Assembly (NCBI RefSeq): GCF_030811595.1 | Contig: NZ_JAUSRB010000002.1 | Span: forward strand, 7,130,001-7,194,000 | DNA: 64,000 bases | Origin: Streptosporangium brasiliense | Lineage (GTDB): Bacteria; Actinomycetota; Actinomycetes; Streptosporangiales; Streptosporangiaceae | Direction of reading: 5' to 3' | Shown: positions 1-64,000 of the stretch, piece after piece | Numbering within the stretch: the stretch's first letter is position 1 | Layout: each line of letters opens with the position of its first letter | The notes under the pieces: generated by a model | Database searches by the model: none | What the model was told of the DNA's origin: nothing | The model's input: only the letters and a program-made list of their open reading frames with translations | Position numbers and translations under genes: made by a program

Positions 1-113
1 ACGCGCGCCTGCACCGAGGCGACCTCACCGTCACCAACGCCCCGGACGGCGGCGCCGTCTTCGCGCTGCGCCTGCCACGCCGGGCACACGATCCGGACGG
101 AGGCCCCGAGTGA
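1..113 (+). CDS. sensor histidine kinase, C-terminal end (partial)
   Basis: Only the last 36 codons are present, read from base 3 to the TGA at 111-113. The residues include [20 protein letters not shown], which matches the final strands of a GHKL/HATPase_c domain (the G2-box region and the closing beta strand) of two-component sensor kinases. Kinases of this class phosphorylate a partner response regulator, which must lie left of the window. The stop overlaps the GTG start of the next gene by four bases (GTGA), so kinase and lipoprotein are probably translationally coupled. The assignment rests on a short tail, so the family is likely but the subtype unknown. Confidence 0.7.
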
Positions 114-619
114 GGACCGGGATCGCCCGCCGCGTGCTCGCCGCGGGCCTCGTATCGCTCGTCGCCGTGGCCGGCTGCGGTGTGCAACCCAGCGACGCCA
201 TCCCCGCCGGAGACCCGCCGAGCGGAGCAGTCGCACTGACCGTCGCACCGACCGTCGCACCAGCCATGAAGATCACCATCTACCTGGTGAAGAACGGCCG
301 GCTCAGCGCGGTAACGCGGCCCGGTGGTCGACCACTGTTCCGAGCGGACACGCTCGCGCTGCTGGCGGCCGGGCCCACCGCGAGGGAGCAGGCACACGGC
401 TTCACCACCGAGGTCCCGCCCGGAGCCGGCCCGTTCTCGGTAACCGTCAAGCCGACCGGCCACCTGGTGGTGACCCTGTCCACTGCGGCCGGCGAACTGT
501 CCACACTGGCCGTCGAGCAGATCGTGTGCACGGCCGCCGCCGCGGTGCCGGAAAACTCTGCCCAGGTCACCATTGTCGGTGCTGGGCAGGACATCGGCCC
601 CCGCAACTGCCCGGGGTAA
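110..619 (+). CDS. GerMN-like lipoprotein coupled to a sensor kinase
   Basis: A 169-residue predicted lipoprotein. The N-terminus has two arginines, a hydrophobic stretch and a lipobox VAGC at about residues 20-23, so the mature protein would be anchored outside the membrane by the cysteine. The rest reads like a single GerMN-type domain ([17 protein letters not shown] at about 55-71, then an alternating strand/helix pattern). Small GerMN lipoproteins commonly sit directly after actinobacterial sensor kinases, by analogy with MtrB-LpqB, and are thought to modulate the sensor from outside. The GTG start overlaps the kinase stop (GTGA). The role as a sensor accessory is inference from position; the lipoprotein call is firm. 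Confidence 0.75.
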
Positions 620-645
620 CGGTAGCGACCTGTCCGCTCGGGAGC

Positions 646-675
646 GGGCGCCGGGGGCGATGGCACCCGGCGCCC
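646..675. terminator. bidirectional stem-loop between convergent genes
   Basis: GGGCGCCGGG (646-655) pairs perfectly with CCCGGCGCCC (666-675) across a 10-base loop. It lies between the ends of two convergent genes (stops at 619 and 703), the usual position for a shared terminator in high-GC actinomycetes. There is no T tract. Confidence 0.7.
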
Positions 676-702
676 TGCCCACTCTCGCCCCCCGCGGACC
701 GG

Positions 703-1734
703 TCAGCGGAAGTCGGAGATGCGCAGCACCGCCAGCATGTCCGTCGCCCGGGAGCCGGTCGAGAAGGACGCCTCCGCGCCGACCCAGCCGCGGAAGGCTC
801 CCGTGTCGTCGATGATCTGCATGAGCGGTTTGACGTGGGAGTTGCCGGTGTAGCAGAACTCACCGCGCTCCATCGCCAGGCAGGTGCACCAGTGCCACAG
901 CGTGTCGCGGCGGTCGGACTTGGAGATCATCGTGAGGTAGTACTGGATGGAGCTGACGTTGGAGCGCGTTCCGCCGCCGTACTTGGGGCAGCCACCCGAC
1001 TTCTGACACGCGCCGCGCGAGGACGGTTGCAGGTAGGTCAGGCACGAGGTGGTGGCGGCGCAGGCGTGGAAGGCGGAGTGGCCGAACGGCTGACTGCCGG
1101 ACGTGACGAGCTTGCCGCCCGCCCAGCTCGTCAGGTCCTGCCTGAGTGAGCCGGGGAACGCCTTCACCGAGCTCATCGCGCGGCGGGTGCCGAGTGCGGC
1201 GTTGCTGCCGTAGCCGTACCCGTGCGTGGCCAGCGTGCTCTGCTTGAGGTCCAGGCGGGCCAGCCTGCCGTCAGGCGAGGGCCGCACGTACCACTGCTCC
1301 GTCCACGTCTGGGCGATCTTCCAGCGGATGGTGAGCACGCCGCCCGCCACGGTGTACGTCCCGGTGCGGCTCTCGTCGGGGGCGGCGGTGAAGCCTCCGG
1401 CGGTGAGCACCTCGCAGGCGCGGGGCCGCGACGCGGCACCGCCCGCCTTGGTGGTGCAGCTCGGGTCGGGGACGGTGCCGGTGCGCTGTCTGGCCTTGGG
1501 ATGACGCTGCCACCACAGGTAGAGGGCGGCGCTCACCGTGCCGTCGGCGGCGAAGCGGTAGCTGCCCAGGCGTACCCAGTTCTGCCGGGAGGCGGCCTTC
1601 AGATGACCCTGTGAGACGACATAGGTGCTCTTGCCGCCCGGCAGCGGCGAGGCGGAAACCGCGGCGATGGCCGGCCGGGCGGGCAGGACGGTGAGGGCGA
1701 GCAGGAAGGAGAGGATTGCCGCTGCGGTACGCAT
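703..1734 (-). CDS. secreted protein of unknown function
   Basis: 343 residues. The chosen ATG (1734) gives a textbook signal peptide: MRTAAAILSFLLALTVLP followed by an ARPAIAA cleavage region. An in-frame extension upstream is Arg-rich and does not look secreted, so it was discarded. The mature protein is rich in Gly, Ser, Trp and Cys, with paired cysteines (RPRACE, CSCTT-like and HWCTC segments) suggesting disulfides. A middle section (about 60-150) has repeated Thr/Gly-rich strand patterns and a WYVRPSPDGR motif, compatible with a beta fold. I do not recognise a family and see no catalytic motif. It is convergent with the lipoprotein gene and stands alone. Confidence 0.65.
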   Translation of the reverse strand: MRTAAAILSFLLALTVLPARPAIAAVSASPLPGGKSTYVVSQGHLKAASRQNWVRLGSYRFAADGTVSAALYLWWQRHPKARQRTGTVPDPSCTTKAGGAASRPRACEVLTAGGFTAAPDESRTGTYTVAGGVLTIRWKIAQTWTEQWYVRPSPDGRLARLDLKQSTLATHGYGYGSNAALGTRRAMSSVKAFPGSLRQDLTSWAGGKLVTSGSQPFGHSAFHACAATTSCLTYLQPSSRGACQKSGGCPKYGGGTRSNVSSIQYYLTMISKSDRRDTLWHWCTCLAMERGEFCYTGNSHVKPLMQIIDDTGAFRGWVGAEASFSTGSRATDMLAVLRISDFR

Positions 1735-2019
1735 GAGGAGACTCCGGAAGGCTTGCGGGCTTAGCCGATCGTCAACAAGCCACCGTATTCGGCCCGGACC
1801 GGATATGTCTGCGAAACCGCGGCCATGACTCGCCCGGATCGCCGGACCGTCCCCTCCCGTCCGGAAGGTCTCGGGACCTGGCCGGATGCGCCTGCTCCCA
1901 AGCGCTCCCAAGCGCTCCGCGCGGTCTCGACGATTTCGTAGCCGCCGGGTTCCGCGTGCGTACGGGTACAAAAGGGCGTCGAAGTGCTGTCAGGGACGTA
2001 AGTGAATTCATGGTGCGAA

Positions 2020-2035
2020 GGGGATGAACATCCCC
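2020..2035. promoter_or_regulatory. perfect 16-base palindrome in the leader of the phosphoesterase gene
   Basis: GGGGATG-AA-CATCCCC, 45 bases before the next start codon, in a 345-base non-coding stretch (1735-2079). The same stretch holds a TGAATTCA palindrome just upstream and a 10-base tandem duplication CTCCCAAGCG at 1895-1914. It looks like a regulator site or RNA hairpin; the binding factor is unknown. Confidence 0.4.
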
Positions 2036-2079
2036 GGTAAAGCTCGAGCCCGGCCGATCAACTTGTCTAGCTTTGTGCC

Positions 2080-5000
2080 ATGTCACACACAAGGCATCAT
2101 TTACCCCGGGCCATGCGTGCCGTCGGCGTGTTCGCCGTGGCGCTGGCCGTAACGCTTGGCATCTGCGCTGGTCCCGCGTCCGCTCATCTGACCCGTGGCC
2201 ATGCCGAGCTGGTCGTCGGCACGGCGGCCGGACTAACAAGCGGTCGCTTGGTTGTGCACAAGGACGTCGTCTCCCCCGAGCGCGCCGGAGCCTGGGCGAG
2301 GGCCCTTCTGGGAGGTGGATGCCCGGTCAGCGCTCAAGGGGTGTCCGGCGACGCCGGCGGCATCCCCGGCGGTGTGGTCGTCGAGCTCGCGTGGTCGTGC
2401 ACGGTGGACAGCCTGGACCTGGGCGGGCTGCTGCGCGCAGGCGGGCTGTCGGAGATCGTCACGGAGTTCGACGGTGTCACCTCGAACGCGACGAACGCCC
2501 TCCCCGTCGTCGACGCCACCGGTTCGCACGCGCCCGCCTCCCCGTGGCCGACGCCGTACCTCGTGGCGATGCTTCTCGGCCTGGTACTGGCCGCCACCGG
2601 ATTGATGTGGCTGCGTCGCCGTAAGGGATGGTTGGGCGTCGTGGCGGCCGCGGCCGCGCTGGCGATGCTCGCGCCGAGCGCCGCGCTGGCCGCCGTGGAC
2701 GATCCGGGGAGCGCCACCGAGGCGGACCCCGCACCCAGCCAGACCACGCAACCGAGCGCCTCTCCGACGAGTGCCTCTCCGGACATGGCCGCCCCCACCG
2801 GCACGCTTGCGCTCACCACCGCCGGCCCGAAGGCCGGCGAGCCGGTCACCTTCCGCTACACCACCGACAGACCGAACGCGCTCAACTGGGTGGGCCTTTA
2901 CGGCACCGCCGACAAGCCCGGCTCCACCGCGTCGAAGACCTGGGTGCGGGCACCCCTCGCCTCGGGAACCGTCACGCTGGACACCGGTGCCCTCGGCGAG
3001 GGGTCCTGGACCGCGCACTTCCTGGCCGACGACGGCTACGATCCGCTGAGCGCCCCGGTCACGTTCACCCTGGCGGGCGCCGGCTCGGACCTCGTGACCG
3101 TCGAAGGCACGGTATTCGCCGACCAGGACGGCGACGGCGTCCGGGACACCGGGGAAAAGGGCCTGCCCGGCGTGTCCGTCACCGACGGCGCGGTCTGGGC
3201 GACCACCACGGCCGATGGCGGCTACACGCTGGCCGTCGACCGCAGGCGCAGGGAGACCGACCTGATCAGCGTCATCTCGCCGAACGGCTACACGCCGGTC
3301 CTGCGCGACGACTCCGTGCCGGCTTTCTTCCGCGAGGTACCGGGTGGACAGGGCCCCCTCAAGGGACTCGACTTCGCGCTGGTTCCCGACGCCAACGCCG
3401 CCGACCCGACGGAGAAGTGGCTGATGGTCTCCGACGTCGAGGTGGGCAACCGCACCGACGCGGAGGCGAAGAGCGCGCTGCCGCGCTGGCAGGGCCAGGT
3501 CGAGGCGATGTCCGAGGTGCACGGCGCCACGCTGACCATGACCACGGGCGACCTGACCGTGACCGACTACGCGGCCGAGCCTCGCCGCCAGGGCGGCTAC
3601 GACATCCTGCGCGAGGGCCTGCGCAAGGGCTCACTCGGTCATCCGTACTATCCGGTCATCGGCAACCACGACGTCGGCGGCACCGCGACCTCCACCGGCT
3701 ACGGCGGCAGCCTGGAGTACTGGCGCAGGAACATGGGCCCCGAGTGGTACAGCTTCGACCGCAACGGACGACACGTCGTGGTCCTGGAGGACAACTACGA
3801 CTCCAGAGGTCTGGCCCCGCAGCTGGAATGGCTACGCGAGGACCTGCGCAGGCACGCGACCGGCAAGCAGGTGCTGGTCTTCGCGCACCGCTCGCTGTTC
3901 ACCAAGTGGGGTCCCGGCGCCGGCATGCAACCGACCGTCGACGAACTGGCCAAGCACGACGTGCGGATGTTCGCCGCCGGCCACAACCAGCAGGCCGAAT
4001 ATCGGCGCGGCGCGTTCGCCAGATCGGTCGAGGTCAACAACATGGGCGTCTACGGCATCGACTCCGCCAGACCCGACTACAAGATCCTCGACTTCAGCGG
4101 CATCACCGACGACCCCGACACCAAGCACAACGAGGACATCGGCTACATCACCGGCACGCACCGCCAGTTCGAGATCGACGACGACGTCGCGCTGGTCAGC
4201 CCGGCCCAGGGCAGCGTGCACGGCGCCAAGAGCGGCGTCCCGGTCGAGCTGTACGCCGAGGACGACGGCCGCACCCCCGCCACCGCCACGCTGACCATCC
4301 GCGCCGGCAACGGCAGGGTGATCCGCCGGGACCGCGACCTGGAGTTCGGCCGCGCGACCGAGCCCACCGGCCGGGTCAACTGCTACACACCCCCAGGCGG
4401 TACGGCCGAGCCGTGCCCCCAGGCGCATGTCTCCTGGACCAGGGTCAGCACCCGCATCACCGGCCTGCGCCCGGGCACCTACACCGCGGAGATGGCCGCG
4501 GTCGACACCGCGGGCAAGGCCTGGCCGGCGGCCAAGACCACCTTCGAGGTAATCGCCGACTCCCGCCTCAACCGGCCCGGCCTGGGCCAGGACTGGACCC
4601 GGCAGGGCGGCGACGAGGAGTCCCGCTCATCAGCCAAGGACGACCCGGGCGCCAGGCTCGACCTGCGCTGGGCGGCCAACACCGGCGAGCAGTTCCACCT
4701 CAACGGCGCGGCCGTGTCGGACGGCAAGGTGATCGTCGCCTCGCAGGCGTTCGACTCGCCGTACAGCATGATGCTCGCCTACGACGCGCTGACCGGCGCG
4801 GAGCTGTGGCGCACCTACCTGGACGGCGACGCCGAGTCCTTCCCGACCGTGCACGACGGCAAGGTGTATCTCACCACGGGCGTCGGACGCGTCTACGCCC
4901 TCGACACGGACACCGGCAAGGTGGTGTGGGAGACGATCGACGACGAGCACACCACGGGGACGACCGTGCGCCGCTACGGCCGAGCAGGCGGACCGGTGAG

Positions 5001-5835
5001 CGTCTTCGACCTGCCCGGCCGCACCGTGGCGGTCTACCAGGCGTGGGACACCGTCCTCTGTCGCGACGCGAAGACCGGCACCCGTCTGCCGGGCGGGTTC
5101 AGCGCGCCCGCCGGCTGGGGCGAGTTCCACAGCGTCGCCGTACGGCGGCCCGGTGCCACCACCGCCTACCTGCACTCGGGGTCCAGCCAGACGCTGATCG
5201 CGATGGACCTGACCACCTGCGCACAGCAGGCCTCGGTGAACACCGGGGGCGACCTCTTCACCCAGTCCTCGCCCGCCTTCACCGACACGCAGCTCGTGAC
5301 CGCGACCACCTCCGGCGTCCGCGGTCACGACCCGCAGGCGGGCGCCAAGGTGCTGTGGCACGCCAAGCTCGGTACGGCGAGCGCCTGCGAACCCGGGCCG
5401 CCGCCGGCGACCAGCCCGGCGACCCGGGGCGCGATGGCATACGTGGCGAGCATCGACGGAGTGGTCAGAGCCTACGACACGGCCTCGGCCGACCCCGCCA
5501 AGCCGGTCTGGGAGACGCCCTTGGGTTATCTGCCCGGCGAGAGCCCGATGGATGACAAGTGGCGGGTCGCCGCCGGGTGCGCGGCGGCCGGCCCCGGGTC
5601 CCCGGCGATGCACGCGCTGGCGACCGAGACCGTGGTCTACGCCACAACCTGGGACGGGCGTGTGGTGGCGCTGGACCGGGCGACCGGCCGCAAACTGGCC
5701 GACCACAACCTGGGCGCGGGCGTGGCGTCGGCGCTGTCGGTGAGCGGCGACCTGCTGTTCGCGCTCACCGACGACGGTTCGATCCACGCGTTCGCGGCCA
5801 CGAAGGTCCGCGGCCACGGCGGTTCCGGTCAGTGA
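2080..5835 (+). CDS. large exported calcineurin-like phosphoesterase / PQQ-type beta-propeller protein
   Basis: 1251 residues, starting with a signal-like segment (a second Met at residue 12 is an alternative start). Order seen: N-terminal module (~35-160), a hydrophobic span (~165-185) and another (~194-215), Ser/Thr/Pro linker, an Ig-like module, an SdrD-B/MetallophosN-like strand module ([10 protein letters not shown], ~345), the phosphoesterase core (~448-700), a strand-rich module, and PQQ-like propeller repeats from ~860 ([24 protein letters not shown]). The core has GDLT (490) and GNHD (528) but DVE where D-x-H is expected (~452) and GHNQ where GHxH is expected (~634), so two metal-ligand histidines are missing. 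It overlaps the next gene by four bases (GTGA). Hydrolysis of a phosphate ester is the family role; the altered ligands make activity uncertain. Confidence 0.75.
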
Positions 5836-7115
5836 CCGTGGTTCTGACACGGGTTCTGGTCCGCCTGCTCGCGACCGCGAGCCTGGCGACGCTGATCCTG
5901 CTGGGAGCGGCGGGCCCGGGGTGGGCGCACCCCTTCGGCCCGCCGCTCGCGGCGAAGGTCACCGCTCGCGGCAACACGGTCGAGGTGACCTGGTCGGCGG
6001 CCTCCGACGACCTGGCGAGGCTCGACAAGATCGCCACGGATCGGGGCGAGCGGGTCGGCGACTACCTCGGCGAGCACATCGAGGTCGCGCAGGACGGAAC
6101 GGCATGCGCGCTGGAGGCGGTGCGGGTCGAGGCTCTCGCCGCCTCGGGCGCGGTCCTGCGCTTCCGGTGCCGGACCGAGGTCCGCGCCGTCACGCTCAAG
6201 ATCACCGCACTGATCGAGGCCGACCGGGCATACCGGACGGTGTCCACGACGCCGGGTGGCGGGGGCGCGCTGCACACCGCGACGGCCCCCGCGCACGTAC
6301 TGCGCCTCGACGGTGAGGTGAACGCACCCGGTCCGCCGATCGCGTCCGCCGAACTGTGGACGGCCGAGCTGTTCTCGCTGCTGGACAACGACGTCGTGCC
6401 GCCCCTTGCGTTGCTGGTCGCACTGATGGCGGGAGCGGTGCACGCCTGCGCGCCGGGACACGGCAAGACGTTGACGGCCGGATATCTGGTCGGCGGCAAC
6501 GGCCGGGCTCGTGACGCGGTCCTGCTGGGCGCGGTGGTGGCGGTCATGCACACCGTGTCGGTGGCCGTGCTGGCCGTCGGCTGGTGGCTGGCCGTGGACA
6601 GTGCGCCCTCGCTGGGGACCGTGACGAGGTGGCTGCAGCTCGCGGCCTCGCTCGTCGTTCTCGGAATCGGCGTGGGACTCCTTCTGCGGCACTTGCGCAA
6701 CCGCCGCCGAGAGCACGGCCACGGTCATGGCCATGGGCACGGTCATGGCCATGGGCACGGTCATGGGCACGGGGACGCCGCCTCGTTGCTGACGTGGCGG
6801 GGCATCGTGGCGATGGGTGCGTCGGGCGGGCTGCTTCCCTCGCCCTCGGCCTTCCTGCTGCTGCTCACCGGCCTGCTCACCGGTAGGGCCGCGTTCGCCC
6901 TCGCCATGGTGGCGGCGTTCGGCGTGGGAATGGCGGGCACCCTCGCCGGGATCGGCGTCGCCGTACTGCGAGGCAGGAACGCGCTGGCGAACGCGACGAG
7001 ATCGCCGCGGCTGCGGGAGTGGAGCCGGCGCCTGCCACTGATCGCGGCGACCCTGGTGGTCGCAGGTGGTTTCATCGCCTCCGTACTGGCGGCCGTCGCC
7101 GTGGCGACCTTGTGA
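5832..7115 (+). CDS. NicO/RcnA-type nickel-cobalt transporter with His-rich loop
   Basis: 427 residues from GTG 5832, which sits in a GTGA overlap with the preceding stop. A signal-like first segment (about 1-35) leads into an extracytoplasmic domain (about 40-190) and then at least five membrane spans. The signature [10 protein letters not shown] (~214) is the NicO-family metal-site helix (usually HxxxPGHGKT). A loop near residue 300 is an uninterrupted Gly-His run, typical of nickel/cobalt handling, and is followed by [11 protein letters not shown], another conserved NicO motif. The role is movement of Ni2+/Co2+ across the membrane; import versus efflux cannot be decided from sequence. Coupling to the phosphoesterase gene suggests joint assembly or metal supply to that exported protein, which is inference. 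Confidence 0.85.
6723..6770 (+). repeat. 18-base tandem repeat encoding the Gly-His loop
   Basis: Two full copies of GGTCATGGCCATGGGCAC (6723-6740, 6741-6758) and a partial third (6759-6770), inside the transporter gene. Copy-number slippage here would lengthen or shorten the His loop in frame. Confidence 0.85.
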
Positions 7116-7156
7116 GGGCTCAGCCTGTGTGCCGGCGAGGACGCAGCATCTCCACA

Positions 7157-7193
7157 TTGACAGGCAAGTGACGGCTTGCCTATCCTCGGCGCA
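7157..7193 (+). promoter_or_regulatory. ArsR-family promoter/operator, leaderless start
   Basis: TTGACA (7157-7162) and TATCCT (7181-7186) are 18 bases apart. A perfect inverted repeat AGGCAAG (7162-7168) / CTTGCCT (7175-7181) fills the spacer, as expected for an autorepressor site. The ATG at 7193 is only six bases past the -10, so the transcript is probably leaderless. Confidence 0.7.
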
Positions 7194-7480
7194 TGGGCGA
7201 TGTCTTCAAGGCCCTCGCCGACCCCACTCGGCGGACCATCCTCGACGAGCTGACCGAGCGCGACGGCCAGACCCTGTTCGAGATCTGCGTCCGCCTGACG
7301 GGTCGACATCAGCTGAGCCTGACCCGGCAGGCCGTATCCCAACATCTGGCGGTGCTGGAGGAGGCCGGGTTGATCACCACACGCAAGCAGGGGCGATACA
7401 AGTTCCACCACCTCGACACCACTCCCCTGGCCGCCATCTTCGAGCGGTGGCCGATCACCAGAAAAGGACAGGCACCATGA
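7193..7480 (+). CDS. ArsR-family winged-helix repressor
   Basis: 95 residues. It begins MGDVFKALADPTRRTILDEL, the classic ArsR opening helix, then a recognition region with SLTRQAVSQHLAVLEEAGLI (~48-67) and a wing (TTRKQGRYKFHHLD). No CxC metal motif is present, so it belongs to the non-metal subgroup that usually controls an adjacent small enzyme gene. The stop overlaps the glyoxalase start (ATGA), and a perfect inverted repeat lies between -35 and -10 of its promoter, which points to autoregulation of the two-gene operon. The inducer is unknown. Confidence 0.9.
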   Translation: MGDVFKALADPTRRTILDELTERDGQTLFEICVRLTGRHQLSLTRQAVSQHLAVLEEAGLITTRKQGRYKFHHLDTTPLAAIFERWPITRKGQAP

Positions 7481-7863
7481 AGATCTACGTCACCAGCGTG
7501 TTCGTGGACGACCAGCAGAAAGCCCTCGACTTCTACACCGAGATGCTCGGCTTCACCAAGAAGCACGACATCCCAGTGGGCGGGGCCCGGTGGCTGACGG
7601 TCGTCTCACCAGAAGACCCCGAGGGCACGGAACTGCTGCTGGAGCCGGACGGGCACCCCGCAGTCGGACCGTACAAGAAGGCGCTGGTCGCCGATGGCAT
7701 TCCGGCCACCTCATTCCAGGTCACAGACGTGCAGGCGGAGTACGAGCGGCTGCGCGGGCTGGGGGTGACGTTCACACAGGAGCCGATGGAGGCAGGACCG
7801 GTGACCACGGCGGTCTTCGACGACACCTGCGGAAACCTGATCCAGATCGTGACCCCGGCCTAG
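7477..7863 (+). CDS. VOC (glyoxalase/bleomycin-resistance) family protein
   Basis: 128 residues. The pattern MKIYVTSVFVDDQQKALDFY and a C-terminal GNLIQIVTPA are diagnostic of the vicinal-oxygen-chelate fold. Candidate metal ligands are sparse: a Glu in the ELLLEP strand and others, but the usual His near the N-terminus is missing, so it may be a binding or resistance protein rather than a glyoxalase I. It is co-transcribed with the ArsR gene upstream (4-base overlap). Its TAG stop is formed by the first bases of a 20-base sequence also found at an IS701 end, so an insertion has landed exactly at the gene's 3' end. Confidence 0.85.
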   Translation: MKIYVTSVFVDDQQKALDFYTEMLGFTKKHDIPVGGARWLTVVSPEDPEGTELLLEPDGHPAVGPYKKALVADGIPATSFQVTDVQAEYERLRGLGVTFTQEPMEAGPVTTAVFDDTCGNLIQIVTPA

Positions 7864-7879
7864 TAGTGCTTTGTTAGGT
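7860..7879. repeat. IS-end sequence shared with 13253-13272
   Basis: CTAGTAGTGCTTTGTTAGGT is identical, base for base, at 7860-7879 and 13253-13272. At the second place it lies just beyond the 3' end of an IS701-type transposase, so it is best read as that element's terminal sequence; here it is a solitary end. Confidence 0.7.
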
Positions 7880-7928
7880 CAGCGTGTTGTGGCTGGTCGG
7901 GTCGGTTGTGTGGTGGTTCGATGCGGGC

Positions 7929-8429
7929 GTGACCCCCACACAGCTCGCGCGCATCCGGCAACGACTCGAGACGTTCGCCACCGAGGCGTTTACCCCCTTG
8001 GCCCGCACCGACCAGCGGGCCAAGGGCATCACCTACCGGCTGGCCGCCGCCCAGCGGGCTCTTGCCCGTAAGAAACCCGGGTCCACCCGGCGACGCAAGG
8101 CCGTGGCTCGCCTCGCCGCGCTGCACGCCACGGTGCGCCGCCAGCGGCTCGACGGCGCGCACAAGGCCGCGCTCGCCCTGGTCCGCGCCTACGAGGTGAT
8201 CGTGCACGAGGACCTTCAGGTCGCGAGCATGACCAGGCGGGCCGCGCCGAGGCCGGATGGTGCGGGCGGCTATCTGCTCAACGGCGGGTCGGCCAAGTCC
8301 GGGCTGAACCGGTCGATTGTGGATGCGGGTTGGGGGTGTTCCTGCGGGTTCTCGCGGACAAGGCTGAAAGCGCCGGTCGCGAACTGATCGCAGTCAATCC
8401 CGCCAACACCTCCCGCACGTGCGCCCAAT
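7929..8429 (+). pseudogene. IS605/IS200-type TnpB remnant
   Basis: The reading matches the central and C-terminal part of TnpB (RNA-guided nuclease of IS605-type elements): a basic helical region, HKAALALVRAYEVIVHEDLQ (the RuvC Glu region), then IVDAGWG. The frame shifts in the run TTGGGGGTG at about 8331-8338 and continues as VFLRVLADKAESAGRELIAV, NPANTSRTCAQ, ending at a stop where the zinc-finger CxxC should follow. The N-terminal RuvC Asp motif is absent. It is therefore truncated at both ends and frameshifted. The preceding IS701-like end shows that more than one element has inserted here. Confidence 0.8.
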
Positions 8430-8451
8430 GATGGTGCGGCGATCTCGGTGG

Positions 8452-9027
8452 TCATGGGGTGCATTGGGCACACAGTGCGCCCCGTTTCGCTGAGGTAACC
8501 GGAGAGTAGGTGGACTCGCCCGCGTCGGCCCAGGTCGGGGGACTCTGGTCGCAAAGAAGATGGAAGGGTTTTCCGGGGGCACAGTTGGCGGGGGTGTTGT
8601 TGCCGCTGATGTCGAAATCCGCGCACGTGAGGAACAGGTGATTGAACTTGTCGAGCAGGAAGGCCAGAACCCCCGTGACGATCGTGACGCCGACGGCTCT
8701 CAGGCGGTGCGGCACAGGGAGCTGGGCGTAGTCCGGCAGGAGAAGCCTCGACAGCAGCCATGTGAACGCCGGGGCGCCCGCCATGGTGAACACGACCTCA
8801 AAGTAATGAAAGAAGGGAAAACCCTGGCCTCTCCGCGTCACAATGGCCAGGACGACCCAGACCGAGGGCAGTGACAAGGCGATCCACCCGCCCCAGGGCA
8901 CCGCGCCTCTGCTGCGCAGCAGCACACCCGAGAGCAGCACGGCCGTACCCGCCGCCCAGAGCGCCAGCACGCTGTCGAAGAAGACGGCGTTGAAGGCGCC
9001 CAGCGTGAACGCGGGCCACCAGACCAC
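8452..9027 (-). CDS. multi-pass membrane protein, function unknown
   Basis: 191 residues from GTG 9027, with four hydrophobic spans (FNAVFFDSVLALWAAGTAVLL; WGGWIALSLPSVWVVLAIV; VVFTMAGAPAFTWLLSRLLL; VTIVTGVLAFLLD) and a Cys-containing tail (CADFDISGNN, NCAPG, LLCDQ). The same frame is open upstream to a TGA at 9136, and the stretch between (EAQPAEIHPDLRAIAAAS) looks coding, so translation may begin earlier at a non-standard codon or by coupling to the gene upstream. The tail runs close to the TnpB remnant and may have been altered by it. No family recognised. Confidence 0.55.
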   Translation of the reverse strand: MVWWPAFTLGAFNAVFFDSVLALWAAGTAVLLSGVLLRSRGAVPWGGWIALSLPSVWVVLAIVTRRGQGFPFFHYFEVVFTMAGAPAFTWLLSRLLLPDYAQLPVPHRLRAVGVTIVTGVLAFLLDKFNHLFLTCADFDISGNNTPANCAPGKPFHLLCDQSPPTWADAGESTYSPVTSAKRGALCAQCTP

Positions 9028-9135
9028 GAGTGTTCCCGCCGCCGATGCGGCCGCGATGGCCCGCAGGTCGGGATGGATCTCGGCAGGCTGCGCCTCCCCT
9101 TTGGACTCGGCTCGGAGGACGTTCCAATGGACGGC

Positions 9136-9594
9136 TCAGGCCAGGGCCGAGATCTCGATCCGGGTGTGGTCGGTGGGAGCCACCAGGCAGGAAAGCACGA
9201 CGTTCCCCTGCTCCAGGCGTTCCCCCATGGACGAGGTGAGCCGGGCCGTGCGCTCGATCTCGTACGGGCTGCCGGCTTGAGGGGTCACGCGGAGCCGCAA
9301 CAGCCAGATGTAGCGTCCGTTGAGCTTGTTGGACGTCTCCTCGGCCCCCAGGACCGCCGCGTTGCACGGCACCGCCGCCGCGCGCTCCTCCGGCGTGAAG
9401 GTCCGCAGCGCGGCGGATTCCAGGCTCGCGAACGAGATGGAGCCCATGGTGAGCATCCCCGCGCCCAGGAGGATGAACGTCGCGCTGACATACGCCCCGA
9501 CCCGGGTGTGCGGCTTCCGCCTCAACACGAGGAACAGCACCACGGCCACGATCAATGCGATTACGGCGAGTGTCCCGAAGACGATCGATGCCAT
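9136..9594 (-). CDS. two-span membrane protein, function unknown
   Basis: 152 residues. Two N-terminal membrane spans (ASIVFGTLAVIALIVAVVLF and AYVSATFILLGAGMLTMGSI) are followed by a soluble domain of about 95 residues with a single internal cysteine pair and alternating strands (YIWLLRLRVTPQ, YEIERTARLT, VVLSCLVAP). This architecture resembles DUF3592-like envelope proteins, but I cannot confirm membership. It lies in the same frame as, and 108 bases upstream of, the membrane protein at 8452-9027, suggesting a two-gene operon or, less likely, one gene split by a stop. Confidence 0.6.
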   Translation of the reverse strand: MASIVFGTLAVIALIVAVVLFLVLRRKPHTRVGAYVSATFILLGAGMLTMGSISFASLESAALRTFTPEERAAAVPCNAAVLGAEETSNKLNGRYIWLLRLRVTPQAGSPYEIERTARLTSSMGERLEQGNVVLSCLVAPTDHTRIEISALA

Positions 9595-9910
9595 CGTTCT
9601 TCCTCACGCTGACAGGCGGGGCCTGGCGGGCCGGCCTTGTTCGTTCCGATGCCGGTAGTTGACCAGGTGTCACTTGCAAGGCGACTGCAGCCCGCATGAT
9701 CGCGCTGACCGACCTCTCGGCCCTTGCTCTCGCTGGCTCGCTGAGCAGAACTGACAGTCTCCGCGCATACCTGATGACAGCTTCGTTGGCGACAGGCCAT
9801 GTTCGGCGGATGCTGCGACACGAACCGTAACCCTGATTACTCGAGGGTTGACGAGCCTCGGAACGAAAAGTCCCGTTAGGCGACCGCTCACGTACTGTTT
9901 GATCTTCAGA
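9595..9910. other. 316-base stretch without a convincing gene
   Basis: Short open frames exist on the minus strand but have no recognisable domain or ribosome-binding site. The segment separates the membrane-protein pair from the end of the FMN reductase gene. Nothing else is seen. Confidence 0.5.
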
Positions 9911-10468
9911 TCACACTCTGAGCGGTCGCAGCGCCGTGCTCCAAGAGACGACCTGGTCGAGCAGCTTGCTCAGCATGTCCTCCTGATGCGCGGCAGGCTT
10001 GAAGGTGGTGAAGTTCTCGAAGTCGGCGTGCATCAGCAGTTCCACGGCCACCTGGACGTCGGCCACCTTGACCTGGCCGAGCACCTGCCGCAGGTGCTCG
10101 GCCGCCCGCACACCGCCGCTGACGCCGTAGCCGACCACGCCTGCGGCCTTGTCGTGCCACTCGGCGAACAGGAAGTCGATGGCGGTCTTGAGCGCGCCGG
10201 TGGTCGAGTGGTTGTACTCGGGCGTCACGAAGACGAAGCCGTCGAAGTCGGCGATGGTGTCGGACCACCTCTTGGTGTGCGGGTGCTCATAGACCCCGGT
10301 GGCCGCGGCGAGCGGTTCGTCGAGGTGGGGCAGGTCGTAGTCCTTCAAGTCGATCAGCTCGTAGTGCGCGTCGCCGCGCCTGACCGCGTGGTCGTGGACC
10401 CAGCGGGCGACGGCCTCGCCATTGCGTCCCGGCCGCGTGCTGCCGACAATGATGCCAATCTTGATCAC
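9911..10468 (-). CDS. NADPH-dependent FMN reductase
   Basis: 185 residues from GTG 10468. It opens VIKIGIIVGSTRPGRNGEAV, the flavodoxin-like phosphate-binding loop of the NADPH:FMN reductase family (GSxRxxR type), and carries TPEYNHSTTGALKTAIDFLF (~75-95), the conserved active-site segment (PEYNxSxxxxLKNAID). These enzymes reduce FMN or azo/quinone substrates in the cytoplasm. The GTG overlaps the stop of the upstream fusion gene by four bases (GTGA), so the two are translationally coupled, and a flavin or quinone role for the pair is likely. A longer open frame exists upstream but runs through the fusion gene and is not real. Confidence 0.9.
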   Translation of the reverse strand: MIKIGIIVGSTRPGRNGEAVARWVHDHAVRRGDAHYELIDLKDYDLPHLDEPLAAATGVYEHPHTKRWSDTIADFDGFVFVTPEYNHSTTGALKTAIDFLFAEWHDKAAGVVGYGVSGGVRAAEHLRQVLGQVKVADVQVAVELLMHADFENFTTFKPAAHQEDMLSKLLDQVVSWSTALRPLRV

Positions 10469-12096
10469 GGCTCCACCTTCACTATGACTTTTCCGCGGAT
10501 AACACCGCGCTCGGCGGCCCGGTGCAGGTCCGCCAGGGACTCCAGCGGGCGAACGTCCGCTTCGACGTCCACCACGCCCTTGTCGATCAGCGCCACGAGC
10601 TCGGTCAGCTGGCCCGGGTCGTTGCGGGCCACGAACTGGACAGCGCGTGGATGCTCGATCGGCTGGGTGATCGAGACGAACTCCTTGGCCAGCTGCGTCA
10701 CCGAGGCGGGCACGTCGGCCACCAGGTTGATCAGCACGTCGTTGCCGCCCGGCAGGGGAGCGGTGGTGTGGTCGACGACCTCGTCGGCGCCCAGCGCCCG
10801 CACGGCAGCGGTGCTGCGCGGGCTGGCGGTCGCCACCACGTGCGCGCCCGCATGCTTGGCCAGTTGCACGGCAAACAGCCCGACGCCGCCGCCGGCCCCG
10901 TTGATCAGCACCCGGCTGCCGCGGCCGATGCGGGCATGCTCGAAGACCGCTTGCCATGCGGTGAGCCCGGCCACCGGCACGGCAGCCGCGTCCGCCAGCG
11001 GGATCCGCTCCGGTGCCCTGGCCAGCACGCTCGCCTTCGCGACCGCGTACTCGGCCGCCGCCCCGTCGATGAGCCCGATCACCCGGTCGCCAGGGGCAAG
11101 GTCACCCGCCCCGGTGACCACGGTGCCCGCGACGTCCCAGCCGAGCGTGTGCGGCAGCGTGACGCCGAGCACGTCCTGCAGCAGGCCCATCCGTAGGCCG
11201 ACCTCCGACGGGTTGAACGACGTCGCGGCCACCCTGATGAGTACCTCGCCCGGTCCGGGCTTCGGCACCGGCACCTCATCCAGCGAGATCACCGAGGCGT
11301 CGCCGTACTCGTGAATTCGGGCGGCCCGCATGGTGCCGAGAAAGTCCACGGCGTGCTCGCTCGCCCACGTCTCGAACGTGCTCGCGGGCGCTCCGGTGAC
11401 CTCCTCCACGGTCCCGGTGGCCGGGCCGGGCTCGACCAGACTGCGCAGCATCCCGTCCACGGCCTCCGCCGGCCACCCCAGCCCGAGCAGCCGTTGCCTG
11501 GCCTCCTCCAGAGGCTCCTCCACCCAGCGGACCGGCCGGCCGATCGCTGCGCCGATCGCCCGCGCCTGCTCCCGCTGGGTCAGCGGCCGGGGTCCGGTCA
11601 GCGTGTAGACCGCGCCGTGATGCCCTTCGCCGAGCAGCGCGCGCACCGCGACGGCCGCGATGTCCCGCTCGTGGATGGGAGAAAAGGCCGCTTCGCCGTA
11701 TGGTTGCCGCACGACGCCCGCGCGGACCTGCTCGGCCCACCGCAAGGTGTTGGCCGCGAACGCGTGCGGGCGCAGCACCGTCCACTCCCGGGCGGTCCCA
11801 GCGATCAGGCGCTCGATCTCGACCTCGTGCGGGCGCGCGGCGGCCGAGGACAGGTAGACCACCCGCCGCGCCCCGATCAGTTCCAGCACCTCGCGAGCGC
11901 CCTCGGCCGAGGCGAACGGCCACAGCAGGAACACCGCGTCGACACCGTCGAGAGCCGCCTCCAGCGCGACCGGGTCGGTCAGCTCCCTTGTCACCGTGCG
12001 GACGTCGGCGCCCGCGTCTTCAAGTTGGTTCACCAGCGGGCGGCCGATCGTGCCGGTCGCCCCGCTGACCAGGACTCTTGTCATGTCGTCAACCAT
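10465..12096 (-). CDS. fusion of an NmrA-like NAD(P)-binding domain with a quinone oxidoreductase
   Basis: 543 residues from ATG 12096 (ATG 12084 is equally possible; no clear ribosome-binding site). Residues ~5-250 are an NmrA/atypical SDR domain: VLVSGATGTIGRPLV dinucleotide loop, YLSSAAA, and a C-terminal NmrA-like region. Residues ~260-543 are a zinc-independent medium-chain dehydrogenase/quinone reductase (DEVPVPKPGPGEVLIRV; GWDVAGTVV; LINGAGGGVGLFAVQLAK). Both halves are usually separate proteins. The join has no stop and no linker loss, so this is a true fusion. It is coupled to the FMN reductase downstream and divergent from an AraC regulator across 77 bases, which probably controls it. 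Confidence 0.85.
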   Translation of the reverse strand: MVDDMTRVLVSGATGTIGRPLVNQLEDAGADVRTVTRELTDPVALEAALDGVDAVFLLWPFASAEGAREVLELIGARRVVYLSSAAARPHEVEIERLIAGTAREWTVLRPHAFAANTLRWAEQVRAGVVRQPYGEAAFSPIHERDIAAVAVRALLGEGHHGAVYTLTGPRPLTQREQARAIGAAIGRPVRWVEEPLEEARQRLLGLGWPAEAVDGMLRSLVEPGPATGTVEEVTGAPASTFETWASEHAVDFLGTMRAARIHEYGDASVISLDEVPVPKPGPGEVLIRVAATSFNPSEVGLRMGLLQDVLGVTLPHTLGWDVAGTVVTGAGDLAPGDRVIGLIDGAAAEYAVAKASVLARAPERIPLADAAAVPVAGLTAWQAVFEHARIGRGSRVLINGAGGGVGLFAVQLAKHAGAHVVATASPRSTAAVRALGADEVVDHTTAPLPGGNDVLINLVADVPASVTQLAKEFVSITQPIEHPRAVQFVARNDPGQLTELVALIDKGVVDVEADVRPLESLADLHRAAERGVIRGKVIVKVEP

Positions 12097-12173
12097 AGGA
12101 GCGCTATGGAAGACAGCCAATGCGCTTCTGTCTGCGATTTATACGCGATCGTCTCCCACGTTAAACTGACGGC

Positions 12174-13172
12174 ATGGACATGCTGAGCGACGTGATCGCC
12201 TCCATGCGCATGGGCGTGCCGCGCTCGGCGCGTGTCGAGTGGCCGGCGCCCTGGGGGCAGCGGTTCCCATCAGCGCCTGGTTCGGCAGGCTTCCAGGTGG
12301 TGCTGCAGGGCTCGTGCTGGGCGATCCCGCCGGAGGGCGAGCCGATCCCGATTGGGACGGGCGACGTGCTGTTCTTCCCCCACGGGCATGGCTACGCGCT
12401 GGCCGACTCACCCACCAGCCCCATCGCGGAGCCCGATTGTGACCCCTATGCCCACGCCGAGCTGTTCTCCTCGACCTCCATGGAGGGCACCGGGCCCGTC
12501 ACCGTGATGCTCTGCGGCGGCTACCAGCTCGACTCCAACCGCGCGCATCCGCTGCTCAGAGGGCTGCCCGAGATGATCCACCTGCCCGCCAGGCTGGGGC
12601 ACAACGCCGAGCTGCGCGCCGCCGTCGAGCAGCTCGGCAAGGAGATCGACGACCCGCGGCCAGGCGCGGACATGGTGGTGTCGGCGCTGCTGGACATGCT
12701 GCTGCTGTACATCCTGCGTGCCTGGTTCGACGTCTCGATGGAGCACTGCAAGGTTGACAGCTGGGCCGCCGCGCTGGCCGACCCGGCCATCAGCGCCGCG
12801 CTCGACGGCATCCACCGCGACCCTGCCCACCCGTGGACGGTCGAGTCGCTCGGCCGCCGTGCCGGGCTGTCCCGCGCGGCGTTCTCCCGCCGGTTCACCC
12901 AGTTCGTCGGGCAGCCACCGCTGACCTATCTGACCTGGTGGCGACTGGGCACGGCTGCGCGCATGCTGCACGACTCTGACACCGCGCTGAGCAAGATCGC
13001 CGCCGCGGTCGGCTACGGCTCGGAGTTCGCCTTCGCCAACGCCTTCAAGCGCGAGTACGGCATGGCCCCCGGCAAATACCGCCGCCTGGGCTGCCCGCCT
13101 TCGGGCCGAACGGCGGCAGGTACCGGTCCAACCCCTGGGTCTCGAAACCCGGAACCGCTGCTCACTTCGTAA
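12174..13172 (+). CDS. AraC-family regulator with cupin-like sensing domain
   Basis: 332 residues. The N-terminal ~190 residues match the AraC-associated cupin domain (PIPIGTGDVLFFPHGHGYAL, then VTVMLCGGYQLD), and the C-terminal ~100 contain two helix-turn-helix units (WTVESLGRRAGLSRAAFSRR and TALSKIAAAVGYGSEFAFAN) ending with the AraC signature FKREYGMAPGKYRR. Members usually sense small molecules or oxidative stress and activate a divergent oxidoreductase gene. Here the fused NmrA-quinone reductase gene starts 77 bases away on the other strand, and regulation of it is the obvious inference. Confidence 0.9.
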   Translation: MDMLSDVIASMRMGVPRSARVEWPAPWGQRFPSAPGSAGFQVVLQGSCWAIPPEGEPIPIGTGDVLFFPHGHGYALADSPTSPIAEPDCDPYAHAELFSSTSMEGTGPVTVMLCGGYQLDSNRAHPLLRGLPEMIHLPARLGHNAELRAAVEQLGKEIDDPRPGADMVVSALLDMLLLYILRAWFDVSMEHCKVDSWAAALADPAISAALDGIHRDPAHPWTVESLGRRAGLSRAAFSRRFTQFVGQPPLTYLTWWRLGTAARMLHDSDTALSKIAAAVGYGSEFAFANAFKREYGMAPGKYRRLGCPPSGRTAAGTGPTPGSRNPEPLLTS

Positions 13173-13252
13173 CGGCCCAGCGAGATACGGCCCAGTGAAT
13201 CGCCCTGCCCCTGAAGCGGCGGTCTTCTCCCGAACCTGACCCCAGCCGCCAG

Positions 13253-13272
13253 CTAGTAGTGCTTTGTTAGGT
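13253..13272. repeat. outer end of the truncated IS701-type element
   Basis: Same 20 bases as at 7860-7879, placed just beyond the transposase stop at 13275. It marks one end of the element; the opposite end is missing. Confidence 0.7.
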
Positions 13273-13274
13273 GG

Positions 13275-14121
13275 TTAGGGCGGTCGCCGTCGGCAGGTGG
13301 GGCATCGGCCTGTCCAGGTGGCCAGCAGCGCCTGCAGTCCTTTGAGGACCCGGTAGAGCGTCAGGCCGCCCCAACCGCTTTTGGGCTGCTCAGGCGTAGC
13401 TCGGTGCAGAACAGGTGCGCGGCGGTCACCAAGGTGACGTGCCGGTGCCAGCCGGTCCAGGAACGGCCCTCGAAATGGTCCAGCCCCAGGCCGCACTTCA
13501 GCTCGCGGTAATCATGCTCGATCCGCCAGCGAATCTTGGCCAGGGCGACCAGGTCGGCCGGTGCAGTGTCGGCGGGCAGGTTGGACAGCCAGTACGTGAC
13601 CGGCGCGGACTCGCCGTCGGGCCATTGCGCGATCATCTGGCTGATCGGCAGCGAACCGTCATCGGCCGGGCGGGGTCTGCGGCCGGCTACGCGGACCGGC
13701 ACGATCACGAACTGCGAGGTCAAGCTGCCCCTGAAGCCGGCCCGCCAGGTCAGCCTCACCGCGGCGGCACGGCCGGCGGCCAGCACGTGCTCACGCAGGC
13801 CGACCGGCTTGGTGCGATAACGCGGTCGGGGATGCGGCCCCAGCCCCGAGTAAGTGATCGTCTCGGGCTGGGCGCGCACGTCATGGGCGGTGACCACGCC
13901 TTTGACCTGCAGCACATAGGCCAGGCCACGCATCTCCAGGGCGGTGCGCAGATGCGCGTTGTCGCCGTAGGCGGCATCGGCCACCACCACCGGCGGCGCC
14001 AGGCCCCACCCCGCGAGCTCGTCGAGCATCTCCACGGCCATCTGCCATTCGGGGCGATGCCGCTCACTGTCGGGGATGGCGCAGCCGGCGCGGCGCGCGC
14101 CGATCTGCTCAGCGGTGGACG
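13275..14121 (-). pseudogene. IS701-family transposase, N-terminus missing, frame break near the C-terminus
   Basis: Readable homology begins about 14118 (EQIGARRAGCAIPD) and includes VVADAAYGDNAHLRTAL with the second catalytic Asp, YVLQVKG, and RWRIEHDYRELKCGLGLDHF with the catalytic Glu, all IS701/DDE_5 features. The first catalytic Asp region is absent: the element is cut where an acetyltransferase relic begins (14122). In the main frame the protein ends early (stop at 13361), while the -1 frame continues LTLYRVLKGLQALLATWTG, RCPTCRRRPP to a TAA at 13275, which is the normal family ending. The shift point is a canonical slippery heptamer (see 13337-13385). With half its gene gone, it cannot transpose by itself. 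Confidence 0.85.
13337..13385 (-). other. candidate -1 ribosomal frameshift signal
   Basis: On the minus strand C-CCA-AAA (plus-strand bases 13379-13385) is in the X-XXY-YYZ phase of the transposase frame. About 30 bases later GTCCT-CAA-AGGAC (13349-13337) forms a perfect 5-bp hairpin. Slipping back one base joins the two transposase frames exactly. A simple indel is the competing explanation. Confidence 0.45.
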
Positions 14122-14588
14122 GACCTCCCGACACCGTACGAACGCCAACACGCGGCCTTCTACCTGGGCCAGATAGTGCCGCGTGGCCGGCGTGATGGCA
14201 CGATGTACCACTTCGTGGAGACCCGGAACGACGGAGATCTGGTCGCATCGGTCAATGTGCACCGTCACCACGACATGTGGGCGATCGGGTACTGGACTGT
14301 GGCAGAGCGAAGGGGCCGCGGCTACGCGGCGGAGGCGGTCCGCGCCTTGGCCACCTGGTCCTTCACCGAATTGGGGGGCAGCGCCTGGAGTGGCGAGCGG
14401 AAGCAGGGAATACGGCCTCCTGGGCGGTGGCAATGAAGGTCGGCTCTGTCATGGAGAGGGTCCTGCGTGCGGCGCAGACCAGCGACAACTCGCTGAGGGA
14501 CACCTGGATCGGCGCTCTCCTGCCCTCCGACCTCGGTCTGCCCTTCGCTGTCCCCTACCACGCCGCGCAGGTAAACGCTCCGGCTTGA
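14122..14588 (+). pseudogene. GNAT acetyltransferase relic
   Basis: Reads as a GNAT N-acetyltransferase: LPTPYERQHAAFYLGQIVPR, GYWTVAERRGRGYAAEAVR (motif A, acetyl-CoA binding R/Q-x-x-G-x-G/A) and, in the next frame, RLEWRAEAGNTASWAVAMKV, GSVMERVLRAA, DTWIGALLPSDLG. The beginning is missing where the truncated IS701 element abuts, and the frame changes within TTGGGGGGCAG at about 14371-14379. Such enzymes acetylate small molecules or ribosomal protein termini. The relic shows that the transposon landed in, or recombined into, this gene. Confidence 0.85.
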
Positions 14589-14740
14589 CAAGTCCAGGCC
14601 AGACTGGGGGTGCCGGGCGCGAGGTTGCCTAGGCAGGCAGGCACGACCTTCAGGACCATGAGGTTGTCTACGCCTTACGATCACCCGAGAAGACCGTACC
14701 CGCCCCCTCATCATCGCCGACCAGTGCTGCCCTTGGCCAA

Positions 14741-14905
14741 ATGGCCGAGCACGGACCGGTGGCCGCCTCGGCTGCCGATTGCCTCAGCCTGCTGGAATGT
14801 TTCCAACACCTTTCCGACCCTCATGATCCGCGTGGCGTCCGCCATGCGCTGGCATCGTTACTGGCCGGTGCCGCAGCTGCCGTGCTCGCCGGCGCACGTT
14901 GCTGA
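14741..14905 (+). pseudogene. ISAs1-family transposase N-terminal fragment
   Basis: The segment LLECFQHLSDPHDPRGVRHA and LASLLAGAAAAVLAGAR matches the start of ISAs1-type transposases (VPDPR..RGxRHPL...LAGARS). It stops at a TGA (14903-14905) after about 54 codons; no DDE core follows. The flanking 14589-14740 and 14906-15025 contain no gene that I can support. Confidence 0.65.
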
Positions 14906-15025
14906 AGGCTGGCGGCGGCCCCGGCAGCAAGGAGCAAGAGAGTGAGGTCCTGCTGCGAGCCGCCTGCCTGCAGTTCCCAAGGCGGCCCGCACCCCGCGGG
15001 TCGCGGCAGAACCGCGGATCGACGC

Positions 15026-17818
15026 TCATACGGCCGACGACCGGCGCTGAACGCGGTCGGCGTCCTCAGCACGGTTCTGGGCCTGGTAGAGCCGTAGCGC
15101 CTGACGCCACGCGCTACGGGCCTGTTGCCGGTCACCGACCGTGGCGTGGACGTCTCCGAGGTGTTCCAGGGTGTTGGCTTCGTCGAAGGCGTTGCCGATC
15201 TCCTGGAGCAACCTGAGAGCTTCGTTGTAGTAGCTCAGGGCCCGGCCGTACTGACCTGTGTGGTGGGCGATGTATCCCAGACTGTCGAGCGTGTTGGCTT
15301 CTCCGTCGCGGTGCTGATGACGACGGAACAGAGCCAGGGCGGCTTCGCAGTGGGCGAGACCTTCGGTGTGCAGTCCGAGCCTGCTCGCGTACCAGCCCAT
15401 GTCGTTGAGCGCGTCGGCTGTCCGCACATGGTCGTCGAGGGCCCGGAAGCGGTGTAGAGCCTGAGAGGTGTGCTCCAGAGCCTGCCGCAGATCCTCCCGC
15501 TGCGCCCAGGACATCGCCATGCCTTGATGGATCTGGGCCTGGGCTGCGAGGTCCCCGGTGCGCTGGGCAAGGGGCAGCGCTTGCTGGAAGTGATCCATGG
15601 CCAGGCCATGCCGGCCCAGCCGGGCGCAGGCGTGGCCGAGGATCCGGTGAGCCAGCACCTGGGCCTCGAGATCGCCGAGATGGCGAGCGGCTTCCAGTCC
15701 CGCCAGCCAGTCGTCGAACTGGTCCTGTATGGTTCCGCGCCGGAAGTGGAAGGTGTCCAGGCTCCAGGCAAGCTGCCACACCGCTTCGTGCCAGTTCTGC
15801 TCCGCGGCGAGGTGTCGGACGGCCAGCAGACAGGCGTGTTCGTCGGTGAACCACGTCCAGGCGGCGGTGTGGTCGGCCGGCGGCCCCTGCCACCATCCAG
15901 GAGCGGGGGCGCCGAGCTTGATCGGTGCGCGATGCGGCGCGAGAAGCCGCTCGGCGGCGTAGGCGGTGTGCAGGTGGAAATCGACCAACCGCCGAAGCGC
16001 GGCCTGCCGAGCGGTCTCGGACTGATCCTCGCGGGCTTGTTCGGCGGCGTAGCGGCGGACCAGGTCGTGCATGCGCCACCGGCACGGAGTGTGCTGATGG
16101 ATCAGGGACATCCCTTCCAGCTCTCGCAGCGGTCCGCGTACTCGGGCGGGAGGCAGGCCGGTCAGGGCGGCGATGGCGCCGAGGCCGATGTCCGGGCCCG
16201 GCGCCAGGCCCAGCAGTCCGAATACCTCGGAGGCCCGCGCCGAAAGGCCGAGGTAGGAGGTGGTGAACACGGCGCGCAGGTTCGTCCGCAGGTCCCCGGT
16301 GTCCCACACCTCCAGCCGGCCGGTGACGTCCTGTAGTTCGACGGCGAGTGCGGCCAGCGGCAACTGCGGGCTGAGCACGGCACGGGCCGCGAGGACGGCC
16401 AGAGCCAGCGGTAGACCCGCACAACAGGCCAGCAGGTAGGCCACGGCTTCCGGTTCCGCCGCCAACCGCTCGGCGCCGAGTTGGTGGAGGAGCAACTGGT
16501 GGGCCTCGGCGTCGTCGAGTGCGTCCAGAGCCACCGGCCGGGTGCCGTTGGCCGCGGTCATGCCGGCCAGCTGATGGCGACTGGTCACCACGACCGTACA
16601 GGTGGGGCTGCCGGGTAACAGGAGGGCGGCCTGGTCGGCGTCGCGGACGTTGTCCAGCACGATCAGCATCCGCCGCCCGGCCACCAGACTGCGGTAAAGG
16701 CCCACCTGCGCGTCCAGGTCTGTCGGCATCCCCATGGGACCGACGCCGAGTGCCTCCAGGAAGCCGCGCACAGCGGTGGCCGGGGACAGCGGCTGCTCGA
16801 TCGGATCGAAGCCCCGCAGATTGGCGAACAACTGTCCGTCAGGGAAGCGGTCGATGTTCTCGTGCGCCCAGCGCAGGGCCAGCCACGTCTTCCCGATGCC
16901 CCCGATCCCGCCGATGGCGGAGATCACCACCGTGCCCCCTGGCCGACCGGATCCGTCCAATGCTCTGCTGAGCTGCCCGAGTTCGGCTCTTCGGCCGGTG
17001 AACCGGGCCGGCGGGGCCGGCAACTGACGCGGCACGATGCCAGGCGCCCCGGACAGTGTGGCCGGTGTGAAGGCAGGCGGTGTCGTCGTGGGGTCGGCGG
17101 TCAGGATGCGGCGGTGCAAGTCCTGCAGTGGCGGGCCGGGGTCGGCGCCGAGTTCCTCGACCAGGTGCAGCCGGATTCGCTGGTAGTGCTGCAGGGCCTC
17201 GGCCGGCCGGCCGCTGCGGTACAGGGCGAGCATGAGCTGACCGGCCAGTCGCTCATCCAGCGGATGGCGTGCCGCCCGTACCGTCAACGCGGGCACCAAT
17301 TCGGCATGCCGCCCCGAACGGAGGTGGGCGTCGGTGAGGTCGAGTTCGGCGGCATGCCGCTGTTGGACCAGCCCTTCGCGCAGCGTGTTCAGCCAAGGGG
17401 TGTCCAGGTTGGCGAGGGCGTCCCCGCGCCACAGGGTGAGCGCCTGCTCCAGCAGATGTCGGGCGTGGGCGTCGTCGGCGCCTTGGGCTTCTCCGACCCA
17501 GCGCTGGAACCTGTGCATATCGACCGTCATGGGATCGACGCTGATCGCATAACCACCGCTCTGCCGTGCGATCCGCGCGCCGTCGACCGCCGCCAGCATC
17601 CGCCGCAGGCGGGACAGGTAGCTGTAGAGCGTGTCGCGACCATGCCGAGGCGGGTGATGGCCCCACACCCGCTCCAGGAGCTGATCGATCGACACGCGCC
17701 TGCCGGCCTCGACCAGCAGTACCGCCAGTACGCACCGCTGGCGGTGATGCCCGAGTTCCACGCGCCGGCCGTCCACGTGAACCTCCAGGTCACCCAGGAG
17801 TCGGAACTCCACCGGCAC
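15026..17818 (-). CDS. AfsR/SARP-type regulator with NB-ARC and TPR domains
   Basis: 930 residues from GTG 17818 (GATGGGGGTG upstream). Order: winged-helix trans_reg_C domain (~1-95, EFRLLGDLEVHVDGR to YSYLSRLRRML), BTAD (~100-240), NB-ARC ATPase (P-loop GGIGGIGKTWLALRWA at ~318; LIVLDNVRDADQA Walker B; TSRHQ; CCAGLPLAL GxP motif), a winged helix (MHDLVRRYAAEQARED), and six or so C-terminal TPRs (~690-925; AHRILGHACARLG, ADALNDMGWYASRLG, ANTLDSLGYIAHHTG, ANTLEHLGDVHATVG). SARPs of this layout activate secondary-metabolite genes, with the TPR/NB-ARC part acting as a signal-controlled switch. A tiny secreted peptide gene is divergent 178 bases away and direct repeats overlap its own -35, suggesting autoregulation and peptide sensing (inference). 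Confidence 0.95.
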   Translation of the reverse strand: MPVEFRLLGDLEVHVDGRRVELGHHRQRCVLAVLLVEAGRRVSIDQLLERVWGHHPPRHGRDTLYSYLSRLRRMLAAVDGARIARQSGGYAISVDPMTVDMHRFQRWVGEAQGADDAHARHLLEQALTLWRGDALANLDTPWLNTLREGLVQQRHAAELDLTDAHLRSGRHAELVPALTVRAARHPLDERLAGQLMLALYRSGRPAEALQHYQRIRLHLVEELGADPGPPLQDLHRRILTADPTTTPPAFTPATLSGAPGIVPRQLPAPPARFTGRRAELGQLSRALDGSGRPGGTVVISAIGGIGGIGKTWLALRWAHENIDRFPDGQLFANLRGFDPIEQPLSPATAVRGFLEALGVGPMGMPTDLDAQVGLYRSLVAGRRMLIVLDNVRDADQAALLLPGSPTCTVVVTSRHQLAGMTAANGTRPVALDALDDAEAHQLLLHQLGAERLAAEPEAVAYLLACCAGLPLALAVLAARAVLSPQLPLAALAVELQDVTGRLEVWDTGDLRTNLRAVFTTSYLGLSARASEVFGLLGLAPGPDIGLGAIAALTGLPPARVRGPLRELEGMSLIHQHTPCRWRMHDLVRRYAAEQAREDQSETARQAALRRLVDFHLHTAYAAERLLAPHRAPIKLGAPAPGWWQGPPADHTAAWTWFTDEHACLLAVRHLAAEQNWHEAVWQLAWSLDTFHFRRGTIQDQFDDWLAGLEAARHLGDLEAQVLAHRILGHACARLGRHGLAMDHFQQALPLAQRTGDLAAQAQIHQGMAMSWAQREDLRQALEHTSQALHRFRALDDHVRTADALNDMGWYASRLGLHTEGLAHCEAALALFRRHQHRDGEANTLDSLGYIAHHTGQYGRALSYYNEALRLLQEIGNAFDEANTLEHLGDVHATVGDRQQARSAWRQALRLYQAQNRAEDADRVQRRSSAV

Positions 17819-17845
17819 GCCACACCCCCATCTCTCGATCACCCG

Positions 17846-17899
17846 TGTGTAACGGTTCCGATCTGCGGATTCAAGGTTATTGGCAAGGATTGTCCAGGG
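17846..17899. promoter_or_regulatory. SARP-gene promoter with direct-repeat boxes
   Basis: On the minus strand TTGAAT (17874-17869) and TACACA (17851-17846) are 17 bases apart, placing the start site about 20 bases before the SARP GTG. Three related 7-mers TCAAGGT (17871), GCAAGGA (17883) and TCCAGGG (17893), about one helical turn apart, overlap and extend past the -35. This is the layout of SARP-binding direct repeats. The divergent peptide gene shares the region; TTGTCC at 17890 is a weak -35 for it. Confidence 0.5.
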
Positions 17900-17995
17900 T
17901 CGGCCGCGCATCGTCGTCTACGGACCGGGATGCGGTCGTCGTCGGATCCACTCCCCGGACCGAGGTGGCCGACTGTTGCCAACGAAGGAGATCCC

Positions 17996-18109
17996 ATGAA
18001 GCGCACATTGCTACGCCTGGCAGCCGCCGTGCTGTTCGCCGTGTCCGCCACGGCCGGTGGGGTGGTCGTCGCGTCGTCCGCGTCGGCCGATCAGGCCCAC
18101 TGCTGCTGA
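17996..18109 (+). CDS. 37-residue secreted peptide precursor, mature part ending His-Cys-Cys
   Basis: ATG 17996 is preceded at ideal distance by AAGGAG (17985-17990), one of the best ribosome-binding sites in the window, so the gene is credible despite its size. The product is MKRTLLRLAAAVLFAVSATA followed by GGVVVASSASADQAHCC: a positively charged start, hydrophobic core, and an ASA cleavage site, leaving about six or seven residues, (A)DQAHCC. Almost the whole protein is signal peptide, as in pro-signal peptides of RRNPP quorum sensing (Phr, PapR). It is divergent from a TPR-containing SARP regulator and followed by a large hairpin and an MFS exporter. A signalling role is inference; two terminal cysteines could also bind metal or form a disulfide. 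Confidence 0.7.
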   Translation: MKRTLLRLAAAVLFAVSATAGGVVVASSASADQAHCC

Positions 18110-18124
18110 TGCACACACGGTGAA

Positions 18125-18196
18125 GAGAAGTGCCTTTGAGCGGGCAGCGCAGCGGGCGCCGAAGGTCCTGCCGGCGCCCCGTCAAAGGCACTTCTC
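18125..18196. terminator. large compound hairpin after the peptide gene
   Basis: Outer arms GAGAAGTGCCTTTGA (18125-18139) and TCAAAGGCACTTCTC (18182-18196) are a perfect 15-bp inverted repeat. Inside, GGGCGCCG (18154-18161) and CGGCGCCC (18172-18179) form a second 8-bp stem. It starts 16 bases after the peptide stop. It could be a terminator, a stable 3' end, or a small mobile hairpin. Confidence 0.65.
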
Positions 18197-18302
18197 ACGG
18201 TCAGGGACGGGGGCCGGCGGCCGGCGGGAGCACAGAGGCCGCCGACTGCCATGATGGACCGTTCACGAGTACGGCTGAGCTGCGCGGATCCGAGGGGTCG
18301 AT

Positions 18303-18335
18303 GATCGCTTCCCGGCCGCGTCGTGATCGTTTCCC
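18303..18335. repeat. dispersed two-unit repeat, copy 1
   Basis: GATCGCTTCCCGG (18303-18315) then TGATCGTTTCCC (18324-18335). The same two words, 21 bases apart start to start, recur at 57045-57077. It lies just downstream of the MFS gene's 3' end. Confidence 0.6.
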
Positions 18336-18340
18336 AGCGC

Positions 18341-19639
18341 TTACGCTCCGGATGCGACCGTCGCTCCGTCCGCGTCGGCCTGGGCGGGCTCGACCGGCTC
18401 CGCTTGTCTGTCTTCCCCGGGGCCGTCTTGGATCTGCCACACCGATGGAACGAACAGGGCGGTTACGGTGATGAGAGTGGCCAGGACTGCGCCGGCCGCC
18501 AGGACGGTGCCACTGCCGAACACCTGCGCCGCTGGTCCGGCGAGGCCCATGCCCAGGGGTGCCGCCGCGAGCGAGCCCAGCGTGACGACGGAACTGGCCC
18601 TGGCGATGAGGTGCTCGGGGACGTGGCGCTGGACGGTGGAGGTCTGCAGAACATTGTAGATCACCAACTCCAAGCCGGCCAGGAAAGCGGCCGCCATCAG
18701 TAGCCAGAGGGTGGCGGGTACAGCCAGGAGGGCCGGCAGTGGCGTTATCAGCAGAAACACGGCCAAAGTCGCACCCACGGGACGGGAAGGCTTCCAGCGA
18801 GCAGCGACGAAGCCGCCGCTGAGCCCTCCAAGGGCGTACGCGATGCCGATGGCGGACCAGGCCGGCGCCCCACCGAGATGCTCGTCTGCCACATACGGGC
18901 CGAGTACCAGGAACGGCGCGACCACGATCAGGTTGGTCAACGCCACATGGATGACCGACGTCAACAGCCATGATCGCCTGGTGACTTCCGCCAGACCTCC
19001 CTTGATGCCGGCCAGCAGCCCTGTGCTCGCTGCCGGTCGCTGCACGGCCAGCGCGCGAGGAAGGCGAGAGAGAAAGACCGCACTCACCAGGAATGTGGCC
19101 GCATCGATCAGAATCGCCCACCCAGGGCCTATGGTTGCCACCAGCGCTCCGGCCACGCTGAGCGCCAGCATCGAGGTGATGCTGCGCGACATCGACAACA
19201 ACGAGTTGGCTTCCTGCACCCGCTCCTTGCCTACGAGCGAGACCACCAGACCGACAGAGGCGGGGTTGAAGAGAGCGGATCCCATGCCCGCGATGAGTTG
19301 CAGGACCACGATCATCCAGATGCGGGCCGTCCCGCTGAGAAGAAGTGCCGCGGTGGCTCCCTGCGCGAGGAAGCGCATCAGGTCGGCGACCAGCATGACG
19401 TTGCGCCGGGAGAAGCGGTCGCCGAGGGCGCCGCCGAGGAGGCTCAGCGCGATAATGGGGATCCGGGTGCTCAGGACGACAATGCCGAGGTCGGCGGGTG
19501 ATCCGGTGAGGTGCAGGACAGCGAACGCGATCGCCAAGGGAGTCAGTGCGTCCCCGAACGTCGAGGCGGTATGTCCGAAGTAGTAGCGGCGGAAGTCCCT
19601 GACGGTCAGGGGGGCGATCGCCTCTCGGATCGCTCTCAC
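18341..19639 (-). CDS. MFS exporter (MFS_3/EntS-like)
   Basis: 432 residues from GTG 19639; an extension to 19729 is open but polar and lacks a convincing start. Twelve hydrophobic spans are recognisable. The N-terminus DFRRYYFGHTASTFGDALTP and the loop GGALGDRFSRRNVMLVADLM (cytoplasmic loop 2-3, GxLxDRxxRR) are typical of the MFS_3 group exporting siderophores, antibiotics or macrolides. It faces the peptide gene tail-to-tail across the compound hairpin. A perfect CCGCTG-TTCA-CAGCGG palindrome (19649-19664) sits just before the start and could be an operator. Export of a metabolite controlled by the neighbouring SARP gene is plausible but unproven. Confidence 0.85.
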   Translation of the reverse strand: MRAIREAIAPLTVRDFRRYYFGHTASTFGDALTPLAIAFAVLHLTGSPADLGIVVLSTRIPIIALSLLGGALGDRFSRRNVMLVADLMRFLAQGATAALLLSGTARIWMIVVLQLIAGMGSALFNPASVGLVVSLVGKERVQEANSLLSMSRSITSMLALSVAGALVATIGPGWAILIDAATFLVSAVFLSRLPRALAVQRPAASTGLLAGIKGGLAEVTRRSWLLTSVIHVALTNLIVVAPFLVLGPYVADEHLGGAPAWSAIGIAYALGGLSGGFVAARWKPSRPVGATLAVFLLITPLPALLAVPATLWLLMAAAFLAGLELVIYNVLQTSTVQRHVPEHLIARASSVVTLGSLAAAPLGMGLAGPAAQVFGSGTVLAAGAVLATLITVTALFVPSVWQIQDGPGEDRQAEPVEPAQADADGATVASGA

Positions 19640-19904
19640 AGGCCACCACCGCTGTTCACAGCGGTGAGCGGGATGAACTGCGGGGGGCCGGAGGCGATAT
19701 CGGCCCATCGGAGCCTCAGGCATGGGCAACTTGAATGCAATGGGCCAAGGTCACGCAAGGGGGCACCTCTCTGGACGGAATGCACTGATCCGAGCTCACG
19801 TCTGACGCCGGGGAGCTGCAGGCGCTCGGCGGTGATCGACTTTTGTGGTCAGGTCACCCTGGCAGAGTCGACTGACATTTCCGCAAGGGGTTCGCGGCCC
19901 ACCT

Positions 19905-19957
19905 GAGAGGGTCCCGGCAGTAATCGCCGAAAACCCAACGGATATCGCTGACCAGCG
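19905..19957 (+). repeat. dispersed ~50-base repeat, copy A
   Basis: GAGGGTCCCGGCAGTA followed by CG.CG-AAAAC.CAACGGATAT and CAGCG aligns by eye at roughly 80 percent with 31440-31492. Both copies are in non-coding DNA on the same strand. Confidence 0.5.
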
Positions 19958-20210
19958 TCGATGTGGAGCACCCAGGCGAGGTCAGCGGCACCCCCGGCCC
20001 GGCCTGCCGCATCTACCCATCGACACACCAGCCCTGCGTTGCCCTCCCATAAGAGCAGGACAAGGGCATATTCGTTGGATTTTCCGCTTTTACCGACACC
20101 CCAGCTCGATACTCGCCGAGCACCCCTCCGATGAGCACCAGACGCCCTTCAGGACGTAGCAGGCCAATCCACCGGCGTACGGCCTTTTTTGTAGAGGGGA
20201 GTCTTTAGTC

Positions 20211-20253
20211 CATTGTAAATGATCTTGAGCACCGACCGGGCGCCTTTACAATG
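20211..20253 (+). promoter_or_regulatory. orphan promoter with paired inverted repeats
   Basis: CATTGTAAA (20211-20219) and TTTACAATG (20245-20253) are perfect 9-bp inverted copies in an unusually AT-rich patch. TTGAGC (20225-20230) and TACAAT (20247-20252) make a 16-base-spaced sigma-70-like promoter reading rightward. No gene that I can support follows. Confidence 0.4.
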
Positions 20254-21048
20254 TAGATCAATAACTTTGGGACATCACCGCTCATGTGACCAGACGCTTG
20301 AAGCCCGCCCACGGAAACCAACGACACGTCGGCACACCGTGTCCCTGCCGAGGTCCCTACCGAGCGACCGGGCGCTCCCCCAAGCACCTCTCGAACCGAC
20401 GCCCTCGACGCCCCTCCCCCACCGAGGCCGATACCAGGACCGCCATCCTGCGGGCATCGGCACGGCGACTCCCCTGACTGCCGCTCCCCTGGCCGCCGAC
20501 CGCTTTCCCCACGCCCAATGCGCCAGGGTCAACCTCAAAGGGCACGCTGCACCAAGCGCATCTTCACCGGCATCGGTGCCGAGCGCTGTCACATGCATCA
20601 CCCGGGTGCGGCGGACGACGACACGGACGGGTAACCGGCGAAGGCCGCTCCACCGCATGTGGCGGACCAGGACGTCGGTGATGGTCTCCAGTGCGGTCCG
20701 GATCGCCAGGTGCTCCCCCACCGGTCAGCGCCGGGGTGGGGGCGTCCATCTCCTCGAAGCGAGGCATGGTGAAGCCCTTGGGATGCTTGCCTGATCCTCC
20801 ACATCACGCTGGACAGCGCGGAGGCGATGTGTGCCCTGCAGGCGGAGGGCTGGAAGGTCGAGCCCCAGGACCAGGCCGATCTGGCGCCAGCTGCCTGAAC
20901 CCTGGTACCGGATCGGCTCCGAGCGGTAGTGGCAGCCGGCCTGGGTGGTCGAAGTCGTCTGCCGCGGCTTCGACCACCCAGGCTTCTGGCCACGGTCGGG
21001 TCCGGGCCTGTGTCCGGGCGCCCGGGTATGCGTGGACCCGACCGTGGG

Positions 21049-21996
21049 CTATTCCTCCCGGGCCGGACGGAGTACCCGGCGCACGGCGCCACGCAGCCAC
21101 TGATGGGCCCCGTCGGCGGTGTGGCGCGGGTGCCAGGCCATGCCGATCGTCAGTGGTGGCAGCGGCAGCGGGATTTCCAGCAGGCGTAGTCCCAGCGCGT
21201 GCGCCGCGTCGCTGAGTGGTGAAGGGGGCTCGCCCGGCAGCGCGGTCGGCACCAGGCAGACCACGTCGCCGACTGCGGCCAGCGCCATCGCCGCCAGATG
21301 TCCGGGCAGAACGGCGCTGACCCGCCGGCTGAGCCCTTGCTCGGCCAAGACCGCGTCCAGCGGGCCGGTGAAGCGCCCCCGGCGGCTGACCGCCACATGC
21401 TCGGCCGCGGCCAGCCTGGCGGGCGTCAGGGTTCCTTCGGCGAGCGGGTGCCTGGCCCTGACGCCGGCCGCCATCCGCAGCGTGACCAGCTCTTCGACCC
21501 GGGTCTCCGGGTCGACGTGGTCGATGGCCCCGATCTCCAGATCGATCCGGCCCTCGCGCAGCGCGGGGCCCGCCTCCCACTCCTCGGCCAGCACCCGCAG
21601 CGAGACGCCCGGCGCCCGGCGCCGGGCCAGCCCGAGCAGACCCGGCGCCAGCGCCGCGCCGACCAGGTCCGAGGCCTGGACGGTGAAGGCGCGCCGCAGC
21701 GCGGCGGGGTCGATCCCGCCGCTCGGGGTGAGCAATGCCTCCAGCCGGCGCACCACCGCGGCGGCCTCGTCCCGCAGCGTCTCGGCGCGGGGTGTGGGCA
21801 CCATCGCCTGTCCTGCCCGCACCAGCAGCGGGTCCTGGAGCACCCGGCGCAGCCGGGCCAGGGTGCGGCTCATCGCCGCGGGTGACGTGTTCAGCCGCGC
21901 GGCGGCACGGGTGACGCTCTGCTCGGCCAGCAGGGCGTCAAGGGCGACGGCGAGGTTGGCGTCGAGGTTCGCGGCTGGGCTGCTCACGGGCATCAT
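21049..21996 (-). CDS. LysR-family transcriptional regulator
   Basis: 315 residues. The N-terminal winged helix is clear: NLAVALDALLAEQSVTRAAA and RLNTSPAAMSRTLARLRRVL, followed by DPLLVRAGQAMVPTPRAETL, which is the NodD/PnbR-like version of the LysR opening. The remaining ~220 residues fit the periplasmic-binding-like effector domain. It is divergent from an NmrA-like reductase gene across 107 bases containing two palindromes, the standard arrangement for LysR control of an adjacent enzyme gene. Its ATG has no obvious ribosome-binding site, so it may be leaderless. The ligand is unknown. Confidence 0.9.
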   Translation of the reverse strand: MMPVSSPAANLDANLAVALDALLAEQSVTRAAARLNTSPAAMSRTLARLRRVLQDPLLVRAGQAMVPTPRAETLRDEAAAVVRRLEALLTPSGGIDPAALRRAFTVQASDLVGAALAPGLLGLARRRAPGVSLRVLAEEWEAGPALREGRIDLEIGAIDHVDPETRVEELVTLRMAAGVRARHPLAEGTLTPARLAAAEHVAVSRRGRFTGPLDAVLAEQGLSRRVSAVLPGHLAAMALAAVGDVVCLVPTALPGEPPSPLSDAAHALGLRLLEIPLPLPPLTIGMAWHPRHTADGAHQWLRGAVRRVLRPAREE

Positions 21997-22001
21997 TCCA
22001 T

Positions 22002-22043
22002 TTCAGGCAATAATTGCATGCTGAAGTTCCCATTGTGGCAATG
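22002..22043. promoter_or_regulatory. LysR-type operator pair in a divergent promoter
   Basis: Two palindromes: TTCAG-GCAAT-A-ATTGC-ATG-CTGAA (22002-22025) and CATTG-TGG-CAATG (22031-22043), sharing the CAAT/ATTG core. One site next to the regulator and one next to the target fits the recognition and activation sites of LysR proteins. Confidence 0.65.
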
Positions 22044-22103
22044 CGGGCCGGATCTACACGATGAAGGGGCTGTACCGATCCGACACAGACCGCGAGGTTT
22101 TTC

Positions 22104-23021
22104 ATGATTGTCATCACCGCCCCCACCGGGAACATCGGCCGGCGGCTGCTGTCTCTGCTGGTCGAGGCCGCGCCCGCACGCGGAGAGGAGTTGCGCGTCG
22201 TGGTCCGCGATCCCGCCCGGCTCCCCGAGGCCGTACGCGGACGGGTCGAGGTCATCGCCGGCTCGCACGGCGACGCCGCGACCGTCGAGCGCGCCTTCAC
22301 CGGGGCCGACGCCGTTTTCTGGCTGGTGCCGCCGGACGCCTCGACCACACCCGAGGAGGCGTTCAGCGGCTTCACCCGCCCGGCCGCGCGGGCGTTCGCC
22401 GCCCACGGAGTCGGCCATGTCGTCGGCGTCTCGGCGCTCGGCCGCGGCACCCCGCAGGCCGCCCAGGCCGGGCTGGTCACCGCCTCCCTGGCCATGGACG
22501 ACCTGATCGCCGGCTCCGGCGTCGCCTACCGCGCCCTGGCCAGCCCGTCCTTCTTCGAGAACCTACTGGAGGAGGCCGACTCGATCCGCGAGAACGGCGT
22601 CTTCACCGACACCGTCGCCGCGGACCGTCCGGCCCCGCTGGTGGCCGTCGTCGACATCGCCGCGACGGCGGCCGGGCTGCTGCTGGACCGCTCCTGGACC
22701 GGCGTCGGCAGTGTTCCGGTGCTCGGCCCGCAGGACCTGTCGCCCAACGACCTGGCCCGCATCATGACCGAGGAGCTGGGCCGTCCGGTCCGCTACCAGC
22801 GCCAGCCACTCGACGAACTGCGGTCCACCCTGCTCGGCTACGGCCTCAACGAGGCGTTCGTCGAGGGCGTCGTCGACATGAAGCGCGCCAAGGACCAGGG
22901 CCTGGACTCGGGCGTCGACCGCTCGCCACAGGCGGGCCCGGCCACCGGATTCGCGCAGTGGTGCGCGCAGACTCTCAAGCCCGCCGTCCTCGCCACACCG
23001 GAGGCAGTCGATGCCCACTGA
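22104..23021 (+). CDS. NmrA-like NAD(P)H-binding oxidoreductase
   Basis: 305 residues, with CGAGG upstream of ATG 22104. It begins [20 protein letters not shown], the atypical-SDR dinucleotide loop, has [13 protein letters not shown] (~75) and a C-terminal region ([20 protein letters not shown]) typical of NmrA/AzoB-like proteins, which sense or use NAD(P)H and reduce quinones or azo dyes. The usual SDR Tyr-x-x-x-Lys pair is not obvious. It overlaps the darcynin-like gene by 11 bases, so the two are co-translated, and the LysR regulator is divergent. Confidence 0.85.
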
Positions 23022-23376
23022 CCGGACCGAGCCACCGGTCACCGCGTTCATGCTGGTCAAGACCACGCCCGAGTGGCTCGCGATGACCGTGGCCGAACGC
23101 GTCCAGGCCTTCACCACCCAAGTCGTCCCGGTGATCCAGGCCCGCACCCGCGGCGTCCGCTCCCGCTTCTACGACACGGAGTTCTACTCGGCGCGGGTCA
23201 CCGACATCTGGGTCTGGGAGGCGGACGACCACGACGCCTACCGGCTGCTGATCGACGCTCTGCGCGAAACCCCCTTCTGGGACCGCTACTTCGACGTCGT
23301 GGACCTGCTCGTGGGCACCGAGAACGGCTACGCCCGCACCTACGACCTGGAGCCGGTGGCCACCCTCACCACCTGA
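23011..23376 (+). CDS. darcynin-family protein
   Basis: 121 residues. [20 protein letters not shown] and [20 protein letters not shown], then [20 protein letters not shown], match the darcynin family of small ferredoxin-like (dimeric alpha-beta barrel) proteins of unknown biochemical role, often found beside LysR or SDR genes. The ATG lies inside the end of the NmrA gene (11-base overlap), showing tight coupling. A binding or co-substrate role with the NmrA-like enzyme is inference. Confidence 0.8.
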
Positions 23377-23466
23377 CGCTCTTCCCCGACCGGCCGCTGC
23401 GGCCCGCGCAACTGCGTGACCTGGGGCTGACGCCCTGACACGCCCTGTGCCGCTACAGGGAGGAGA

Positions 23467-23596
23467 CGTGGGCGGTAGTGGCCCACGCACGGCGCGGACC
23501 ACTACCGGGCTCACGGCTGGGTCCGTGTGAGCAGGAAGATGTGAGCAGGAAGATAGGTGTTGGACCGCCCACGTATATACGTGAGTCAACGCTCAC
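23467..23596. terminator. hairpin cluster between convergent genes, with a 14-base tandem duplication
   Basis: CGTGGGC-GGTAGTG-GCCCACG (23467-23487) is a perfect 7-bp hairpin whose loop can instead pair as GGTAGTGG (23474) with CCACTACC (23499-23506), giving two exclusive folds. Then GTGAGCAGGAAGAT is repeated exactly (23527-23540, 23541-23554), and CACGTATATACGTG (23570-23583) is a perfect palindrome followed by GTGAG-N6-CTCAC. It separates the ends at 23376 and 23601. Confidence 0.6.
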
Positions 23597-23600
23597 GACT

Positions 23601-25163
23601 TTAGGTGTGGGCGGGTTTGATGACTCCGAACCACCGCTGCAAGGCTGCCCGGAGTGTTTCGATCTCCGCGGGATTGGGTCGGGGCGATGCAGATGCCCAG
23701 GCCACATAGCCGTCCGGTCGAAGGAGCAGGGCGGTGGGTGTGGGGATGTGGGAGCGCGCCGTGACGATATCGACCTGGTCGTGCCGCAGGGCGAGTGTCT
23801 CTGCCAGCGATGCCTCTTCGGTCAGGTCGAGCAGCAGAGGGCGTGCGTTTCTGGTCAGCTCGGCCAGCCGGACCGGTCCGGTCGGGGTATGGAGGTTCAT
23901 GTCGGGGGCGAACCGACCGGTCAGCGGGTGCGCCTCGTCTTCGCCCATGTCGTAGCGGACGTCGGCGCCGGCGAGAAGGCCGGCGAGGCGCTGTACGGTG
24001 CTTTGGTCGCGGAGCAGTTCGGTGAACACCTTGCGCAGTCCGGTCACATCGCTGCCGGGGGCTATCAAGGCAGATTGCGCCTGCGCGTTCAGCACCATGC
24101 GCTGGGCGGCCGATCGCCGCTCTGTCTCGTAGGTGTCCAGCAGCCCGGGCGGGGCGCTTCCCCGAATCTCGGCGGCGAGTTTCCAGCCGAGATTGACCGC
24201 GTCCTGCAGGCCGAGGTTGAGCCCTGGACCGCCTCCTGTGGCGGAATACACGTGCGCGGCGTCACCGATCAGGAACACCCGGCCGTCGGCGAACCGTTCA
24301 GCGATTCGGGTGTTGCCGCCGGTCAGCCGACGCAGCACGTGCGGCCCCGCGCCGTCGGGCGGATCGAGCGGCACGTCGACGCCGAGCACACGGCGGATGC
24401 TCGCTCGCAGCTCCTCCAGGCTCATGGGAGCGTCGGTCGCGGGCCTGTCCCACTCGGTGGTACTGATCAGCGGTGGGTTGCCAGGCAGCGGCGCGTAGGA
24501 GAACCCGCCGTGTTCGGTGCGGTGGGGCAGGAACGGAAAAACGGCGCCATGGCCGGGCACGTTCAGTGCACCGGTCGCGGGATCAACCCATTCCACAGGG
24601 ACCGTCGCATGCGCTGAGCAGACGGTCATCCGGTCGTAGGTGATGCCGGGGAATGTGATGCCGGAGAGCTTGCGCGTGGTGCTGTGAGCTCCATCCGCAC
24701 CGATGAGATACCGGGCCCGCAATTGGTAGGCCTCGCCCGGACTCGCGACGTCGATGGTCACCGCGTCATCGTCCTGCGACAGGCCGACGACCTCGTGTCC
24801 CCGGCGGATCTCCACGCCCAGTTCGACAGCGCGCTCCTGCAGGACCTGCACGATGCGTCGCTGCGGCACCGGCAGAGCATAGACGGGACTGTCCTGCAGC
24901 AGGCTCAGGTCCAGGCCCATCGCGCCGAACATGAAGTATCCGGAGTTCGGCTGCGGAGGTTGTGGGCTACCGCTGAGACGTTCGTGCAGTCCCCGGTGGT
25001 CGAGCATTTTCACGACTTGGCCGAGCAATCCGTTCGCTTTCGGTTCTTCGCTGGGCTCGATCAGCCGTTCCAGCACGACTGGCCGGACCCCTGCCAGGCT
25101 CAGTTCGCAGGCCAGCATCAGCCCGTTCGGGCCGCCGCCGGCGATGACGACATCTGTGATCAC
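23601..25163 (-). CDS. FAD-dependent aromatic monooxygenase
   Basis: 520 residues from GTG 25163, with AAGGAG four bases upstream. It has the Rossmann loop ITDVVIAGGGPNGLMLACEL, the second FAD motif GRVFLIGDAAHVYSATGGGP (~290) and DG motif YLIGADGAHSTTRKLSGI (~160), the group A flavoprotein hydroxylase signature. The C-terminal ~150 residues form the thioredoxin-like PHOX-type domain. Homologues hydroxylate phenols, polyketides or rifamycins with NAD(P)H and O2. It is alone; its promoter side faces the TIM-barrel protein gene on the same strand 109 bases upstream. Substrate unknown. Confidence 0.92.
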   Translation of the reverse strand: MITDVVIAGGGPNGLMLACELSLAGVRPVVLERLIEPSEEPKANGLLGQVVKMLDHRGLHERLSGSPQPPQPNSGYFMFGAMGLDLSLLQDSPVYALPVPQRRIVQVLQERAVELGVEIRRGHEVVGLSQDDDAVTIDVASPGEAYQLRARYLIGADGAHSTTRKLSGITFPGITYDRMTVCSAHATVPVEWVDPATGALNVPGHGAVFPFLPHRTEHGGFSYAPLPGNPPLISTTEWDRPATDAPMSLEELRASIRRVLGVDVPLDPPDGAGPHVLRRLTGGNTRIAERFADGRVFLIGDAAHVYSATGGGPGLNLGLQDAVNLGWKLAAEIRGSAPPGLLDTYETERRSAAQRMVLNAQAQSALIAPGSDVTGLRKVFTELLRDQSTVQRLAGLLAGADVRYDMGEDEAHPLTGRFAPDMNLHTPTGPVRLAELTRNARPLLLDLTEEASLAETLALRHDQVDIVTARSHIPTPTALLLRPDGYVAWASASPRPNPAEIETLRAALQRWFGVIKPAHT

Positions 25164-25272
25164 GTTTCTCCTTGGTCTGTACGGAAATGGGCGGGACGGG
25201 GTGGAGCGCTGAGGCGCAGTGTCGTGGGCGATGCCGGTGCGGCTCGCTCCGGGCTGCGGATTTGAGACGTGG

Positions 25273-26289
25273 TCAGCCGCTGTAGTACTCGGCGAGGGTG
25301 GTGAAGGCGGCCTTGGGTTCCCAGGGCATGTCGGGATAGGTGGCTCCGAGCCGGTCCTCGTAGACCTTGACGATGCCGTAACCAGCCAGGTCCAGGTCGT
25401 CGCGGGGATCGCCGTCAGGCCGGTGCACATGGTCGTACAGCGCGAAGGTGAACACGAACGTGCTGTCGACGCCGCCGGCGTCGAATGCCTCCAGCAGCTC
25501 ACGCACATAGGTGGCCTGACCGACCTCGTCCCGGGCATAGTTACCGTTCAACCGGACAGGCCCGTTCTCGTCGTACTCGACGATCTCCAGGCCGAGAGCG
25601 CCCCGCTCGCCGGCGCCCTGGTAGCCGTCTGCGCCGAACTCGGTGATCGCGACCGGCTTTCCCTGCGCGACCAGGCCACGGACGCCGTCGGCGAAACGGT
25701 CGGCGATCTCGGCCGACCGATAGAGATCCATGGACACGATGTCGAAGAGTGCCCAGTCGACCCGCTCAAGCGGCACGGAAGCGTAGGTCGTCTTGCCACC
25801 GAAGCGCTCGCGGACCAGTTGCACGGCCGTGCCAAGGAAGTCGTTGACACGTGCGCTGACCTCGCCAATCTGCTCCCGCACGCGATCTGGCCGGCTCAGC
25901 GACGCGACCCGCTCGTCAATGCTGTCACCGGGCAGGAACCCAGGACTCATCAGGCTCAGCTCGGCGCCGACGACGAACACCACCTCAGCTCCACCCCGCC
26001 TCAACCGCTCCGCGCGTTCGGCGCAGTCCGCGAACAACGACAGCATCTCTTCGGCGGTCAGTTCGATGGGGTAGGGGGAGAACCAGACCTCCAGGCCCAG
26101 GTCGGCGGCGTGCGCCGCCGCCAGCTCAATCCGTTCCGGGTCACCGCCCATGACACGGACCGCGGTGCAGTGCAGGTCATCGCGGATGATGCGCAGCTCG
26201 CGCTCGACCATGTCCGGGTCGAAGCGCTTGCGGGAGTTCGCTCCGTTCTTGACGAAGCCGGTGTCGTAGCTGATGCCTTTGGCCCTCAT
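25273..26289 (-). CDS. TIM-barrel glycosidase-like protein
   Basis: 338 residues from ATG 26289 with AGGAAGGA upstream. Reads MRAKGISYDTGFVKNGANSR, then DLHCTAVRVMGGDPERIELA, EVVFVVGAELSLMSPGFLPG (E in an acid/base-like strand), VSMDLYR and AITEFGADGYQGAGERGALG (Glu at the end of a strand), a pattern of clan-A glycosidase barrels. Database relatives of this family in actinomycetes are sometimes labelled abortive infection protein; I know of no evidence for that role. It is divergent from a TetR regulator across a 28-bp near-perfect operator, so it is probably repressed by it. Confidence 0.75.
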   Translation of the reverse strand: MRAKGISYDTGFVKNGANSRKRFDPDMVERELRIIRDDLHCTAVRVMGGDPERIELAAAHAADLGLEVWFSPYPIELTAEEMLSLFADCAERAERLRRGGAEVVFVVGAELSLMSPGFLPGDSIDERVASLSRPDRVREQIGEVSARVNDFLGTAVQLVRERFGGKTTYASVPLERVDWALFDIVSMDLYRSAEIADRFADGVRGLVAQGKPVAITEFGADGYQGAGERGALGLEIVEYDENGPVRLNGNYARDEVGQATYVRELLEAFDAGGVDSTFVFTFALYDHVHRPDGDPRDDLDLAGYGIVKVYEDRLGATYPDMPWEPKAAFTTLAEYYSG

Positions 26290-26339
26290 CGTTCTGGTCC
26301 TTCCTGACGGGGGTGAGGACGCCAGGCTAGGCACAAATA

Positions 26340-26367
26340 TGCGTGTGCGCAAATTTGCGTGCACGCA
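26340..26367. promoter_or_regulatory. 28-bp TetR-type operator
   Basis: TGCGTGTGCGCAAA (26340-26353) and TTTGCGTGCACGCA (26354-26367) are inverted copies matching at 12 of 14 positions, centred on AAATTT. It lies 20 bases before the TetR start and 51 before the divergent gene. Confidence 0.75.
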
Positions 26368-26386
26368 TCTAGGCTATGCTGAGACG

Positions 26387-27040
26387 GTGACGACGAGACG
26401 GACGGGGCTGCGCGAGCAGAAGAAGCAGGCCACCCGAGAGGCATTGCGCGCGGCGGCCCTGCGGCTGGCCCTTGAGCGTGGACCGGACAACGTGCGCGTC
26501 GATGACATCGCCGAGGCCGCCGGCGTCTCACCGAGGACGTACAACAACTACTTCTCCAGCCGCGAACAGGCGATCGTCGCCGCCGTCACCAGCGAACGAG
26601 AGGCACGGGTCGCGGCGGCGGTGGCCGACCGGCCCGACGGCGTCGGCCTCGCCGACGCCGTCATCGAGGCCATCGTGGATCAGTACACCGCCTCGGACGC
26701 ACCCGGCCGGGACGCGCTACTGCTGATCACCACCCGCCCCGCGCTGCGCGACGCATTCATTGACACCACCACCGCGATCGAACATCCCCTCACCGAGGCC
26801 ATCGCCGAGCGTCTCGGCGATGGCGACCCGCATACCGCACGGGTGCTCGCGGCGAGCGTGGCCGCCGCAGTCCGCGTGGCGCTCGAGCAGTGGCTGCAGA
26901 CGACTGCCTCGTCCTCCACGGCCAGCGGGCTCGTCGTGCCGTCCGGCTCGCTACCGAACCTCCTGCACACCACGCTCGCACCCCTCAAACCCGCACTCGA
27001 CGCCGCAGAGCAACGAGCACTCCGCCACCGGCATCAGTGA
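26387..27040 (+). CDS. TetR-family repressor
   Basis: 217 residues from GTG 26387 (an earlier Met overlaps the operator and was rejected). REQKKQATREALRAAALRLA and VDDIAEAAGVSPRTYNNYFS with REQAIVAAV give an unambiguous TetR DNA-binding domain (~8-60). The ligand-binding C-terminal half is of the AcrR type with no family-specific signature. A strong palindrome immediately upstream implies autoregulation and control of the divergent TIM-barrel gene. Confidence 0.93.
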   Translation: MTTRRTGLREQKKQATREALRAAALRLALERGPDNVRVDDIAEAAGVSPRTYNNYFSSREQAIVAAVTSEREARVAAAVADRPDGVGLADAVIEAIVDQYTASDAPGRDALLLITTRPALRDAFIDTTTAIEHPLTEAIAERLGDGDPHTARVLAASVAAAVRVALEQWLQTTASSSTASGLVVPSGSLPNLLHTTLAPLKPALDAAEQRALRHRHQ

Positions 27041-27156
27041 ACTCCCGCCTCAAGAAACGGCGCCCCGGCATCTGCCGGTGAATTGTCGCTGGCGCGTAGG
27101 AACCCGCCGAACATCACCCACCAGACCGTCCCCGCTCTCGGCGACTACAACGCCGG

Positions 27157-27802
27157 ATGCGGCGCAAGCCCGCCCGGCGCGATGACCGCGCCATCCCGGC
27201 CGCCCGGCTGGACAAGCTGTTCACCGACCCCGCGCACGCCCTGCGGGAACGGGTGCCACGGGTGCTGTGGAGGCTCCTGTACGACACGGCGGCCCGCGCC
27301 GAGGAAATCCTCAGCCTCAACGTCGAGGACCTCGCCCTGGAATTCCGCCGCGCCCGGGTCGTCTCCAAGGGCGGCGCCATCGAGTACGTGCACTGGGCCA
27401 CCGCCACCGCCCGGCTGCTGCCCCGCCTGCTGGCCGGCCGCCATGCCGGGCCGGTGTTCCTGGCCGACCGGCGCGCTCCCACTTCTGGATCTCGCGCGCC
27501 CGCGCGCGGTGACATCTGCCCGATCACCGGGCGGGGGGCGGCTGTCCTACCCGTGTGCCGAGTACCTGTTCAAAACCGCCTCCGCCGAACTGGACCCGCA
27601 CCGGCATGGATGGATGTTGCACCAACTCCGGCACAGCGCGCTGCAGCATCTCGCGCAGGCCGGACGGATCGCCCCGGAGTTGCAGGCCAAGAGCCGCCAC
27701 CAGCACCTGGCCAGCCTCGGCCGGTACGTCCGCCTGGGCGAGGAGACCTCCGCACGCATCACCGCCGAAGCCGACCCCGCCCAGCGCCGCCGTCCCCGCT
27801 GA
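27157..27802 (+). pseudogene. tyrosine recombinase/integrase, frameshifted and N-truncated
   Basis: Catalytic-domain homology begins near the ATG at 27157. Seen: LLYDTAARAEEILSLNVEDL (first catalytic Arg), FRRARVVSKGGAIEYVHW (beta-hairpin Lys), then after a frame change HGWMLHQLRHSALQHLAQAG (HxxR), SRHQHLASLGRYVRLGEETS (His and nucleophile Tyr). The shift falls in GCGGGGGGCG (27531-27540). All catalytic residues survive across the two frames, so it is either a recent mutation or a sequence error. The N-terminal arm-binding domain is missing. It belongs to the short phage/plasmid-type integrases common in actinomycetes. Confidence 0.85.
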
Positions 27803-27832
27803 CCTCCACCCCACGCGCTGGAGCGAACGCGG

Positions 27833-28000
27833 TCAGGAGGACTCCCGCACCAGCAGCACCTGATCACCGTCAGCGTCAGGCTCGACGCGGTACCCGGCCT
27901 TGCGCAGCACCGTCCGGATGACCTCAGCGTCCCTGTCCCGCGCCGTCCACAACGGGCGACCGCCCGCGCCGTACCCGGACTCCGGCTTGTCGTCGCTCAT
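27833..28000 (-). CDS. 55-residue hypothetical protein
   Basis: ATG 28000 to TGA 27833. The sequence opens MSDDKPESGYGAGGRPLWTA and continues RDRDAEVIRTVLRKAGYRVE, with alternating strand/helix/strand (LRKAGYRVEPDADGDQVLLV), so it looks like a real small folded protein rather than a random frame, and codon use is typical. No clear ribosome-binding site; the start may be leaderless. It faces the integrase relic. No function recognised. Confidence 0.5.
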   Translation of the reverse strand: MSDDKPESGYGAGGRPLWTARDRDAEVIRTVLRKAGYRVEPDADGDQVLLVRESS

Positions 28001-28410
28001 GGTCAACACCGTAAGCGAATCGAGACCTTAGCCATAGGGGTCCGTATCAATCCAGGTCAGAGGCTGCTTCGTTGGAAATTTCTGCTTTGCTACCGGGATC
28101 CCGAGAGGTGGGACGGACAGCGGGAGTCAGTCGGATGTGACGGTCAACTCGCCCGGGCCGGTCTCATAAATGACCCTTTCCGGGAGGAAAAACAGCAGCG
28201 GGCGCCGGGGACGGCCGGACCACCCGATCCGTTCTCAGAACCCGTTCTCACTCGAACGGTGGCGGATCCCTGTCCGGGAATGGTCTGTGAGAAGCCACGG
28301 GGCATGACGGACCCGCAGCACACCTCCGGTAGCGGCGCCGGCCATCCCTGGCGGCCCGGCACCCCGCCGCCGGCCGTACCCGAGACCGGCGCCCTGGGCG
28401 CGGACTCGGC
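28001..28410. other. 410-base stretch without a gene
   Basis: Lower-GC patch at 28020-28100, then no supported coding. It precedes a block of recombinase and methylase debris, and probably marks the edge of an old insertion. Confidence 0.45.
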
Positions 28411-28726
28411 ATCGGGTACGCCAGGTGCAGCCATCTCACCCAGGAGCTGCAGCCGCAGTTCGATGCGCTCAGCGCGCACGGCATCCCCCGCGACAAGATC
28501 TCCTCTGAGAAGATCAGCACCCGTATCGGGTCCGTCCTCGGTTCGAGGCCGCCCTCGCCCTCGCGTGCGAGATCAAGGGCCACGCCCCGCACTGCCGCGT
28601 GCTGTTCACCGTCCACGCAACGAAGCGGCTGGGACGCGACGCCGCCGAGCTCACCGCGCTGGCGGACCGCCTCACCGCGCATGGCCTGGTCCTGGAGACG
28701 CTGACCGGTCCGCTGCCCGGCATCGG
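28411..28726 (+). pseudogene. serine recombinase (resolvase) N-terminal relic, plus copy
   Basis: IGYARCSHLTQELQPQFDAL, SAHGIPRDKISSEKISTRI and, after a shift near 28520, VRPRFEAALALACEIKGHAP and VLFTVHATKRLGRDAAELTA match the resolvase catalytic domain (YxRxS start, Q..DAL, KxRLGRDxxEL). An extra five bases, ATCGG, at the shift explain the frame change. The DNA-binding end is absent. A second fragment of the same gene type lies inverted at 29060-29235. Confidence 0.8.
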
Positions 28727-29055
28727 CTGGAGACGGTCAACGACCTGGACCGCGACCTGATGACCTGGTGGAAGGTTCTGCGCGAGCGCCCTACCGAGCT
28801 GGCCCGCGTGTGCGCTCTGACTCCGCATTCGCGCGCCGAGCAGGTCATCGCCGCCTACGGCCGCCACCGCAAGAGCAACTCGTACGTTGACCCGCGCCGT
28901 ACCTGGGCAACACCCGCGAGCGGAACTACCGCCATGAGATGGGCGGCGCGGCGGCGCGCCGAGGACCTCGCCGAAGCTCTGCACGCCTGCCGCGCCACCG
29001 TCGTCATCTCCGGATACGGCAGCCCGCTGTACGACGAGGGCTGTACCGCGGCTGG
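28727..29055 (+). pseudogene. Dam-type N6-adenine DNA methyltransferase relic
   Basis: Reads LETVNDLDRDLMTWWKVLRE (NDxxxxL motif of D12-class enzymes), ALTPHSRAE, a deletion, GRHRKSNSYVDP, then in other frames PYLGNTRERNYRHEM and LAEALHACRATVVISGYGSP, LYRGWH. The catalytic DPPY is split by a frame break near 28894. Such phage or plasmid Dam enzymes protect DNA or regulate expression; this copy is inactive. It is sandwiched between two oppositely oriented resolvase relics. Confidence 0.8.
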
Positions 29056-29059
29056 CACG

Positions 29060-29235
29060 ATCGGCGGCGCCGCGGCCCAGCCGCTCCGTCTCGTACACGG
29101 TGAAGATGACGCGGCAGCGCGGGGGCCTTGGCCTTGATCTGCCGGGCGGGCGAGCGCAGCCTCGAACTGGGGCCGTACGTGCACCCGAGCACTGATCTTC
29201 TCGGAGAACACTTTGTCGCGCGGGATGCCGTGCCA
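29060..29235 (-). pseudogene. serine recombinase relic, inverted second copy
   Basis: On the minus strand HGIPRDKVFSEKISARVHVR, PQFEAALA, RQIKAKAP and CRVIFTVYETERLGRGAAD parallel the plus-strand relic at 28470-28640, with further frame breaks. The two copies are inverted relative to each other and flank the methylase relic. Confidence 0.75.
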
Positions 29236-29332
29236 GGCTCGGCCCGGCAGCGGGGGCAGCGGAAGTGGGGGCCCGTTCCCGAAGTGCACCCGTTACTGAA
29301 ACGGGCACTGAGCTGGCACTGAGCTGGCCGGC

Positions 29333-30441
29333 TCAGTGGTCCTGCTGGTGTTCGGGGATCAGAGTGAGGAGGCTTTCGTAAGCTGTGTCGCCGAACATCT
29401 CCTTGAGGTGCATGGCCGTCTCGTCGTCAGCCTGGCTCATGCGGGTGAACATGGCCTGCTCGTATTCGTCGAGGTGGGCGGCGAGGGCCTTGCCGAGTTC
29501 GGCGCCGTCGTACATGGCCAGGCTGGCCCCCTCGCCGTTGGGGGCCAGCAGGTGGGCGGCGTCGCCGACCAGGGTCATCCCGGGTGTCCGGTCCCACCGG
29601 TGCCCGTCGGGCAGGGCGTAGTGCGGACGCAGGACCGGCGGGGTGTCGGTGTCGCTGATCAGCGCGGTGAGCTCGGGCGCCCAGCCGTCGAACTCCGCCG
29701 CGACGCGGGTGGCGGCCGCGGGCGGATCGGAGAAGTCGATGCCGTCGAACCACTCCAGCGGCCTGGTGAGCTCCACATAGGCGTGCAAGGTGTCGCCGTG
29801 TTCGCGGTGAGCAGTGATCGCCTTCCCCGACGCATGGGCGAACATCGAACCGCCGCCGACCGCCTTCGCGACGGCCGGGTGCCGCGTGTCGGCGTCGAAC
29901 AGGTAGGTCTCGACGAATGACGTGCCGACGTACTCGGGCACCGCCTCCGACAGCAGCGGGCGGACCCGCGACCAGGCGCCGTCCGCGCCGACCAACAGAC
30001 TCGTGGTGACGCTGCCGCCGTCGGCGAAGATCACCTCGTGGCGGCCGCTGCCGAGGCTCCGGGCGCCGGTGACCTTGCGGCCCCACCGGACGGTGCCCTC
30101 CGGGAGCGCGTCCAGCAGCATCCGCCGCAGGTCCGCGCGCTGCGCCTCCGGACGGCCGCCCATACCGTTGTCGGCTTTCTCGAACAGGACGGCGCCGTCC
30201 GACCCCAGAGCGCGTATCGCCTGGCGGCCCTCCAGAACGATGGCGCGGAACTCCTCCATCGGACCGGCCGCCTCAAGGGCGAGCTGCCCGTTGTAGTCGT
30301 GGATGTGAGCATCCCACCCTGCGTCCGTGCCTCCGGTGATGCCTCCGCCTCGTAGACCTCGGCCGGGATGCCGTGGACGTGCAGGACGCGGGCCAGAGTG
30401 AGTCCGCCGAGCCCGGCGCCGATGATCGTGACGGGATTCAT
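29333..30441 (-). pseudogene. FAD-dependent (TetX-like) monooxygenase with one frameshift
   Basis: ATG 30441 has AAGGAG at good spacing and encodes [20 protein letters not shown] (FAD loop) to EARTQGGML. One base is missing near 30306: the other frame then continues [36 protein letters not shown] (DG motif) and MTLVGDAAHLLAPNGEGASL (second FAD motif) to the stop at 29333. Restoring one base gives an intact 369-residue group A monooxygenase. The regulator, operator and promoter are intact, so the shift is either very recent or a sequence error. The likely role is hydroxylation and inactivation of an aromatic drug. Confidence 0.85.
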
Positions 30442-30490
30442 GATGGCTCCTTCGTGCCAAGGACGGCGAGGCCGGCACTTATGGTGCACT

Positions 30491-30538
30491 GTTCCACCTT
30501 GGAACACTATACCAACTTGGTTCAGTGTTCCAAGGTGG
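30491..30538. promoter_or_regulatory. operator with overlapping divergent promoters
   Basis: CCACCTTGGAACACT (30494-30508) and AGTGTTCCAAGGTGG (30524-30538) are perfect 15-bp inverted repeats; GTTCCA-CCT-TGGAAC (30491-30505) is a palindrome within. Leftward: TTGGAA (30533-30528), 16 bases, TATAGT (30511-30506). Rightward: TTGGTT (30517), 16 bases, CAGAAT (30539), then ATG 30551, apparently leaderless. Confidence 0.8.
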
Positions 30539-30550
30539 CAGAATGCATAC

Positions 30551-31246
30551 ATGGCAACGCGAGCGCGCCGGACACAGCGGCGCAGACAGGTGCTCTCCCG
30601 CGAGCAGATCATCGATACCGCCATCGAGCTGCTCGACGCGGGCGGCGCAGGCGGGCTGACCGTCCGGGCGCTGACCGAGCGCCTGGCCACCGGGTCCGGG
30701 GCGATCTACTACCACGTGGGCACTCGGGACGAGCTGCTGGACACCGCGACTGAAACCGTCATCGCCGCCGCCCTGGCCACCGAGCCCGCCCGGGCTCCGG
30801 CCACGCCCGAGAACGAGATCCGCGTCGTCGCCCTGGGCCTGTTCGACGCAATCGCCGAACACCAGTGGCTCGCCACGCGGCTGGCCGTCCAGCTCACCCG
30901 AAACCCGTGGGGTCCGGTGACCGTAGGGATCTTCGAGAAGATCGGCCGGCAGGTGCGCGCCTTGGGCGTGCCGCAAGCCGTCTGGTTCGTCGCGGCCTCA
31001 ACGCTCGTGCACTACATCCTCGGCGCCGTCAGCCAGACCCGCATCGACGGGTACACCTCAGGCGTCGAGACCGACGAGGATCGCGAGAAGTTCCTGGAGG
31101 CAGCGTCGATGGCGTGGCAGGAACTCGACCCCGCCGACTACCCGTTCATGCACGCCATCAGCGGCCAGATGCGCGAGCACGATGATCGCGAGCAGTTCCT
31201 CGCCGGCATCGCCCTCATCCTCGACGGCATTACCAACCTCCGCTGA
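30551..31246 (+). CDS. TetR-family regulator with TetR_C ligand domain
   Basis: 231 residues. [20 protein letters not shown] and [20 protein letters not shown]-type helix-turn-helix, then a C-terminal domain of the TetR_C_1 (tetracycline-repressor-like) kind ([18 protein letters not shown]). It is divergent from the TetX-like monooxygenase gene and separated by a perfect operator, the classic drug-sensing arrangement. Its start lies seven bases after a -10-like hexamer, suggesting a leaderless message. Confidence 0.92.
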
Positions 31247-31336
31247 CCCCGCCGAACTCGATGGTCAGGGGGCGTCATGTCCGCCCAGCATTGACCGGGC
31301 ACGTCACAACAAGATCAACACCGGTTGGGGCTCATG

Positions 31337-31357
31337 GCGCGTTTCTTACCGGCACCC
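31337..31357 (+). repeat. dispersed GCGTTTCTTA repeat, copy 1
   Basis: GCGCGTTTCTTACCGGCACC. Related copies: ACACGTTTCTTGACGACACT at 32468 and GACGCGTTTCTTAACGGCAC at 49763, plus an inverted version at 32312-32338. Shared core CGTTTCTTNNCGRCAC. Confidence 0.55.
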
Positions 31358-31439
31358 TCTTGACGACAGGCCGACTCGTCAAGATCATTCTCAGCGCCAA
31401 CGGCTGTACCGATGTTCACATGGGCCCGACTGGAGGGCC

Positions 31440-31492
31440 CGTAGGGGTCCTGGCAGTAGCGGCGCAGAAAACAACGGATATGCAGGTCAGCG
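31440..31492 (+). repeat. dispersed ~50-base repeat, copy B
   Basis: GTAGGGGTCCTGGCAGTAGC then GCGCAGAAAACAACGGATAT and CAGGTCAGCG; partner of 19905-19957. Both lie outside genes. Confidence 0.5.
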
Positions 31493-31723
31493 ATCTCTCT
31501 TCGGGCGGGCGACCGTGGACGACGGCCCGTTGAGGACCGTGCCTGCCGACGCCTCCGGAATGGACGAGCGGGGCTCGGCCACGTCTGCTGGGCGGCAACA
31601 TGGCCACCCCGAGGCCGCAGTGTCCCCGCCTGGCGGCATGGGCCACCGGCGACGGGGCCGGGGCCGGACGCCCCCGTCGCCGTCGTCACCCGGTCAGCGA
31701 GCATCCCGGGGCAGGAGGCGCGG

Positions 31724-32029
31724 TCAGCGGCACAGCCTGGTCAGCCGCGTCGCGATATTGACGCCCGCTTGTTTGGTGGCGCCACTCCACATGCCGTCCG
31801 TCACGCTGTAGATCCTGCTGCGGAGGACCGACCACGAACCGGTGGTCGGCTTGTTGAGCTTCTTCAGCCAGGCCCTCGCGTCGGCGGATGCCCTGCTGCA
31901 GGAGTCGGCGGCCACCTGGGCCGTCGCCGTCTGCGACGTCCCGGATGCGTGGGCGGCCGTGACCGGCAGGGCGATGGCCGCTGCGACCAGCAGGGGGGCG
32001 GTCATGATGCTGATACGGCGAAAATTCAA
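31724..32029 (-). CDS. small secreted protein, function unknown
   Basis: 101 residues from TTG 32029, chosen because GGAGG lies seven bases upstream and the translation then gives a proper signal peptide: FRRISIMTAPLLVAAAIALP ending VTAAHASG. The mature part of ~70 residues has two cysteines (near residue 45 and the penultimate position, LCR), probably a disulfide, and KLNKPTTGSWSVLRSRIYSV. ATG 32005 is an alternative start that loses the charged n-region. I do not recognise a family. Confidence 0.6.
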   Translation of the reverse strand: MNFRRISIMTAPLLVAAAIALPVTAAHASGTSQTATAQVAADSCSRASADARAWLKKLNKPTTGSWSVLRSRIYSVTDGMWSGATKQAGVNIATRLTRLCR

Positions 32030-32311
32030 GATCTTCCCTCCACGGATACCATGATCATCTAGCAAGATCGTCCAGCAGTGTAGCCGGGGACGCCGCGACG
32101 ATGCCAGCCCGGAGGCACGGAGCCCTAAACGCTGAAAAGAGGCGACATCAACGGTGCCGGATACGTTCCGGGCCATGCACTGGGTCGTGAACAGAACGCT
32201 CCGCGCCCGGTGTGGCCGCCGCACTGGCGCCGGCCTTACAACAGGCCAATCCCGAAGGAGTCGGGCCGAGCCCGTGACGATCGCCGGCGGTTGCCGGGCG
32301 CCGTACGGGGT

Positions 32312-32489
32312 TGGGGTGTTGGTAAGGAACGTGTCACCAGCCGCCGATCAGAGGGATGGCACAGGTCAGCGACTTGCATCGAGGAGCTGCGATGGGTCCG
32401 GTGAATCAAGGCCCCTATGCAGGGATACCTTCCTGACCTGCAGAGACGTTGCGGTTTGCGGCTGGTGACACGTTTCTTGACGACACTCC
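32312..32489. mobile_element. MITE-like element bounded by ~32-bp inverted repeats
   Basis: The left end (32312-32343, ending AACGTGTCACCAGCCGC) and right end (32458-32489, starting GCGGCTGGTGACACGTT) are inverted copies; the inner 17 bases are identical and the outer part is about 75 percent alike. The 114 bases between encode nothing. The outer parts carry the dispersed GCGTTTCTTA core, so related solo ends occur elsewhere in the window. Confidence 0.5.
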
Positions 32490-32699
32490 TACATGGTCGT
32501 CCCGGGTGAGGAGCGCCGAGCGGCCTACGGGCCGTTGCCGGACGCCGATCCCTGGGTCTGGCACTACCGCGGGATGCTGTCCCTCTGACGCCGCGCGCGT
32601 GGCGGCGCCGGCTGGACCGGGCGCCAGGCCGCACGCCCGGCCGGCTGGCCGCCGGAGCGCGCGGCGGGACGCGCCGGGCGCGGACCACCCTTGACCAGG

Positions 32700-32817
32700 C
32701 TTGTCTGGAGGGCCACCGTCAATCGCCTCATGCACCACGCGCACATGGTCGAGACCAGCGGTGATCCCACGGCCTGGCCGAAGCTCTAGCGGGCAAGGGC
32801 GTCATGTTCCTGACCTG
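32700..32817 (+). pseudogene. IS21-type IstB C-terminal fragment
   Basis: RATVNRLMHHAHMVETSGD, then in the next frame GLAEALAGKGVMFLT and stop at 32815-32817, match the end of IstB helper ATPases (RLxHHAHVxETSGxSYRL). One frame break separates the parts; everything upstream is gone. Apart from this and the MITE-like element, 32030-32957 holds no gene that I can support. Confidence 0.6.
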
Positions 32818-32957
32818 ACCGCCCGGCAAGACCCTGTGCGTCCACCGGTCCGGAGAACTCGTAGCGGTCAGCCTGGATCAGGCCGGCCGCCTACCTGGAG
32901 AGGTCCCTGACTGCCCACAATCCCCGCTGCGCACACCATTCGGCGGCACTGACGCCA

Positions 32958-33350
32958 GTGAGGCTGCTTATCGGTCATGATGTCCAGATGTCGCTCTCAC
33001 CGGTTCACCTACCAACTGCTCTCGTCGTGCGATACCGCGCATGCGATCGCGAGACTGTCGACTCCGCGCTCGTCGACACGCCACGTCATCTGGACGCGTT
33101 GACGGTTGACATCGGAGAGCGCGGGATCCTCACACCGCTTTCCCTTGGGTTCAACGAGGAGTTCGGGACGCTGGACGGCAACCACAGGATTGCCGTGGCT
33201 CTTCGACTCGGCCTGGAATCGGTCCCGGTCACATTATTCAGACAACCGCTAACCCCTCGGCCTCTTCACGCGCAGCCCATGCTTCCCGAGGACCTGATCA
33301 TCCTTCAGGACGCAGCAGGGTCGGCAATCCTCCTTGCCACGCACGACTAG
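32958..33350 (+). CDS. ParB/sulfiredoxin-like nuclease-domain protein
   Basis: 130 residues from GTG 32958 (ATG 32988 is an alternative). The motif GILTPLSLGFNEEFGTLDGN followed by HRIAVALRLGLESVPVTLF is the ParB-N core (GxxxP.......lDGNHRlaAa..lG...vPv). There is no helix-turn-helix or C-terminal dimer domain, so it is a solo ParB-like domain as found in phage, plasmid and tailoring proteins, not a chromosome-partition ParB. It follows a transposon-relic region and is isolated; its role is unknown. Confidence 0.7.
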   Translation: MRLLIGHDVQMSLSPVHLPTALVVRYRACDRETVDSALVDTPRHLDALTVDIGERGILTPLSLGFNEEFGTLDGNHRIAVALRLGLESVPVTLFRQPLTPRPLHAQPMLPEDLIILQDAAGSAILLATHD

Positions 33351-33515
33351 AGCATGTCTGATAAATGATCACGGTGGGTGCGGTTAGATGATCGTTCGCG
33401 GTGCGACGAGGTGCCCTGACCGGGAAGGTTCACCGGGTTCATGGGCCTGGGGCGTACGAAGATCGGCGGCGATATCGACATGCCGCCGAGCGTGATTCCG
33501 CCTAAGGTCTGCTGG

Positions 33516-34280
33516 ATGACGCTCTCTTATGACATGGCTGGCGATGGCCCAGTGCTGGTGCTGTTGCATTCCGGGGTGTGCGACCGGCGCATGTGGGATC
33601 CACAGTGGTCGGTCCTGCTCGATGCAGGATACCGGGTGGTCCGCTGTGATTTCCGTGGGTTCGGCGAGTCCCCGGTGGCGGACCGCCCGTACGACAACGC
33701 CGAGGATGTCGTGGATCTGCTCGGGAACCTCGGCATCGAACGGGCGGCGCTGGTGGGGTCCTCGTACGGCGGGCAGGTGGCCATGGAGGTGGCCGCCCGT
33801 CAGCCAGACATGGTCACGGCCCTGGTGCTGCTCTGTTCCGCTCTACCCGGGCACGTGCCCAGCGACGTGCTGCGATCCTTCGCCGAACGGGAGGAGGCGC
33901 TGATCGAAGCCGGTGACATCGCGGGGGCCGTTGATCTGAATGTGGAGAACTGGCTGGGCCCCGAGGCCGATGACACGGTTCGAGAGCGGGTCCGCCGGAT
34001 GCAGCGACGCGCGTTCGATGTGCAGTTGGCCGCGGCGGAGGAGTTCGCACCGACCGAGGCGGAGGTGGATCTCTCGCTGATCAAGGCCTCGTGTCTGGTT
34101 CTGTCCGGTGGCCACGACCTGGCGGATTTCCAGGAGATCGCCGCCCGGCTACCGGAACAACTTGCCGATGCCCGTCACCGCGAGCTGCCCTGGGCGGGTC
34201 ACTTGCCCAGCCTGGAGCGGCCCGCCGAAGTGACGGACCTGCTGATCCGGTTCCTGCGCGCAACAGTCCCGGCGCGCTGA
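33516..34280 (+). CDS. alpha/beta-hydrolase fold esterase
   Basis: 254 residues from ATG 33516 (AAGG upstream; longer in-frame starts look non-coding). LVLLHSGVCDRRMWDPQWSV carries the oxyanion segment, VGSSYGGQVAMEVAARQPDM the nucleophile elbow (Ser in GxSxG), CLVLSGGHDLADF the acid and LPWAGHLPSLERP the catalytic His. So all catalytic residues are present. The lid region (~125-180) is helical. Probably a soluble esterase, haloperoxidase-like or lactonase; substrate cannot be inferred. Bases 33351-33440 upstream resemble the end of an IS5-type element, but too little is left to be sure. Confidence 0.88.
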   Translation: MTLSYDMAGDGPVLVLLHSGVCDRRMWDPQWSVLLDAGYRVVRCDFRGFGESPVADRPYDNAEDVVDLLGNLGIERAALVGSSYGGQVAMEVAARQPDMVTALVLLCSALPGHVPSDVLRSFAEREEALIEAGDIAGAVDLNVENWLGPEADDTVRERVRRMQRRAFDVQLAAAEEFAPTEAEVDLSLIKASCLVLSGGHDLADFQEIAARLPEQLADARHRELPWAGHLPSLERPAEVTDLLIRFLRATVPAR

Positions 34281-34460
34281 GCAAACTCGATCTCAGCCGC
34301 GCCGGCCACGGGGACTGTGCCCATGTCCTGGTCGCCGCGCATTCCCGGGAGCCGGTGACGGTCCCGGAGGCGAGTTCTTCCCACCGGAACGTGACGCCCA
34401 GGGCGTGCACGCGCACGCTCCCTGCGGCGGAACAGGAGGCGGAACAGGAGAGGGAACGAC

Positions 34461-34738
34461 ATGAGCGACACCGTCACCCTGACCACTGGATCCGAGACCA
34501 TCGTCATCCCGCTCGACGACGAGTGCCACAACCTCCCGGACGACCCCGTGGTCACCGGCGTGCGCAACGAGACATCGGCCGGAGTGGTGCTCTGGAGCGG
34601 CCAAAACTGCCGGGACCAGTGGTGCCCCTGGCCGTAGTTCCGCCAGGCCAAAGCCAGAGCTTCGATCCGGGACTCAACGTGGGCTCGCTCGGCTTCACTC
34701 CTGCCGCCACACTCCCCGCCAACCTCCGCCCCGAGTGA
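34461..34738 (+). pseudogene. small beta-rich (peptidase-inhibitor I36/crystallin-like) protein, frameshifted
   Basis: ATG 34461 has AGGAGAGGGA upstream. Frame 1 gives MSDTVTLTTGSETIVIPLDD, then VTGVRNETSAGVVLWSGQNC and stops at 34635; the next frame continues PVVPLAVVPPGQSQSFDPGL, NVGSLGF to 34738. Together they make a ~91-residue domain with the N-x-T-S...V.W....C....PG.S...D..NVGSLGF pattern of small beta-sandwich proteins. The shift lies in CGGGACC (34611-34617), where one extra G would restore the frame. No signal peptide. Confidence 0.6.
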
Positions 34739-34889
34739 CGGCCGGCCGCCGGGGCCTTCGGGGAGCTTGGCGGTAGCAGCCGCTGCCTGCGATGTTTCGG
34801 CGCCATACCGGACAGTGCGTCGGCTCTGTCCGACCTGCCCGGTAACGATCATGTAGCGTCCGGCCGGATGCGGGCCGCGGGCGGCTGGA

Positions 34890-36281
34890 ATGGAGGACAT
34901 GCCGTTACTGCCGCGTCGCCTTTCCTCCCGAGTTGATGTGCCGGTTGTCGCGGCGGAGGTGGTTCCGCCGCAGTTGCGTACCCCCCGGCCGGCCGCGTGG
35001 TGGATCGTGCCGGTCACGTTGCTGGTGGGTGGGGTGGTCGGTGGGCTGGCCTGGCTGCTGCTGGGGGCCGGGTGGAGCGCGGCCGAGGCCACCGCCCGTC
35101 AGGGCGCGATCCAGACCGCGCTGGCGGCCGGTGCCGGGGTCGGCGCGGCGGTCACGCTGATGCTGGCCTTCCGCCGGCAGCGTCACCAGGAGCACGCCGC
35201 GCACGTCACCGCCTACCTCGCCGAGCGCAACGCCCAGCTGACCGAGCAGATCGCCGAGCGCAACGCCGCGCTGGCCGAGCAGGTGGCCGACAACACCAAG
35301 CACGACGCCACCGAGCGCCGGGTGACCGAGCTGTACACCAAGGCGGTCGAGCAGCTCGGACACGCAGGCGCCGCCGTCCGCCTGGGCGGCCTGTATGCGC
35401 TGGAGCGGCTGGCCCAGGACAATCCCGGGCATCGGCAGACGATCGTGAACGTGATCTGCGCCTACCTGCGCATGCCGTACGCCCCGCCTCCGACGCCCGA
35501 TCCGGTCGCGGACCGGGCCGAGGCCCTGCGCGCCGCCCGGCGCCGCCACCACGCCCTACGCACCGCCGCCCGCGGACGCACCACACCCCCACCCGCCCCA
35601 GCCGGCACCGACACCGGCCAGGACACCGAAGGCGAACGCCAGGTCCGCCTCACCGCCCAACGCATCCTCACCGACCACCTGCGCGACGAACGCCCCGCAG
35701 ACCAGCGCTCCACCCTCCCGGCCGCACCGACCTTCTGGGAGAGGATGCGCCTGGACCTGACCGGCGCCACCCTCATCGACTTCGACCTGACCGACGGCCA
35801 CGTCACCGACGCCCGGTTCACCAGGGCGACCTTCACCGGGGGCGCCTGGTTCGAGAGGGCGTCCTTCACCGGGACCGCCATCTTCGACAGGGCGTCCTTC
35901 ACCAGGGGCGCCTGGTTCGTCGGGGCGACCTTCACCAGGTACGTCCGGTTCGTCGGGGCGACCTTCACCAGGACCGCCGTCTTCGACGGGGCGACCTTCA
36001 CCGGGTACGCCGGGTTCGACAGGGCGTCCTTCACCGGGACCGCCGGGTTCGATGGAGCGTCCTTCACCGAAGACGCCGGGTTCAACAAGGCGGCCTTCAC
36101 CGGGTACGCCAATTTCCACGAGGCGACCTTCACCGAACCCCCTCGGCTGGGTGGGGCTGTGGTGGTCGATCCTGCGGCCGCTCATGTGTGGCCGGACGGG
36201 TGGCGGCTGGAGACGACAGCGGAGGGGACCGGCCGTCTGATCCGCGAGGAGACCGACCGCGACCCGGCCCAGGGTGCCTGA
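34890..36281 (+). CDS. membrane-anchored pentapeptide-repeat protein 1
   Basis: 463 residues. Two membrane spans (~36-58 and ~72-92) are followed by a charged coiled coil (YLAERNAQLTEQIAERNAAL, ~105-135), a conserved block TELYTKAVEQLGHAGAAVRL-GGLYALERLAQDNPGHRQTI (~145-185), a Pro-rich linker, and about 13 A/F-x-F pentapeptide repeats (~300-420; FTGGAWFERASF, FTGTAIFDRASF). The repeats would form a right-handed quadrilateral beta helix in the cytoplasm. This is a common actinobacterial architecture of unknown function. The window contains a second one (49894) and a fragment copy of its middle (55477). The ATG at 34899 is an alternative start. Confidence 0.85.
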   Translation: MEDMPLLPRRLSSRVDVPVVAAEVVPPQLRTPRPAAWWIVPVTLLVGGVVGGLAWLLLGAGWSAAEATARQGAIQTALAAGAGVGAAVTLMLAFRRQRHQEHAAHVTAYLAERNAQLTEQIAERNAALAEQVADNTKHDATERRVTELYTKAVEQLGHAGAAVRLGGLYALERLAQDNPGHRQTIVNVICAYLRMPYAPPPTPDPVADRAEALRAARRRHHALRTAARGRTTPPPAPAGTDTGQDTEGERQVRLTAQRILTDHLRDERPADQRSTLPAAPTFWERMRLDLTGATLIDFDLTDGHVTDARFTRATFTGGAWFERASFTGTAIFDRASFTRGAWFVGATFTRYVRFVGATFTRTAVFDGATFTGYAGFDRASFTGTAGFDGASFTEDAGFNKAAFTGYANFHEATFTEPPRLGGAVVVDPAAAHVWPDGWRLETTAEGTGRLIREETDRDPAQGA

Positions 36282-36510
36282 CCGGAGGTGGCGGGCCGGC
36301 GTTGCCCTTTGGCCGTACACCGGATGGCCATACACCGGACAGTGCACCGATTTCTGTTTGGTCATTCTCCGGCGGCCTGTTTCCGTCGTATTCCGGTGGT
36401 ATGCCCTGTAGTTCGACAGACATCACGAATGCCTGGCCACTGGAACGATCCATGTGCGAGGTTCGCCGCAGGGTGCAAGCATCGTCGGACGACCTGGGAG
36501 GTGGAATGAC

Positions 36511-37239
36511 GTGAGTGAGATTTCGGTTCGGCCGAACGAGACGACGGTGCCGTTGATGCCGTGCGCGTCGGTCGAGGAGACCTTGGCGTTCTACGAGGCG
36601 CTGGGGTTCCAGGCGACCCACAAGCAGAGCAGGCCCTATGTCTACCTGGCGCTGCAGTGGAGCGGATTCCAACTGCACTTCGGTCCGGCGCCCAAGAGTC
36701 TGGATCCGGCCCGGGAGGAGTCCGGAGGGTGCCTGGTCATGGTCGACGCCGTGGCGCCGTACCACGCGGCGTTCGTCGCGGCGATGCGCCAGGTCTACGG
36801 CAAGGTGCTGAGTTCAGGCCTGCCGCGGATCACCCGCTACCGGCCAGGCGCGTCCCGGTTCACACTGATCGATCCGTCCGGGAACTCGATCATATTCATC
36901 CAGCGTGGCGAGCCTGCCGACGTGGAGTACGGCGGCTCGAAGAAGCTGACAGGTCTGGCCAAGGCGCTCGACAACGCCCGGATTCTGCGTGAGTTCAAGA
37001 ATGACGACCTGCAGGCTTTCCGCGCGCTCAAGTCCGCGGTGCGCAGGCATGGCGCGGACGCCCCGGTGGTCGAGCGGGCCATCGCCCTGTGCCACCTCAT
37101 CGACCTGGCCATGGTCCTCGGCGAACCCACCGATCCATGGAGCGCCGATTTGCGCGGTCTGGAACTCACCACCAGCGACAGGCAGCGCATCGAGTCGGAA
37201 CTCGGGCATCTCACCGGACTTCAGGAGTGGCTTCCCTGA
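36511..37239 (+). CDS. VOC-family (bleomycin-resistance-like) protein with C-terminal helical extension
   Basis: 242 residues from GTG 36511, with GGAGGTGG upstream. TTVPLMPCASVEETLAFYEA opens a VOC module and GASRFTLIDPSGNSIIFIQR closes it (~20-135); members bind metal or drugs. The remaining ~105 residues (SKKLTGLAKALDNARILREF and onward) form an all-helical extension that I do not recognise. The 229-base leader contains three spaced copies of an ACACCGGA-like word (36313-36346), a possible control site. Confidence 0.8.
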   Translation: MSEISVRPNETTVPLMPCASVEETLAFYEALGFQATHKQSRPYVYLALQWSGFQLHFGPAPKSLDPAREESGGCLVMVDAVAPYHAAFVAAMRQVYGKVLSSGLPRITRYRPGASRFTLIDPSGNSIIFIQRGEPADVEYGGSKKLTGLAKALDNARILREFKNDDLQAFRALKSAVRRHGADAPVVERAIALCHLIDLAMVLGEPTDPWSADLRGLELTTSDRQRIESELGHLTGLQEWLP

Positions 37240-37282
37240 AAGGGGCCATGCCCGTCAGGATCCTCGGTCTCCCCGCTGTCAG

Positions 37283-37860
37283 CTACCGGATTCCTCGACG
37301 CATCAGGTCAACCTCGGGCACCGCAGCAACCCTGGCCTCTCCACCAGGGTCGAGCCCGGCGGACAGGGATTCGATCTCGGCGCGGGCGGCGGCGCGTCGT
37401 TCCGTCTCGTCGACGACGGCGGGCGCGGGCGAGGCGGCCAGCCGGTCATGGTCGATCTCCGGGACCGCGGGGGCGGGCTGCGGTACGGCGGCCGCGGTGA
37501 GCGCCAGGTTCGAGCGGCTGATCACCACCGGCGCGGCCGGCCGCGCCGGGCGGCCCGGCACGGGGACGGGTGGCCCGGCACGGGGACGGTGAGCACCGCG
37601 CGGAGCGCCCACTGCCCGGCCGGGTTCTGCCGCATGTGGTAGCTGGGCCGGCAGGTGGCGAACACCGTCCGGTCCCACTCCGACAGCCAGGGGGCGGCCG
37701 CGCCGGAGAACCACAGGCCGCCGGTGTTCATGCCGACGGGGACGCCGCGCTGGGCGGCCCACCCGTAGACGCGGCCGTCGCGGTGGTGGACGCCACCCGA
37801 GTCCGGCGGCAGTTCCTCCGAGGTGGTTTTGGGGCGGACCAGCGTGGAGAGTCCTGCAGG
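37283..37860 (-). pseudogene. unknown gene disrupted by a 20-base tandem duplication
   Basis: Minus-strand frame from ~37860 reads GLSTLVRPKTTSEELPPDSG, VHHRDGRVYGWAAQRGVPVG, MNTGGLWFSGAAAPWLSEWD, FATCRPSYHMRQNPAGQWAL then breaks; another frame continues VVISRSNLALTAAAVPQPAP to a stop at 37283. Between them GGCCCGGCACGGGGACGGGT is present twice in tandem (about 37552-37591). Removing one copy joins the two frames exactly. The family is not recognised and the 5' end is missing (stop just upstream). Confidence 0.6.
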
Positions 37861-37904
37861 AACTCAGGGGTTACTTCTCAGGCGGCGCCGTACCTGGGGG
37901 CGGG

Positions 37905-38329
37905 TCACCGCTTCGAGTTTGCCACCGGCTCCACCTTCACGGGCGGGATCGCGGCCAGGCATGCGGTGTCGCCGAGCTTGCCGTGGCGGATGAATCCGGA
38001 AGTGATCCCGGCCACGCAGCCGCTCGGGTCGTATTCGGCCACGTGCCCCATGTTGGGCACCTTGAGGAAGGTGGCGTCGCGGTACTGGCGGGTGGCGTGT
38101 ACGGAGGTTGTGGCGTCGAGGTCGGCGGCGACGCCGAGGACGGGCACGTCGGGGAAGTGCCCGGTCGAGGTGTAGGGCCGGTGGGCCGGCCACTTCAGGC
38201 AGGCGGAGGTCATGGTCGAGGCACCGTGGCCGAAACGGTGGGGCACCATTCGGGGGCGGCGGACAGCGGGGTGAGCAGGCCGAGGCCCGTGGAGGAGGCG
38301 GCCAGCAGGCCAGTGACGGTCGGGAACAT
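37905..38329 (-). pseudogene. secreted alpha/beta hydrolase (TAP-like) collapsed by an internal deletion
   Basis: From ATG 38329 the frame encodes a signal peptide (FPTVTGLLAASSTGLGLLTP, LSAAPEW) and then stops. The other frame down to 37905 is the C-terminus of a tripeptidyl-aminopeptidase-like hydrolase: CLKWPAHRPYTSTGHFPDVP, VLGVAADLDATTS (catalytic Asp), VPNMGHVAEYDPSGC (catalytic His) and DTACLAAIPPVKV. About 300 residues with the Ser nucleophile are gone. The pieces are in the right order and close together, so one large deletion removed the middle. Confidence 0.7.
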
Positions 38330-38387
38330 GCTTTCAAGCTCGGAGAACGCCGGGGTGGCCGCACATCTGCCGATCGGGTCTTGCGTG

Positions 38388-38813
38388 TCAACGATCGGGC
38401 AGGATTCCGGCGTCGTGGGCGATGATCGACGCCTGGACTCGATTGCCACAGCCGAGCTTGGTGAGGATGCGGCTGACATGGGTCTTGACCGTGCCCTCGC
38501 CCATGAACAGGTCTTTGGCGATCTCGGCGTTGGAGTGTCCGGCGCCGACCAGCACGAGCACCTCGTGCTCCCGCTCGGACAGGACGGCGATGAGCTCGCC
38601 GGCCCGTCGGTTCTCGCGCTGGAGGTAGCGGTCGAGGATGCGGCGGGTGAGCTGTGGAGCGAGGATGGCGTGGCCGTCGGCGACGGCTTCCGCGCCGTCG
38701 GACGCCTCGGCCACGACCGCGATGTCGTCGGCGTGTTCCAGGATCAGACGGACACCGGTGCGCAGCAGGGCTTCGTCGTCGGAGAGCAGGACGCGGATAG
38801 GCATGCCGCTCAT
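38388..38813 (-). CDS. NarL-family response regulator lacking the centre of its receiver
   Basis: 141 residues, against about 210 for the family. The start is normal (IRVLLSDDEALLRTGVRLIL, with the acidic pair) and the C-terminal LuxR helix-turn-helix is complete (LSEREHEVLVLVGAGHSNAE, KDLFMGEGTVKTHVSRILTK). But SDGAEAVADGHAILAP jumps from the second helix of the receiver to its end: about 70 residues holding the phosphorylated Asp, the Thr/Ser switch and the Lys are missing, in frame. It overlaps the preceding kinase stop (ATGA). It may be a constitutive or dead regulator. The linked kinase gene is also broken. Confidence 0.8.
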   Translation of the reverse strand: MSGMPIRVLLSDDEALLRTGVRLILEHADDIAVVAEASDGAEAVADGHAILAPQLTRRILDRYLQRENRRAGELIAVLSEREHEVLVLVGAGHSNAEIAKDLFMGEGTVKTHVSRILTKLGCGNRVQASIIAHDAGILPDR

Positions 38814-40373
38814 TCTCCCGGGCCCACGCGCACGTCATTCTTTAGGCCCACGCGCACGCTGATGAGCCGCTTGTCCACGATGCACTCGCCGGCCAGGCAG
38901 TAGCGGACGATGCGGACCGGGTCGGCGGTGATGTCGTAGCCGGCGTAGAAGTACCGGCAGCGGGTGCCTTCGGGGCGGAGCGGCTCGTGGCCGGCGGCGG
39001 CCAGTTCGGCGATCGGCTCCGACGTCCCGACGGCGCGGCGCAGCGCGGTGTCGGCCATCCCGATGTCGATCATGATTGCCCGTGACGGCAACGGCAGGTA
39101 GGCCAGGGCGGTGCCGAGGAGCACCGCCACCGCCGCTGTCCCGGCCGCGTGCGCCAGCGCGAGCCCGGCACGCGAGCTGCCGTGCGGCAGGGCGGTCGGC
39201 GTAGGTGGGGGCGGGCTCACCGCCGATCCGGTGAAGGCGGCTCCGTCCCAGGGCAACCGGGCCAGGATCCGGAAGCCGCCTCCGGGCGGCTGACCGGCGG
39301 TGAACGTGCCGCCCAACAGGCGCACCCGCTCCCGAGCCCGGCCAGCCCGCTCCCCGACCCGCTGTCGGCCGTGCCGGGCGAGGGCCCGTTCTCCACCGCG
39401 AGGACCAGCTCGTGCGGCTCGTGCCGCACCTCCACCCGGCACGCCGCTCCAGGCGTGTGCCGATGGAGGTTGGTCAGCGCCTCGCGGACCAGCCGATGCG
39501 CGGCTATCCGTACCGCCCGGTGCTCCTGCCCGATGTCGGGTCCGGTCCAGCGGAGGGAGACCTCGGTCCCGGCCGCCTGCGATTCGCCGACCAGGCGCTC
39601 CAATTCGCGCGGGTGCCCGTCGCGTCGGTGAGGCCGTCGGAGGGGCTGTCCGCGCCGCCCCGCAGGACTTTCAGGACGGCCCGCAACTCGTTCATGGCCG
39701 TGGCCGCTGTGTCCCGCACCAGTCGTGCGCGCTCGGCCAGCGGAGGAGTGGCGCTCAGCTCCAGCCCTCCGGCGTACAGGGAGATGAGGCCGAGCCGGTG
39801 GCCGATCAGGTCGTGCATCTCCTGGGCGATCCGGGAACGTTCGAGCAGTCGGGCCCGTGAGGCGGTCAGCTCGTGGGCGCGTTCCAGTACGTCGTTGCGC
39901 TCCCGCAGGGCGTGCACGAGTCGCTCGCGCTGGACCACGATGAGCCCCAGGAGCGCCGGCGCGGCCAGGCAGATCACCGAGATCGTGACCATGACGACGG
40001 TGACTTGCCGCCAGGCCGCCGGCGGTGCGGGCGCCAGGGCAATGACCGTCTGCAGGGCTCCGGCCGGCACCCATGCGACGCCGCGGGCCGGGATACGGCT
40101 GGCGGTGCCGTACGCGATGACCGCGAGGGCGACCCCGGTCTCGATGAAGCGGCCGAACAGCACCGCCGCCCCCAGCAGCGCGACCAGCGGCCAGCGCCGT
40201 CGTGCCAGCACCAGCCCGGCGGCGGACACACACGCGACGGCCAACAGGCTGGGGTCGCCCAGCGTGGTCATGGACGGCCAGGCCAGCCAGGTGGCGGTCT
40301 CGGCCAGTATCACGATCAGGAGGGTGACCAACAGCACCGGCGCGACCGGCTGATGTTTATCCTCGGATGGCAT
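38810..40373 (-). pseudogene. NarL-type sensor histidine kinase with two frame breaks
   Basis: From ATG 40373: five hydrophobic spans (~10-150), coiled coil, SRIAQEMHDLIGHRLGLISL (HisKA_3 with the phospho-accepting His), then a break near 39610. Next frame: LERLVGESQAAGTEVSLRWT, AAHRLVREALTNLHRHTPGA (N box), a second break near 39335 in what should read LRERVRLLGG, then GGTFTAGQPPGGGFRILARL and a C-terminal membrane span with an outer domain (GTRCRYFYAGYDITADPVRI, YCLAGECIVDKRL). One base restored at each site gives an intact kinase. It would phosphorylate the regulator downstream, which has itself lost its receiver core. Confidence 0.8.
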
Positions 40374-40557
40374 AGGCCCATTCAAGGGGCTGCCCGTGCC
40401 AGGTGGGTCGGGGGCCCGACGGGCCAGGGCCTCAGAGGCCACGGCTGATCATGCACGAGGTCGAAGGCCATGCCCGGAAACCTTTGTCGGGCCGGCACCA
40501 CCCCCGACGCCTGGTGGCGTAACCGGTCAGACCCGGTGAACCTTTCCGGTCACCGCA

Positions 40558-43383
40558 CTATGGACAGACGGGCCGGCGCGGCTCGTCCTTCAGGTGCAGG
40601 CTCCACTCGGCGTCGGTGAGGGTACGGCCCGCCGTCGCGCAGAGCAGCGCCACCGGGTCGGCCGCCGTCGCGGTCCCCCACAACCGCGCGGCGCCGTCCT
40701 CGCCCGCGGTCGCGAGGGTACGGCCGTCGGGGCTGAACGCCACCCCCAGGGACGAGCCGCCGGAGCCGGTCATCGGCCGGCCGATCTGCCGGTACGCCTC
40801 GGGGTCCCAGAACCTGATCGTCCCATCGACCCCGGTGCTGGCGAGCAGCCGTCCGTCCCGGCTGAACGCCACCCGCAGCACCGTGCCCGTGTGCCCGGTG
40901 AGCGGTTGGCCCAGCGGCCGGCGCGTCCGCACGTCCCACAGCCTGACCGTCCCGTCGACTCCGGCGCCGGCGAGGGTCCTGCCGTCGGGGCTGAAGGCCA
41001 GGTCGTACACCGGACCGGGGTGCCCGGTGAGCGGCGCCCCGAGCCGCCGGCCGGTGGCGGCGTCCCAGAACCTGATCGTGGTGTCGAGGCCGCCGGTGGC
41101 GAGGGTCCTGCCGTCGGGGCTGAAGGTCACCGTCCAGATCGTGTCGGTGTGCCCGGTGAGCGGTTGGCCCAGCGGCCGGCGCGTCCGCACGTCCCACAGC
41201 CTGACCGTCCCGTCGGCGCCCGCGCTTGCCAGGACCCGCCCGCCGGAACCGAACGCCACGTCGTACACCGGGCCGGAGTGCCCGGTGAGCGGCGCCCCGA
41301 TCCGCCGCCCGGTGGCGGCGTCCCAGAGCAGTACGGTCCGGTCCCCTCCGGCGCCGGCGAGCACACGGCCGTCCGGGCTGAACGCCACCCCCAGGACGGC
41401 GTCGGTGTGACCCGTGAGCGGCGCGGCGGTCTCCTCACGGGTGACGGGATCCCACAACCTGACCGTCTTGTCGTCCCCGGCGGTGGCGAGGGTCCTGCCG
41501 TCGGGGCTGAAGGTCAGCGCCCTGATCGGGCCGGTATGACCGGTGAGAGGCCGCCCGAGCCGGCGATGGACGGCGGGATTCCACAGCCTGATCATGCCGT
41601 CGTTACCCGCGCTGGCCAAGGTCCCGCCGTCGGGGCTGAACGCCATGGCCCTGGCCTGGTCGGTGTGGCCGGTGAGGGCCTCCCCGAGCTGCCGGTGGGT
41701 GGCCGGATCCCACAGCCTGACCGTGCCGTCACCTCCCACGCTGGCCAGGGACCGGCCGTCGGGGCTGAATCTCACCTCCCAGATGACGTTGTCGGTGTGG
41801 CCGGTGAGGGCCTTCCCGAGCTGCCGGTGGGTGACTGGATCCCACAGCCTGACCGTGCCGTCGTCCCCCGCGCTGGCCAGCGTCTTCCCGTCGGGACTGA
41901 ACGCCACCCGCAGCACCGTCTCGGTGTGCCCGGAGAGCGGGCGGCCGAGCCGGCGGCGGGTGACCGCGTCCCATAGCCGGACGACCTTGTCGTTGCCTCC
42001 CGTCGCGAGGGTGCGGCCGTCGGGGCTGAACGCCACGTCGTACACCGGACCGGGGTTGCCGAGCGGACGCCCGAGCCCGCGGCGGGTGGCGGGGTCCCAC
42101 AACCTGACGGAACCGTCGACCCCGGCGCTGGCGAGCGTCCGCCCGTCGGGGCTGAACGCCACCCCGTAGATCGCGCCGCTGTGGCCGGTGAGGGGCTGCC
42201 CGAGCTGCCGGCGGGTGACAGGGTCCCACAACCTGACCGTGCCGTCCTCCCCCGTCGTGGCGAGAGACCGGCCGTCGGGACTGAACGCCACGTCCTGGGC
42301 CGGGCCGCTGTGGCCGGTGAGGGGCTGCCCGAGCTGCCGGCGGGTGACGGGATCCCACAACCTGACCGTGCCGTCCTCCCCCGTCGTGGCGAGGGAGCGG
42401 CCGTCGGGACTGAACGCGGCTCCGTTGAGCTTCCCGCTGTGGCCGGGGAAACCGCCCACCGAGGGGTTGGCGAGCGCGTTCAGCAGACCGGCGTGGGCGT
42501 CCGGTGTCTGCATGATCCGCCACCCGGCCACGGCGAGCAGCCGGGACAGGACGGGGTCGGTGTCGTCGAGGTTCTCGCTCCGCGCCGCCAGTTGGCGTGA
42601 CAGGGCGTCCTGACGTCTGACCTCCGCCAGGTCACGCTGCTGGACCGCGATCAGGCCCGCCACGACGGACAGGACGAGCAGCACCGCCATCGCCAGCACC
42701 GAGCCGGTGATCACCTGGACCCTCCGGCGCTGCGCCCGGACGTCCTCGCCTTCGAGCTCGTCCTTGGCGAGGCCGTGCATGGGCGCGGCCAGTTCCGCGA
42801 TCGCGCCGCGGAAGGACGCGTTCCGCAGGGTCAGATGGACGTCCTCGTGCGCCCATCTCATGTCCAGGTAGCGGGGTTCGACGCCGAAGGCGCCGTGCAG
42901 CGCCGGATGGACGGCGGTGGAGGCCGCGCGGTCGAAGTCGCCGGCCGCCTCGTCCCAGACGCAGCCCCCGTCGGTCACCACGATCATGATCGTCTGTGGC
43001 CCCTTGACCTCGATCCACCGGCCGATCTCCTTGCCGACCCACCTGGACCGGGCGGACTCCGGTGAAGCCAGGAGGACGAACCAGGCGGACCTGTCGAGGT
43101 TGGAGCGGATGCTGGGCCACAGCTCCGCGGTGACCGCCAGGCCGGTCGTGTCCCGGAAGACCTCCAGCGCCCGCCGGCGATGCCAGGGCCTGGCCAGCTG
43201 TTGCAGCCCCCGCTGGATGGCGGGGGCGAACGCTCCCCGGGCGCTCCGCGAATAGGAGATGAAGGCCGCGTACCGCTTACCGGCGACGGCGAGGGGCTCG
43301 GCGGCCACGTGCCGCTCACCGGCCACGGCCTCGGCGTCCGCGCCCGCCGGGGTGAGATCGTCCCGTCCGGCCAGAACCGTCAC
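40558..43383 (-). CDS. TIR domain - transmembrane - 14 WD40 repeat protein
   Basis: 941 residues from GTG 43383 (a GTG at 43449 is possible). Residues ~35-190 are a bacterial TIR domain: KRYAAFISYSRSARGAFAPA, RRALEVFRDTTGLAVTAELW, SAWFVLLASPESARSRWVGK, EIGRWIEV; the Glu of WVGKE is where TIR NADases keep their catalytic Glu. One membrane span (~250-275, VITGSVLAMAVLLVLSVVAG) follows, then a short helical linker and 14 WD40 blades (~335-915), each like GHTGPIRALTFSPDGRTLAT plus DDKTVRLWD. Fourteen equals two seven-bladed propellers. No NTPase domain is present. By analogy it may be a sensor whose propellers detect a ligand and trigger the TIR; function unknown. It stands alone. Confidence 0.9.
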   Translation of the reverse strand: MTVLAGRDDLTPAGADAEAVAGERHVAAEPLAVAGKRYAAFISYSRSARGAFAPAIQRGLQQLARPWHRRRALEVFRDTTGLAVTAELWPSIRSNLDRSAWFVLLASPESARSRWVGKEIGRWIEVKGPQTIMIVVTDGGCVWDEAAGDFDRAASTAVHPALHGAFGVEPRYLDMRWAHEDVHLTLRNASFRGAIAELAAPMHGLAKDELEGEDVRAQRRRVQVITGSVLAMAVLLVLSVVAGLIAVQQRDLAEVRRQDALSRQLAARSENLDDTDPVLSRLLAVAGWRIMQTPDAHAGLLNALANPSVGGFPGHSGKLNGAAFSPDGRSLATTGEDGTVRLWDPVTRRQLGQPLTGHSGPAQDVAFSPDGRSLATTGEDGTVRLWDPVTRRQLGQPLTGHSGAIYGVAFSPDGRTLASAGVDGSVRLWDPATRRGLGRPLGNPGPVYDVAFSPDGRTLATGGNDKVVRLWDAVTRRRLGRPLSGHTETVLRVAFSPDGKTLASAGDDGTVRLWDPVTHRQLGKALTGHTDNVIWEVRFSPDGRSLASVGGDGTVRLWDPATHRQLGEALTGHTDQARAMAFSPDGGTLASAGNDGMIRLWNPAVHRRLGRPLTGHTGPIRALTFSPDGRTLATAGDDKTVRLWDPVTREETAAPLTGHTDAVLGVAFSPDGRVLAGAGGDRTVLLWDAATGRRIGAPLTGHSGPVYDVAFGSGGRVLASAGADGTVRLWDVRTRRPLGQPLTGHTDTIWTVTFSPDGRTLATGGLDTTIRFWDAATGRRLGAPLTGHPGPVYDLAFSPDGRTLAGAGVDGTVRLWDVRTRRPLGQPLTGHTGTVLRVAFSRDGRLLASTGVDGTIRFWDPEAYRQIGRPMTGSGGSSLGVAFSPDGRTLATAGEDGAARLWGTATAADPVALLCATAGRTLTDAEWSLHLKDEPRRPVCP

Positions 43384-43710
43384 CTCCAGCGCGCTCTCCG
43401 ACGTCCTCCCGCCCCTCCCCCGGAACCCCCGTGCCGGGGAAGGCCACACTCAATGGGGTCATCGGTCGCCGGCTCCGACTCGTTTCCAGCCGGCGAGGTC
43501 GCGAGCCGGCCCCGTGACGGACCAGTGAGCCGAGCGCCTCCGGCGGATGCGCGCCACCTCTCGGGGTCCCAGGAGCAATGCGGCCGACCTGCATCGACTC
43601 GCTCAATCAAGATCGCATTTGTGGGTTTTGGGCTTACCTTGGCCGCGCCCCAGGTGGAGCCGGTCGGAGGGTAGGTGCGGCAGACCGGCGGCGTCCCGCC
43701 GGATGGCTGG
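43384..43710. other. 327-base intergenic stretch
   Basis: Holds the ambiguous 5' extension of the TIR gene and no other supported gene. Nothing else is seen. Confidence 0.5.
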
Positions 43711-44358
43711 TCAGAAGCGAAACGCCTGGACGAACCGGTGGAGAAGTGCGGGATCACCCTCCACCCGCACGCTGCCGTCGGTGAGTGCTTGATCGGGGGT
43801 CTTGGCACCGGTCATCAGCGCGTGGATCCCCTGGTCGTTCAGCCTTTCGATGATGAGGTCCGGGGCCGGGTGCGGACCGATGCCGACCGTCAGGGCTCCG
43901 ACGGTGATCTGCAGGCGGAGGGTGAACTCGCCCATGCGCACCTCATAGCCGACGGTGGTGTCCCGGGCCGCCTCCGGCTGGTAGGTGGTGCGGAAGGCCA
44001 TGGCCACCGATTCGGCGGTGATGGCCTCGCCGGGGCGGGGCTCGGTCATCGTGCGGGCGCCCCAGCGGCCGAGCGCGATCAGCGCCGGTTCCAGATCGCG
44101 TCCGTAGTCGGTGAGCTCATAGACGACCGCGCGCTCGGGGTGGGGCAGCGCGCGTCGGGAGGCCAGGCCCGCCTCCTCGAGTCGTTTGAGGCGGGTCGAC
44201 AGGATGTTGGTCGGGATGGCGGGCAAGCCCTTGCGCAGGTCGCCGTAGCGCTGGGGCCCCGACAGCAGGTTGCGGACGATCAGCAGCATCCAGCGTTCGC
44301 CGACCATCTCCAACGCGCGGGCCAGGCCGCAGAACTGTCCGTACTCACGAGCCATCAT
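43711..44358 (-). CDS. HxlR-family regulator with C-terminal extension
   Basis: 215 residues from ATG 44358 (an ATG nine bases earlier is possible). YGQFCGLARALEMVGERWML, LLIVRNLLSGPQRYGDLRKG, LPAIPTNILSTRLKRLEEAG form the HxlR winged helix. HxlR proteins are usually ~110-130 residues; this one adds ~100 residues (TVGYEVRMGEFTLRLQITVG; VRVEGDPALLHRFVQAFRF) resembling an SCP2/sterol-carrier-like sensing domain. It is divergent from the reductase gene at 44471 with palindromic DNA between, so it probably represses that operon. HxlR proteins typically sense aldehydes or quinones by cysteine; here one Cys lies near the N-terminus. Confidence 0.85.
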   Translation of the reverse strand: MMAREYGQFCGLARALEMVGERWMLLIVRNLLSGPQRYGDLRKGLPAIPTNILSTRLKRLEEAGLASRRALPHPERAVVYELTDYGRDLEPALIALGRWGARTMTEPRPGEAITAESVAMAFRTTYQPEAARDTTVGYEVRMGEFTLRLQITVGALTVGIGPHPAPDLIIERLNDQGIHALMTGAKTPDQALTDGSVRVEGDPALLHRFVQAFRF

Positions 44359-44384
44359 GCTGCACATCCTACAGCGAACTTCAG

Positions 44385-44415
44385 TTGACAAAGCATGCTT
44401 GCAAAAGACAAGCTT
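44385..44415. promoter_or_regulatory. HxlR/reductase divergent control region
   Basis: TTGACA at 44385-44390 reads toward the reductase; AAGCATGCTT (44391-44400) is a perfect palindrome directly after it and a second palindrome AAGCTT (44410-44415) follows, with related CAAGC words. Likely operator; no convincing -10. Confidence 0.45.
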
Positions 44416-44470
44416 GCTGCTCGTCCGGCCACCAGACCGGTTCACCTGGTGATGTGTGAGGAGTGATCGC

Positions 44471-45025
44471 ATGACTGACGGCCTTACGGCGCGGAAGATC
44501 GCGGCTGGGCTGTTCATCTCGCTGGACGGCGTGGTGGAGGCGCCGGAGAGGTGGCACTTCCCGTACCTGAGCGAGGAGATGGGTGCGGTGGTCGGTCAGA
44601 TGTACGCCGAGGCCGACACGCTGCTGCTGGGCCGGGTCACCTACGAGGCGTTCGCCGCGGTGTGGCCGCACCAGACCGGTGAGATGGCCGACGCGATCAA
44701 CGGCATCGGCAAGGTCGTGGCCTCCACGACCCTGACCCAGGTCACCTGGGACAACTCCACCCTGATCGAGGGTGACCTGGTCGCGGCGGTGAAGGAGCTC
44801 AAGGAGCAGCCCGGCGGCACGATCGCGCTGTCGGGCAGCGTCAGCCTGGTCCGCACCCTGCTGGCGGCCGGTCTGCTGGACGAGCTGCGGCTGCTGGTCC
44901 ACCCGCTGGTGGTCGGCGCCGGCATGCGCCTGTTCCCCGAGGACACCCCACCGGTCCCGCTGGAGCTGGCCCGGTCGGCCACCTTCGCCAACGGCGTCCT
45001 CGACCTGACCTACCAGCCCGCCTGA
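44471..45025 (+). CDS. dihydrofolate-reductase-like (RibD C-terminal) protein
   Basis: 184 residues, with GAGGAG before ATG 44471. RKIAAGLFISLDGVVEAPER, ADTLLLGRVTYEAFAAVWP, GKVVASTTLT and GGTIALSGSVSLVRTLLAAG plus LLDELRLLVHPLVVGAGMRL are the standard motifs of RibD_C/YwjB-type reductases. These proteins bind NADPH but most have no known substrate. It starts a rightward three-gene run (hydrolase, DUF4287) and faces an HxlR regulator. Confidence 0.9.
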   Translation: MTDGLTARKIAAGLFISLDGVVEAPERWHFPYLSEEMGAVVGQMYAEADTLLLGRVTYEAFAAVWPHQTGEMADAINGIGKVVASTTLTQVTWDNSTLIEGDLVAAVKELKEQPGGTIALSGSVSLVRTLLAAGLLDELRLLVHPLVVGAGMRLFPEDTPPVPLELARSATFANGVLDLTYQPA

Positions 45026-45075
45026 CCCACCCCCCTCTCTGATCCACCCCCACCGGACGAGAACGGAACACCCTC

Positions 45076-45909
45076 ATGAACGATGTCCAGACCAAGATGC
45101 TCCAGGTGCCCGGTGCGCGTCTGCACTACGAGGTCCGGGGATCCGGGCCGCTGCTGCTGATGATCCCCGGCGCGCCCGCCGACGCCGGAGCGCTGGCCGC
45201 CCTGGCGGCCGTGCTGGCCGACCGCTACACCGTGGTCACCTACGACCAGCGCGGTCTGTCTCGCAGCCCGTTGACCGGACCGCCCGCCGACCAGGACGTC
45301 ACGGTGTTCAGCGCCGACGCCTCCCGGCTGCTGGCCGCCCTGACCGCCGAACCTGCCTACGTGTTGGGCAACAGCGGCGGCGCGCTCACCGCCCTGGACC
45401 TGGCCACCCGTCATCCCGAACAGGTCCGCGCCCTGATCGCCCACGAGCCGCCGCTCCCCGAGCTGCTGCCCGACCGCGACCACTGGCGAGCCGCCTTCCA
45501 GAACGTGCACGACACCTACCGCGAACACGGCGCCGGCGCGGCGATGGGTAAGTTCATCACCACCGTCGACGGGGAGAACGCCACCCCTCCCCCGATGCCC
45601 GACCCCTCCCGGATGCCGCCTGAGGCGCTGGAGATGATGGGCCGCATCCAGGGCAACCTGGACCACTTCCTGTCCCACATCCTGCTGCCCGTACTGCGCT
45701 TCACCCCTGACGTCGCCGCGCTGCGCTCCGGCTCTGTCCCGATCGCCGTCGGCGTCGGGATCGCCTCCGGCGACGGAGTCCCCGCCCTGTCGGCCCGGGT
45801 GCTGGCCGACCGGCTCGACACCGCGCCGCTGGTCTTCCCCGGCGACCACCAGGGCCTGGCGACCGACGCCACCACCAGCGCCGACATCATCCACACCACC
45901 CTGGCCTGA
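45076..45909 (+). CDS. alpha/beta-fold hydrolase
   Basis: 277 residues. ARLHYEVRGSGPLLLMIPGA (oxyanion loop), VVTYDQRGLSRSPLTGP, AYVLGNSGGALTALDLATRH (nucleophile Ser in GNSGG) and VFPGDHQGLATDA, where the catalytic His should sit in GH but reads GDHQG. The acid residue is less certain. It follows the reductase gene by 50 bases in the same direction and probably shares its promoter. Substrate unknown. Confidence 0.85.
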   Translation: MNDVQTKMLQVPGARLHYEVRGSGPLLLMIPGAPADAGALAALAAVLADRYTVVTYDQRGLSRSPLTGPPADQDVTVFSADASRLLAALTAEPAYVLGNSGGALTALDLATRHPEQVRALIAHEPPLPELLPDRDHWRAAFQNVHDTYREHGAGAAMGKFITTVDGENATPPPMPDPSRMPPEALEMMGRIQGNLDHFLSHILLPVLRFTPDVAALRSGSVPIAVGVGIASGDGVPALSARVLADRLDTAPLVFPGDHQGLATDATTSADIIHTTLA

Positions 45910-45938
45910 CCACCACCGCCGGAACGGGACCGCAGAAC

Positions 45939-46172
45939 ATGGCCACACCGGTCAAGGGCAACCCCGCCGGCTACTTCTCCTCGATCGAGACCAAGTACGG
46001 CCGCCCCGTCCAGGACTGGATCGATCTCATCAATGCCTCACCCCTGACCAAGCACATGGAACTCGTCGGCCGGCTCAAGACCGAGCACGGCCTGGGTCAC
46101 GGCCACGCCAACGCTCTGGTCGCCCACGCCCTCGCCGGCAGGAACCAGCCCAGATCGGCCCCCGTCCCGTGA
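45939..46172 (+). CDS. DUF4287-family protein
   Basis: 77 residues: GNPAGYFSSIETKYGRPVQD, WIDLINASPLTKHMELVGRL, KTEHGLGHGHANALVAHAL. This is the whole-length pattern of DUF4287 (often fused to or beside a DUF5655 protein), an all-helical domain of unknown function. It is 29 bases after the hydrolase and closes the three-gene run. Confidence 0.85.
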   Translation: MATPVKGNPAGYFSSIETKYGRPVQDWIDLINASPLTKHMELVGRLKTEHGLGHGHANALVAHALAGRNQPRSAPVP

Positions 46173-46200
46173 ACACCGGGCCGGCTCTCACGGGACGGGG

Positions 46201-46401
46201 TTGAGCGGCCATCGCGCGACAGCATCCGGGTCACCTCACAGGCGCGGGCCGCGCCGGTGCGGATCGCCCCGACGATCCGCGGGATGTCCTCCCGGTGCCG
46301 CTCGATGCGCCCCAGGTCGATGCGGCCGCGGGCGACGTCGGTGAACGGCCCGTAGTCGGCGCGCATCGATGCGCCGCACCTTCTGGTCGGGCAGGTCGGC
46401 C
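46201..46401 (-). pseudogene. Tn3-family transposase fragment
   Basis: Minus strand: ADLPDQKVRRID, then after a frame break RADYGPFTDVARGRIDLGRI, ERHREDIPRIVGAIRTGAAR and VTRMLSRDGRSTP, matching the central part of Tn3 transposases (YGPL...RI....I...WDDILR...SIxxGxxxAxxxxRxLxRxGR). Both ends are missing. It separates the DUF4287 gene from the DedA gene. Confidence 0.7.
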
Positions 46402-46483
46402 GGCTGCCGAGTCGTAGGCGTACCCGGCCAAGGTGAGCAGGCCGGACACGATGTCGCTGCAGGAGGCCGTGGGCGGGTCGCCA

Positions 46484-47134
46484 TCAGGGCTGCCGGGGGC
46501 CGTGGCGGGCATGTCGTCGTCGGCGGACGAGGTGGAGGCCCGCGTAGGCGCCGGCGAGCAGGGCGAGTGCCGTGATGGCGTACCACTGGTAGTGGCGCAG
46601 GTCGTCTTCGATGGTGACCAGGTGGCGGCCGGCGTAGGAGCCGAGGACTGTCCATAGGGCGACCCAGAGGGCGGCGCCGAGGGCGTTGTAGGCGAGGAAG
46701 CGGCGCCAGGGCATGCCAGTGGTGCCGGCGATGACGCCGTTGAGCTGGCGCAGACCTTCGATGAACCGCGCCCCAATGATGATCTTGGTGCCGTGGCGGG
46801 CGACGAACCGTTCGGCTCGCGCGAAGCGGGCGGGGGTCAACAGCAGGTAGCGGCCGTAGCGGGTGACCAGGCGGCGGCCGCCGGCACGGCCGATGCCATA
46901 GCCGATGTTGTCGCCGATCACCGCGGCGAAGAACGCCACGGCGGCGACGGCCACGATGTTGAGGTGGCCCTGGCCGGCGTAGGCCGCGCCGGCGATGAGC
47001 ACGGTCTCGCCGGGCACCGGGACGCCGAAGTTCTCCAGCAACACCAGCATCGCGATGGTGAGATAGCCGGATCCACCGCTCAGTCCCCACAGCCGCGCAA
47101 GCACGGGCAGGACAGCGGACAGCGGCGCGATCAT
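46484..47134 (-). CDS. DedA-family membrane protein
   Basis: 216 residues from ATG 47134. LTIAMLVLLENFGVPVPGET is the DedA/SNARE-associated signature (E-x-x-x-P-x-P-G-E), followed by AVIGDNIGYGIGRAGGRRLV and RFIEGLRQLNGVIAGTTGMP-WRRFLAYNALGAALW with the conserved Arg (F/R-x-G-x-R) and membrane spans. DedA proteins are lipid scramblases or flippases for undecaprenyl phosphate and phospholipids and affect membrane potential and drug resistance. It is divergent from the ChrB-like gene. Confidence 0.92.
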   Translation of the reverse strand: MIAPLSAVLPVLARLWGLSGGSGYLTIAMLVLLENFGVPVPGETVLIAGAAYAGQGHLNIVAVAAVAFFAAVIGDNIGYGIGRAGGRRLVTRYGRYLLLTPARFARAERFVARHGTKIIIGARFIEGLRQLNGVIAGTTGMPWRRFLAYNALGAALWVALWTVLGSYAGRHLVTIEDDLRHYQWYAITALALLAGAYAGLHLVRRRRHARHGPRQP

Positions 47135-47303
47135 GATGTACCGCTGTCGGCCGGCGGGTGAGGAGCGGCCGTCATCCTCGCGCTGCTCGGCACCGGAGCG
47201 CTCACCGCCCGACAGGCCCGGTTGAGCTCGGAGACTCACACCGTTGCGTCCCTGCCGCCGCTGTCGCCTTCCTCGCATCTCCAGCCCTCCCCTCACCAGC
47301 CAG

Positions 47304-47335
47304 ATGTAATCCATGTTACATTCCCCAATGTGACA
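47304..47335 (+). promoter_or_regulatory. palindromic operator in front of the ChrB-like gene
   Basis: ATGTAA-TCCATG-TTACAT (47304-47321) is a perfect palindrome; TGTTACATT (47314-47322) and AATGTGACA (47327-47335) form a second overlapping one with a single mismatch. TTACAT may double as the -10, with the GTG start eight bases on (leaderless). Confidence 0.6.
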
Positions 47336-47893
47336 GTAAAGGCAGAAGTTGGCTGGCTGATCCTGGTGATCAAACTGCCCGCGGAGCCATCGCGGCACCG
47401 AGTGGCAGCCTGGCGGGAGTTGCGCAAGATCGGCGCGGTGCCGCTCGGCCAGGGCGTATGGACGGTACCGGACGTGCCCGTCTTCGCCCACGGTCTGGCA
47501 CGCGTGCTGGAACTCACCGAACAGGCCAAAGGCCAGGCCATCACCATGCGCGCATCCGGCCACGGTCCCGAGGACGCCACCCGTCTGCAGGCACTGTTCA
47601 CCGCCGCGCGCTCCGCGGACTGGACCGAGTTCCTGGCCGACTGCGGCAAGTTCGGCCAGGAACTGGCCAAGGAGATCCGCAACGCCAAGTTCACGCTGGC
47701 CGAACTGGAAGAAGAGGAGCAGAGCCTGGAGCGGCTGCGCCGCTGGTACCGGGACCTGACGGCCCGGGACGTGTTCGGGGCACCCGAGGCGGCCGAGGCC
47801 GCCGAGCGACTCAAGCAGTGCGTCGCGGCCTGCGAGGACTACGCGGAAAAGGTGTTCAGCGCCCTGCACCAGACATCACCGGAGAATCCATGA
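47330..47893 (+). CDS. ChrB N-terminal-domain protein
   Basis: 187 residues from GTG 47330. VGWLILVIKLPAEPSRHRVA, AWRELRKIGAVPLGQGVWTV-PD is the ChrB N-domain pattern (WLLLxxxxPxxPSxxRxxxWRxLkxxGAxxLxxGvw), followed by a coiled-coil-like Glu/Leu-rich section (ELEEEEQSLERLRRWYRDLT). In chromate operons ChrB senses chromate and represses the efflux gene. Here the partner, overlapping by four bases, is an MFS transporter rather than ChrA. A strong palindrome overlaps the start, suggesting autoregulation. Confidence 0.85.
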   Translation: MTVKAEVGWLILVIKLPAEPSRHRVAAWRELRKIGAVPLGQGVWTVPDVPVFAHGLARVLELTEQAKGQAITMRASGHGPEDATRLQALFTAARSADWTEFLADCGKFGQELAKEIRNAKFTLAELEEEEQSLERLRRWYRDLTARDVFGAPEAAEAAERLKQCVAACEDYAEKVFSALHQTSPENP

Positions 47894-49128
47894 ACTCGGC
47901 GGATGCCGCCCAGGCGGCGCCACGCCGGCAGATGTGGCCGCTGTACGCGGCCGGGTTCACCACCGCCTTCGGCGCGCACGGCATCGCCGCCAACCTCGGC
48001 GGCTTCTCCGAGGACGCGGTCACCTCACTGCTGGTGCTGGGCGGCCTGCTGGCCCTGTACGACGGGGCCGAGGTGCTGCTCAAGCCGCTGTTCGGCACGC
48101 TCGCCGACCGCGTCGGAGCCCGCCCGGTGCTGCTGGGCGGGCTCATCGCCTTCGCCGCCGCCTCGGCGGCCTACGCCGTCGCCGACAGCCCCGGCTGGCT
48201 GTGGGCGGCCCGCCTGGGACAGGGCGCCGCGGCCTCCGCCTTCTCCCCCTCGGCCTCCGCACTGGTCGCCCGCCTCAACCCGGCAGCCAAGCACGGCCGC
48301 GCCTTCGGCTCCTACGGCTTTCACAAGTCCATCGGCTACACCCTCGGCCCGCTGCTCGGCGGCGTGTTGGTGTGGGCCGGAGGAATGCGGCTGCTGTTCG
48401 CGGTACTGGCGGTGCTCGGCGTGGCGGTCGCCGCCTGGGCCCTGCTCGCCGTCCCGGCCGTACCCCCGCTGCCCAAGACCCGACAGACGGTGCTCGATCT
48501 GGCCAGACGCCTCGCCGATCCGGCCTTCCTCGGCCCGACCGCGGCACTGGCCGCGGCGACCGCCGCGCTGTCGGTCGGCGTGGGCTTCCTGCCCGTCACC
48601 GGCGCCGCGGCCGGCCTGGGCACCATCGCCACCGGAGCGGCGGTGTCGGTGCTCGCCGCCTGCGCCGCCCTCGTCCAGCCCAGAACCGGACGCGCCCTCG
48701 ACGAGGGACGTATCACCGCACGCGGCGGCATCACCGCAGGACTGCTGCTCACCGCCGCGGGCCTGGGCTGCGCCATGGTGCCCGGCCTGCCCGGCCTGCT
48801 GTCCGGCGCCGCTCTGATCGGCGCCGGAACCGGCCTGATCACCCCCCTGGGGTTCGCCGCCCTGGCCGCCTCCACCCCCACCGAACGCCTCGGCCAGACC
48901 ATGGGCGCCGCCGAACTGGGACGCGAACTCGGCGACGCGGGCGGCCCGCTCCTGGTCGCCGCCATCGCCACAATGACCAGCCTCACCTACGGCTACGCCG
49001 CGCTCGCCTTCCTGCTCGCCATCGGCCCCGTGCTCATCATCACGATGCTCCGCCGCACCAACACCGCGCCGAACAACGCGCGAACCCCCTCCCGTCCTTT
49101 GCCCACCGACACGGAGAAGACGACCTGA
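47890..49128 (+). CDS. MFS efflux transporter
   Basis: 412 residues; ATG 47890 overlaps the ChrB-like stop (ATGA) and has CGGAGAA upstream. About twelve spans; LLKPLFGTLADRVGARPVLL is the MFS loop 2-3 motif (GxLaDrxGrR), and GYGFHKSIGYTLGPLLGGVL-like motif C (G...GP.lGG) marks an antiporter-type drug or metal exporter. ChrB-like proteins with MFS partners are known in actinomycetes and proteobacteria as putative chromate or drug efflux pairs. Export of an oxyanion or drug under control of the upstream protein is the working idea. Confidence 0.9.
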   Translation: MNSADAAQAAPRRQMWPLYAAGFTTAFGAHGIAANLGGFSEDAVTSLLVLGGLLALYDGAEVLLKPLFGTLADRVGARPVLLGGLIAFAAASAAYAVADSPGWLWAARLGQGAAASAFSPSASALVARLNPAAKHGRAFGSYGFHKSIGYTLGPLLGGVLVWAGGMRLLFAVLAVLGVAVAAWALLAVPAVPPLPKTRQTVLDLARRLADPAFLGPTAALAAATAALSVGVGFLPVTGAAAGLGTIATGAAVSVLAACAALVQPRTGRALDEGRITARGGITAGLLLTAAGLGCAMVPGLPGLLSGAALIGAGTGLITPLGFAALAASTPTERLGQTMGAAELGRELGDAGGPLLVAAIATMTSLTYGYAALAFLLAIGPVLIITMLRRTNTAPNNARTPSRPLPTDTEKTT

Positions 49129-49314
49129 GCGGTACCCCCGCGCCGAGCGACTCGCCCTGTCGAAGCAGATCTCACCGCCCGCTGCATGAGCTGCCATCAA
49201 GGGCTCTGACCAGCCCTGTTAACTAACCCTTTCGGCTTGCTCCGTCTGTTCCCCCAACGGAGCGACGGGGACTGGGGTGGGCTGCGGCCCTCGCGTCCCT
49301 CCTCGCTGCGGGTG

Positions 49315-49437
49315 ATGCCCCTCGGACTGCAGAACGACGCGCACCCGACGGACGCGGGCTACGCCAAGATGGCCGACGCCTGGTACAGCGCCATATCGGC
49401 GGCGGACGCCAAGGGCTGGATTCAGACCCCGCTGCCG
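49315..49437 (+). pseudogene. SGNH/GDSL hydrolase C-terminal fragment
   Basis: LQNDAHPTDAGYAKMADAWY and SAISAADAKGWIQTP match block V of SGNH esterases (D-x-x-HP catalytic pair, then GY..MA..W). The nucleophile block is absent; the frame runs on into unrelated sequence. Confidence 0.6.
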
Positions 49438-49762
49438 AGTCGATCGATGCGGCCTCTGCCGACGCTGCCGTTCCGCGAGGTCGGTCACCCGGGCCGTGCC
49501 GAGGTCGCGCACCACCTGCAGGATCCGGGGGCTGAGGAACGTCGGAACCGAATCGTGCGGTTGTACGCTGCGTGATCGCTCGCACGGCGGACCGAGATCG
49601 TTATCGCAGATGACCATGTGGAGTCAGCCATCCCCGAAGGTCTCCCGTCCATGCTCCACAGGGAGTGCGAGGCCAGAAGCCGCAGATACTCACCCACTGT
49701 CTGCGATAGCTGCCCATGATCATTCCTACCGCTGATTCCTGCACTCAGGCTTCTCCCGGGCC

Positions 49763-49793
49763 GACGCGTTTCTTAACGGCACCCCAACCATGT
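49763..49793 (+). repeat. dispersed GCGTTTCTTA repeat, copy 3
   Basis: GACGCGTTTCTTAACGGCAC followed by CCCAACCATGTGG; aligns with 32468-32496 (ACACGTTTCTTGACGACACT, CCTACATGG) over about 30 bases. It lies 100 bases before the second pentapeptide gene. Confidence 0.55.
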
Positions 49794-49893
49794 GGTCCGG
49801 TGAGCCACGTGGATCTAGATTGAACGCGTTGACTCCACGAGACAGTGGAGCCTCGACCGATGCAACCCTCCTAGCCCGACCCTCGGTGAGGCC

Positions 49894-51018
49894 ATGACGC
49901 GCATCGAAGACCGCACGCCCCCGCTCCCCCGCCACCCCATCCGAACGGACAAGATCGCCCGCGTCGGCGCGTCCTGGCGCCAGCGGCTCTCGGCTCCCTT
50001 CATCGTCACCGCACTCCTGGGCATGGCCGCCTTGGCCTGTGCCATCCTGCTCCCCCGTCACCTGCTCGCCTGGGACTTGGGATCCGCGCAACCGCCGGCC
50101 GACTACGCGGCCGCCGTGAACAACATCCGTACAGCCCTGCTCCAGGGAGTAGGCGGCCTGGTGCTTCTGGTGGGCGCCTACCTCACCTGGCGCCAGCTCC
50201 AGCTCAGCCGCCACGGCCAGGCCACCGAATCGTTCGCCGCCGCGATCGCCCACCTGGGCGATTCCAGCGTGGACGTCCGACTCGGCGGCATCTACGCCCT
50301 GGAACGCATCGCACGCTCCTCCGCAGCTGACCGCCGCACCATCGGCGAGATCCTCACCGCATTCATCGGCACCCGCACCCGCCACCCTCACAGAAACGCC
50401 CAGGACGCCCAGCGCACGGCCGCGACCCCCGACGATTCGGTCAACCTCTCCCTCCGAGCTCCGGACCTCCACGCGGCACTCACCGTTCTCGGCCGCCGCC
50501 AATCAGTGAGAGGCCAGGTGCTCGGTCTGGACCGGGTGGTCCTGCCCAAGGCCAACCTCGCCTCCGCCCGGCTCCAGGATGTGGATCTCCATTTCAGCGA
50601 TCTCACCGAATCCTCCCTCGTCGGAGTCGATCTGACCCGTGCAGATCTGACTGGAGTACGGCTGGCCGGGGCGATCCTCCCCGACGCGGTCCTCTACCAG
50701 GCCGATTTACGTGACGCCGTCCTGACCGGCATCATCGCCGAGGGCATCGACCTGCGCGCCACCGATCTGAGCAAAGCTGACCTGCGTAACGCCAACCTGT
50801 GTGGCGCCCGCCTCGATTACAGCGATCTCCGCGGAGCCACTCTGAGCGGAGCCGTGCTGACCGGCGCCTCCCTGAAACGGGTGGTTTTCGATGAGAGCAC
50901 CGTCTGGCCTGACGGCTTCGAACCCTCCTCGATCGGACCAGCCCGGCCACGACCACTCCCACCCGTCCGTCCCCGGACCTACGACGAATTCGCAGTCAGG
51001 GACGGGCCGGCTGAGTGA
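49894..51018 (+). CDS. membrane-anchored pentapeptide-repeat protein 2
   Basis: 374 residues. Two membrane spans (~28-55, ~78-100), then AIAHLGDSSVDVRLGGIYAL and ERIARSSAADRRTIGEILTA, the same conserved block as in the protein at 34890, a linker, and a C-terminal pentapeptide series of the A(D/N)Lxx type (~210-330; LTRADLTGVRLAGAILPDAV, LRNANLCGARLDYSDLRGAT). The repeat consensus differs from the F-type of the first protein, so they are paralogues or fellow family members rather than recent copies. The short block links them to a common unknown function. The stop is directly followed by a ligase relic. Confidence 0.88.
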   Translation: MTRIEDRTPPLPRHPIRTDKIARVGASWRQRLSAPFIVTALLGMAALACAILLPRHLLAWDLGSAQPPADYAAAVNNIRTALLQGVGGLVLLVGAYLTWRQLQLSRHGQATESFAAAIAHLGDSSVDVRLGGIYALERIARSSAADRRTIGEILTAFIGTRTRHPHRNAQDAQRTAATPDDSVNLSLRAPDLHAALTVLGRRQSVRGQVLGLDRVVLPKANLASARLQDVDLHFSDLTESSLVGVDLTRADLTGVRLAGAILPDAVLYQADLRDAVLTGIIAEGIDLRATDLSKADLRNANLCGARLDYSDLRGATLSGAVLTGASLKRVVFDESTVWPDGFEPSSIGPARPRPLPPVRPRTYDEFAVRDGPAE

Positions 51019-51216
51019 ATGCGCGAGTTCACCGGGCTGGTCCACGCCCGCCCACCGCCGGCGGCGACGGATGCGACTGAGGCGCGGACCTGGTACGAGA
51101 CGATGCACCTAGCCGGGGTCGAGGGCCTGGTGGTCAAGCAGCTCCGGTCCCGACACGACGGCTCACGCCGGTGGTTGAAGCTCAAGCACCGCGAGTCCAC
51201 CGAGGCGGTCGTCGGG
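51019..51216 (+). pseudogene. ATP-dependent DNA ligase fragment
   Basis: ATEARTWYETMHLAGVEGLV and VKQLRSRHDGSRRWLKLKHR with ESTEAVVG match motifs IV-V of LigD-like/ATP-dependent ligases (EGLVvK....Y..G.R.WlK.K...t.e.vvG). Motif I (K-x-D-G nucleophile) and the rest are absent. The fragment starts at the ATG immediately after the pentapeptide stop. Confidence 0.7.
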
Positions 51217-51276
51217 CGGAACGGCTGTCCGAGGAGGGACGGCGGCTCACGGAGCTGGAGCCGGAGGACCGCGCGG

Positions 51277-51930
51277 TCAGACGGCACCCCGCCGCTCGCT
51301 GTGCGCGCAGCCTGGAGCAGAACGGTGAGCGACGCCGGCGAGCACCAGATCGAGTTCGGCCAGCGAGCCCTCCAGCGCGGCCCGCTGATCCGAGGCGCGT
51401 GCGATGTCCAGGGCGCTCTCGCAGATCCCCCCGTACAGCAGCGAGGTGGCGGGGTCCAACGGCCGATCGGGGATGCACCCGGCCTCGATCGCGATGGCCA
51501 GCCCGCGCCGCATCTGCTCCTTGCATCCGGCCTGGATGTCTCGCATGGCAGACCAGCCGAGCGCGCCCGGCGCCTCGACCAGCGTGATCTGGCGTACGGC
51601 GGGTTCGAGGGATGCCTCCAGCAGGCGCCGGCAGCCCGCCGACATCCCGTCCCACGGATCCGGCTGGGCCTGGAACGCCTGCCGGACGATCAATGCGAGG
51701 TCCTTCTGGTCGGCGGCGTAGACCTCGCGGAAGATGTGCTCCTTGTTACTGAAGTGATGGTAGAAAGCGCCACGTGTCACGCCGGCCCTGGCACAGATCG
51801 CGTCCACCGCGGTGGCGGAGAAACCCTCGGCGACGAACAGCTCGCGCGCCGCCGCCACCAGCGCACCCATGGTCGCCTTGGTGCGCTCGTGCTGGCTCCG
51901 GCGCACACTCGTGTTCCCTGCCACCCGCAT
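51277..51930 (-). CDS. TetR-family repressor
   Basis: 217 residues; ATG 51930 has AGAGGAG seven bases upstream, which settles the start. ERTKATMGALVAAARELFVA, VDAICARAGVTRGAFYHHFS and NKEHIFREVYAADQKDLALI give the TetR helix-turn-helix; the C-terminal half belongs to the TetR_C group with a conserved helix (LLYGGICESALDIARASDQR). Inverted TGTTCT/AGAACA words just upstream of the start suggest autoregulation. The enzyme operon at 52196-54051 lies upstream in the same direction and may be a target. Confidence 0.92.
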   Translation of the reverse strand: MRVAGNTSVRRSQHERTKATMGALVAAARELFVAEGFSATAVDAICARAGVTRGAFYHHFSNKEHIFREVYAADQKDLALIVRQAFQAQPDPWDGMSAGCRRLLEASLEPAVRQITLVEAPGALGWSAMRDIQAGCKEQMRRGLAIAIEAGCIPDRPLDPATSLLYGGICESALDIARASDQRAALEGSLAELDLVLAGVAHRSAPGCAHSERRGAV

Positions 51931-51939
51931 ATCTCCTCT

Positions 51940-51966
51940 TGTTCTACGCCCAAGGATAGAAGAACA
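51940..51966. promoter_or_regulatory. candidate operator upstream of the TetR gene
   Basis: TGTTCT (51940-51945) and AGAACA (51961-51966) are inverted, with an inner TCTA/TAGA pair. It covers the bases right before the ribosome-binding site. Confidence 0.4.
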
Positions 51967-52195
51967 TGCGTGGCGGACGTGTTTCCCAGCCGTCACGGGC
52001 CCTGCACGTGAAGCAGCGGCGGGACCTGGCCCGCGATCAGGCGCCCATCGGCGAGCCGGTCCAAGGCAGCGGGTCGGCGCGACGACAAGATCGGATGCCG
52101 GAGCGCAGGCGGCAGTGTCGCGGTGCCGAGTGTGAGCCGGGCCGGCAGGTGGCCGATCCTCACTTCGGTGGCGGACCACGTGGCCTGCGCCCGGC

Positions 52196-52888
52196 TCAGG
52201 ACGTGTACGCGTGCTGCAGCAGGATGTCCGCCAGCGCCTGCGGTGCGGTGACCATGGCGTCGTGGCCGACGTCCAGGACGGTGGCCGCCCAGCCGTTCTC
52301 GTCCGCCAGCCGCGCGAACGGCATGGGGCCGCCGGGTGTGCAGAGCACCGCTCGGCACGCGATCGCGTCGACGGCCCCGGACAGCCGGGTCGGCTCGGAG
52401 AACGTTCGCCGGGGGTGGGCCGTCAGCCGGGGCTCCAGCCATGCCACCTGATCCGGTTCCGTCACGCCGACGGCGGCCGCCGGGGAGGGCGGGATCATGC
52501 CGTCCACGGTGACCGACTCGATCCAGTCGAGGAAGAACGCGGGAGCCAGATCGTCCAGCGACTCCCCGTCCCGGCCCGCCCAGGCGTCGACCATGACGAT
52601 CTGGGAGACGCGTTCCGGCACACGGTCGGCGGCCTCGCGCACGACCAAGCCGGCGTAACTGTGCCCGACGAGCACGACATCCCGCAGATCCTCATACCTC
52701 AGCAGGCCCAGCAGGTCGTCCACGTGCGTCCGCAGGCCGATCTCGGGGCCGGCCAGGTGGGCCCGCTCGCCGAGACCGGTCAGCGTCGGAGTGTGGACCT
52801 CATGGCCGGCCTCTCGCAACCGCGCGGACACGTGCCGCCAGCACCAGCCGCCGTGCCAGGCCCCATGAACCAGCACGTACGTTGTCAT
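52196..52888 (-). CDS. alpha/beta hydrolase (EstC / methyl-salicylate-esterase-like)
   Basis: 230 residues. TTYVLVHGAWHGGWCWRHVS is the oxyanion signature of this subgroup, VVLVGHSYAGLVVREAADRV the nucleophile elbow (GHSYAG), and TVLDVGHDAMVTAPQALADI the catalytic His (GHD). It is a small esterase related to plant MES and EstC proteins. Its ATG overlaps the preceding stop (ATGA), placing it third in an operon with a quinone-reductase-like gene and a truncated SnoaL-like gene. Confidence 0.92.
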   Translation of the reverse strand: MTTYVLVHGAWHGGWCWRHVSARLREAGHEVHTPTLTGLGERAHLAGPEIGLRTHVDDLLGLLRYEDLRDVVLVGHSYAGLVVREAADRVPERVSQIVMVDAWAGRDGESLDDLAPAFFLDWIESVTVDGMIPPSPAAAVGVTEPDQVAWLEPRLTAHPRRTFSEPTRLSGAVDAIACRAVLCTPGGPMPFARLADENGWAATVLDVGHDAMVTAPQALADILLQHAYTS

Positions 52889-53094
52889 CGCGCCACCGCC
52901 TTCGCCTGCTTGCGCCAGGCCGCGGCGGTCTGTCGGGCGACCTCATCGATGCCGGTCGCCGCTGCCTGGAACGCGATCGTCTCGAAGACGGTGTCCGGGC
53001 TGCAGTACCGCAGAGCCGCCTGGATATCGGCGCGGCTCTTGGCCTGCGCGTAAGCCCGGACCACGTCAGCCGGTGTGGTGTGCTGTTCCGACAC
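52885..53094 (-). CDS. short SnoaL/NTF2-like protein, C-terminus missing
   Basis: 69 residues from GTG 53094 (AGGAGGAGCA upstream). PADVVRAYAQAKSRADIQAA, LRYCSPDTVFETIAFQAAAT, GIDEVARQTAAA is the first half of a SnoaL-type polyketide-cyclase fold (normally ~130 residues). After GIDEVA the family should continue with a strand-rich half, but the gene ends. The ends are tidy (good ribosome-binding site, ATGA overlap with the next gene), so an in-frame deletion is more likely than random decay. It may fold only as a dimer or be non-functional. Confidence 0.7.
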   Translation of the reverse strand: MSEQHTTPADVVRAYAQAKSRADIQAALRYCSPDTVFETIAFQAAATGIDEVARQTAAAWRKQAKAVAR

Positions 53095-53103
53095 TGCTCC
53101 TCC

Positions 53104-54051
53104 TCAGTCCATCTCGCCGACGGCGAGCACAACCTTGCCCTTGGTACGCCCCGAGCCGACGAGGTCGTGCGCCTCGGCCGCCTCCGCCAGCGGGAACACC
53201 GCGTCGACGTGCACCTTCAACCACCCCTCGGTCACGAGGCCGGCCAGTGCGTCGAGCCCGGCGCCGTCGGGATCGACGAGGTAGGCCGCGGCACGCACGC
53301 CGAGCTCGTCGGCGCGCTCGTGGAGCCCGGGGGTCCAGGCCGCCTGCCCGCTGACCAGGACGCCGCCCGGCCGCAGGCACTCCAGTGCCTTGAGCCCGGC
53401 CTCGCCGCCGAACATCTGGACGACGACATCCATGTCACGCGCCGCGGCGGACACCTCTGTCGTGGTGTGGTCGATCACTTCGTCCGCCCCCAATCCGCGG
53501 ACGAAGGCATGTTTGGCGGCGCTCGCGGTGCCGGTCACATGGGCGCCGCGGGCTTTGGCGATCTGGACCGCCAGGTGTCCCACGCCCCCGGCCGCGCCCG
53601 CCACGAGGATCCGCTGTCCCGGGGCGACGGCGGCGACCTCGGTGAGCATCTGCCACGCCGTCAACCCGGCGAGCGGCAGCGCCGCCGCCTCGGTGAAGCT
53701 CAAGCCCTCCGGCATACGGGCGAAGTGGCGGGCGGGGGCGGTGACGTACTCGGCATAACAACCCGCGGCCCGGGGGAACCACGGCATCCCGAACACCCGA
53801 TCGCCGGGCCGGAACCGGGTGGTGCCGTAGCCGGTCTTCACCACCGTCCCCGCGACGTCCCAGCCGTTGATGAACGGCAGGTCGAGCACCCGGTTGTACG
53901 CCTGCCCCCGGCGCGTGAAGACGTCCACCGGATTGACCGCGGCCGCCATGACCCTGACCAGCACCTCGCCGAACACCGGCGCAGGCTCCTCCACCTCGAC
54001 CAACGCCATGGTCTCGGCCTCTCCCCACGCCGACTGCTGTATCGCCCGCAT
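53104..54051 (-). CDS. zinc-independent quinone reductase-like dehydrogenase
   Basis: 315 residues from ATG 54051 (AAGGGG upstream). MRAIQQSAWGEAETMALVEV, AAAVNPVDVFTRRGQAYNRV, GWDVAGTVV, ILVAGAAGGVGHLAVQIAKA and GADEVIDHTTTEVS are the medium-chain QOR/zeta-crystallin motifs, without zinc ligands. It reduces quinones or enones with NADPH. It leads an operon with the SnoaL-like and esterase genes. A perfect ACATACA-TCA-TGTATGT palindrome 41 bases upstream is the likely operator. Confidence 0.92.
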   Translation of the reverse strand: MRAIQQSAWGEAETMALVEVEEPAPVFGEVLVRVMAAAVNPVDVFTRRGQAYNRVLDLPFINGWDVAGTVVKTGYGTTRFRPGDRVFGMPWFPRAAGCYAEYVTAPARHFARMPEGLSFTEAAALPLAGLTAWQMLTEVAAVAPGQRILVAGAAGGVGHLAVQIAKARGAHVTGTASAAKHAFVRGLGADEVIDHTTTEVSAAARDMDVVVQMFGGEAGLKALECLRPGGVLVSGQAAWTPGLHERADELGVRAAAYLVDPDGAGLDALAGLVTEGWLKVHVDAVFPLAEAAEAHDLVGSGRTKGKVVLAVGEMD

Positions 54052-54092
54052 GACCGCCCCTTCAGGTGATGGTGACGCCGGCGACAATACAT

Positions 54093-54109
54093 ACATACAT
54101 CATGTATGT
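54093..54109. promoter_or_regulatory. operator palindrome upstream of the quinone-reductase operon
   Basis: ACATACA-TCA-TGTATGT, perfect 7-3-7, inside a CATA-rich run unusual for this DNA. Candidates to bind it are the TetR protein at 51277 or a distant regulator. Confidence 0.65.
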
Positions 54110-54325
54110 AAATGCGGAGAGAACGACCTGAGAGTGCCTGGGTCGCGAGAAGCCATCGGACCCAGCGAAGGGACGACGATCCGCGACGACGGCCCCTCTC
54201 GGCGACGACACCCAGCCGTACGACCCTCCGGTGAGGTCGTGCAGTTTTCCCGGCTCAGCGCCTCAAAGATCGATCCATGACCACCCTCCCCCACACCTCG
54301 GCCGGATCCGTCTTCTCGCGCCTAA

Positions 54326-54361
54326 TTGACAGCATGTTGTCATTGTGACAAGATGCTGTCA
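54326..54361 (+). promoter_or_regulatory. MarR operator fused to a leaderless promoter
   Basis: TGACAGCATGTTGTCA (54327-54342), TTG, TGACAAGATGCTGTCA (54346-54361): arms match at 15 of 16 positions. TTGACA (54326-54331) and CAAGAT (54349-54354) are 17 bases apart and the start site falls on the ATG at 54361. Confidence 0.85.
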
Positions 54362-54978
54362 TGAACAAGATCTACCACGCGGTATACGAGACCATGGCGG
54401 ACTGGGAGACCGGACACGCCACCGCCCACATCAGAAACGGTCACCACCACAGGGACCCCGGCCGCTACGAGCTCGTCACCGTCGGTCTCACGACCGACCC
54501 GATCACCACCATGGGCGGCCTGCGCGTCACCCCCGACATCTCGCTCGACTCCATCAAGGACGCGGCGATGCTCATCCTGCCCGGCGCCGCACTCTGGGAC
54601 GAAGGTGACGGACTCTCCCCCTTCGCCCGCAAGGCCCGCGACCTGCTGGAAGCGGGCGTGCCGGTCGCGGCCATCTGCGGCGCGACGGCCGGGCTGGCTC
54701 GCGAAGGGATCTTCGACACTCGGGGCCACACCAGCGCCGCGCTGCCGTACCTGCAGGCGCAGCAGGGCTACGGCGGCGCGGAGCGCTACGTCGAAGCGCC
54801 CGCCGTGACCGACGGAGACCTCATCACGGGCACCCCCACCGCACCGGTCGACTTCGCCCGCGAGATTTTCGCCAAGCTGGACCTGTACACCCCCCAGGTG
54901 CTGGACGCCTGGTACCGGCTGTTCGCACACAACGACGCCTCGGCCTTCGAAGCGCTGATGGCACCATCGGACATATGA
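54361..54978 (+). CDS. DJ-1/PfpI-family glutamine amidotransferase-like protein
   Basis: 205 residues. IYHAVYETMADWETGHATAH, then AAMLILPGAALWDEGDGLSP and AGVPVAAICGATAGLAREGI with the nucleophile-elbow Cys (ICGAT) are DJ-1/ThiJ/PfpI features. Members act as chaperones, deglycases or amidases; exact activity cannot be read. The ATG is the last base group of a perfect MarR operator, and the stop overlaps the MarR gene (ATGA), so the pair is a self-repressed, stress-inducible operon. Confidence 0.92.
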   Translation: MNKIYHAVYETMADWETGHATAHIRNGHHHRDPGRYELVTVGLTTDPITTMGGLRVTPDISLDSIKDAAMLILPGAALWDEGDGLSPFARKARDLLEAGVPVAAICGATAGLAREGIFDTRGHTSAALPYLQAQQGYGGAERYVEAPAVTDGDLITGTPTAPVDFAREIFAKLDLYTPQVLDAWYRLFAHNDASAFEALMAPSDI

Positions 54979-55418
54979 GCAAGACAGGAGATCTGCTGTC
55001 GGAGGCCGCGCTCACCGTCTACCGCCTCAACGGGCAGTTCCTCGGCGCCGGCGACACGCTCGCCAAGCCGGCGGGGATGACCGTCGCCTGGTGGCAGGTA
55101 CTGAGCGCGGTCCCCGACAAGCCCATGTCCGTGGCCGAGATCGCCCGGCTCCGCGGGCTGACCAGGCAGGGCGTGCAGCGGACCGCCGATCTGCTGGTGG
55201 ACCAGGGCCTGGCCGAGTACGAGCCCAACCCCGCCCATCGCAGGGCCAAGCTGCTGCGGCCCACCGCGAAGGGCATGGCCGCGATAGAGCGGATCGACCC
55301 CGACCTGGAAGCACTGGCGGACCGGGTGGTGGACGAGCTCGGCCTCGACGGGCTGAAGCAGGTCATCGAGGCGCTCAAACAGCTCTCCGCCGCCCTCGAC
55401 CAGGTCACTCGTCAGTGA
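54975..55418 (+). CDS. MarR-family repressor
   Basis: 147 residues. AEIARLRGLTRQGVQRTADL and LVDQGLAEYEPNPAHRRAKL, LRPTAKGMAAIERIDPDLEA form the MarR winged helix with its wing (NPxHRRAKL). It is translated with the DJ-1-like gene and most likely binds the 35-bp inverted repeat at that gene's start. The ligand is not inferable. Confidence 0.93.
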   Translation: MSKTGDLLSEAALTVYRLNGQFLGAGDTLAKPAGMTVAWWQVLSAVPDKPMSVAEIARLRGLTRQGVQRTADLLVDQGLAEYEPNPAHRRAKLLRPTAKGMAAIERIDPDLEALADRVVDELGLDGLKQVIEALKQLSAALDQVTRQ

Positions 55419-55476
55419 GCGTCACATCGCCCCACGCCGTCCCCCAACCGATCGGCGCGGCGTCCACGGCCCCGCC

Positions 55477-55600
55477 GAAGGCGGACGCCAGGTCCGCCTC
55501 ACCGCCTGGCGCATCCCCACCGACCACCTGCGCGACGGCCGCCCCGCCGACCAGCGCTCCCCTCTCCCGGCCATACCAACCTTCCGGGAAGGGGTGCGCC
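55477..55600 (+). pseudogene. duplicated fragment of a pentapeptide-protein gene
   Basis: These 124 bases align without gaps to 35628-35751 inside the pentapeptide gene at 34890; by eye about nine of ten bases are identical. The frame is preserved (EGGRQVRLTAWRIPTDHLRD, GRPADQRSPLPAIPTF), but flanking coding is gone. It is a relic of a third family member. Confidence 0.75.
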
Positions 55601-55627
55601 CTTGGGCCACGATGGTAGACACGGGTC

Positions 55628-56176
55628 ATGCGGCCCAGACCAGGTCAAGTTCTGCACTTCTCCGAGGACCCGGAGATCACCCGATTTGTCCCCCACGTGG
55701 CAACCACCGCACAAGAACCGGAGGCATATGTGTGGGCTGTGTCGGCCGATCGCTGCCCCGACTACTGGTTTCCCCGCCAGTGCCCGCGCGCCATGGCCTG
55801 GACCGTGCCGGACACGACGGACGCCGACCGGGAACGGATCATCGGTGCCGGCTGCGGGCGGCGCATCCATGCGATCGAGTACGGCTGGCTGGAGGCGTTC
55901 TTGACCGTGCGCCTGTACGGCTACCGCCTGCCCGCCGAGAAGTTCGTCCCGATCGGTGAGCCGGTGCCGAACGCGATGGTCGCCACCGAGCCCGTCGAAC
56001 CGCTCGGCCCGCCCGAACCGGTCGGCAGCCTGCTCCAGCTGCACGAGGAGGCCGGGATCCAGCTCAGAGTGCTGGACAACCTCTGGGCGTTTTGGGATGC
56101 GGTGACCACCAGCTCTCTGGGCTGGAGCGGCATCCGCCTGCGCAATGCCCGCCCCAGGCCGGCCAGAACAGGCTGA
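55628..56176 (+). CDS. DUF6886-family protein
   Basis: 182 residues: VLHFSEDPEITRFVPHVATT, EAYVWAVSADRCPDYWFPRQ, CPRAMAWTV and WLEAFLTVRLYGYRLPAEKF match DUF6886, a conserved actinobacterial/Firmicutes protein of unknown function. The family is normally one domain of this length. It stands alone between the pentapeptide relic and the cytochrome-b-like gene. Confidence 0.8.
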   Translation: MRPRPGQVLHFSEDPEITRFVPHVATTAQEPEAYVWAVSADRCPDYWFPRQCPRAMAWTVPDTTDADRERIIGAGCGRRIHAIEYGWLEAFLTVRLYGYRLPAEKFVPIGEPVPNAMVATEPVEPLGPPEPVGSLLQLHEEAGIQLRVLDNLWAFWDAVTTSSLGWSGIRLRNARPRPARTG

Positions 56177-56410
56177 CGCCCCCGACGCCCACGTCCCGGT
56201 GGTCGCTCCCCCACCGGCAGCGGAGGCCGGCCGCTAGACCTAGCGGGTCCCCTGGACCCTGACCCCCCGCCCACCTGCGTTCCAGCACCTGGAGGGCATC
56301 GCGCCGAGGCCGGTCAGGCCTCAGGACCCGTGCGACAGTCCCGGCTCGGGAGGCGGGTGACACTCCGGCTAGCTGACCTGTTGCTCTCCGACGCCTATTG
56401 AATCGGAAAC

Positions 56411-57013
56411 TTGTGGTCCGGTAAGAGGTCGGTGGACGAGCGGCTCATCTCCTGCTTCGTGATCGTCGTGCTCACCGGTGCTTTCCTGGCGTTCTTCCAC
56501 ACGCCGAGCGACCAGGTGAGCCATGACGGCGCCCAGGTGATCTATGACGGCTCCTACGAGCCGCTGCGCGGCGTCATGATGGCCGAGGCCTATGCCTCGG
56601 CGCTGCAGCTCAGCTTCGACGTGGCCGGCGGCGTGCTCGTGCAGCTGCTTCACCAGTGGTCGTCGGTGCTCCTGCTCGCGGGGATCGTGGTGCGCACGGC
56701 GCTCAGCGGCGTGTTCCTCCGGTGGCTGCCCGGGATCGCGCTGCTCGGCCTGGGGGCGCTCAACATGGTCATCGGCTTCACACTGGCCGGGGAGCCGTTC
56801 GCCGAAAAGACCATGGGGGGCGTGCCGGCCCTGTGGCGGTACGGCGCGCACCTGCTGCTGGCGCTCGCCATTGCGGCCGCTGCGGTGCTCGCCTGGCGAC
56901 AGGCGGGCGGTCGACGCCCCAGGGCGCTCCACGTCGTGGTGATCTGCCTGGGGCTCGTGCCGCTGCTGCTTGTGGGGGCTGTCGTAGCCCCCGGTTGGAG
57001 TGTTCACAAGTAG
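56411..57013 (+). CDS. orphan QcrB/cytochrome-b-like membrane protein without haem ligands
   Basis: 200 residues from TTG 56411 (GTG 56432 possible). Four spans. The section YDGSYEPLRGVMMAEAYASA and LQLSFDVAGGVLVQLLHQWS closely parallels the first half of actinobacterial QcrB (YNGSY.PL.GV....AYAS...SFDV.GG...Q.HHWA). But the haem-binding histidines are mostly gone: HH reads HQ, and the His 14 residues later is Arg. There is no second half and no bc1 genes nearby. It probably cannot carry the two hemes and may be a repurposed or relict subunit. Confidence 0.65.
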   Translation: MWSGKRSVDERLISCFVIVVLTGAFLAFFHTPSDQVSHDGAQVIYDGSYEPLRGVMMAEAYASALQLSFDVAGGVLVQLLHQWSSVLLLAGIVVRTALSGVFLRWLPGIALLGLGALNMVIGFTLAGEPFAEKTMGGVPALWRYGAHLLLALAIAAAAVLAWRQAGGRRPRALHVVVICLGLVPLLLVGAVVAPGWSVHK

Positions 57014-57044
57014 ATCCGGCCTGGGGTGGAGCAGGCATTGAGAA

Positions 57045-57077
57045 GATCGCTTCCCGGCATCTCTGTGATCGTTTCCC
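57045..57077. repeat. dispersed two-unit repeat, copy 2
   Basis: GATCGCTTCCCGG (57045-57057) and TGATCGTTTCCC (57066-57077), the same words and spacing as 18303-18335. It sits 38 bases before the histidine phosphatase gene. Confidence 0.6.
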
Positions 57078-57114
57078 GGGGTTATGAGGGTGTCGGCTCG
57101 GTATATTCCCTGAG

Positions 57115-57636
57115 ATGTTGCTCTTGGTCCGCCATGCCATGCCTGCCTACGGTCCGACCGTCCCACCGCACGAATGGCCGCTCGGCACTGAGGGGTGGCA
57201 GGCGGCTCAGCGGCTGATCGCCCGTCTGCCCAAAGACGCCTGCCTTGTCTCCAGCGACGAGCCGAAGGCCTGGCAGACTCTGGGCGGCGACGACACGGTC
57301 ACGCGTGATCGACGGTTCAACGAGGTCACCCGCGTGGAGCCGTGGGAGGGTAACTACCGCGAGTTGCGGCGCGCCTATGTGGAAGGCGCGGATCATGCTG
57401 ACTGGGAGCCGCGGGCCGAGGTCGCCAAGCGCTTCGACGATGGGATCACCGAGCATCTCGCACTTGCCAGCGGGCGCCCACTCGTGGTGGCGGCACATGG
57501 CATGGCGATGACTGTTTGGGTGAAGGTGCGCCTGGGCCTGCAGAGCCCTGGCGACTTCTGGGCGGACCTCCGCTTTCCTGATGCGCATCTCGTTGATCTG
57601 GACTTGGGTACCGTCGAGCGAGCCTTGGCCCTCTGA
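57115..57636 (+). CDS. histidine phosphatase superfamily protein
   Basis: 173 residues. It begins LLLVRHAMPAYGP (the RHG motif as RHA), and has LVVAAHGMAMTVWV with the second catalytic His; VEPWEGNYRELRRAYVEGAD contains the acid region. This is the branch-1 phosphoglycerate-mutase-like fold; the small size suggests a generic phosphatase. Both catalytic histidines and the Arg are present. It follows the dispersed repeat and has no operon partner. Confidence 0.85.
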   Translation: MLLLVRHAMPAYGPTVPPHEWPLGTEGWQAAQRLIARLPKDACLVSSDEPKAWQTLGGDDTVTRDRRFNEVTRVEPWEGNYRELRRAYVEGADHADWEPRAEVAKRFDDGITEHLALASGRPLVVAAHGMAMTVWVKVRLGLQSPGDFWADLRFPDAHLVDLDLGTVERALAL

Positions 57637-57867
57637 ACATCACCGGAAGGCCTCCGTCCGTAATTCGGCGACGGTGACGTCGACCGCGGTCCCTATGGCG
57701 CCCTGGCGCGGACACGGAGGTTCCGCGGGGCTCTCACCCCGTACGGTGGTCTCCCCTTTCGCTGGAATGCCCGGGGGGGACGGTCCTTATCGCATGATCC
57801 CTGGCCGTCGCCGGGTGAGCGGCGCGGTGAGGTCGGGAATCCGCTAGCGTACTGAGCGGCGAAACTG

Positions 57868-58045
57868 TTGCAAGGTGCCTCGCGTCGGTGAGGAGAATCG
57901 GGAAGCCGGTGTGATTCCGGCACGGGCCCGCCGCGGTGACCGGGGAGCCGCCGCCCACGCGCGCATGCGCAGCCACTGGCCCGCGAGGGCTGGGAAGGCG
58001 GGTGGTCAGGCGTCGATCCGGGAGTCCGAAGACCGGCCTTGCGCT
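57868..58045 (+). promoter_or_regulatory. cobalamin (adenosylcobalamin) riboswitch
   Basis: The conserved order is present: AAGGTGCC (57872-57879), GAGGAGAATCGGGAAGCCGG (57889-57908), TGTGATTCCGGCACGGGCCC just after, CGCGGTGAC, the GCCACTGG box (57974-57981), GGGAAGGCGGG, and AGTCCGAAGACCGGCC (58023-58038). A small hairpin GCCCC-TTGAA-GGGGC follows at 58050-58064, 24 bases before the bluB start, and could act in the expression platform on translation. Confidence 0.92.
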
Positions 58046-58087
58046 CACAGCCCCTTGAAGGGGCACGAACGCAGCGGGAGCCTGCCC

Positions 58088-58786
58088 ATGGACAGCCAGC
58101 TTTACGACGTCATCCACCGCCGCCGTGACGTGCGCGCGCAGTTCACCGGTGAACCCGTCCCCGACGAGGCCCTGCACCGGATCCTGTCTGCGGCCCACGC
58201 CGCGCCCAGCGTCGGTCTCTCCCAGCCCTGGGACTTCATCGTCGTGCGCGACCCCGCCGTCCGCGCCGCGTTCCACGGACACGTCCAGCATGAACGCGCG
58301 GTCTTCGCCGCGACCCTTGACGCCTCCGCCGTACGGCGGTTCGCCCGGATCAAGATCGAAGGAGTGCTGGAGTCCACACTGTCGATCGTGGTCACCTATG
58401 ACCCGGATCGGGGCGGCCCCACCGTTCTCGGCCGCCACGCCATCGCCGACGCGGGCCTGTACTCGGTGTGCCTGGCCATCCAGAATCTCTGGCTGGCCGC
58501 CACCGCCGAGAATCTCGGTGTCGGCTGGGTGTCGTTCTACCGCGAGCCGTTCCTGAACGACCTTCTCGCCATCCCCGCGCCGATCCGCCCCGTCGCGTGG
58601 CTGTGCGTGGGGCCGGTGACCCACCTGGAGACCGCCCCCGACCTCGAGCGGAACGGCTGGCGGGATCGGCGCCCCCTGTGGGCCGCCGTCCACCACGACC
58701 GCTGGAGTTCCGGTCTCCACGGCCGCCCTCATCCCGATCGAGCCGAACGCTCCTCCACGCATCCCGATCGAACGGGAATGAGCTGA
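58088..58786 (+). CDS. bluB: 5,6-dimethylbenzimidazole synthase (BluB)
   Basis: 232 residues from ATG 58088 (GGGAG upstream). LYDVIHRRRDVRAQFTGEPV, RILSAAHAAPSVGLSQPWDF, VLGRHAIADAGLYSVCLAIQ, NLWLAATAENLGVGWVSFYR are BluB motifs of the nitroreductase fold; BluB cleaves FMN with O2 to make the lower ligand of B12. It follows a cobalamin riboswitch directly, which settles the assignment. No other cobalamin genes are in the window, so it is an isolated, B12-regulated unit. Confidence 0.93.
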   Translation: MDSQLYDVIHRRRDVRAQFTGEPVPDEALHRILSAAHAAPSVGLSQPWDFIVVRDPAVRAAFHGHVQHERAVFAATLDASAVRRFARIKIEGVLESTLSIVVTYDPDRGGPTVLGRHAIADAGLYSVCLAIQNLWLAATAENLGVGWVSFYREPFLNDLLAIPAPIRPVAWLCVGPVTHLETAPDLERNGWRDRRPLWAAVHHDRWSSGLHGRPHPDRAERSSTHPDRTGMS

Positions 58787-58882
58787 ACGCTCCTCCACGG
58801 ACGACGGCCTTCCCCGCCTTTCGGGACTTCGCGGGTTCCTCTCGTGACTTTTCGCGGATGACCGGCGATCCGGCCGCCCGGA

Positions 58883-58968
58883 AACGCGTCGCGTCACGCC
58901 GGTGTGATCACGGTTCAGACGGCTCGCCCACCTCGGCGACCAGCTGCGAGACGGTGACGCGACGCGTT
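58883..58968. repeat. perfect 15-bp inverted repeat between convergent genes
   Basis: AACGCGTCGCGTCAC (58883-58897) and GTGACGCGACGCGTT (58954-58968) with 56 bases between, between the ends of bluB and the MarR gene. The right arm abuts the MarR stop. Terminator or small mobile hairpin. Confidence 0.6.
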
Positions 58969-58969
58969 C

Positions 58970-59506
58970 TCAGCATGCGCCGGTGGCGGAGGTGTCCGGC
59001 CCCGTGTCGCCGAGGGAGACGAGCAGGCGGCGCAGGAGCACGGTGATCTGGTCGCGGTCGGCGGAGCTCAGGCCCTCCAGGAGCCGCCGCTCGTTGGCGA
59101 CGTGATGCTCGACGAGCCTGTTGACCAGGCTCAGCCCTTGATCGGTGAGGGAGATCAGGACGCGGCGCCGATGGGCCGGATCGACGGCGCGGTCGACCAG
59201 GCCCTTTTTCTCGAGCCGGTCGATGCGGTTGGTCAGGGCGGCCGAGCTGACCATCGCCGCCGTGCTGAGTTCGCCGGCGTTGAGGACGTGGGGAGGCCCG
59301 GAGCGCAGCAGGGTGGCCAGCACATCGAACTCCCAGGGCTCGATGTCGTACGCGGACAAGTGGTCCCTGATGGCGCGTTCGAGGAGGCGGGAGACCCGGG
59401 ACAGGCGACCGATGATCTCCATCGGTGAGCAGTCCAGATCGGGGCGCGCCGTCTGCCACTGGCTGATGATCACGTCCACTCCGTCGTGGAGTCCGTCGGT
59501 CGTCAT
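58970..59506 (-). CDS. MarR-family repressor
   Basis: 178 residues. IGRLSRVSRLLERAIRDHLS, NAGELSTAAMVSSAALTNRI, DRLEKKGLVDRAVDPAHRRR, VLISLTDQGLSLVNRLVEHH are canonical MarR helices and wing. It is divergent from the epimerase gene; the intergenic DNA has matching palindromes, so it is probably the local repressor. It ends next to the perfect inverted repeat shared with bluB. Confidence 0.93.
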   Translation of the reverse strand: MTTDGLHDGVDVIISQWQTARPDLDCSPMEIIGRLSRVSRLLERAIRDHLSAYDIEPWEFDVLATLLRSGPPHVLNAGELSTAAMVSSAALTNRIDRLEKKGLVDRAVDPAHRRRVLISLTDQGLSLVNRLVEHHVANERRLLEGLSSADRDQITVLLRRLLVSLGDTGPDTSATGAC

Positions 59507-59562
59507 CGTGAGTCCTGTCCTGAGCTGTCCTGAGCGTGGCTTTGTACAGAGGCTAACACTTA

Positions 59563-59625
59563 GACATCGAAGGATTTGACACTTGCGAACGCAGTGATTT
59601 AAGTTTTCGACATCGAAATTTTCGA
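59563..59625. promoter_or_regulatory. MarR operator sites and promoter of the epimerase gene
   Basis: TTTCGA-CA-TCGAAA (59605-59618) is a perfect palindrome, followed by TCGAAATTTTCGA (59613-59625). The half site GACATCGAA also occurs at 59563-59571. TTGACA (59576-59581) and TTAAGT (59599-59604) are 17 bases apart, so the downstream sites would block transcription. Confidence 0.75.
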
Positions 59626-59637
59626 GGGGAGACTTTG

Positions 59638-60513
59638 ATGAAGATCTTGCTTATCGGTGCCGGCGGTTACCTCGGCTCGGCGGTCGCGGACCACCTGGAC
59701 GAGGCCGGACATCAGATCGTCGAACTGACCCGCGCCACCGACGACCGCCCGGAGAACGGGCGTGAAAAGCGTGTCGGCGACCTGACCGATCCGCGTTCGC
59801 TCACCCAGGCGGTGACCCCCGACATAGACGCTGTGATCAACATGGCGACGCCCACCGGAGACGCCGAGACTGACGCCGCCGCGATCGCCGCGCTGACGGA
59901 TCCGCTGCGCGGTACCGGGCGAGCTTTCGTCTACACCAGCGGTGTCTGGGTGCTGGGAGCCACCGGGCCCGGCCCCGTTGACGAGAACACCCCTGCCAAC
60001 CCCATCCCGATCGTGGGATACCGGCCGACGATCGAGCGTCAGGTGCTCGACACCGCCGAGAGCGGTGTGCGCGCCCTGGTGATCCGCCCGGGCATCGTGC
60101 ACGGCCGGGGTGGCGGCATTCCCGCTCTCCTGGTGAACCTGGCCCGCGAACACGCGGCGCCGAGGTTCGTCGGGGAAGAGGCGGTACGCTGGCCCATGGT
60201 GCACGTCGACGACCTCGCCGACCTGTTCGTCTCCGCGGTGGAGCGGGCACCCGCCGGGTCGCTCTGGCACGGTGTGGCCGAGACCGCGGTCGCCGTCCGC
60301 GACCTCGCTTCCGCGGCCGGACGCGCCGCCGGCGTCCAGGCGGAACCGCAGAGCTGGCCGCTTGACCAGGCGCGTGAGGCGCTCGGCGCCCTGTTCGCCG
60401 ACGCCCTCGCCCTCGACCAGAGCGTCAGCGGCGACGCCGCACGCGACAAGCTCGGCTGGCGTCCCCAGCGCGACGGCGCGGTCGCCGACCTCGCCGAGGG
60501 CTCCTACCGGTAG
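59638..60513 (+). CDS. NAD(P)-dependent epimerase/SDR-like protein
   Basis: 291 residues from ATG 59638 with GGGGAG at proper distance. KILLIGAGGYLGSAVADHLD (Rossmann loop), VVYTSG-like FVYTSGVWVLGATGPGPVDE, GYRPTIERQVLDT (the usual Y-x-x-x-K is replaced: Y-R-P-T), ALVIRPGIVHGRGGGIPALL and WPMVHVDDLADLFVSAVERA. This is an extended-SDR/epimerase fold with an altered catalytic Lys, so it may bind NAD(P) as a redox sensor rather than act as a true epimerase. Controlled by the divergent MarR gene. Confidence 0.88.
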   Translation: MKILLIGAGGYLGSAVADHLDEAGHQIVELTRATDDRPENGREKRVGDLTDPRSLTQAVTPDIDAVINMATPTGDAETDAAAIAALTDPLRGTGRAFVYTSGVWVLGATGPGPVDENTPANPIPIVGYRPTIERQVLDTAESGVRALVIRPGIVHGRGGGIPALLVNLAREHAAPRFVGEEAVRWPMVHVDDLADLFVSAVERAPAGSLWHGVAETAVAVRDLASAAGRAAGVQAEPQSWPLDQAREALGALFADALALDQSVSGDAARDKLGWRPQRDGAVADLAEGSYR

Positions 60514-61101
60514 GACGACGGCACCCCTCCCGGATCAGCACCACGACAACACTTGACCTGAGAAGAAGGCATGAGCATCCAGGCTTTCGGCACCACCGAC
60601 GTGCGGCAGGTCAACGTGCACACGCCCCCGGACCGGCGGCCGTAGCCGGCGGTCCCGGCCCGGACCGCCCATCAACTCCACCTGCCGCTTGCTCATGACG
60701 TCGAGCCTGGCCCCCGGCCCCGGCCGCGTCCCGTCTTCCGGGGGTCGTGGCGGGGCCGTGACGGTCGCCCGTCGGGGCCGGCCCCGTAGGGGGTCGGGGC
60801 GATCGACGGGTCCGGCCGAGATACGGCCAGAAGCGGCCACGAGCCGATCATGTTCGTAGTCTCGGAAGCGGGCTGGAGCCTCTCCGATGCCCCGGGATGC
60901 GGAATCTCGGAAGTCGGGGCGGTGCTCAACCCTATGTGCGAGCTGCCGTCTGCCCAGGCCGGCGCCTTCAAGATCTACTCATGGCCCGCATCTCGGCTGT
61001 CTCGACTGAGCCCGGTATCCGCCGGAAGGAACCGCGGCGGTGCCGTGCTGCCCCGTGAAGCCGTGGCGAGCTGCTGGTGCCGGTGCTCTCGCGCTTGACA
61101 G
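60514..61101. other. 588-base stretch with at most one tiny gene
   Basis: A 24-codon frame at 60571-60645 has AAGAAGG upstream and begins MSIQAFGTTDVRQVNV, but its end looks truncated and it may be a relic. Nothing else is supported in the interval. Confidence 0.35.
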
Positions 61102-62286
61102 TCAGGATGGCTGGACTTCGTCGAAGAAGGCCAGGGCTTCGGTGGGGTCCGGGCTCACGAGGCGTTCCAGACCGGCCGTCGTGATCTTCGCCCATCCGCC
61201 GGCCCGTGCCCACATCTGTTCCTCGAAGACGCGGACGGCCTCGTCCAGATCGCCAGGGCCGGGGGCGGCGGCGACGGACTCGGCGAGTTCGGCGCCTTCC
61301 AGCATCGCGAGGTTCGCGCCCACCCCCAATGGGGGCATCAGGTGGGCGGCGTCGCCCAGTAGCGTCACCCCGGGGACGTGGGCCCAGGTGTGGGACACGG
61401 GCAGGATGTAGAGGGGGCGGTGGACGAAAGCGGTGCCGTGGCGGAGGAGGTCGAGGACGGGAGCGGCCCAGCCGTCGAACAGAGCCAGCAGGCTTGATCG
61501 CACGGCCTCGACGTCGGCCAGGTCCAGGCCCGCGTCCAGGCCCGCGTCCAGGCCCGCGCGCCGGTTCAGGCCCATATGCCGGTCCAGGTCCGTGTGCCAG
61601 TCCAGCGGCGCGCGGAACTGGGCGTATACCTTGACGTGGCCGCCGCTGTTGCGCTGGGCGACGAGGCCGCGGTTCACCCCGTACACAGCCATGGAACCGT
61701 CGCCGATCAGCCGGGCGAGGTCGGGGTGGCGGGTGTCGACGTCGTCCAGGGACGTCTCGACGAAGGTGACGCCGGTGTAGTGCGGCGTCGCGGACGAGAC
61801 CGCCGGGCGGACCCGGGACCAGGCGCCGTCCGCGCCGACCACGAGATCGAACGTCTCCTCCCGCCCGTCCGCGAAACGGACCAGCACGCCGTCCCGGGTC
61901 TCCGGCACCACCTCCGTCACGCCCCGCCCCCACTGAACGTCCAGGGGGCCGAGCAGCAGGTCACGGAGTTGCCCGCGGTCGATCTCGGGATTGGCCCGGT
62001 CACCCGGACGGGGTTGCCAGTCGCGGAGGACGGTCCCGTCCGCGTCCAGGATGCGCATGGCCTGTCCCTCGGGCCGGGACAGCGCCTGGAACTCCGCCAG
62101 CAGCCCCGCCTTGCCCAGCGCGAGCTGGCCCATCCCTTCCTGCAGGTCCAGCGTGCCGCCCGGAGGACGGGCGTCGGGGGCGGGGTCGCGTTCGAGGACG
62201 GTGACGGGGTGATCGTGGCGGTGCAGGACGCGGGCGAAGGTGAGGCCGGCGGGGCCGCCTCCAATCACGGCGATACGATGTCTCAT
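61102..62286 (-). CDS. FAD-dependent (TetX-like) monooxygenase
   Basis: 394 residues. IAVIGGGPAGLTFARVLHRH, DLVVGADGAWSRVRPAV (DG motif) and VTLLGDAAHLMPPLGVGANL (second FAD motif) define group A flavoprotein monooxygenases of the TetX/drug-modifying branch. A 12-base tandem repeat gives GLDAGLDAGLD near residue 250, just past the substrate-binding strands. It is divergent from a TetR regulator with a shared operator, the same plan as the broken pair at 29.3-31.2 kb; the two enzymes are clear relatives. Confidence 0.93.
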   Translation of the reverse strand: MRHRIAVIGGGPAGLTFARVLHRHDHPVTVLERDPAPDARPPGGTLDLQEGMGQLALGKAGLLAEFQALSRPEGQAMRILDADGTVLRDWQPRPGDRANPEIDRGQLRDLLLGPLDVQWGRGVTEVVPETRDGVLVRFADGREETFDLVVGADGAWSRVRPAVSSATPHYTGVTFVETSLDDVDTRHPDLARLIGDGSMAVYGVNRGLVAQRNSGGHVKVYAQFRAPLDWHTDLDRHMGLNRRAGLDAGLDAGLDLADVEAVRSSLLALFDGWAAPVLDLLRHGTAFVHRPLYILPVSHTWAHVPGVTLLGDAAHLMPPLGVGANLAMLEGAELAESVAAAPGPGDLDEAVRVFEEQMWARAGGWAKITTAGLERLVSPDPTEALAFFDEVQPS

Positions 62287-62288
62287 GT

Positions 62289-62321
62289 CGATACACTGTA
62301 TTGCCCTATTACAGCGTATCG
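62289..62321. promoter_or_regulatory. TetR operator between monooxygenase and regulator
   Basis: CGATACACTGTA (62289-62300) and TACAGCGTATCG (62310-62321) are inverted with one mismatch in 12, spaced by nine bases, covering the first bases upstream of the monooxygenase ATG. Confidence 0.75.
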
Positions 62322-62339
62322 CAACAGTACGATGTAACC

Positions 62340-63032
62340 ATGACTGTGTGGGATCGGCCGGAGCCGCCGACTCGCCCCGCGCCGCTCGACCGGGAGCGAA
62401 TCGTTGCCGCCGCCATCGCGCTGGCCGACGAGGGCGGGCTGGAGGCGGTGTCGTTGCGCAAGGTCGCCGCCCGGCTGGAGGCCGGCCCGATGCGCCTGTA
62501 CGGATACATCTCCACCAAGGAGGAGCTGTTCGACCTCATGGTGGACGAGGTCCACGCCGAGATCCTCCCCGAGGAGCGGCCCGGTGACTGGCGGGAGGTG
62601 CTGCGCGTCCGCGCCCACCGCACCAGGCAGGCCACCCTCCGTCACGAATGGCTGGCCGACCTGCTCGGCGGCCGTCCGACCTTGGGCCCGAACGCCCTCG
62701 CCGTGACTGAGGCCACGCTGGCCGCCTTCGACGGCCTCGCCGACCTCGAGACCGTCATGCGCGCCGTGGAGACCGTCAGCGCCTACTTCACCGGCGCGAT
62801 CAGGCGCGAGATCGCGAACCTGCGGGCCGAGCGCGCCACGGGCCTGTCCGAGCGTGACTGGCAGCTCGCCTCCGGCCCGCATGTGACGAGGATGCTGGCC
62901 ACGGGCCGCTTCCCCGCGCTGGCCAAGTTCGTGCACGACGGCACGGAGGTGGATGCTGAGACGTCCTTCGCGACCGGCCTGGACTGGGTCCTCGACGCCG
63001 TGGCCGCCAAACTCGCCCGGCCGCCGGCGTGA
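62340..63032 (+). CDS. TetR-family repressor (TetR_C type)
   Basis: 230 residues from ATG 62340. LDRERIVAAAIALADEGGLE, SLRKVAARLEAGPMRLYGYI, STKEELFDLMVDEVHAEILP is the TetR helix-turn-helix with the tetracycline-repressor style continuation; the C-terminal half has TetR_C1 features. It is divergent from the TetX-like monooxygenase gene, with a near-perfect operator in between, and should respond to that enzyme's substrate. Confidence 0.92.
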   Translation: MTVWDRPEPPTRPAPLDRERIVAAAIALADEGGLEAVSLRKVAARLEAGPMRLYGYISTKEELFDLMVDEVHAEILPEERPGDWREVLRVRAHRTRQATLRHEWLADLLGGRPTLGPNALAVTEATLAAFDGLADLETVMRAVETVSAYFTGAIRREIANLRAERATGLSERDWQLASGPHVTRMLATGRFPALAKFVHDGTEVDAETSFATGLDWVLDAVAAKLARPPA

Positions 63033-63208
63033 CTCCCATGATGTCCAGGTGACATCCGTGGCACCGCATGACGCCGCCGGGCTGCGGACCTACCTGCTCG
63101 ACCGGTTCAAAGGCAAGCTCCGACCCCGATCCGAGTGACGCAAGCTGGTGGCGGCTGCCGCCTGAACCCGGGCCGGGCGACCAGCCCCCGGCCTGACGGG
63201 GGGATCCC

Positions 63209-63243
63209 TTACCAGCCGCGCCGCGCTGACGGATACTACGGGA
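63209..63243 (+). promoter_or_regulatory. promoter of the LuxR-family ATPase gene, leaderless
   Basis: TTACCA (63209-63214), 17 bases, GATACT (63232-63237), then ATG 63244 six bases later. No ribosome-binding site is visible. Confidence 0.5.
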
Positions 63244-64000
63244 ATGCGCTTGCTGGAGCGGGAGTCGTCGTTGGCGTCGCTGGCCGAGTACGCGGCCGAG
63301 GCCGAGCGTGGTGAGGGGCGGCTGGTCCTGGTCGCAGGCGAGGCGGGGGTCGGCAAGTCGGTGCTGGTCGAGCGGTTCCAGCAGGACCTGCCGGCGGCGC
63401 GGTGGTCGTGGGGAGCCTGTGACGGGCTGTTCACTCCGCGCCCGCTGGGGCCGCTGTTCGACCTGGCCGAGCAACTGGGCGGCCCGTTGCTGGAGCTGTG
63501 CCGCGCGGGCGCCGGGCGTGAGGAGCTGTTCCGGGGGCTGCTGCGCGAGGTCGGCGACTCGGGAACGCTGGACGTGGTCGTGGTGGAGGACATCCACTGG
63601 GCCGACGAGGCCACCCTCGACCTGCTGCGCTTCCTCGGCCGGCGGCTGCGCGGCAGCGCGCTGCTGCTCCTCGCCACCTACCGCGACGACGGCCTGGCGG
63701 CCGCCGATCCGCTGCGCGTCACCCTGGGCGATCTGGCCTCGCAGCGCTCGACCAGGCGCATCGGCCTGGCGCCCCTGTCCACCCAGGCGGTACGCGAACT
63801 GGCCGGGGGAAGCGACGCCGACGCCGACGCGCTGCACCGGATGACCGGCGGCAACCCGTTCTACGTGACCGAGGTCGTCCAGGCCGGCATGCACGAGGTT
63901 CCCGGGTCGGCGCGGGACGCGGTCCTGGCGCGCGCCGCGCGCCTCAGCAGCGCGGCCCGCCAGGTGCTCGACGTCGCGGCGCTGACCGGGACCAGGGTGG
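63244..64000 (+). CDS. LuxR-family (LAL/MalT-like) ATPase regulator, N-terminal part
   Basis: 252 residues are seen; the gene runs off the window. It starts MRLLERESSLASLAEYAAEA and has a Walker A loop LVLVAGEAGVGKSVLVERFQ and Walker B VVVVEDIHWADEATLDLLRF followed by LLLLATYRDD and MTGGNPFYVTEVV, the AAA_16 ATPase of large ATP-binding LuxR regulators. The remaining ~600 residues with TPR-like repeats and the C-terminal helix-turn-helix lie outside. These proteins activate catabolic or secondary-metabolite genes in response to a ligand. Confidence 0.9.
   Translation, partial: MRLLERESSLASLAEYAAEAERGEGRLVLVAGEAGVGKSVLVERFQQDLPAARWSWGACDGLFTPRPLGPLFDLAEQLGGPLLELCRAGAGREELFRGLLREVGDSGTLDVVVVEDIHWADEATLDLLRFLGRRLRGSALLLLATYRDDGLAAADPLRVTLGDLASQRSTRRIGLAPLSTQAVRELAGGSDADADALHRMTGGNPFYVTEVVQAGMHEVPGSARDAVLARAARLSSAARQVLDVAALTGTRV

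What the first reader, a model, noticed from the sequence alone, without database searches (positions are those of the whole stretch)
15026..18109. Possible peptide-sensing circuit: SARP-NB-ARC-TPR regulator divergent from a 37-residue secreted peptide ending HCC
The peptide gene has an excellent ribosome-binding site and is nearly all signal peptide, leaving about six or seven residues (DQAHCC). It shares a promoter region with a regulator carrying C-terminal TPRs. In Gram-positive RRNPP systems, TPR regulators bind short exported and reimported peptides. SARP proteins have no established peptide ligand that I can name with certainty, so a peptide-gated SARP would be new. The terminal Cys-Cys could also make it a metal-binding or redox signal.
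Basis: partly seen in the sequence, partly recalled or inferred. Interest (0 to 1): 0.85.

Follow-up and report, generated by a model that had tools for sequence, protein, structure and literature searches.

The report
Regulator paired with secreted CC hexapeptide
A small DNA cassette in some soil actinobacteria pairs a large antibiotic-type gene switch with a tiny secreted peptide whose middle letters change rapidly while its ends stay fixed, which makes it a good candidate for a peptide-based signalling circuit in a group of bacteria not known for them.

Summary
A 37-codon ORF (17996-18109, +) with a strong RBS encodes a Sec-type signal peptide plus DQAHCC, divergent from a large SARP (true start 17818, 930 aa). 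In 341 family genomes the peptide (11 copies) and a full-length regulator orthologue (91% DNA identity or more) occur in the same 5 genomes; one has four tandem copies, two have unlinked solo copies. Every copy ends D-x-x-x-C-C: signal, D, C and C are constrained, the middle three residues hypervariable. All 8 peptide operons, solo ones included, carry near-identical SARP-type direct repeats, the last 8 bp from CATCGT; at up to 3 mismatches this site occurs nowhere else in the 5 genomes. The 3.2-kb pair and the 0.4-kb solo unit sit in mostly unrelated contexts, so they move. SARP control of the peptide is well supported but inferred. That the hexapeptide is the TPR ligand (RRNPP-like autoinduction) is the best single reading, unshown. 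Against it: one regulator faces up to four tails, its TPRs show no extra divergence, and no other target was found. A secreted effector is the main rival. Not an RRNPP member; a new variant of a peptide-linked TPR regulator.

The parts
15026..17818 (-). Large SARP regulator, 930 aa: OmpR-type DBD, BTAD, NB-ARC (STAND) and C-terminal TPRs; GTG start at 17818
   Evidence: Pfam; profile matches AfsR cryo-EM chains 8k60/8jke nearly full length, E 1e-215 or better; start set from orthologues
17819..17995 (.). Divergent intergenic region shared by regulator and peptide genes
17871..17900 (+). SARP-type direct repeats TCAAGGT (17871), GCAAGGA (17883), CCAGGGT (17894-17900)
   Evidence: Ahead of all 8 peptide operons incl. 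3 solo ones; only these in 5 genomes at <=3 mismatches, reversed control 0
17909..17914 (+). Putative -10 CATCGT, 8 bp after the last repeat
   Evidence: CATCGT in 8 of 8 operons at the same distance; spacing rule from PMC10936776 passage; not found by the sigma-70 consensus scan
17985..17990 (+). Ribosome-binding site AAGGAG
17996..18109 (+). Secreted micropeptide gene, 37 aa; signal part codons 1-31 (17996-18088), predicted mature DQAHCC (18089-18106)
   Evidence: cleavage after ASA read by eye, no SignalP available
18125..18196 (+). Long hairpin after the peptide gene, terminator-like but without a T run
   Evidence: z-score -3.7; 4 of 32 pairs with changes on both sides in 7 loci, covariation term small; other sequence at L061
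14984..18258 (.). Widest extent of the shared regulator+peptide cassette (core about 15004-18229; similarity to L061 ends at 18126); solo cassette equals about 17846-18229
   Evidence: pairwise blastn of 8 loci; junction and empty-site comparisons

Best explanation
A compact mobile cassette in which a STAND-type SARP controls a secreted hexapeptide gene from a shared promoter. SHOWN by sequence: a conserved signal-peptide-like leader, an AxA|D junction, a tail D-x-x-x-C-C with hypervariable middle, and a near-identical SARP-type site ahead of every peptide operon, linked or solo. INFERRED: the SARP binds the repeats and activates the peptide gene(s); the precursor leaves by Sec and signal peptidase I frees the hexapeptide directly. 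INFERRED and weaker: the peptide is taken back up by an oligopeptide permease and binds the TPR sensor, releasing NB-ARC autoinhibition, so the circuit is a density-dependent positive loop. The fixed D and CC would be the recognised frame, while the middle residues tune affinity or strain identity.
For: Peptide and full-length regulator orthologue in the same 5 of 341 genomes (for the linked copies this follows partly from linkage). Three solo copies all lie in regulator-bearing genomes and keep the repeats; in L062 homology starts about 5 bp before the repeats. Repeats with the last one 8 bp from CATCGT in 8 of 8 operons fit the SARP rule in PMC10936776 (passages), which gives CACTGT as the afsS -10 and says it is open whether an inducer binds the AfsR TPR sensor. 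Middle residues differ at 61% of codon positions 1-2 versus 9.6% in the signal and 0% in D,C,C. A tail of 6 residues, adjacency and mobility resemble RRNPP systems (passages of PMC10075063, PMC11343458).
Against: One regulator coexists with 4, 3 or 2 different tails in one genome. TPR dN/dS 0.34 is like the other parts, 0.29-0.60. No further promoter with the full site, so no downstream regulon is visible. Regulators at 52-54% aa identity with the same architecture lack a comparable peptide in the stretches scanned, so the TPRs did not evolve for it. The repeats were recognised after the conservation was seen, are imperfect, and are 12 and 11 bp apart, not 11 and 11. In Phr3T variants the centre is conserved and the ends vary, the reverse of here. 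No structure, binding or expression data.
Confidence: 0.45

Rival explanations
1. Secreted effector: the SARP senses something else and its output is the D-x-x-x-C-C peptide itself, acting outside the cell (metal or thiol binding, disulfide-linked dimer, or inhibitor of competitors). Tandem copies and middle-residue diversification would widen targets.
For: The only promoters found with the full site are peptide promoters; several variants per genome under one regulator; CC invariant in 11 of 11; TPRs show no extra divergence; SARPs usually activate product genes (review passages).
Against: Six unmodified residues are very small for an antimicrobial (general knowledge); no modification, immunity or uptake gene is shared in the flanks compared; H is not conserved, which weakens a specific metal site.
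Confidence: 0.33
2. RiPP-type precursor: the CC tail is modified by enzymes encoded elsewhere and the SARP controls it.
For: NB-ARC-TPR part has sub-threshold similarity to TPR proteins of RiPP systems (HaaT 285 of cutoff 1125 bits; FxSxx_TPR 61 of 300); fixed C-terminal motif with variable residues before it.
Against: Sec-type leader; no maturation gene shared beside the 8 loci in the stretches compared; scores far below cutoffs.
Confidence: 0.1
3. Cis-acting leader ORF: tandem Cys codons followed by a hairpin attenuate a downstream gene (cysteine-responsive attenuator; recalled from mycobacterial work, one search gave a listing only).
For: CC at the C-terminus of 11 of 11 ORFs; a strong hairpin 15 nt later in the window; in 3 of 8 loci (L058, L059, L064) the first ORF called downstream is on the same strand.
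Against: No common downstream gene; the first ORF called downstream is on the opposite strand in 4 of 8 loci (L060-L063), and in the window, where that filter listed none, the next gene is an opposite-strand MFS (18341-19729); secretion-signal residues are conserved; four tandem copies.
Confidence: 0.04
4. Chance ORF in a conserved promoter.
For: Flanking non-coding DNA is also well conserved; other frames are also often open over so short a stretch.
Against: 11 intact copies, in-frame indels only, codon-position bias, own RBS in each tandem copy.
Confidence: 0.02

Closest known systems
AfsR (large SARP, Streptomyces coelicolor)
   Same: Same domain order; nearly full-length profile match to 8k60/8jke; site of direct repeats close to the -10
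   Different: Far below the NCBIfam AfsR equivalog cutoff (537 of 1430 bits); no divergent secreted peptide is reported in the passages read
RRNPP quorum-sensing pairs (Rap-Phr, PlcR-PapR, AimR-AimP)
   Same: TPR regulator adjacent (177 bp; reference range up to 191 bp) to a short Sec-type precursor with a C-terminal 6-residue tail; duplication and mobility
   Different: 930 aa versus 250-500 aa receptors; SARP/NB-ARC protein; actinobacteria, not Bacillota; middle rather than ends variable; binding unshown
NosP (SARP of nosiheptide cluster)
   Same: SARP reported to respond to ligands derived from a peptide precursor (review passages and reference title only)
   Different: Ligand is a thiopeptide and an intermediate within a biosynthetic cluster; no secreted signal peptide or TPR role described in what I read
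FxSxx-COOH / HaaA RiPP systems
   Same: TPR proteins of systems with short peptides (NCBIfam names; the peptide details are recalled)
   Different: Scores far below cutoffs; no maturation enzyme seen here

Membership tests
Large SARP (SARP-NB-ARC-TPR) | OmpR-type DBD + BTAD + NB-ARC + TPR in one chain | tested here: met
   Pfam Trans_reg_C, BTAD, NB-ARC, TPR_12 above cutoffs; AfsR nearly full length
Large SARP (SARP-NB-ARC-TPR) | Direct repeats about 11 bp apart, 3' repeat 8 bp from -10 at a target promoter | tested here: inconclusive
   Repeats 12 and 11 bp apart, then 8 bp to CATCGT, in 8 of 8 operons; repeats imperfect, binding untested
AfsR orthologue | NF053617 equivalog cutoff | tested here: not met
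   536.6 of 1430 bits
RRNPP | Short precursor (10-100 aa) | tested here: met
   37-40 aa in 11 copies
RRNPP | Sec-dependent signal | tested here: inconclusive
   KR-rich start, hydrophobic core, ASA|D by eye and a home-made filter; no SignalP
RRNPP | Receptor 250-500 aa | tested here: not met
   930 aa
RRNPP | TPR-containing receptor | tested here: met
   TPR_12, TPR_1, TPR_2
RRNPP | Receptor and precursor genes adjacent | tested here: met
   177 bp in the window; linked in 5 of 5 regulator genomes
RRNPP | Overall homology to a known RRNPP receptor | tested here: not met
   Best matches in solved structures are AfsR; RapJ matches about 100 TPR columns only, E 3e-8 (best 60 of 89 shown)
RRNPP | Mature peptide binds the TPRs | not testable with these tools
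   Structure prediction switched off; no docking or assay
RiPP system | Maturation enzyme encoded with the precursor | tested here: not met
   No maturation gene shared in the flanks of 8 loci

The most novel reading that the evidence does not exclude
A mobile, self-amplifying peptide-signalling cassette of actinobacteria in which a STAND/SARP activator, not an RRNPP protein, is gated by re-imported D-x-x-x-C-C hexapeptides. One receptor would read a family of variants through the fixed D and Cys-Cys ends (possibly redox- or metal-dependent), with unlinked solo copies as extra or decoy signals on the same promoter. This would give a first ligand for the TPR sensor of a large SARP.
Probability: 0.33. 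Interest if true: 0.9.

Novelty: new variant of a known kind. Interest (0 to 1): 0.72.

Why it matters
What activates large SARPs is open: the AfsR structure paper says it remains elusive whether an inducer binds its TPR sensor (passage). Here is a natural pair of regulator and candidate ligand, with a defined promoter, natural variants and empty-site relatives, so the question can be tested with six-residue synthetic peptides. If true, it would extend peptide quorum sensing to actinobacteria, whose known signals are typically enzyme-made small molecules according to the passage read in PMC10075063, and offer a peptide-inducible SARP switch.

Tried and rejected
Attenuator reading of the CC codons plus hairpin: considered and set aside because no downstream gene is shared and 4 of 8 loci have an opposite-strand ORF next (3 of 8 have a same-strand one). 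Metal-site reading based on HCC: weakened, as H is absent in 5 of 11 tails. A general rule that SARPs carry divergent secreted micropeptides: not found. A home-made scan of 37 loci (20 own-genome matches to the regulator, of which L010 and L019 are one gene and some match only the NB-ARC-TPR part; 15 next-best loci L070-L084; L025 and L026) gave the known peptide and one other candidate that I judge plausible (L003). The other flagged ORFs I judge spurious, by eye. Flanks were 1.5 kb (3 kb for L025/L026) and for partial matches may not reach the gene start. Peptide elsewhere: none in 394 genomes drawn from the class at E<=1e-5 besides two already known, no strong match added by the order (two hits of 26-31 bits within longer frames), no relative confirmed in viral contigs. 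In plasmids one 66-bp, 80%-identical stretch inside a TraG-like gene, which I take as chance.

Extra divergence of the TPR part was looked for and not found. Clean empty sites were found for solo L062 only; for L058 and L064 the flanks are rearranged. No sigma-70 consensus promoter and no T-tailed terminator were found by the scan. Ten literature searches listed no report of this pair; the library holds open-licence papers only and the listings are capped.

Counts: L021-L024 and L059/L061/L063/L064 are the same four loci fetched twice (equal contig lengths) and are counted once. In codon comparisons I left out 3 codons of one copy and 1 codon of another to align them.

Full report
What is there. 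The window ORF 17996-18109 (+) encodes MKRTLLRLAAAVLFAVSATAGGVVVASSASADQAHCC behind AAGGAG. Divergent from it lies a large SARP with OmpR-type DBD, BTAD, NB-ARC and TPRs. Its profile matches solved AfsR over nearly the full length, but it is not an AfsR orthologue by the NCBIfam cutoff. Comparison of orthologues places its start at 17818: GTG in 4 of 5, ATG in M. malaysiensis. The first-ATG reading upstream is shifted by one base in S. pseudovulgare. The protein is 930 aa and the spacer 177 bp.

Conservation. Four orthologous loci in named genomes (Microtetraspora glauca, M. niveoalba, M. malaysiensis, Streptosporangium pseudovulgare) all carry the peptide, and S. pseudovulgare has four in tandem. 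A profile search of 341 family genomes gives 11 strong matches (65-86 bits) in 5 genomes, with the next at 31 bits. At the lax limit used, 308 of 341 genomes had some match, mostly partial matches within longer frames. A DNA search with the regulator finds a full-length copy in the same 5 genomes (the window's own and four at 91-95%), besides 79 genomes with more distant matches at 64-72% (84 of 341 at E<=1e-40). Three peptide copies are solo, with no regulator in the 15-17 kb fetched around them: one in M. glauca (G081) and two in M. malaysiensis (G084), both regulator-bearing genomes. Genome names for G handles rest on equal contig lengths. Order and class samples add no strong match (345 and 394 genomes).

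The mature tail. All 11 copies end D-x-x-x-C-C, with x-x-x = QAH, MAH, AQH, VPL, LPA, TPA, MAH, DQH, TIY, DQD, QAH; in the LPA copy an extra R precedes D. Across all pairs, codon positions 1-2 differ at 61% in x-x-x, 9.6% in the signal part and 0% in D,C,C, although third positions of D,C,C differ at 27%. The entropy at residues 33-35 is higher than in random triples (p about 1e-4; the copies are related, so this is descriptive). Signal-part dN/dS is 0.37.

Promoter. Solo and linked copies share the upstream block; in L062 the similarity begins about 5 bp before TTCAAGG. The block holds three direct repeats (TCAAGGT, GCAAGGA, CCAGGGT in the window; 12 and 11 bp apart) and then 8 bp to CATCGT, in 8 of 8 operons with small changes in the repeats. 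The four tandem copies of S. pseudovulgare share one such site. PMC10936776 (passages only) gives the SARP rule: repeats 11 or 22 bp apart, the last one 8 bp from the -10, with CACTGT as the afsS -10. The full pattern with up to 3 mismatches occurs 8 times in the 5 genomes, all at peptide operons, and the reversed control 0 times. A shorter pattern at up to 2 mismatches adds three scattered two-mismatch hits. One of them (G000:C2:4355593) lies about 120 bp upstream of a place matching a SARP (frame of 280 aa).

Mobility. Pairwise comparison shows a discrete block of about 3.2 kb (window about 15004-18229; to 18126 against L061) at the five linked loci and about 0.38 kb at the solo loci. The flanks compared (several kb a side) are not shared, except between L061 and L063, where flank genes lie in the other relative orientation, and for three short stretches at 66-81% (L058/L064, L060/L062, L060/L063) that I take as unrelated. 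G081 and G082, put in one genus by the tool, share only the block. For solo L062, the two neighbouring genes are close together without the cassette in all 5 other genomes searched: aligned ends 27 bp apart in G083, 51 in G082, 341 in G081, 54 in G000 and 225 in G309 (in the last two the alignment also starts later on the right), versus 474 bp with the cassette in G084. I identified no transposase or terminal repeat belonging to the block, so the mechanism of movement is unknown.

Mechanism. Shown by sequence: the pairing, the constrained and variable parts, the common site, the changed contexts. Inferred: SARP activation of the peptide genes, Sec export and release at ASA|D. The signal reading adds re-import and TPR binding. 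It is favoured by size, adjacency, autoregulated design and duplication, as in RRNPP systems, where several pheromone variants acting on one Rap receptor are documented (PMC11343458, outline, abstract and passages). There the centre of the peptide is constant and the ends vary, the reverse of here.

Results against. One regulator faces up to four tails. TPR dN/dS (0.34) is not raised over the other parts (0.29-0.60). No second target promoter appears. More distant regulators of the same architecture lack a comparable peptide in the stretches scanned. The site was recognised after its conservation was seen. These keep the effector reading nearly as likely as the signal reading.

Known or new. 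It is a large SARP by domain content. It is not an RRNPP member, because receptor length and overall homology fail, though it may work like one. NosP shows that a SARP can answer to precursor-derived ligands according to a review (passages and a cited title). Ten searches of an open-licence library listed no report of this pair (calls named under tried and rejected).

Noticed in passing
L003:865-1083 (G000:C2 about 8194317-8194535): Another SARP in the same genome has a 72-aa secreted-looking small ORF (tail TPTPTPTLPPHTDGDPWDGS) upstream on the same strand; no Pfam match and only weak PHROGs matches (best E 0.11).
   Followed up: partly
L105 (G000:C2:4355593-4355611, minus): A two-mismatch version of the repeat pattern (TTCAAGGTTTTTCGCACAG) lies about 120 bp upstream of a SARP match in a 280-aa frame, hinting that this site type is used by other SARPs of this genome.
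   Followed up: no
window 18125-18196: Very stable hairpin after the peptide gene, kept at 7 of 8 loci, without T run; at L061 it is replaced by other sequence that by eye has its own inverted repeat.
   Followed up: partly
window 13361-14248: DDE transposase-like ORF (DDE_5, DDE_Tnp_1) about 0.7 kb from the cassette's left edge; not shared with other cassette loci in the stretches compared.
   Followed up: partly
L061:14453-16999 and L063:4324-6802: These two cassettes lie near the same gene region (possibly UvrA-like; ABC_tran above cutoff, UvrA domain below) but with the cassette in opposite relative orientation and at different distance.
   Followed up: partly
L064:8057-8590: Right flank of the M. 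niveoalba cassette begins at the cassette edge and is found, at 88-91%, without the cassette in three other genomes, while the left flank differs: the cassette sits at a rearrangement breakpoint.
   Followed up: partly
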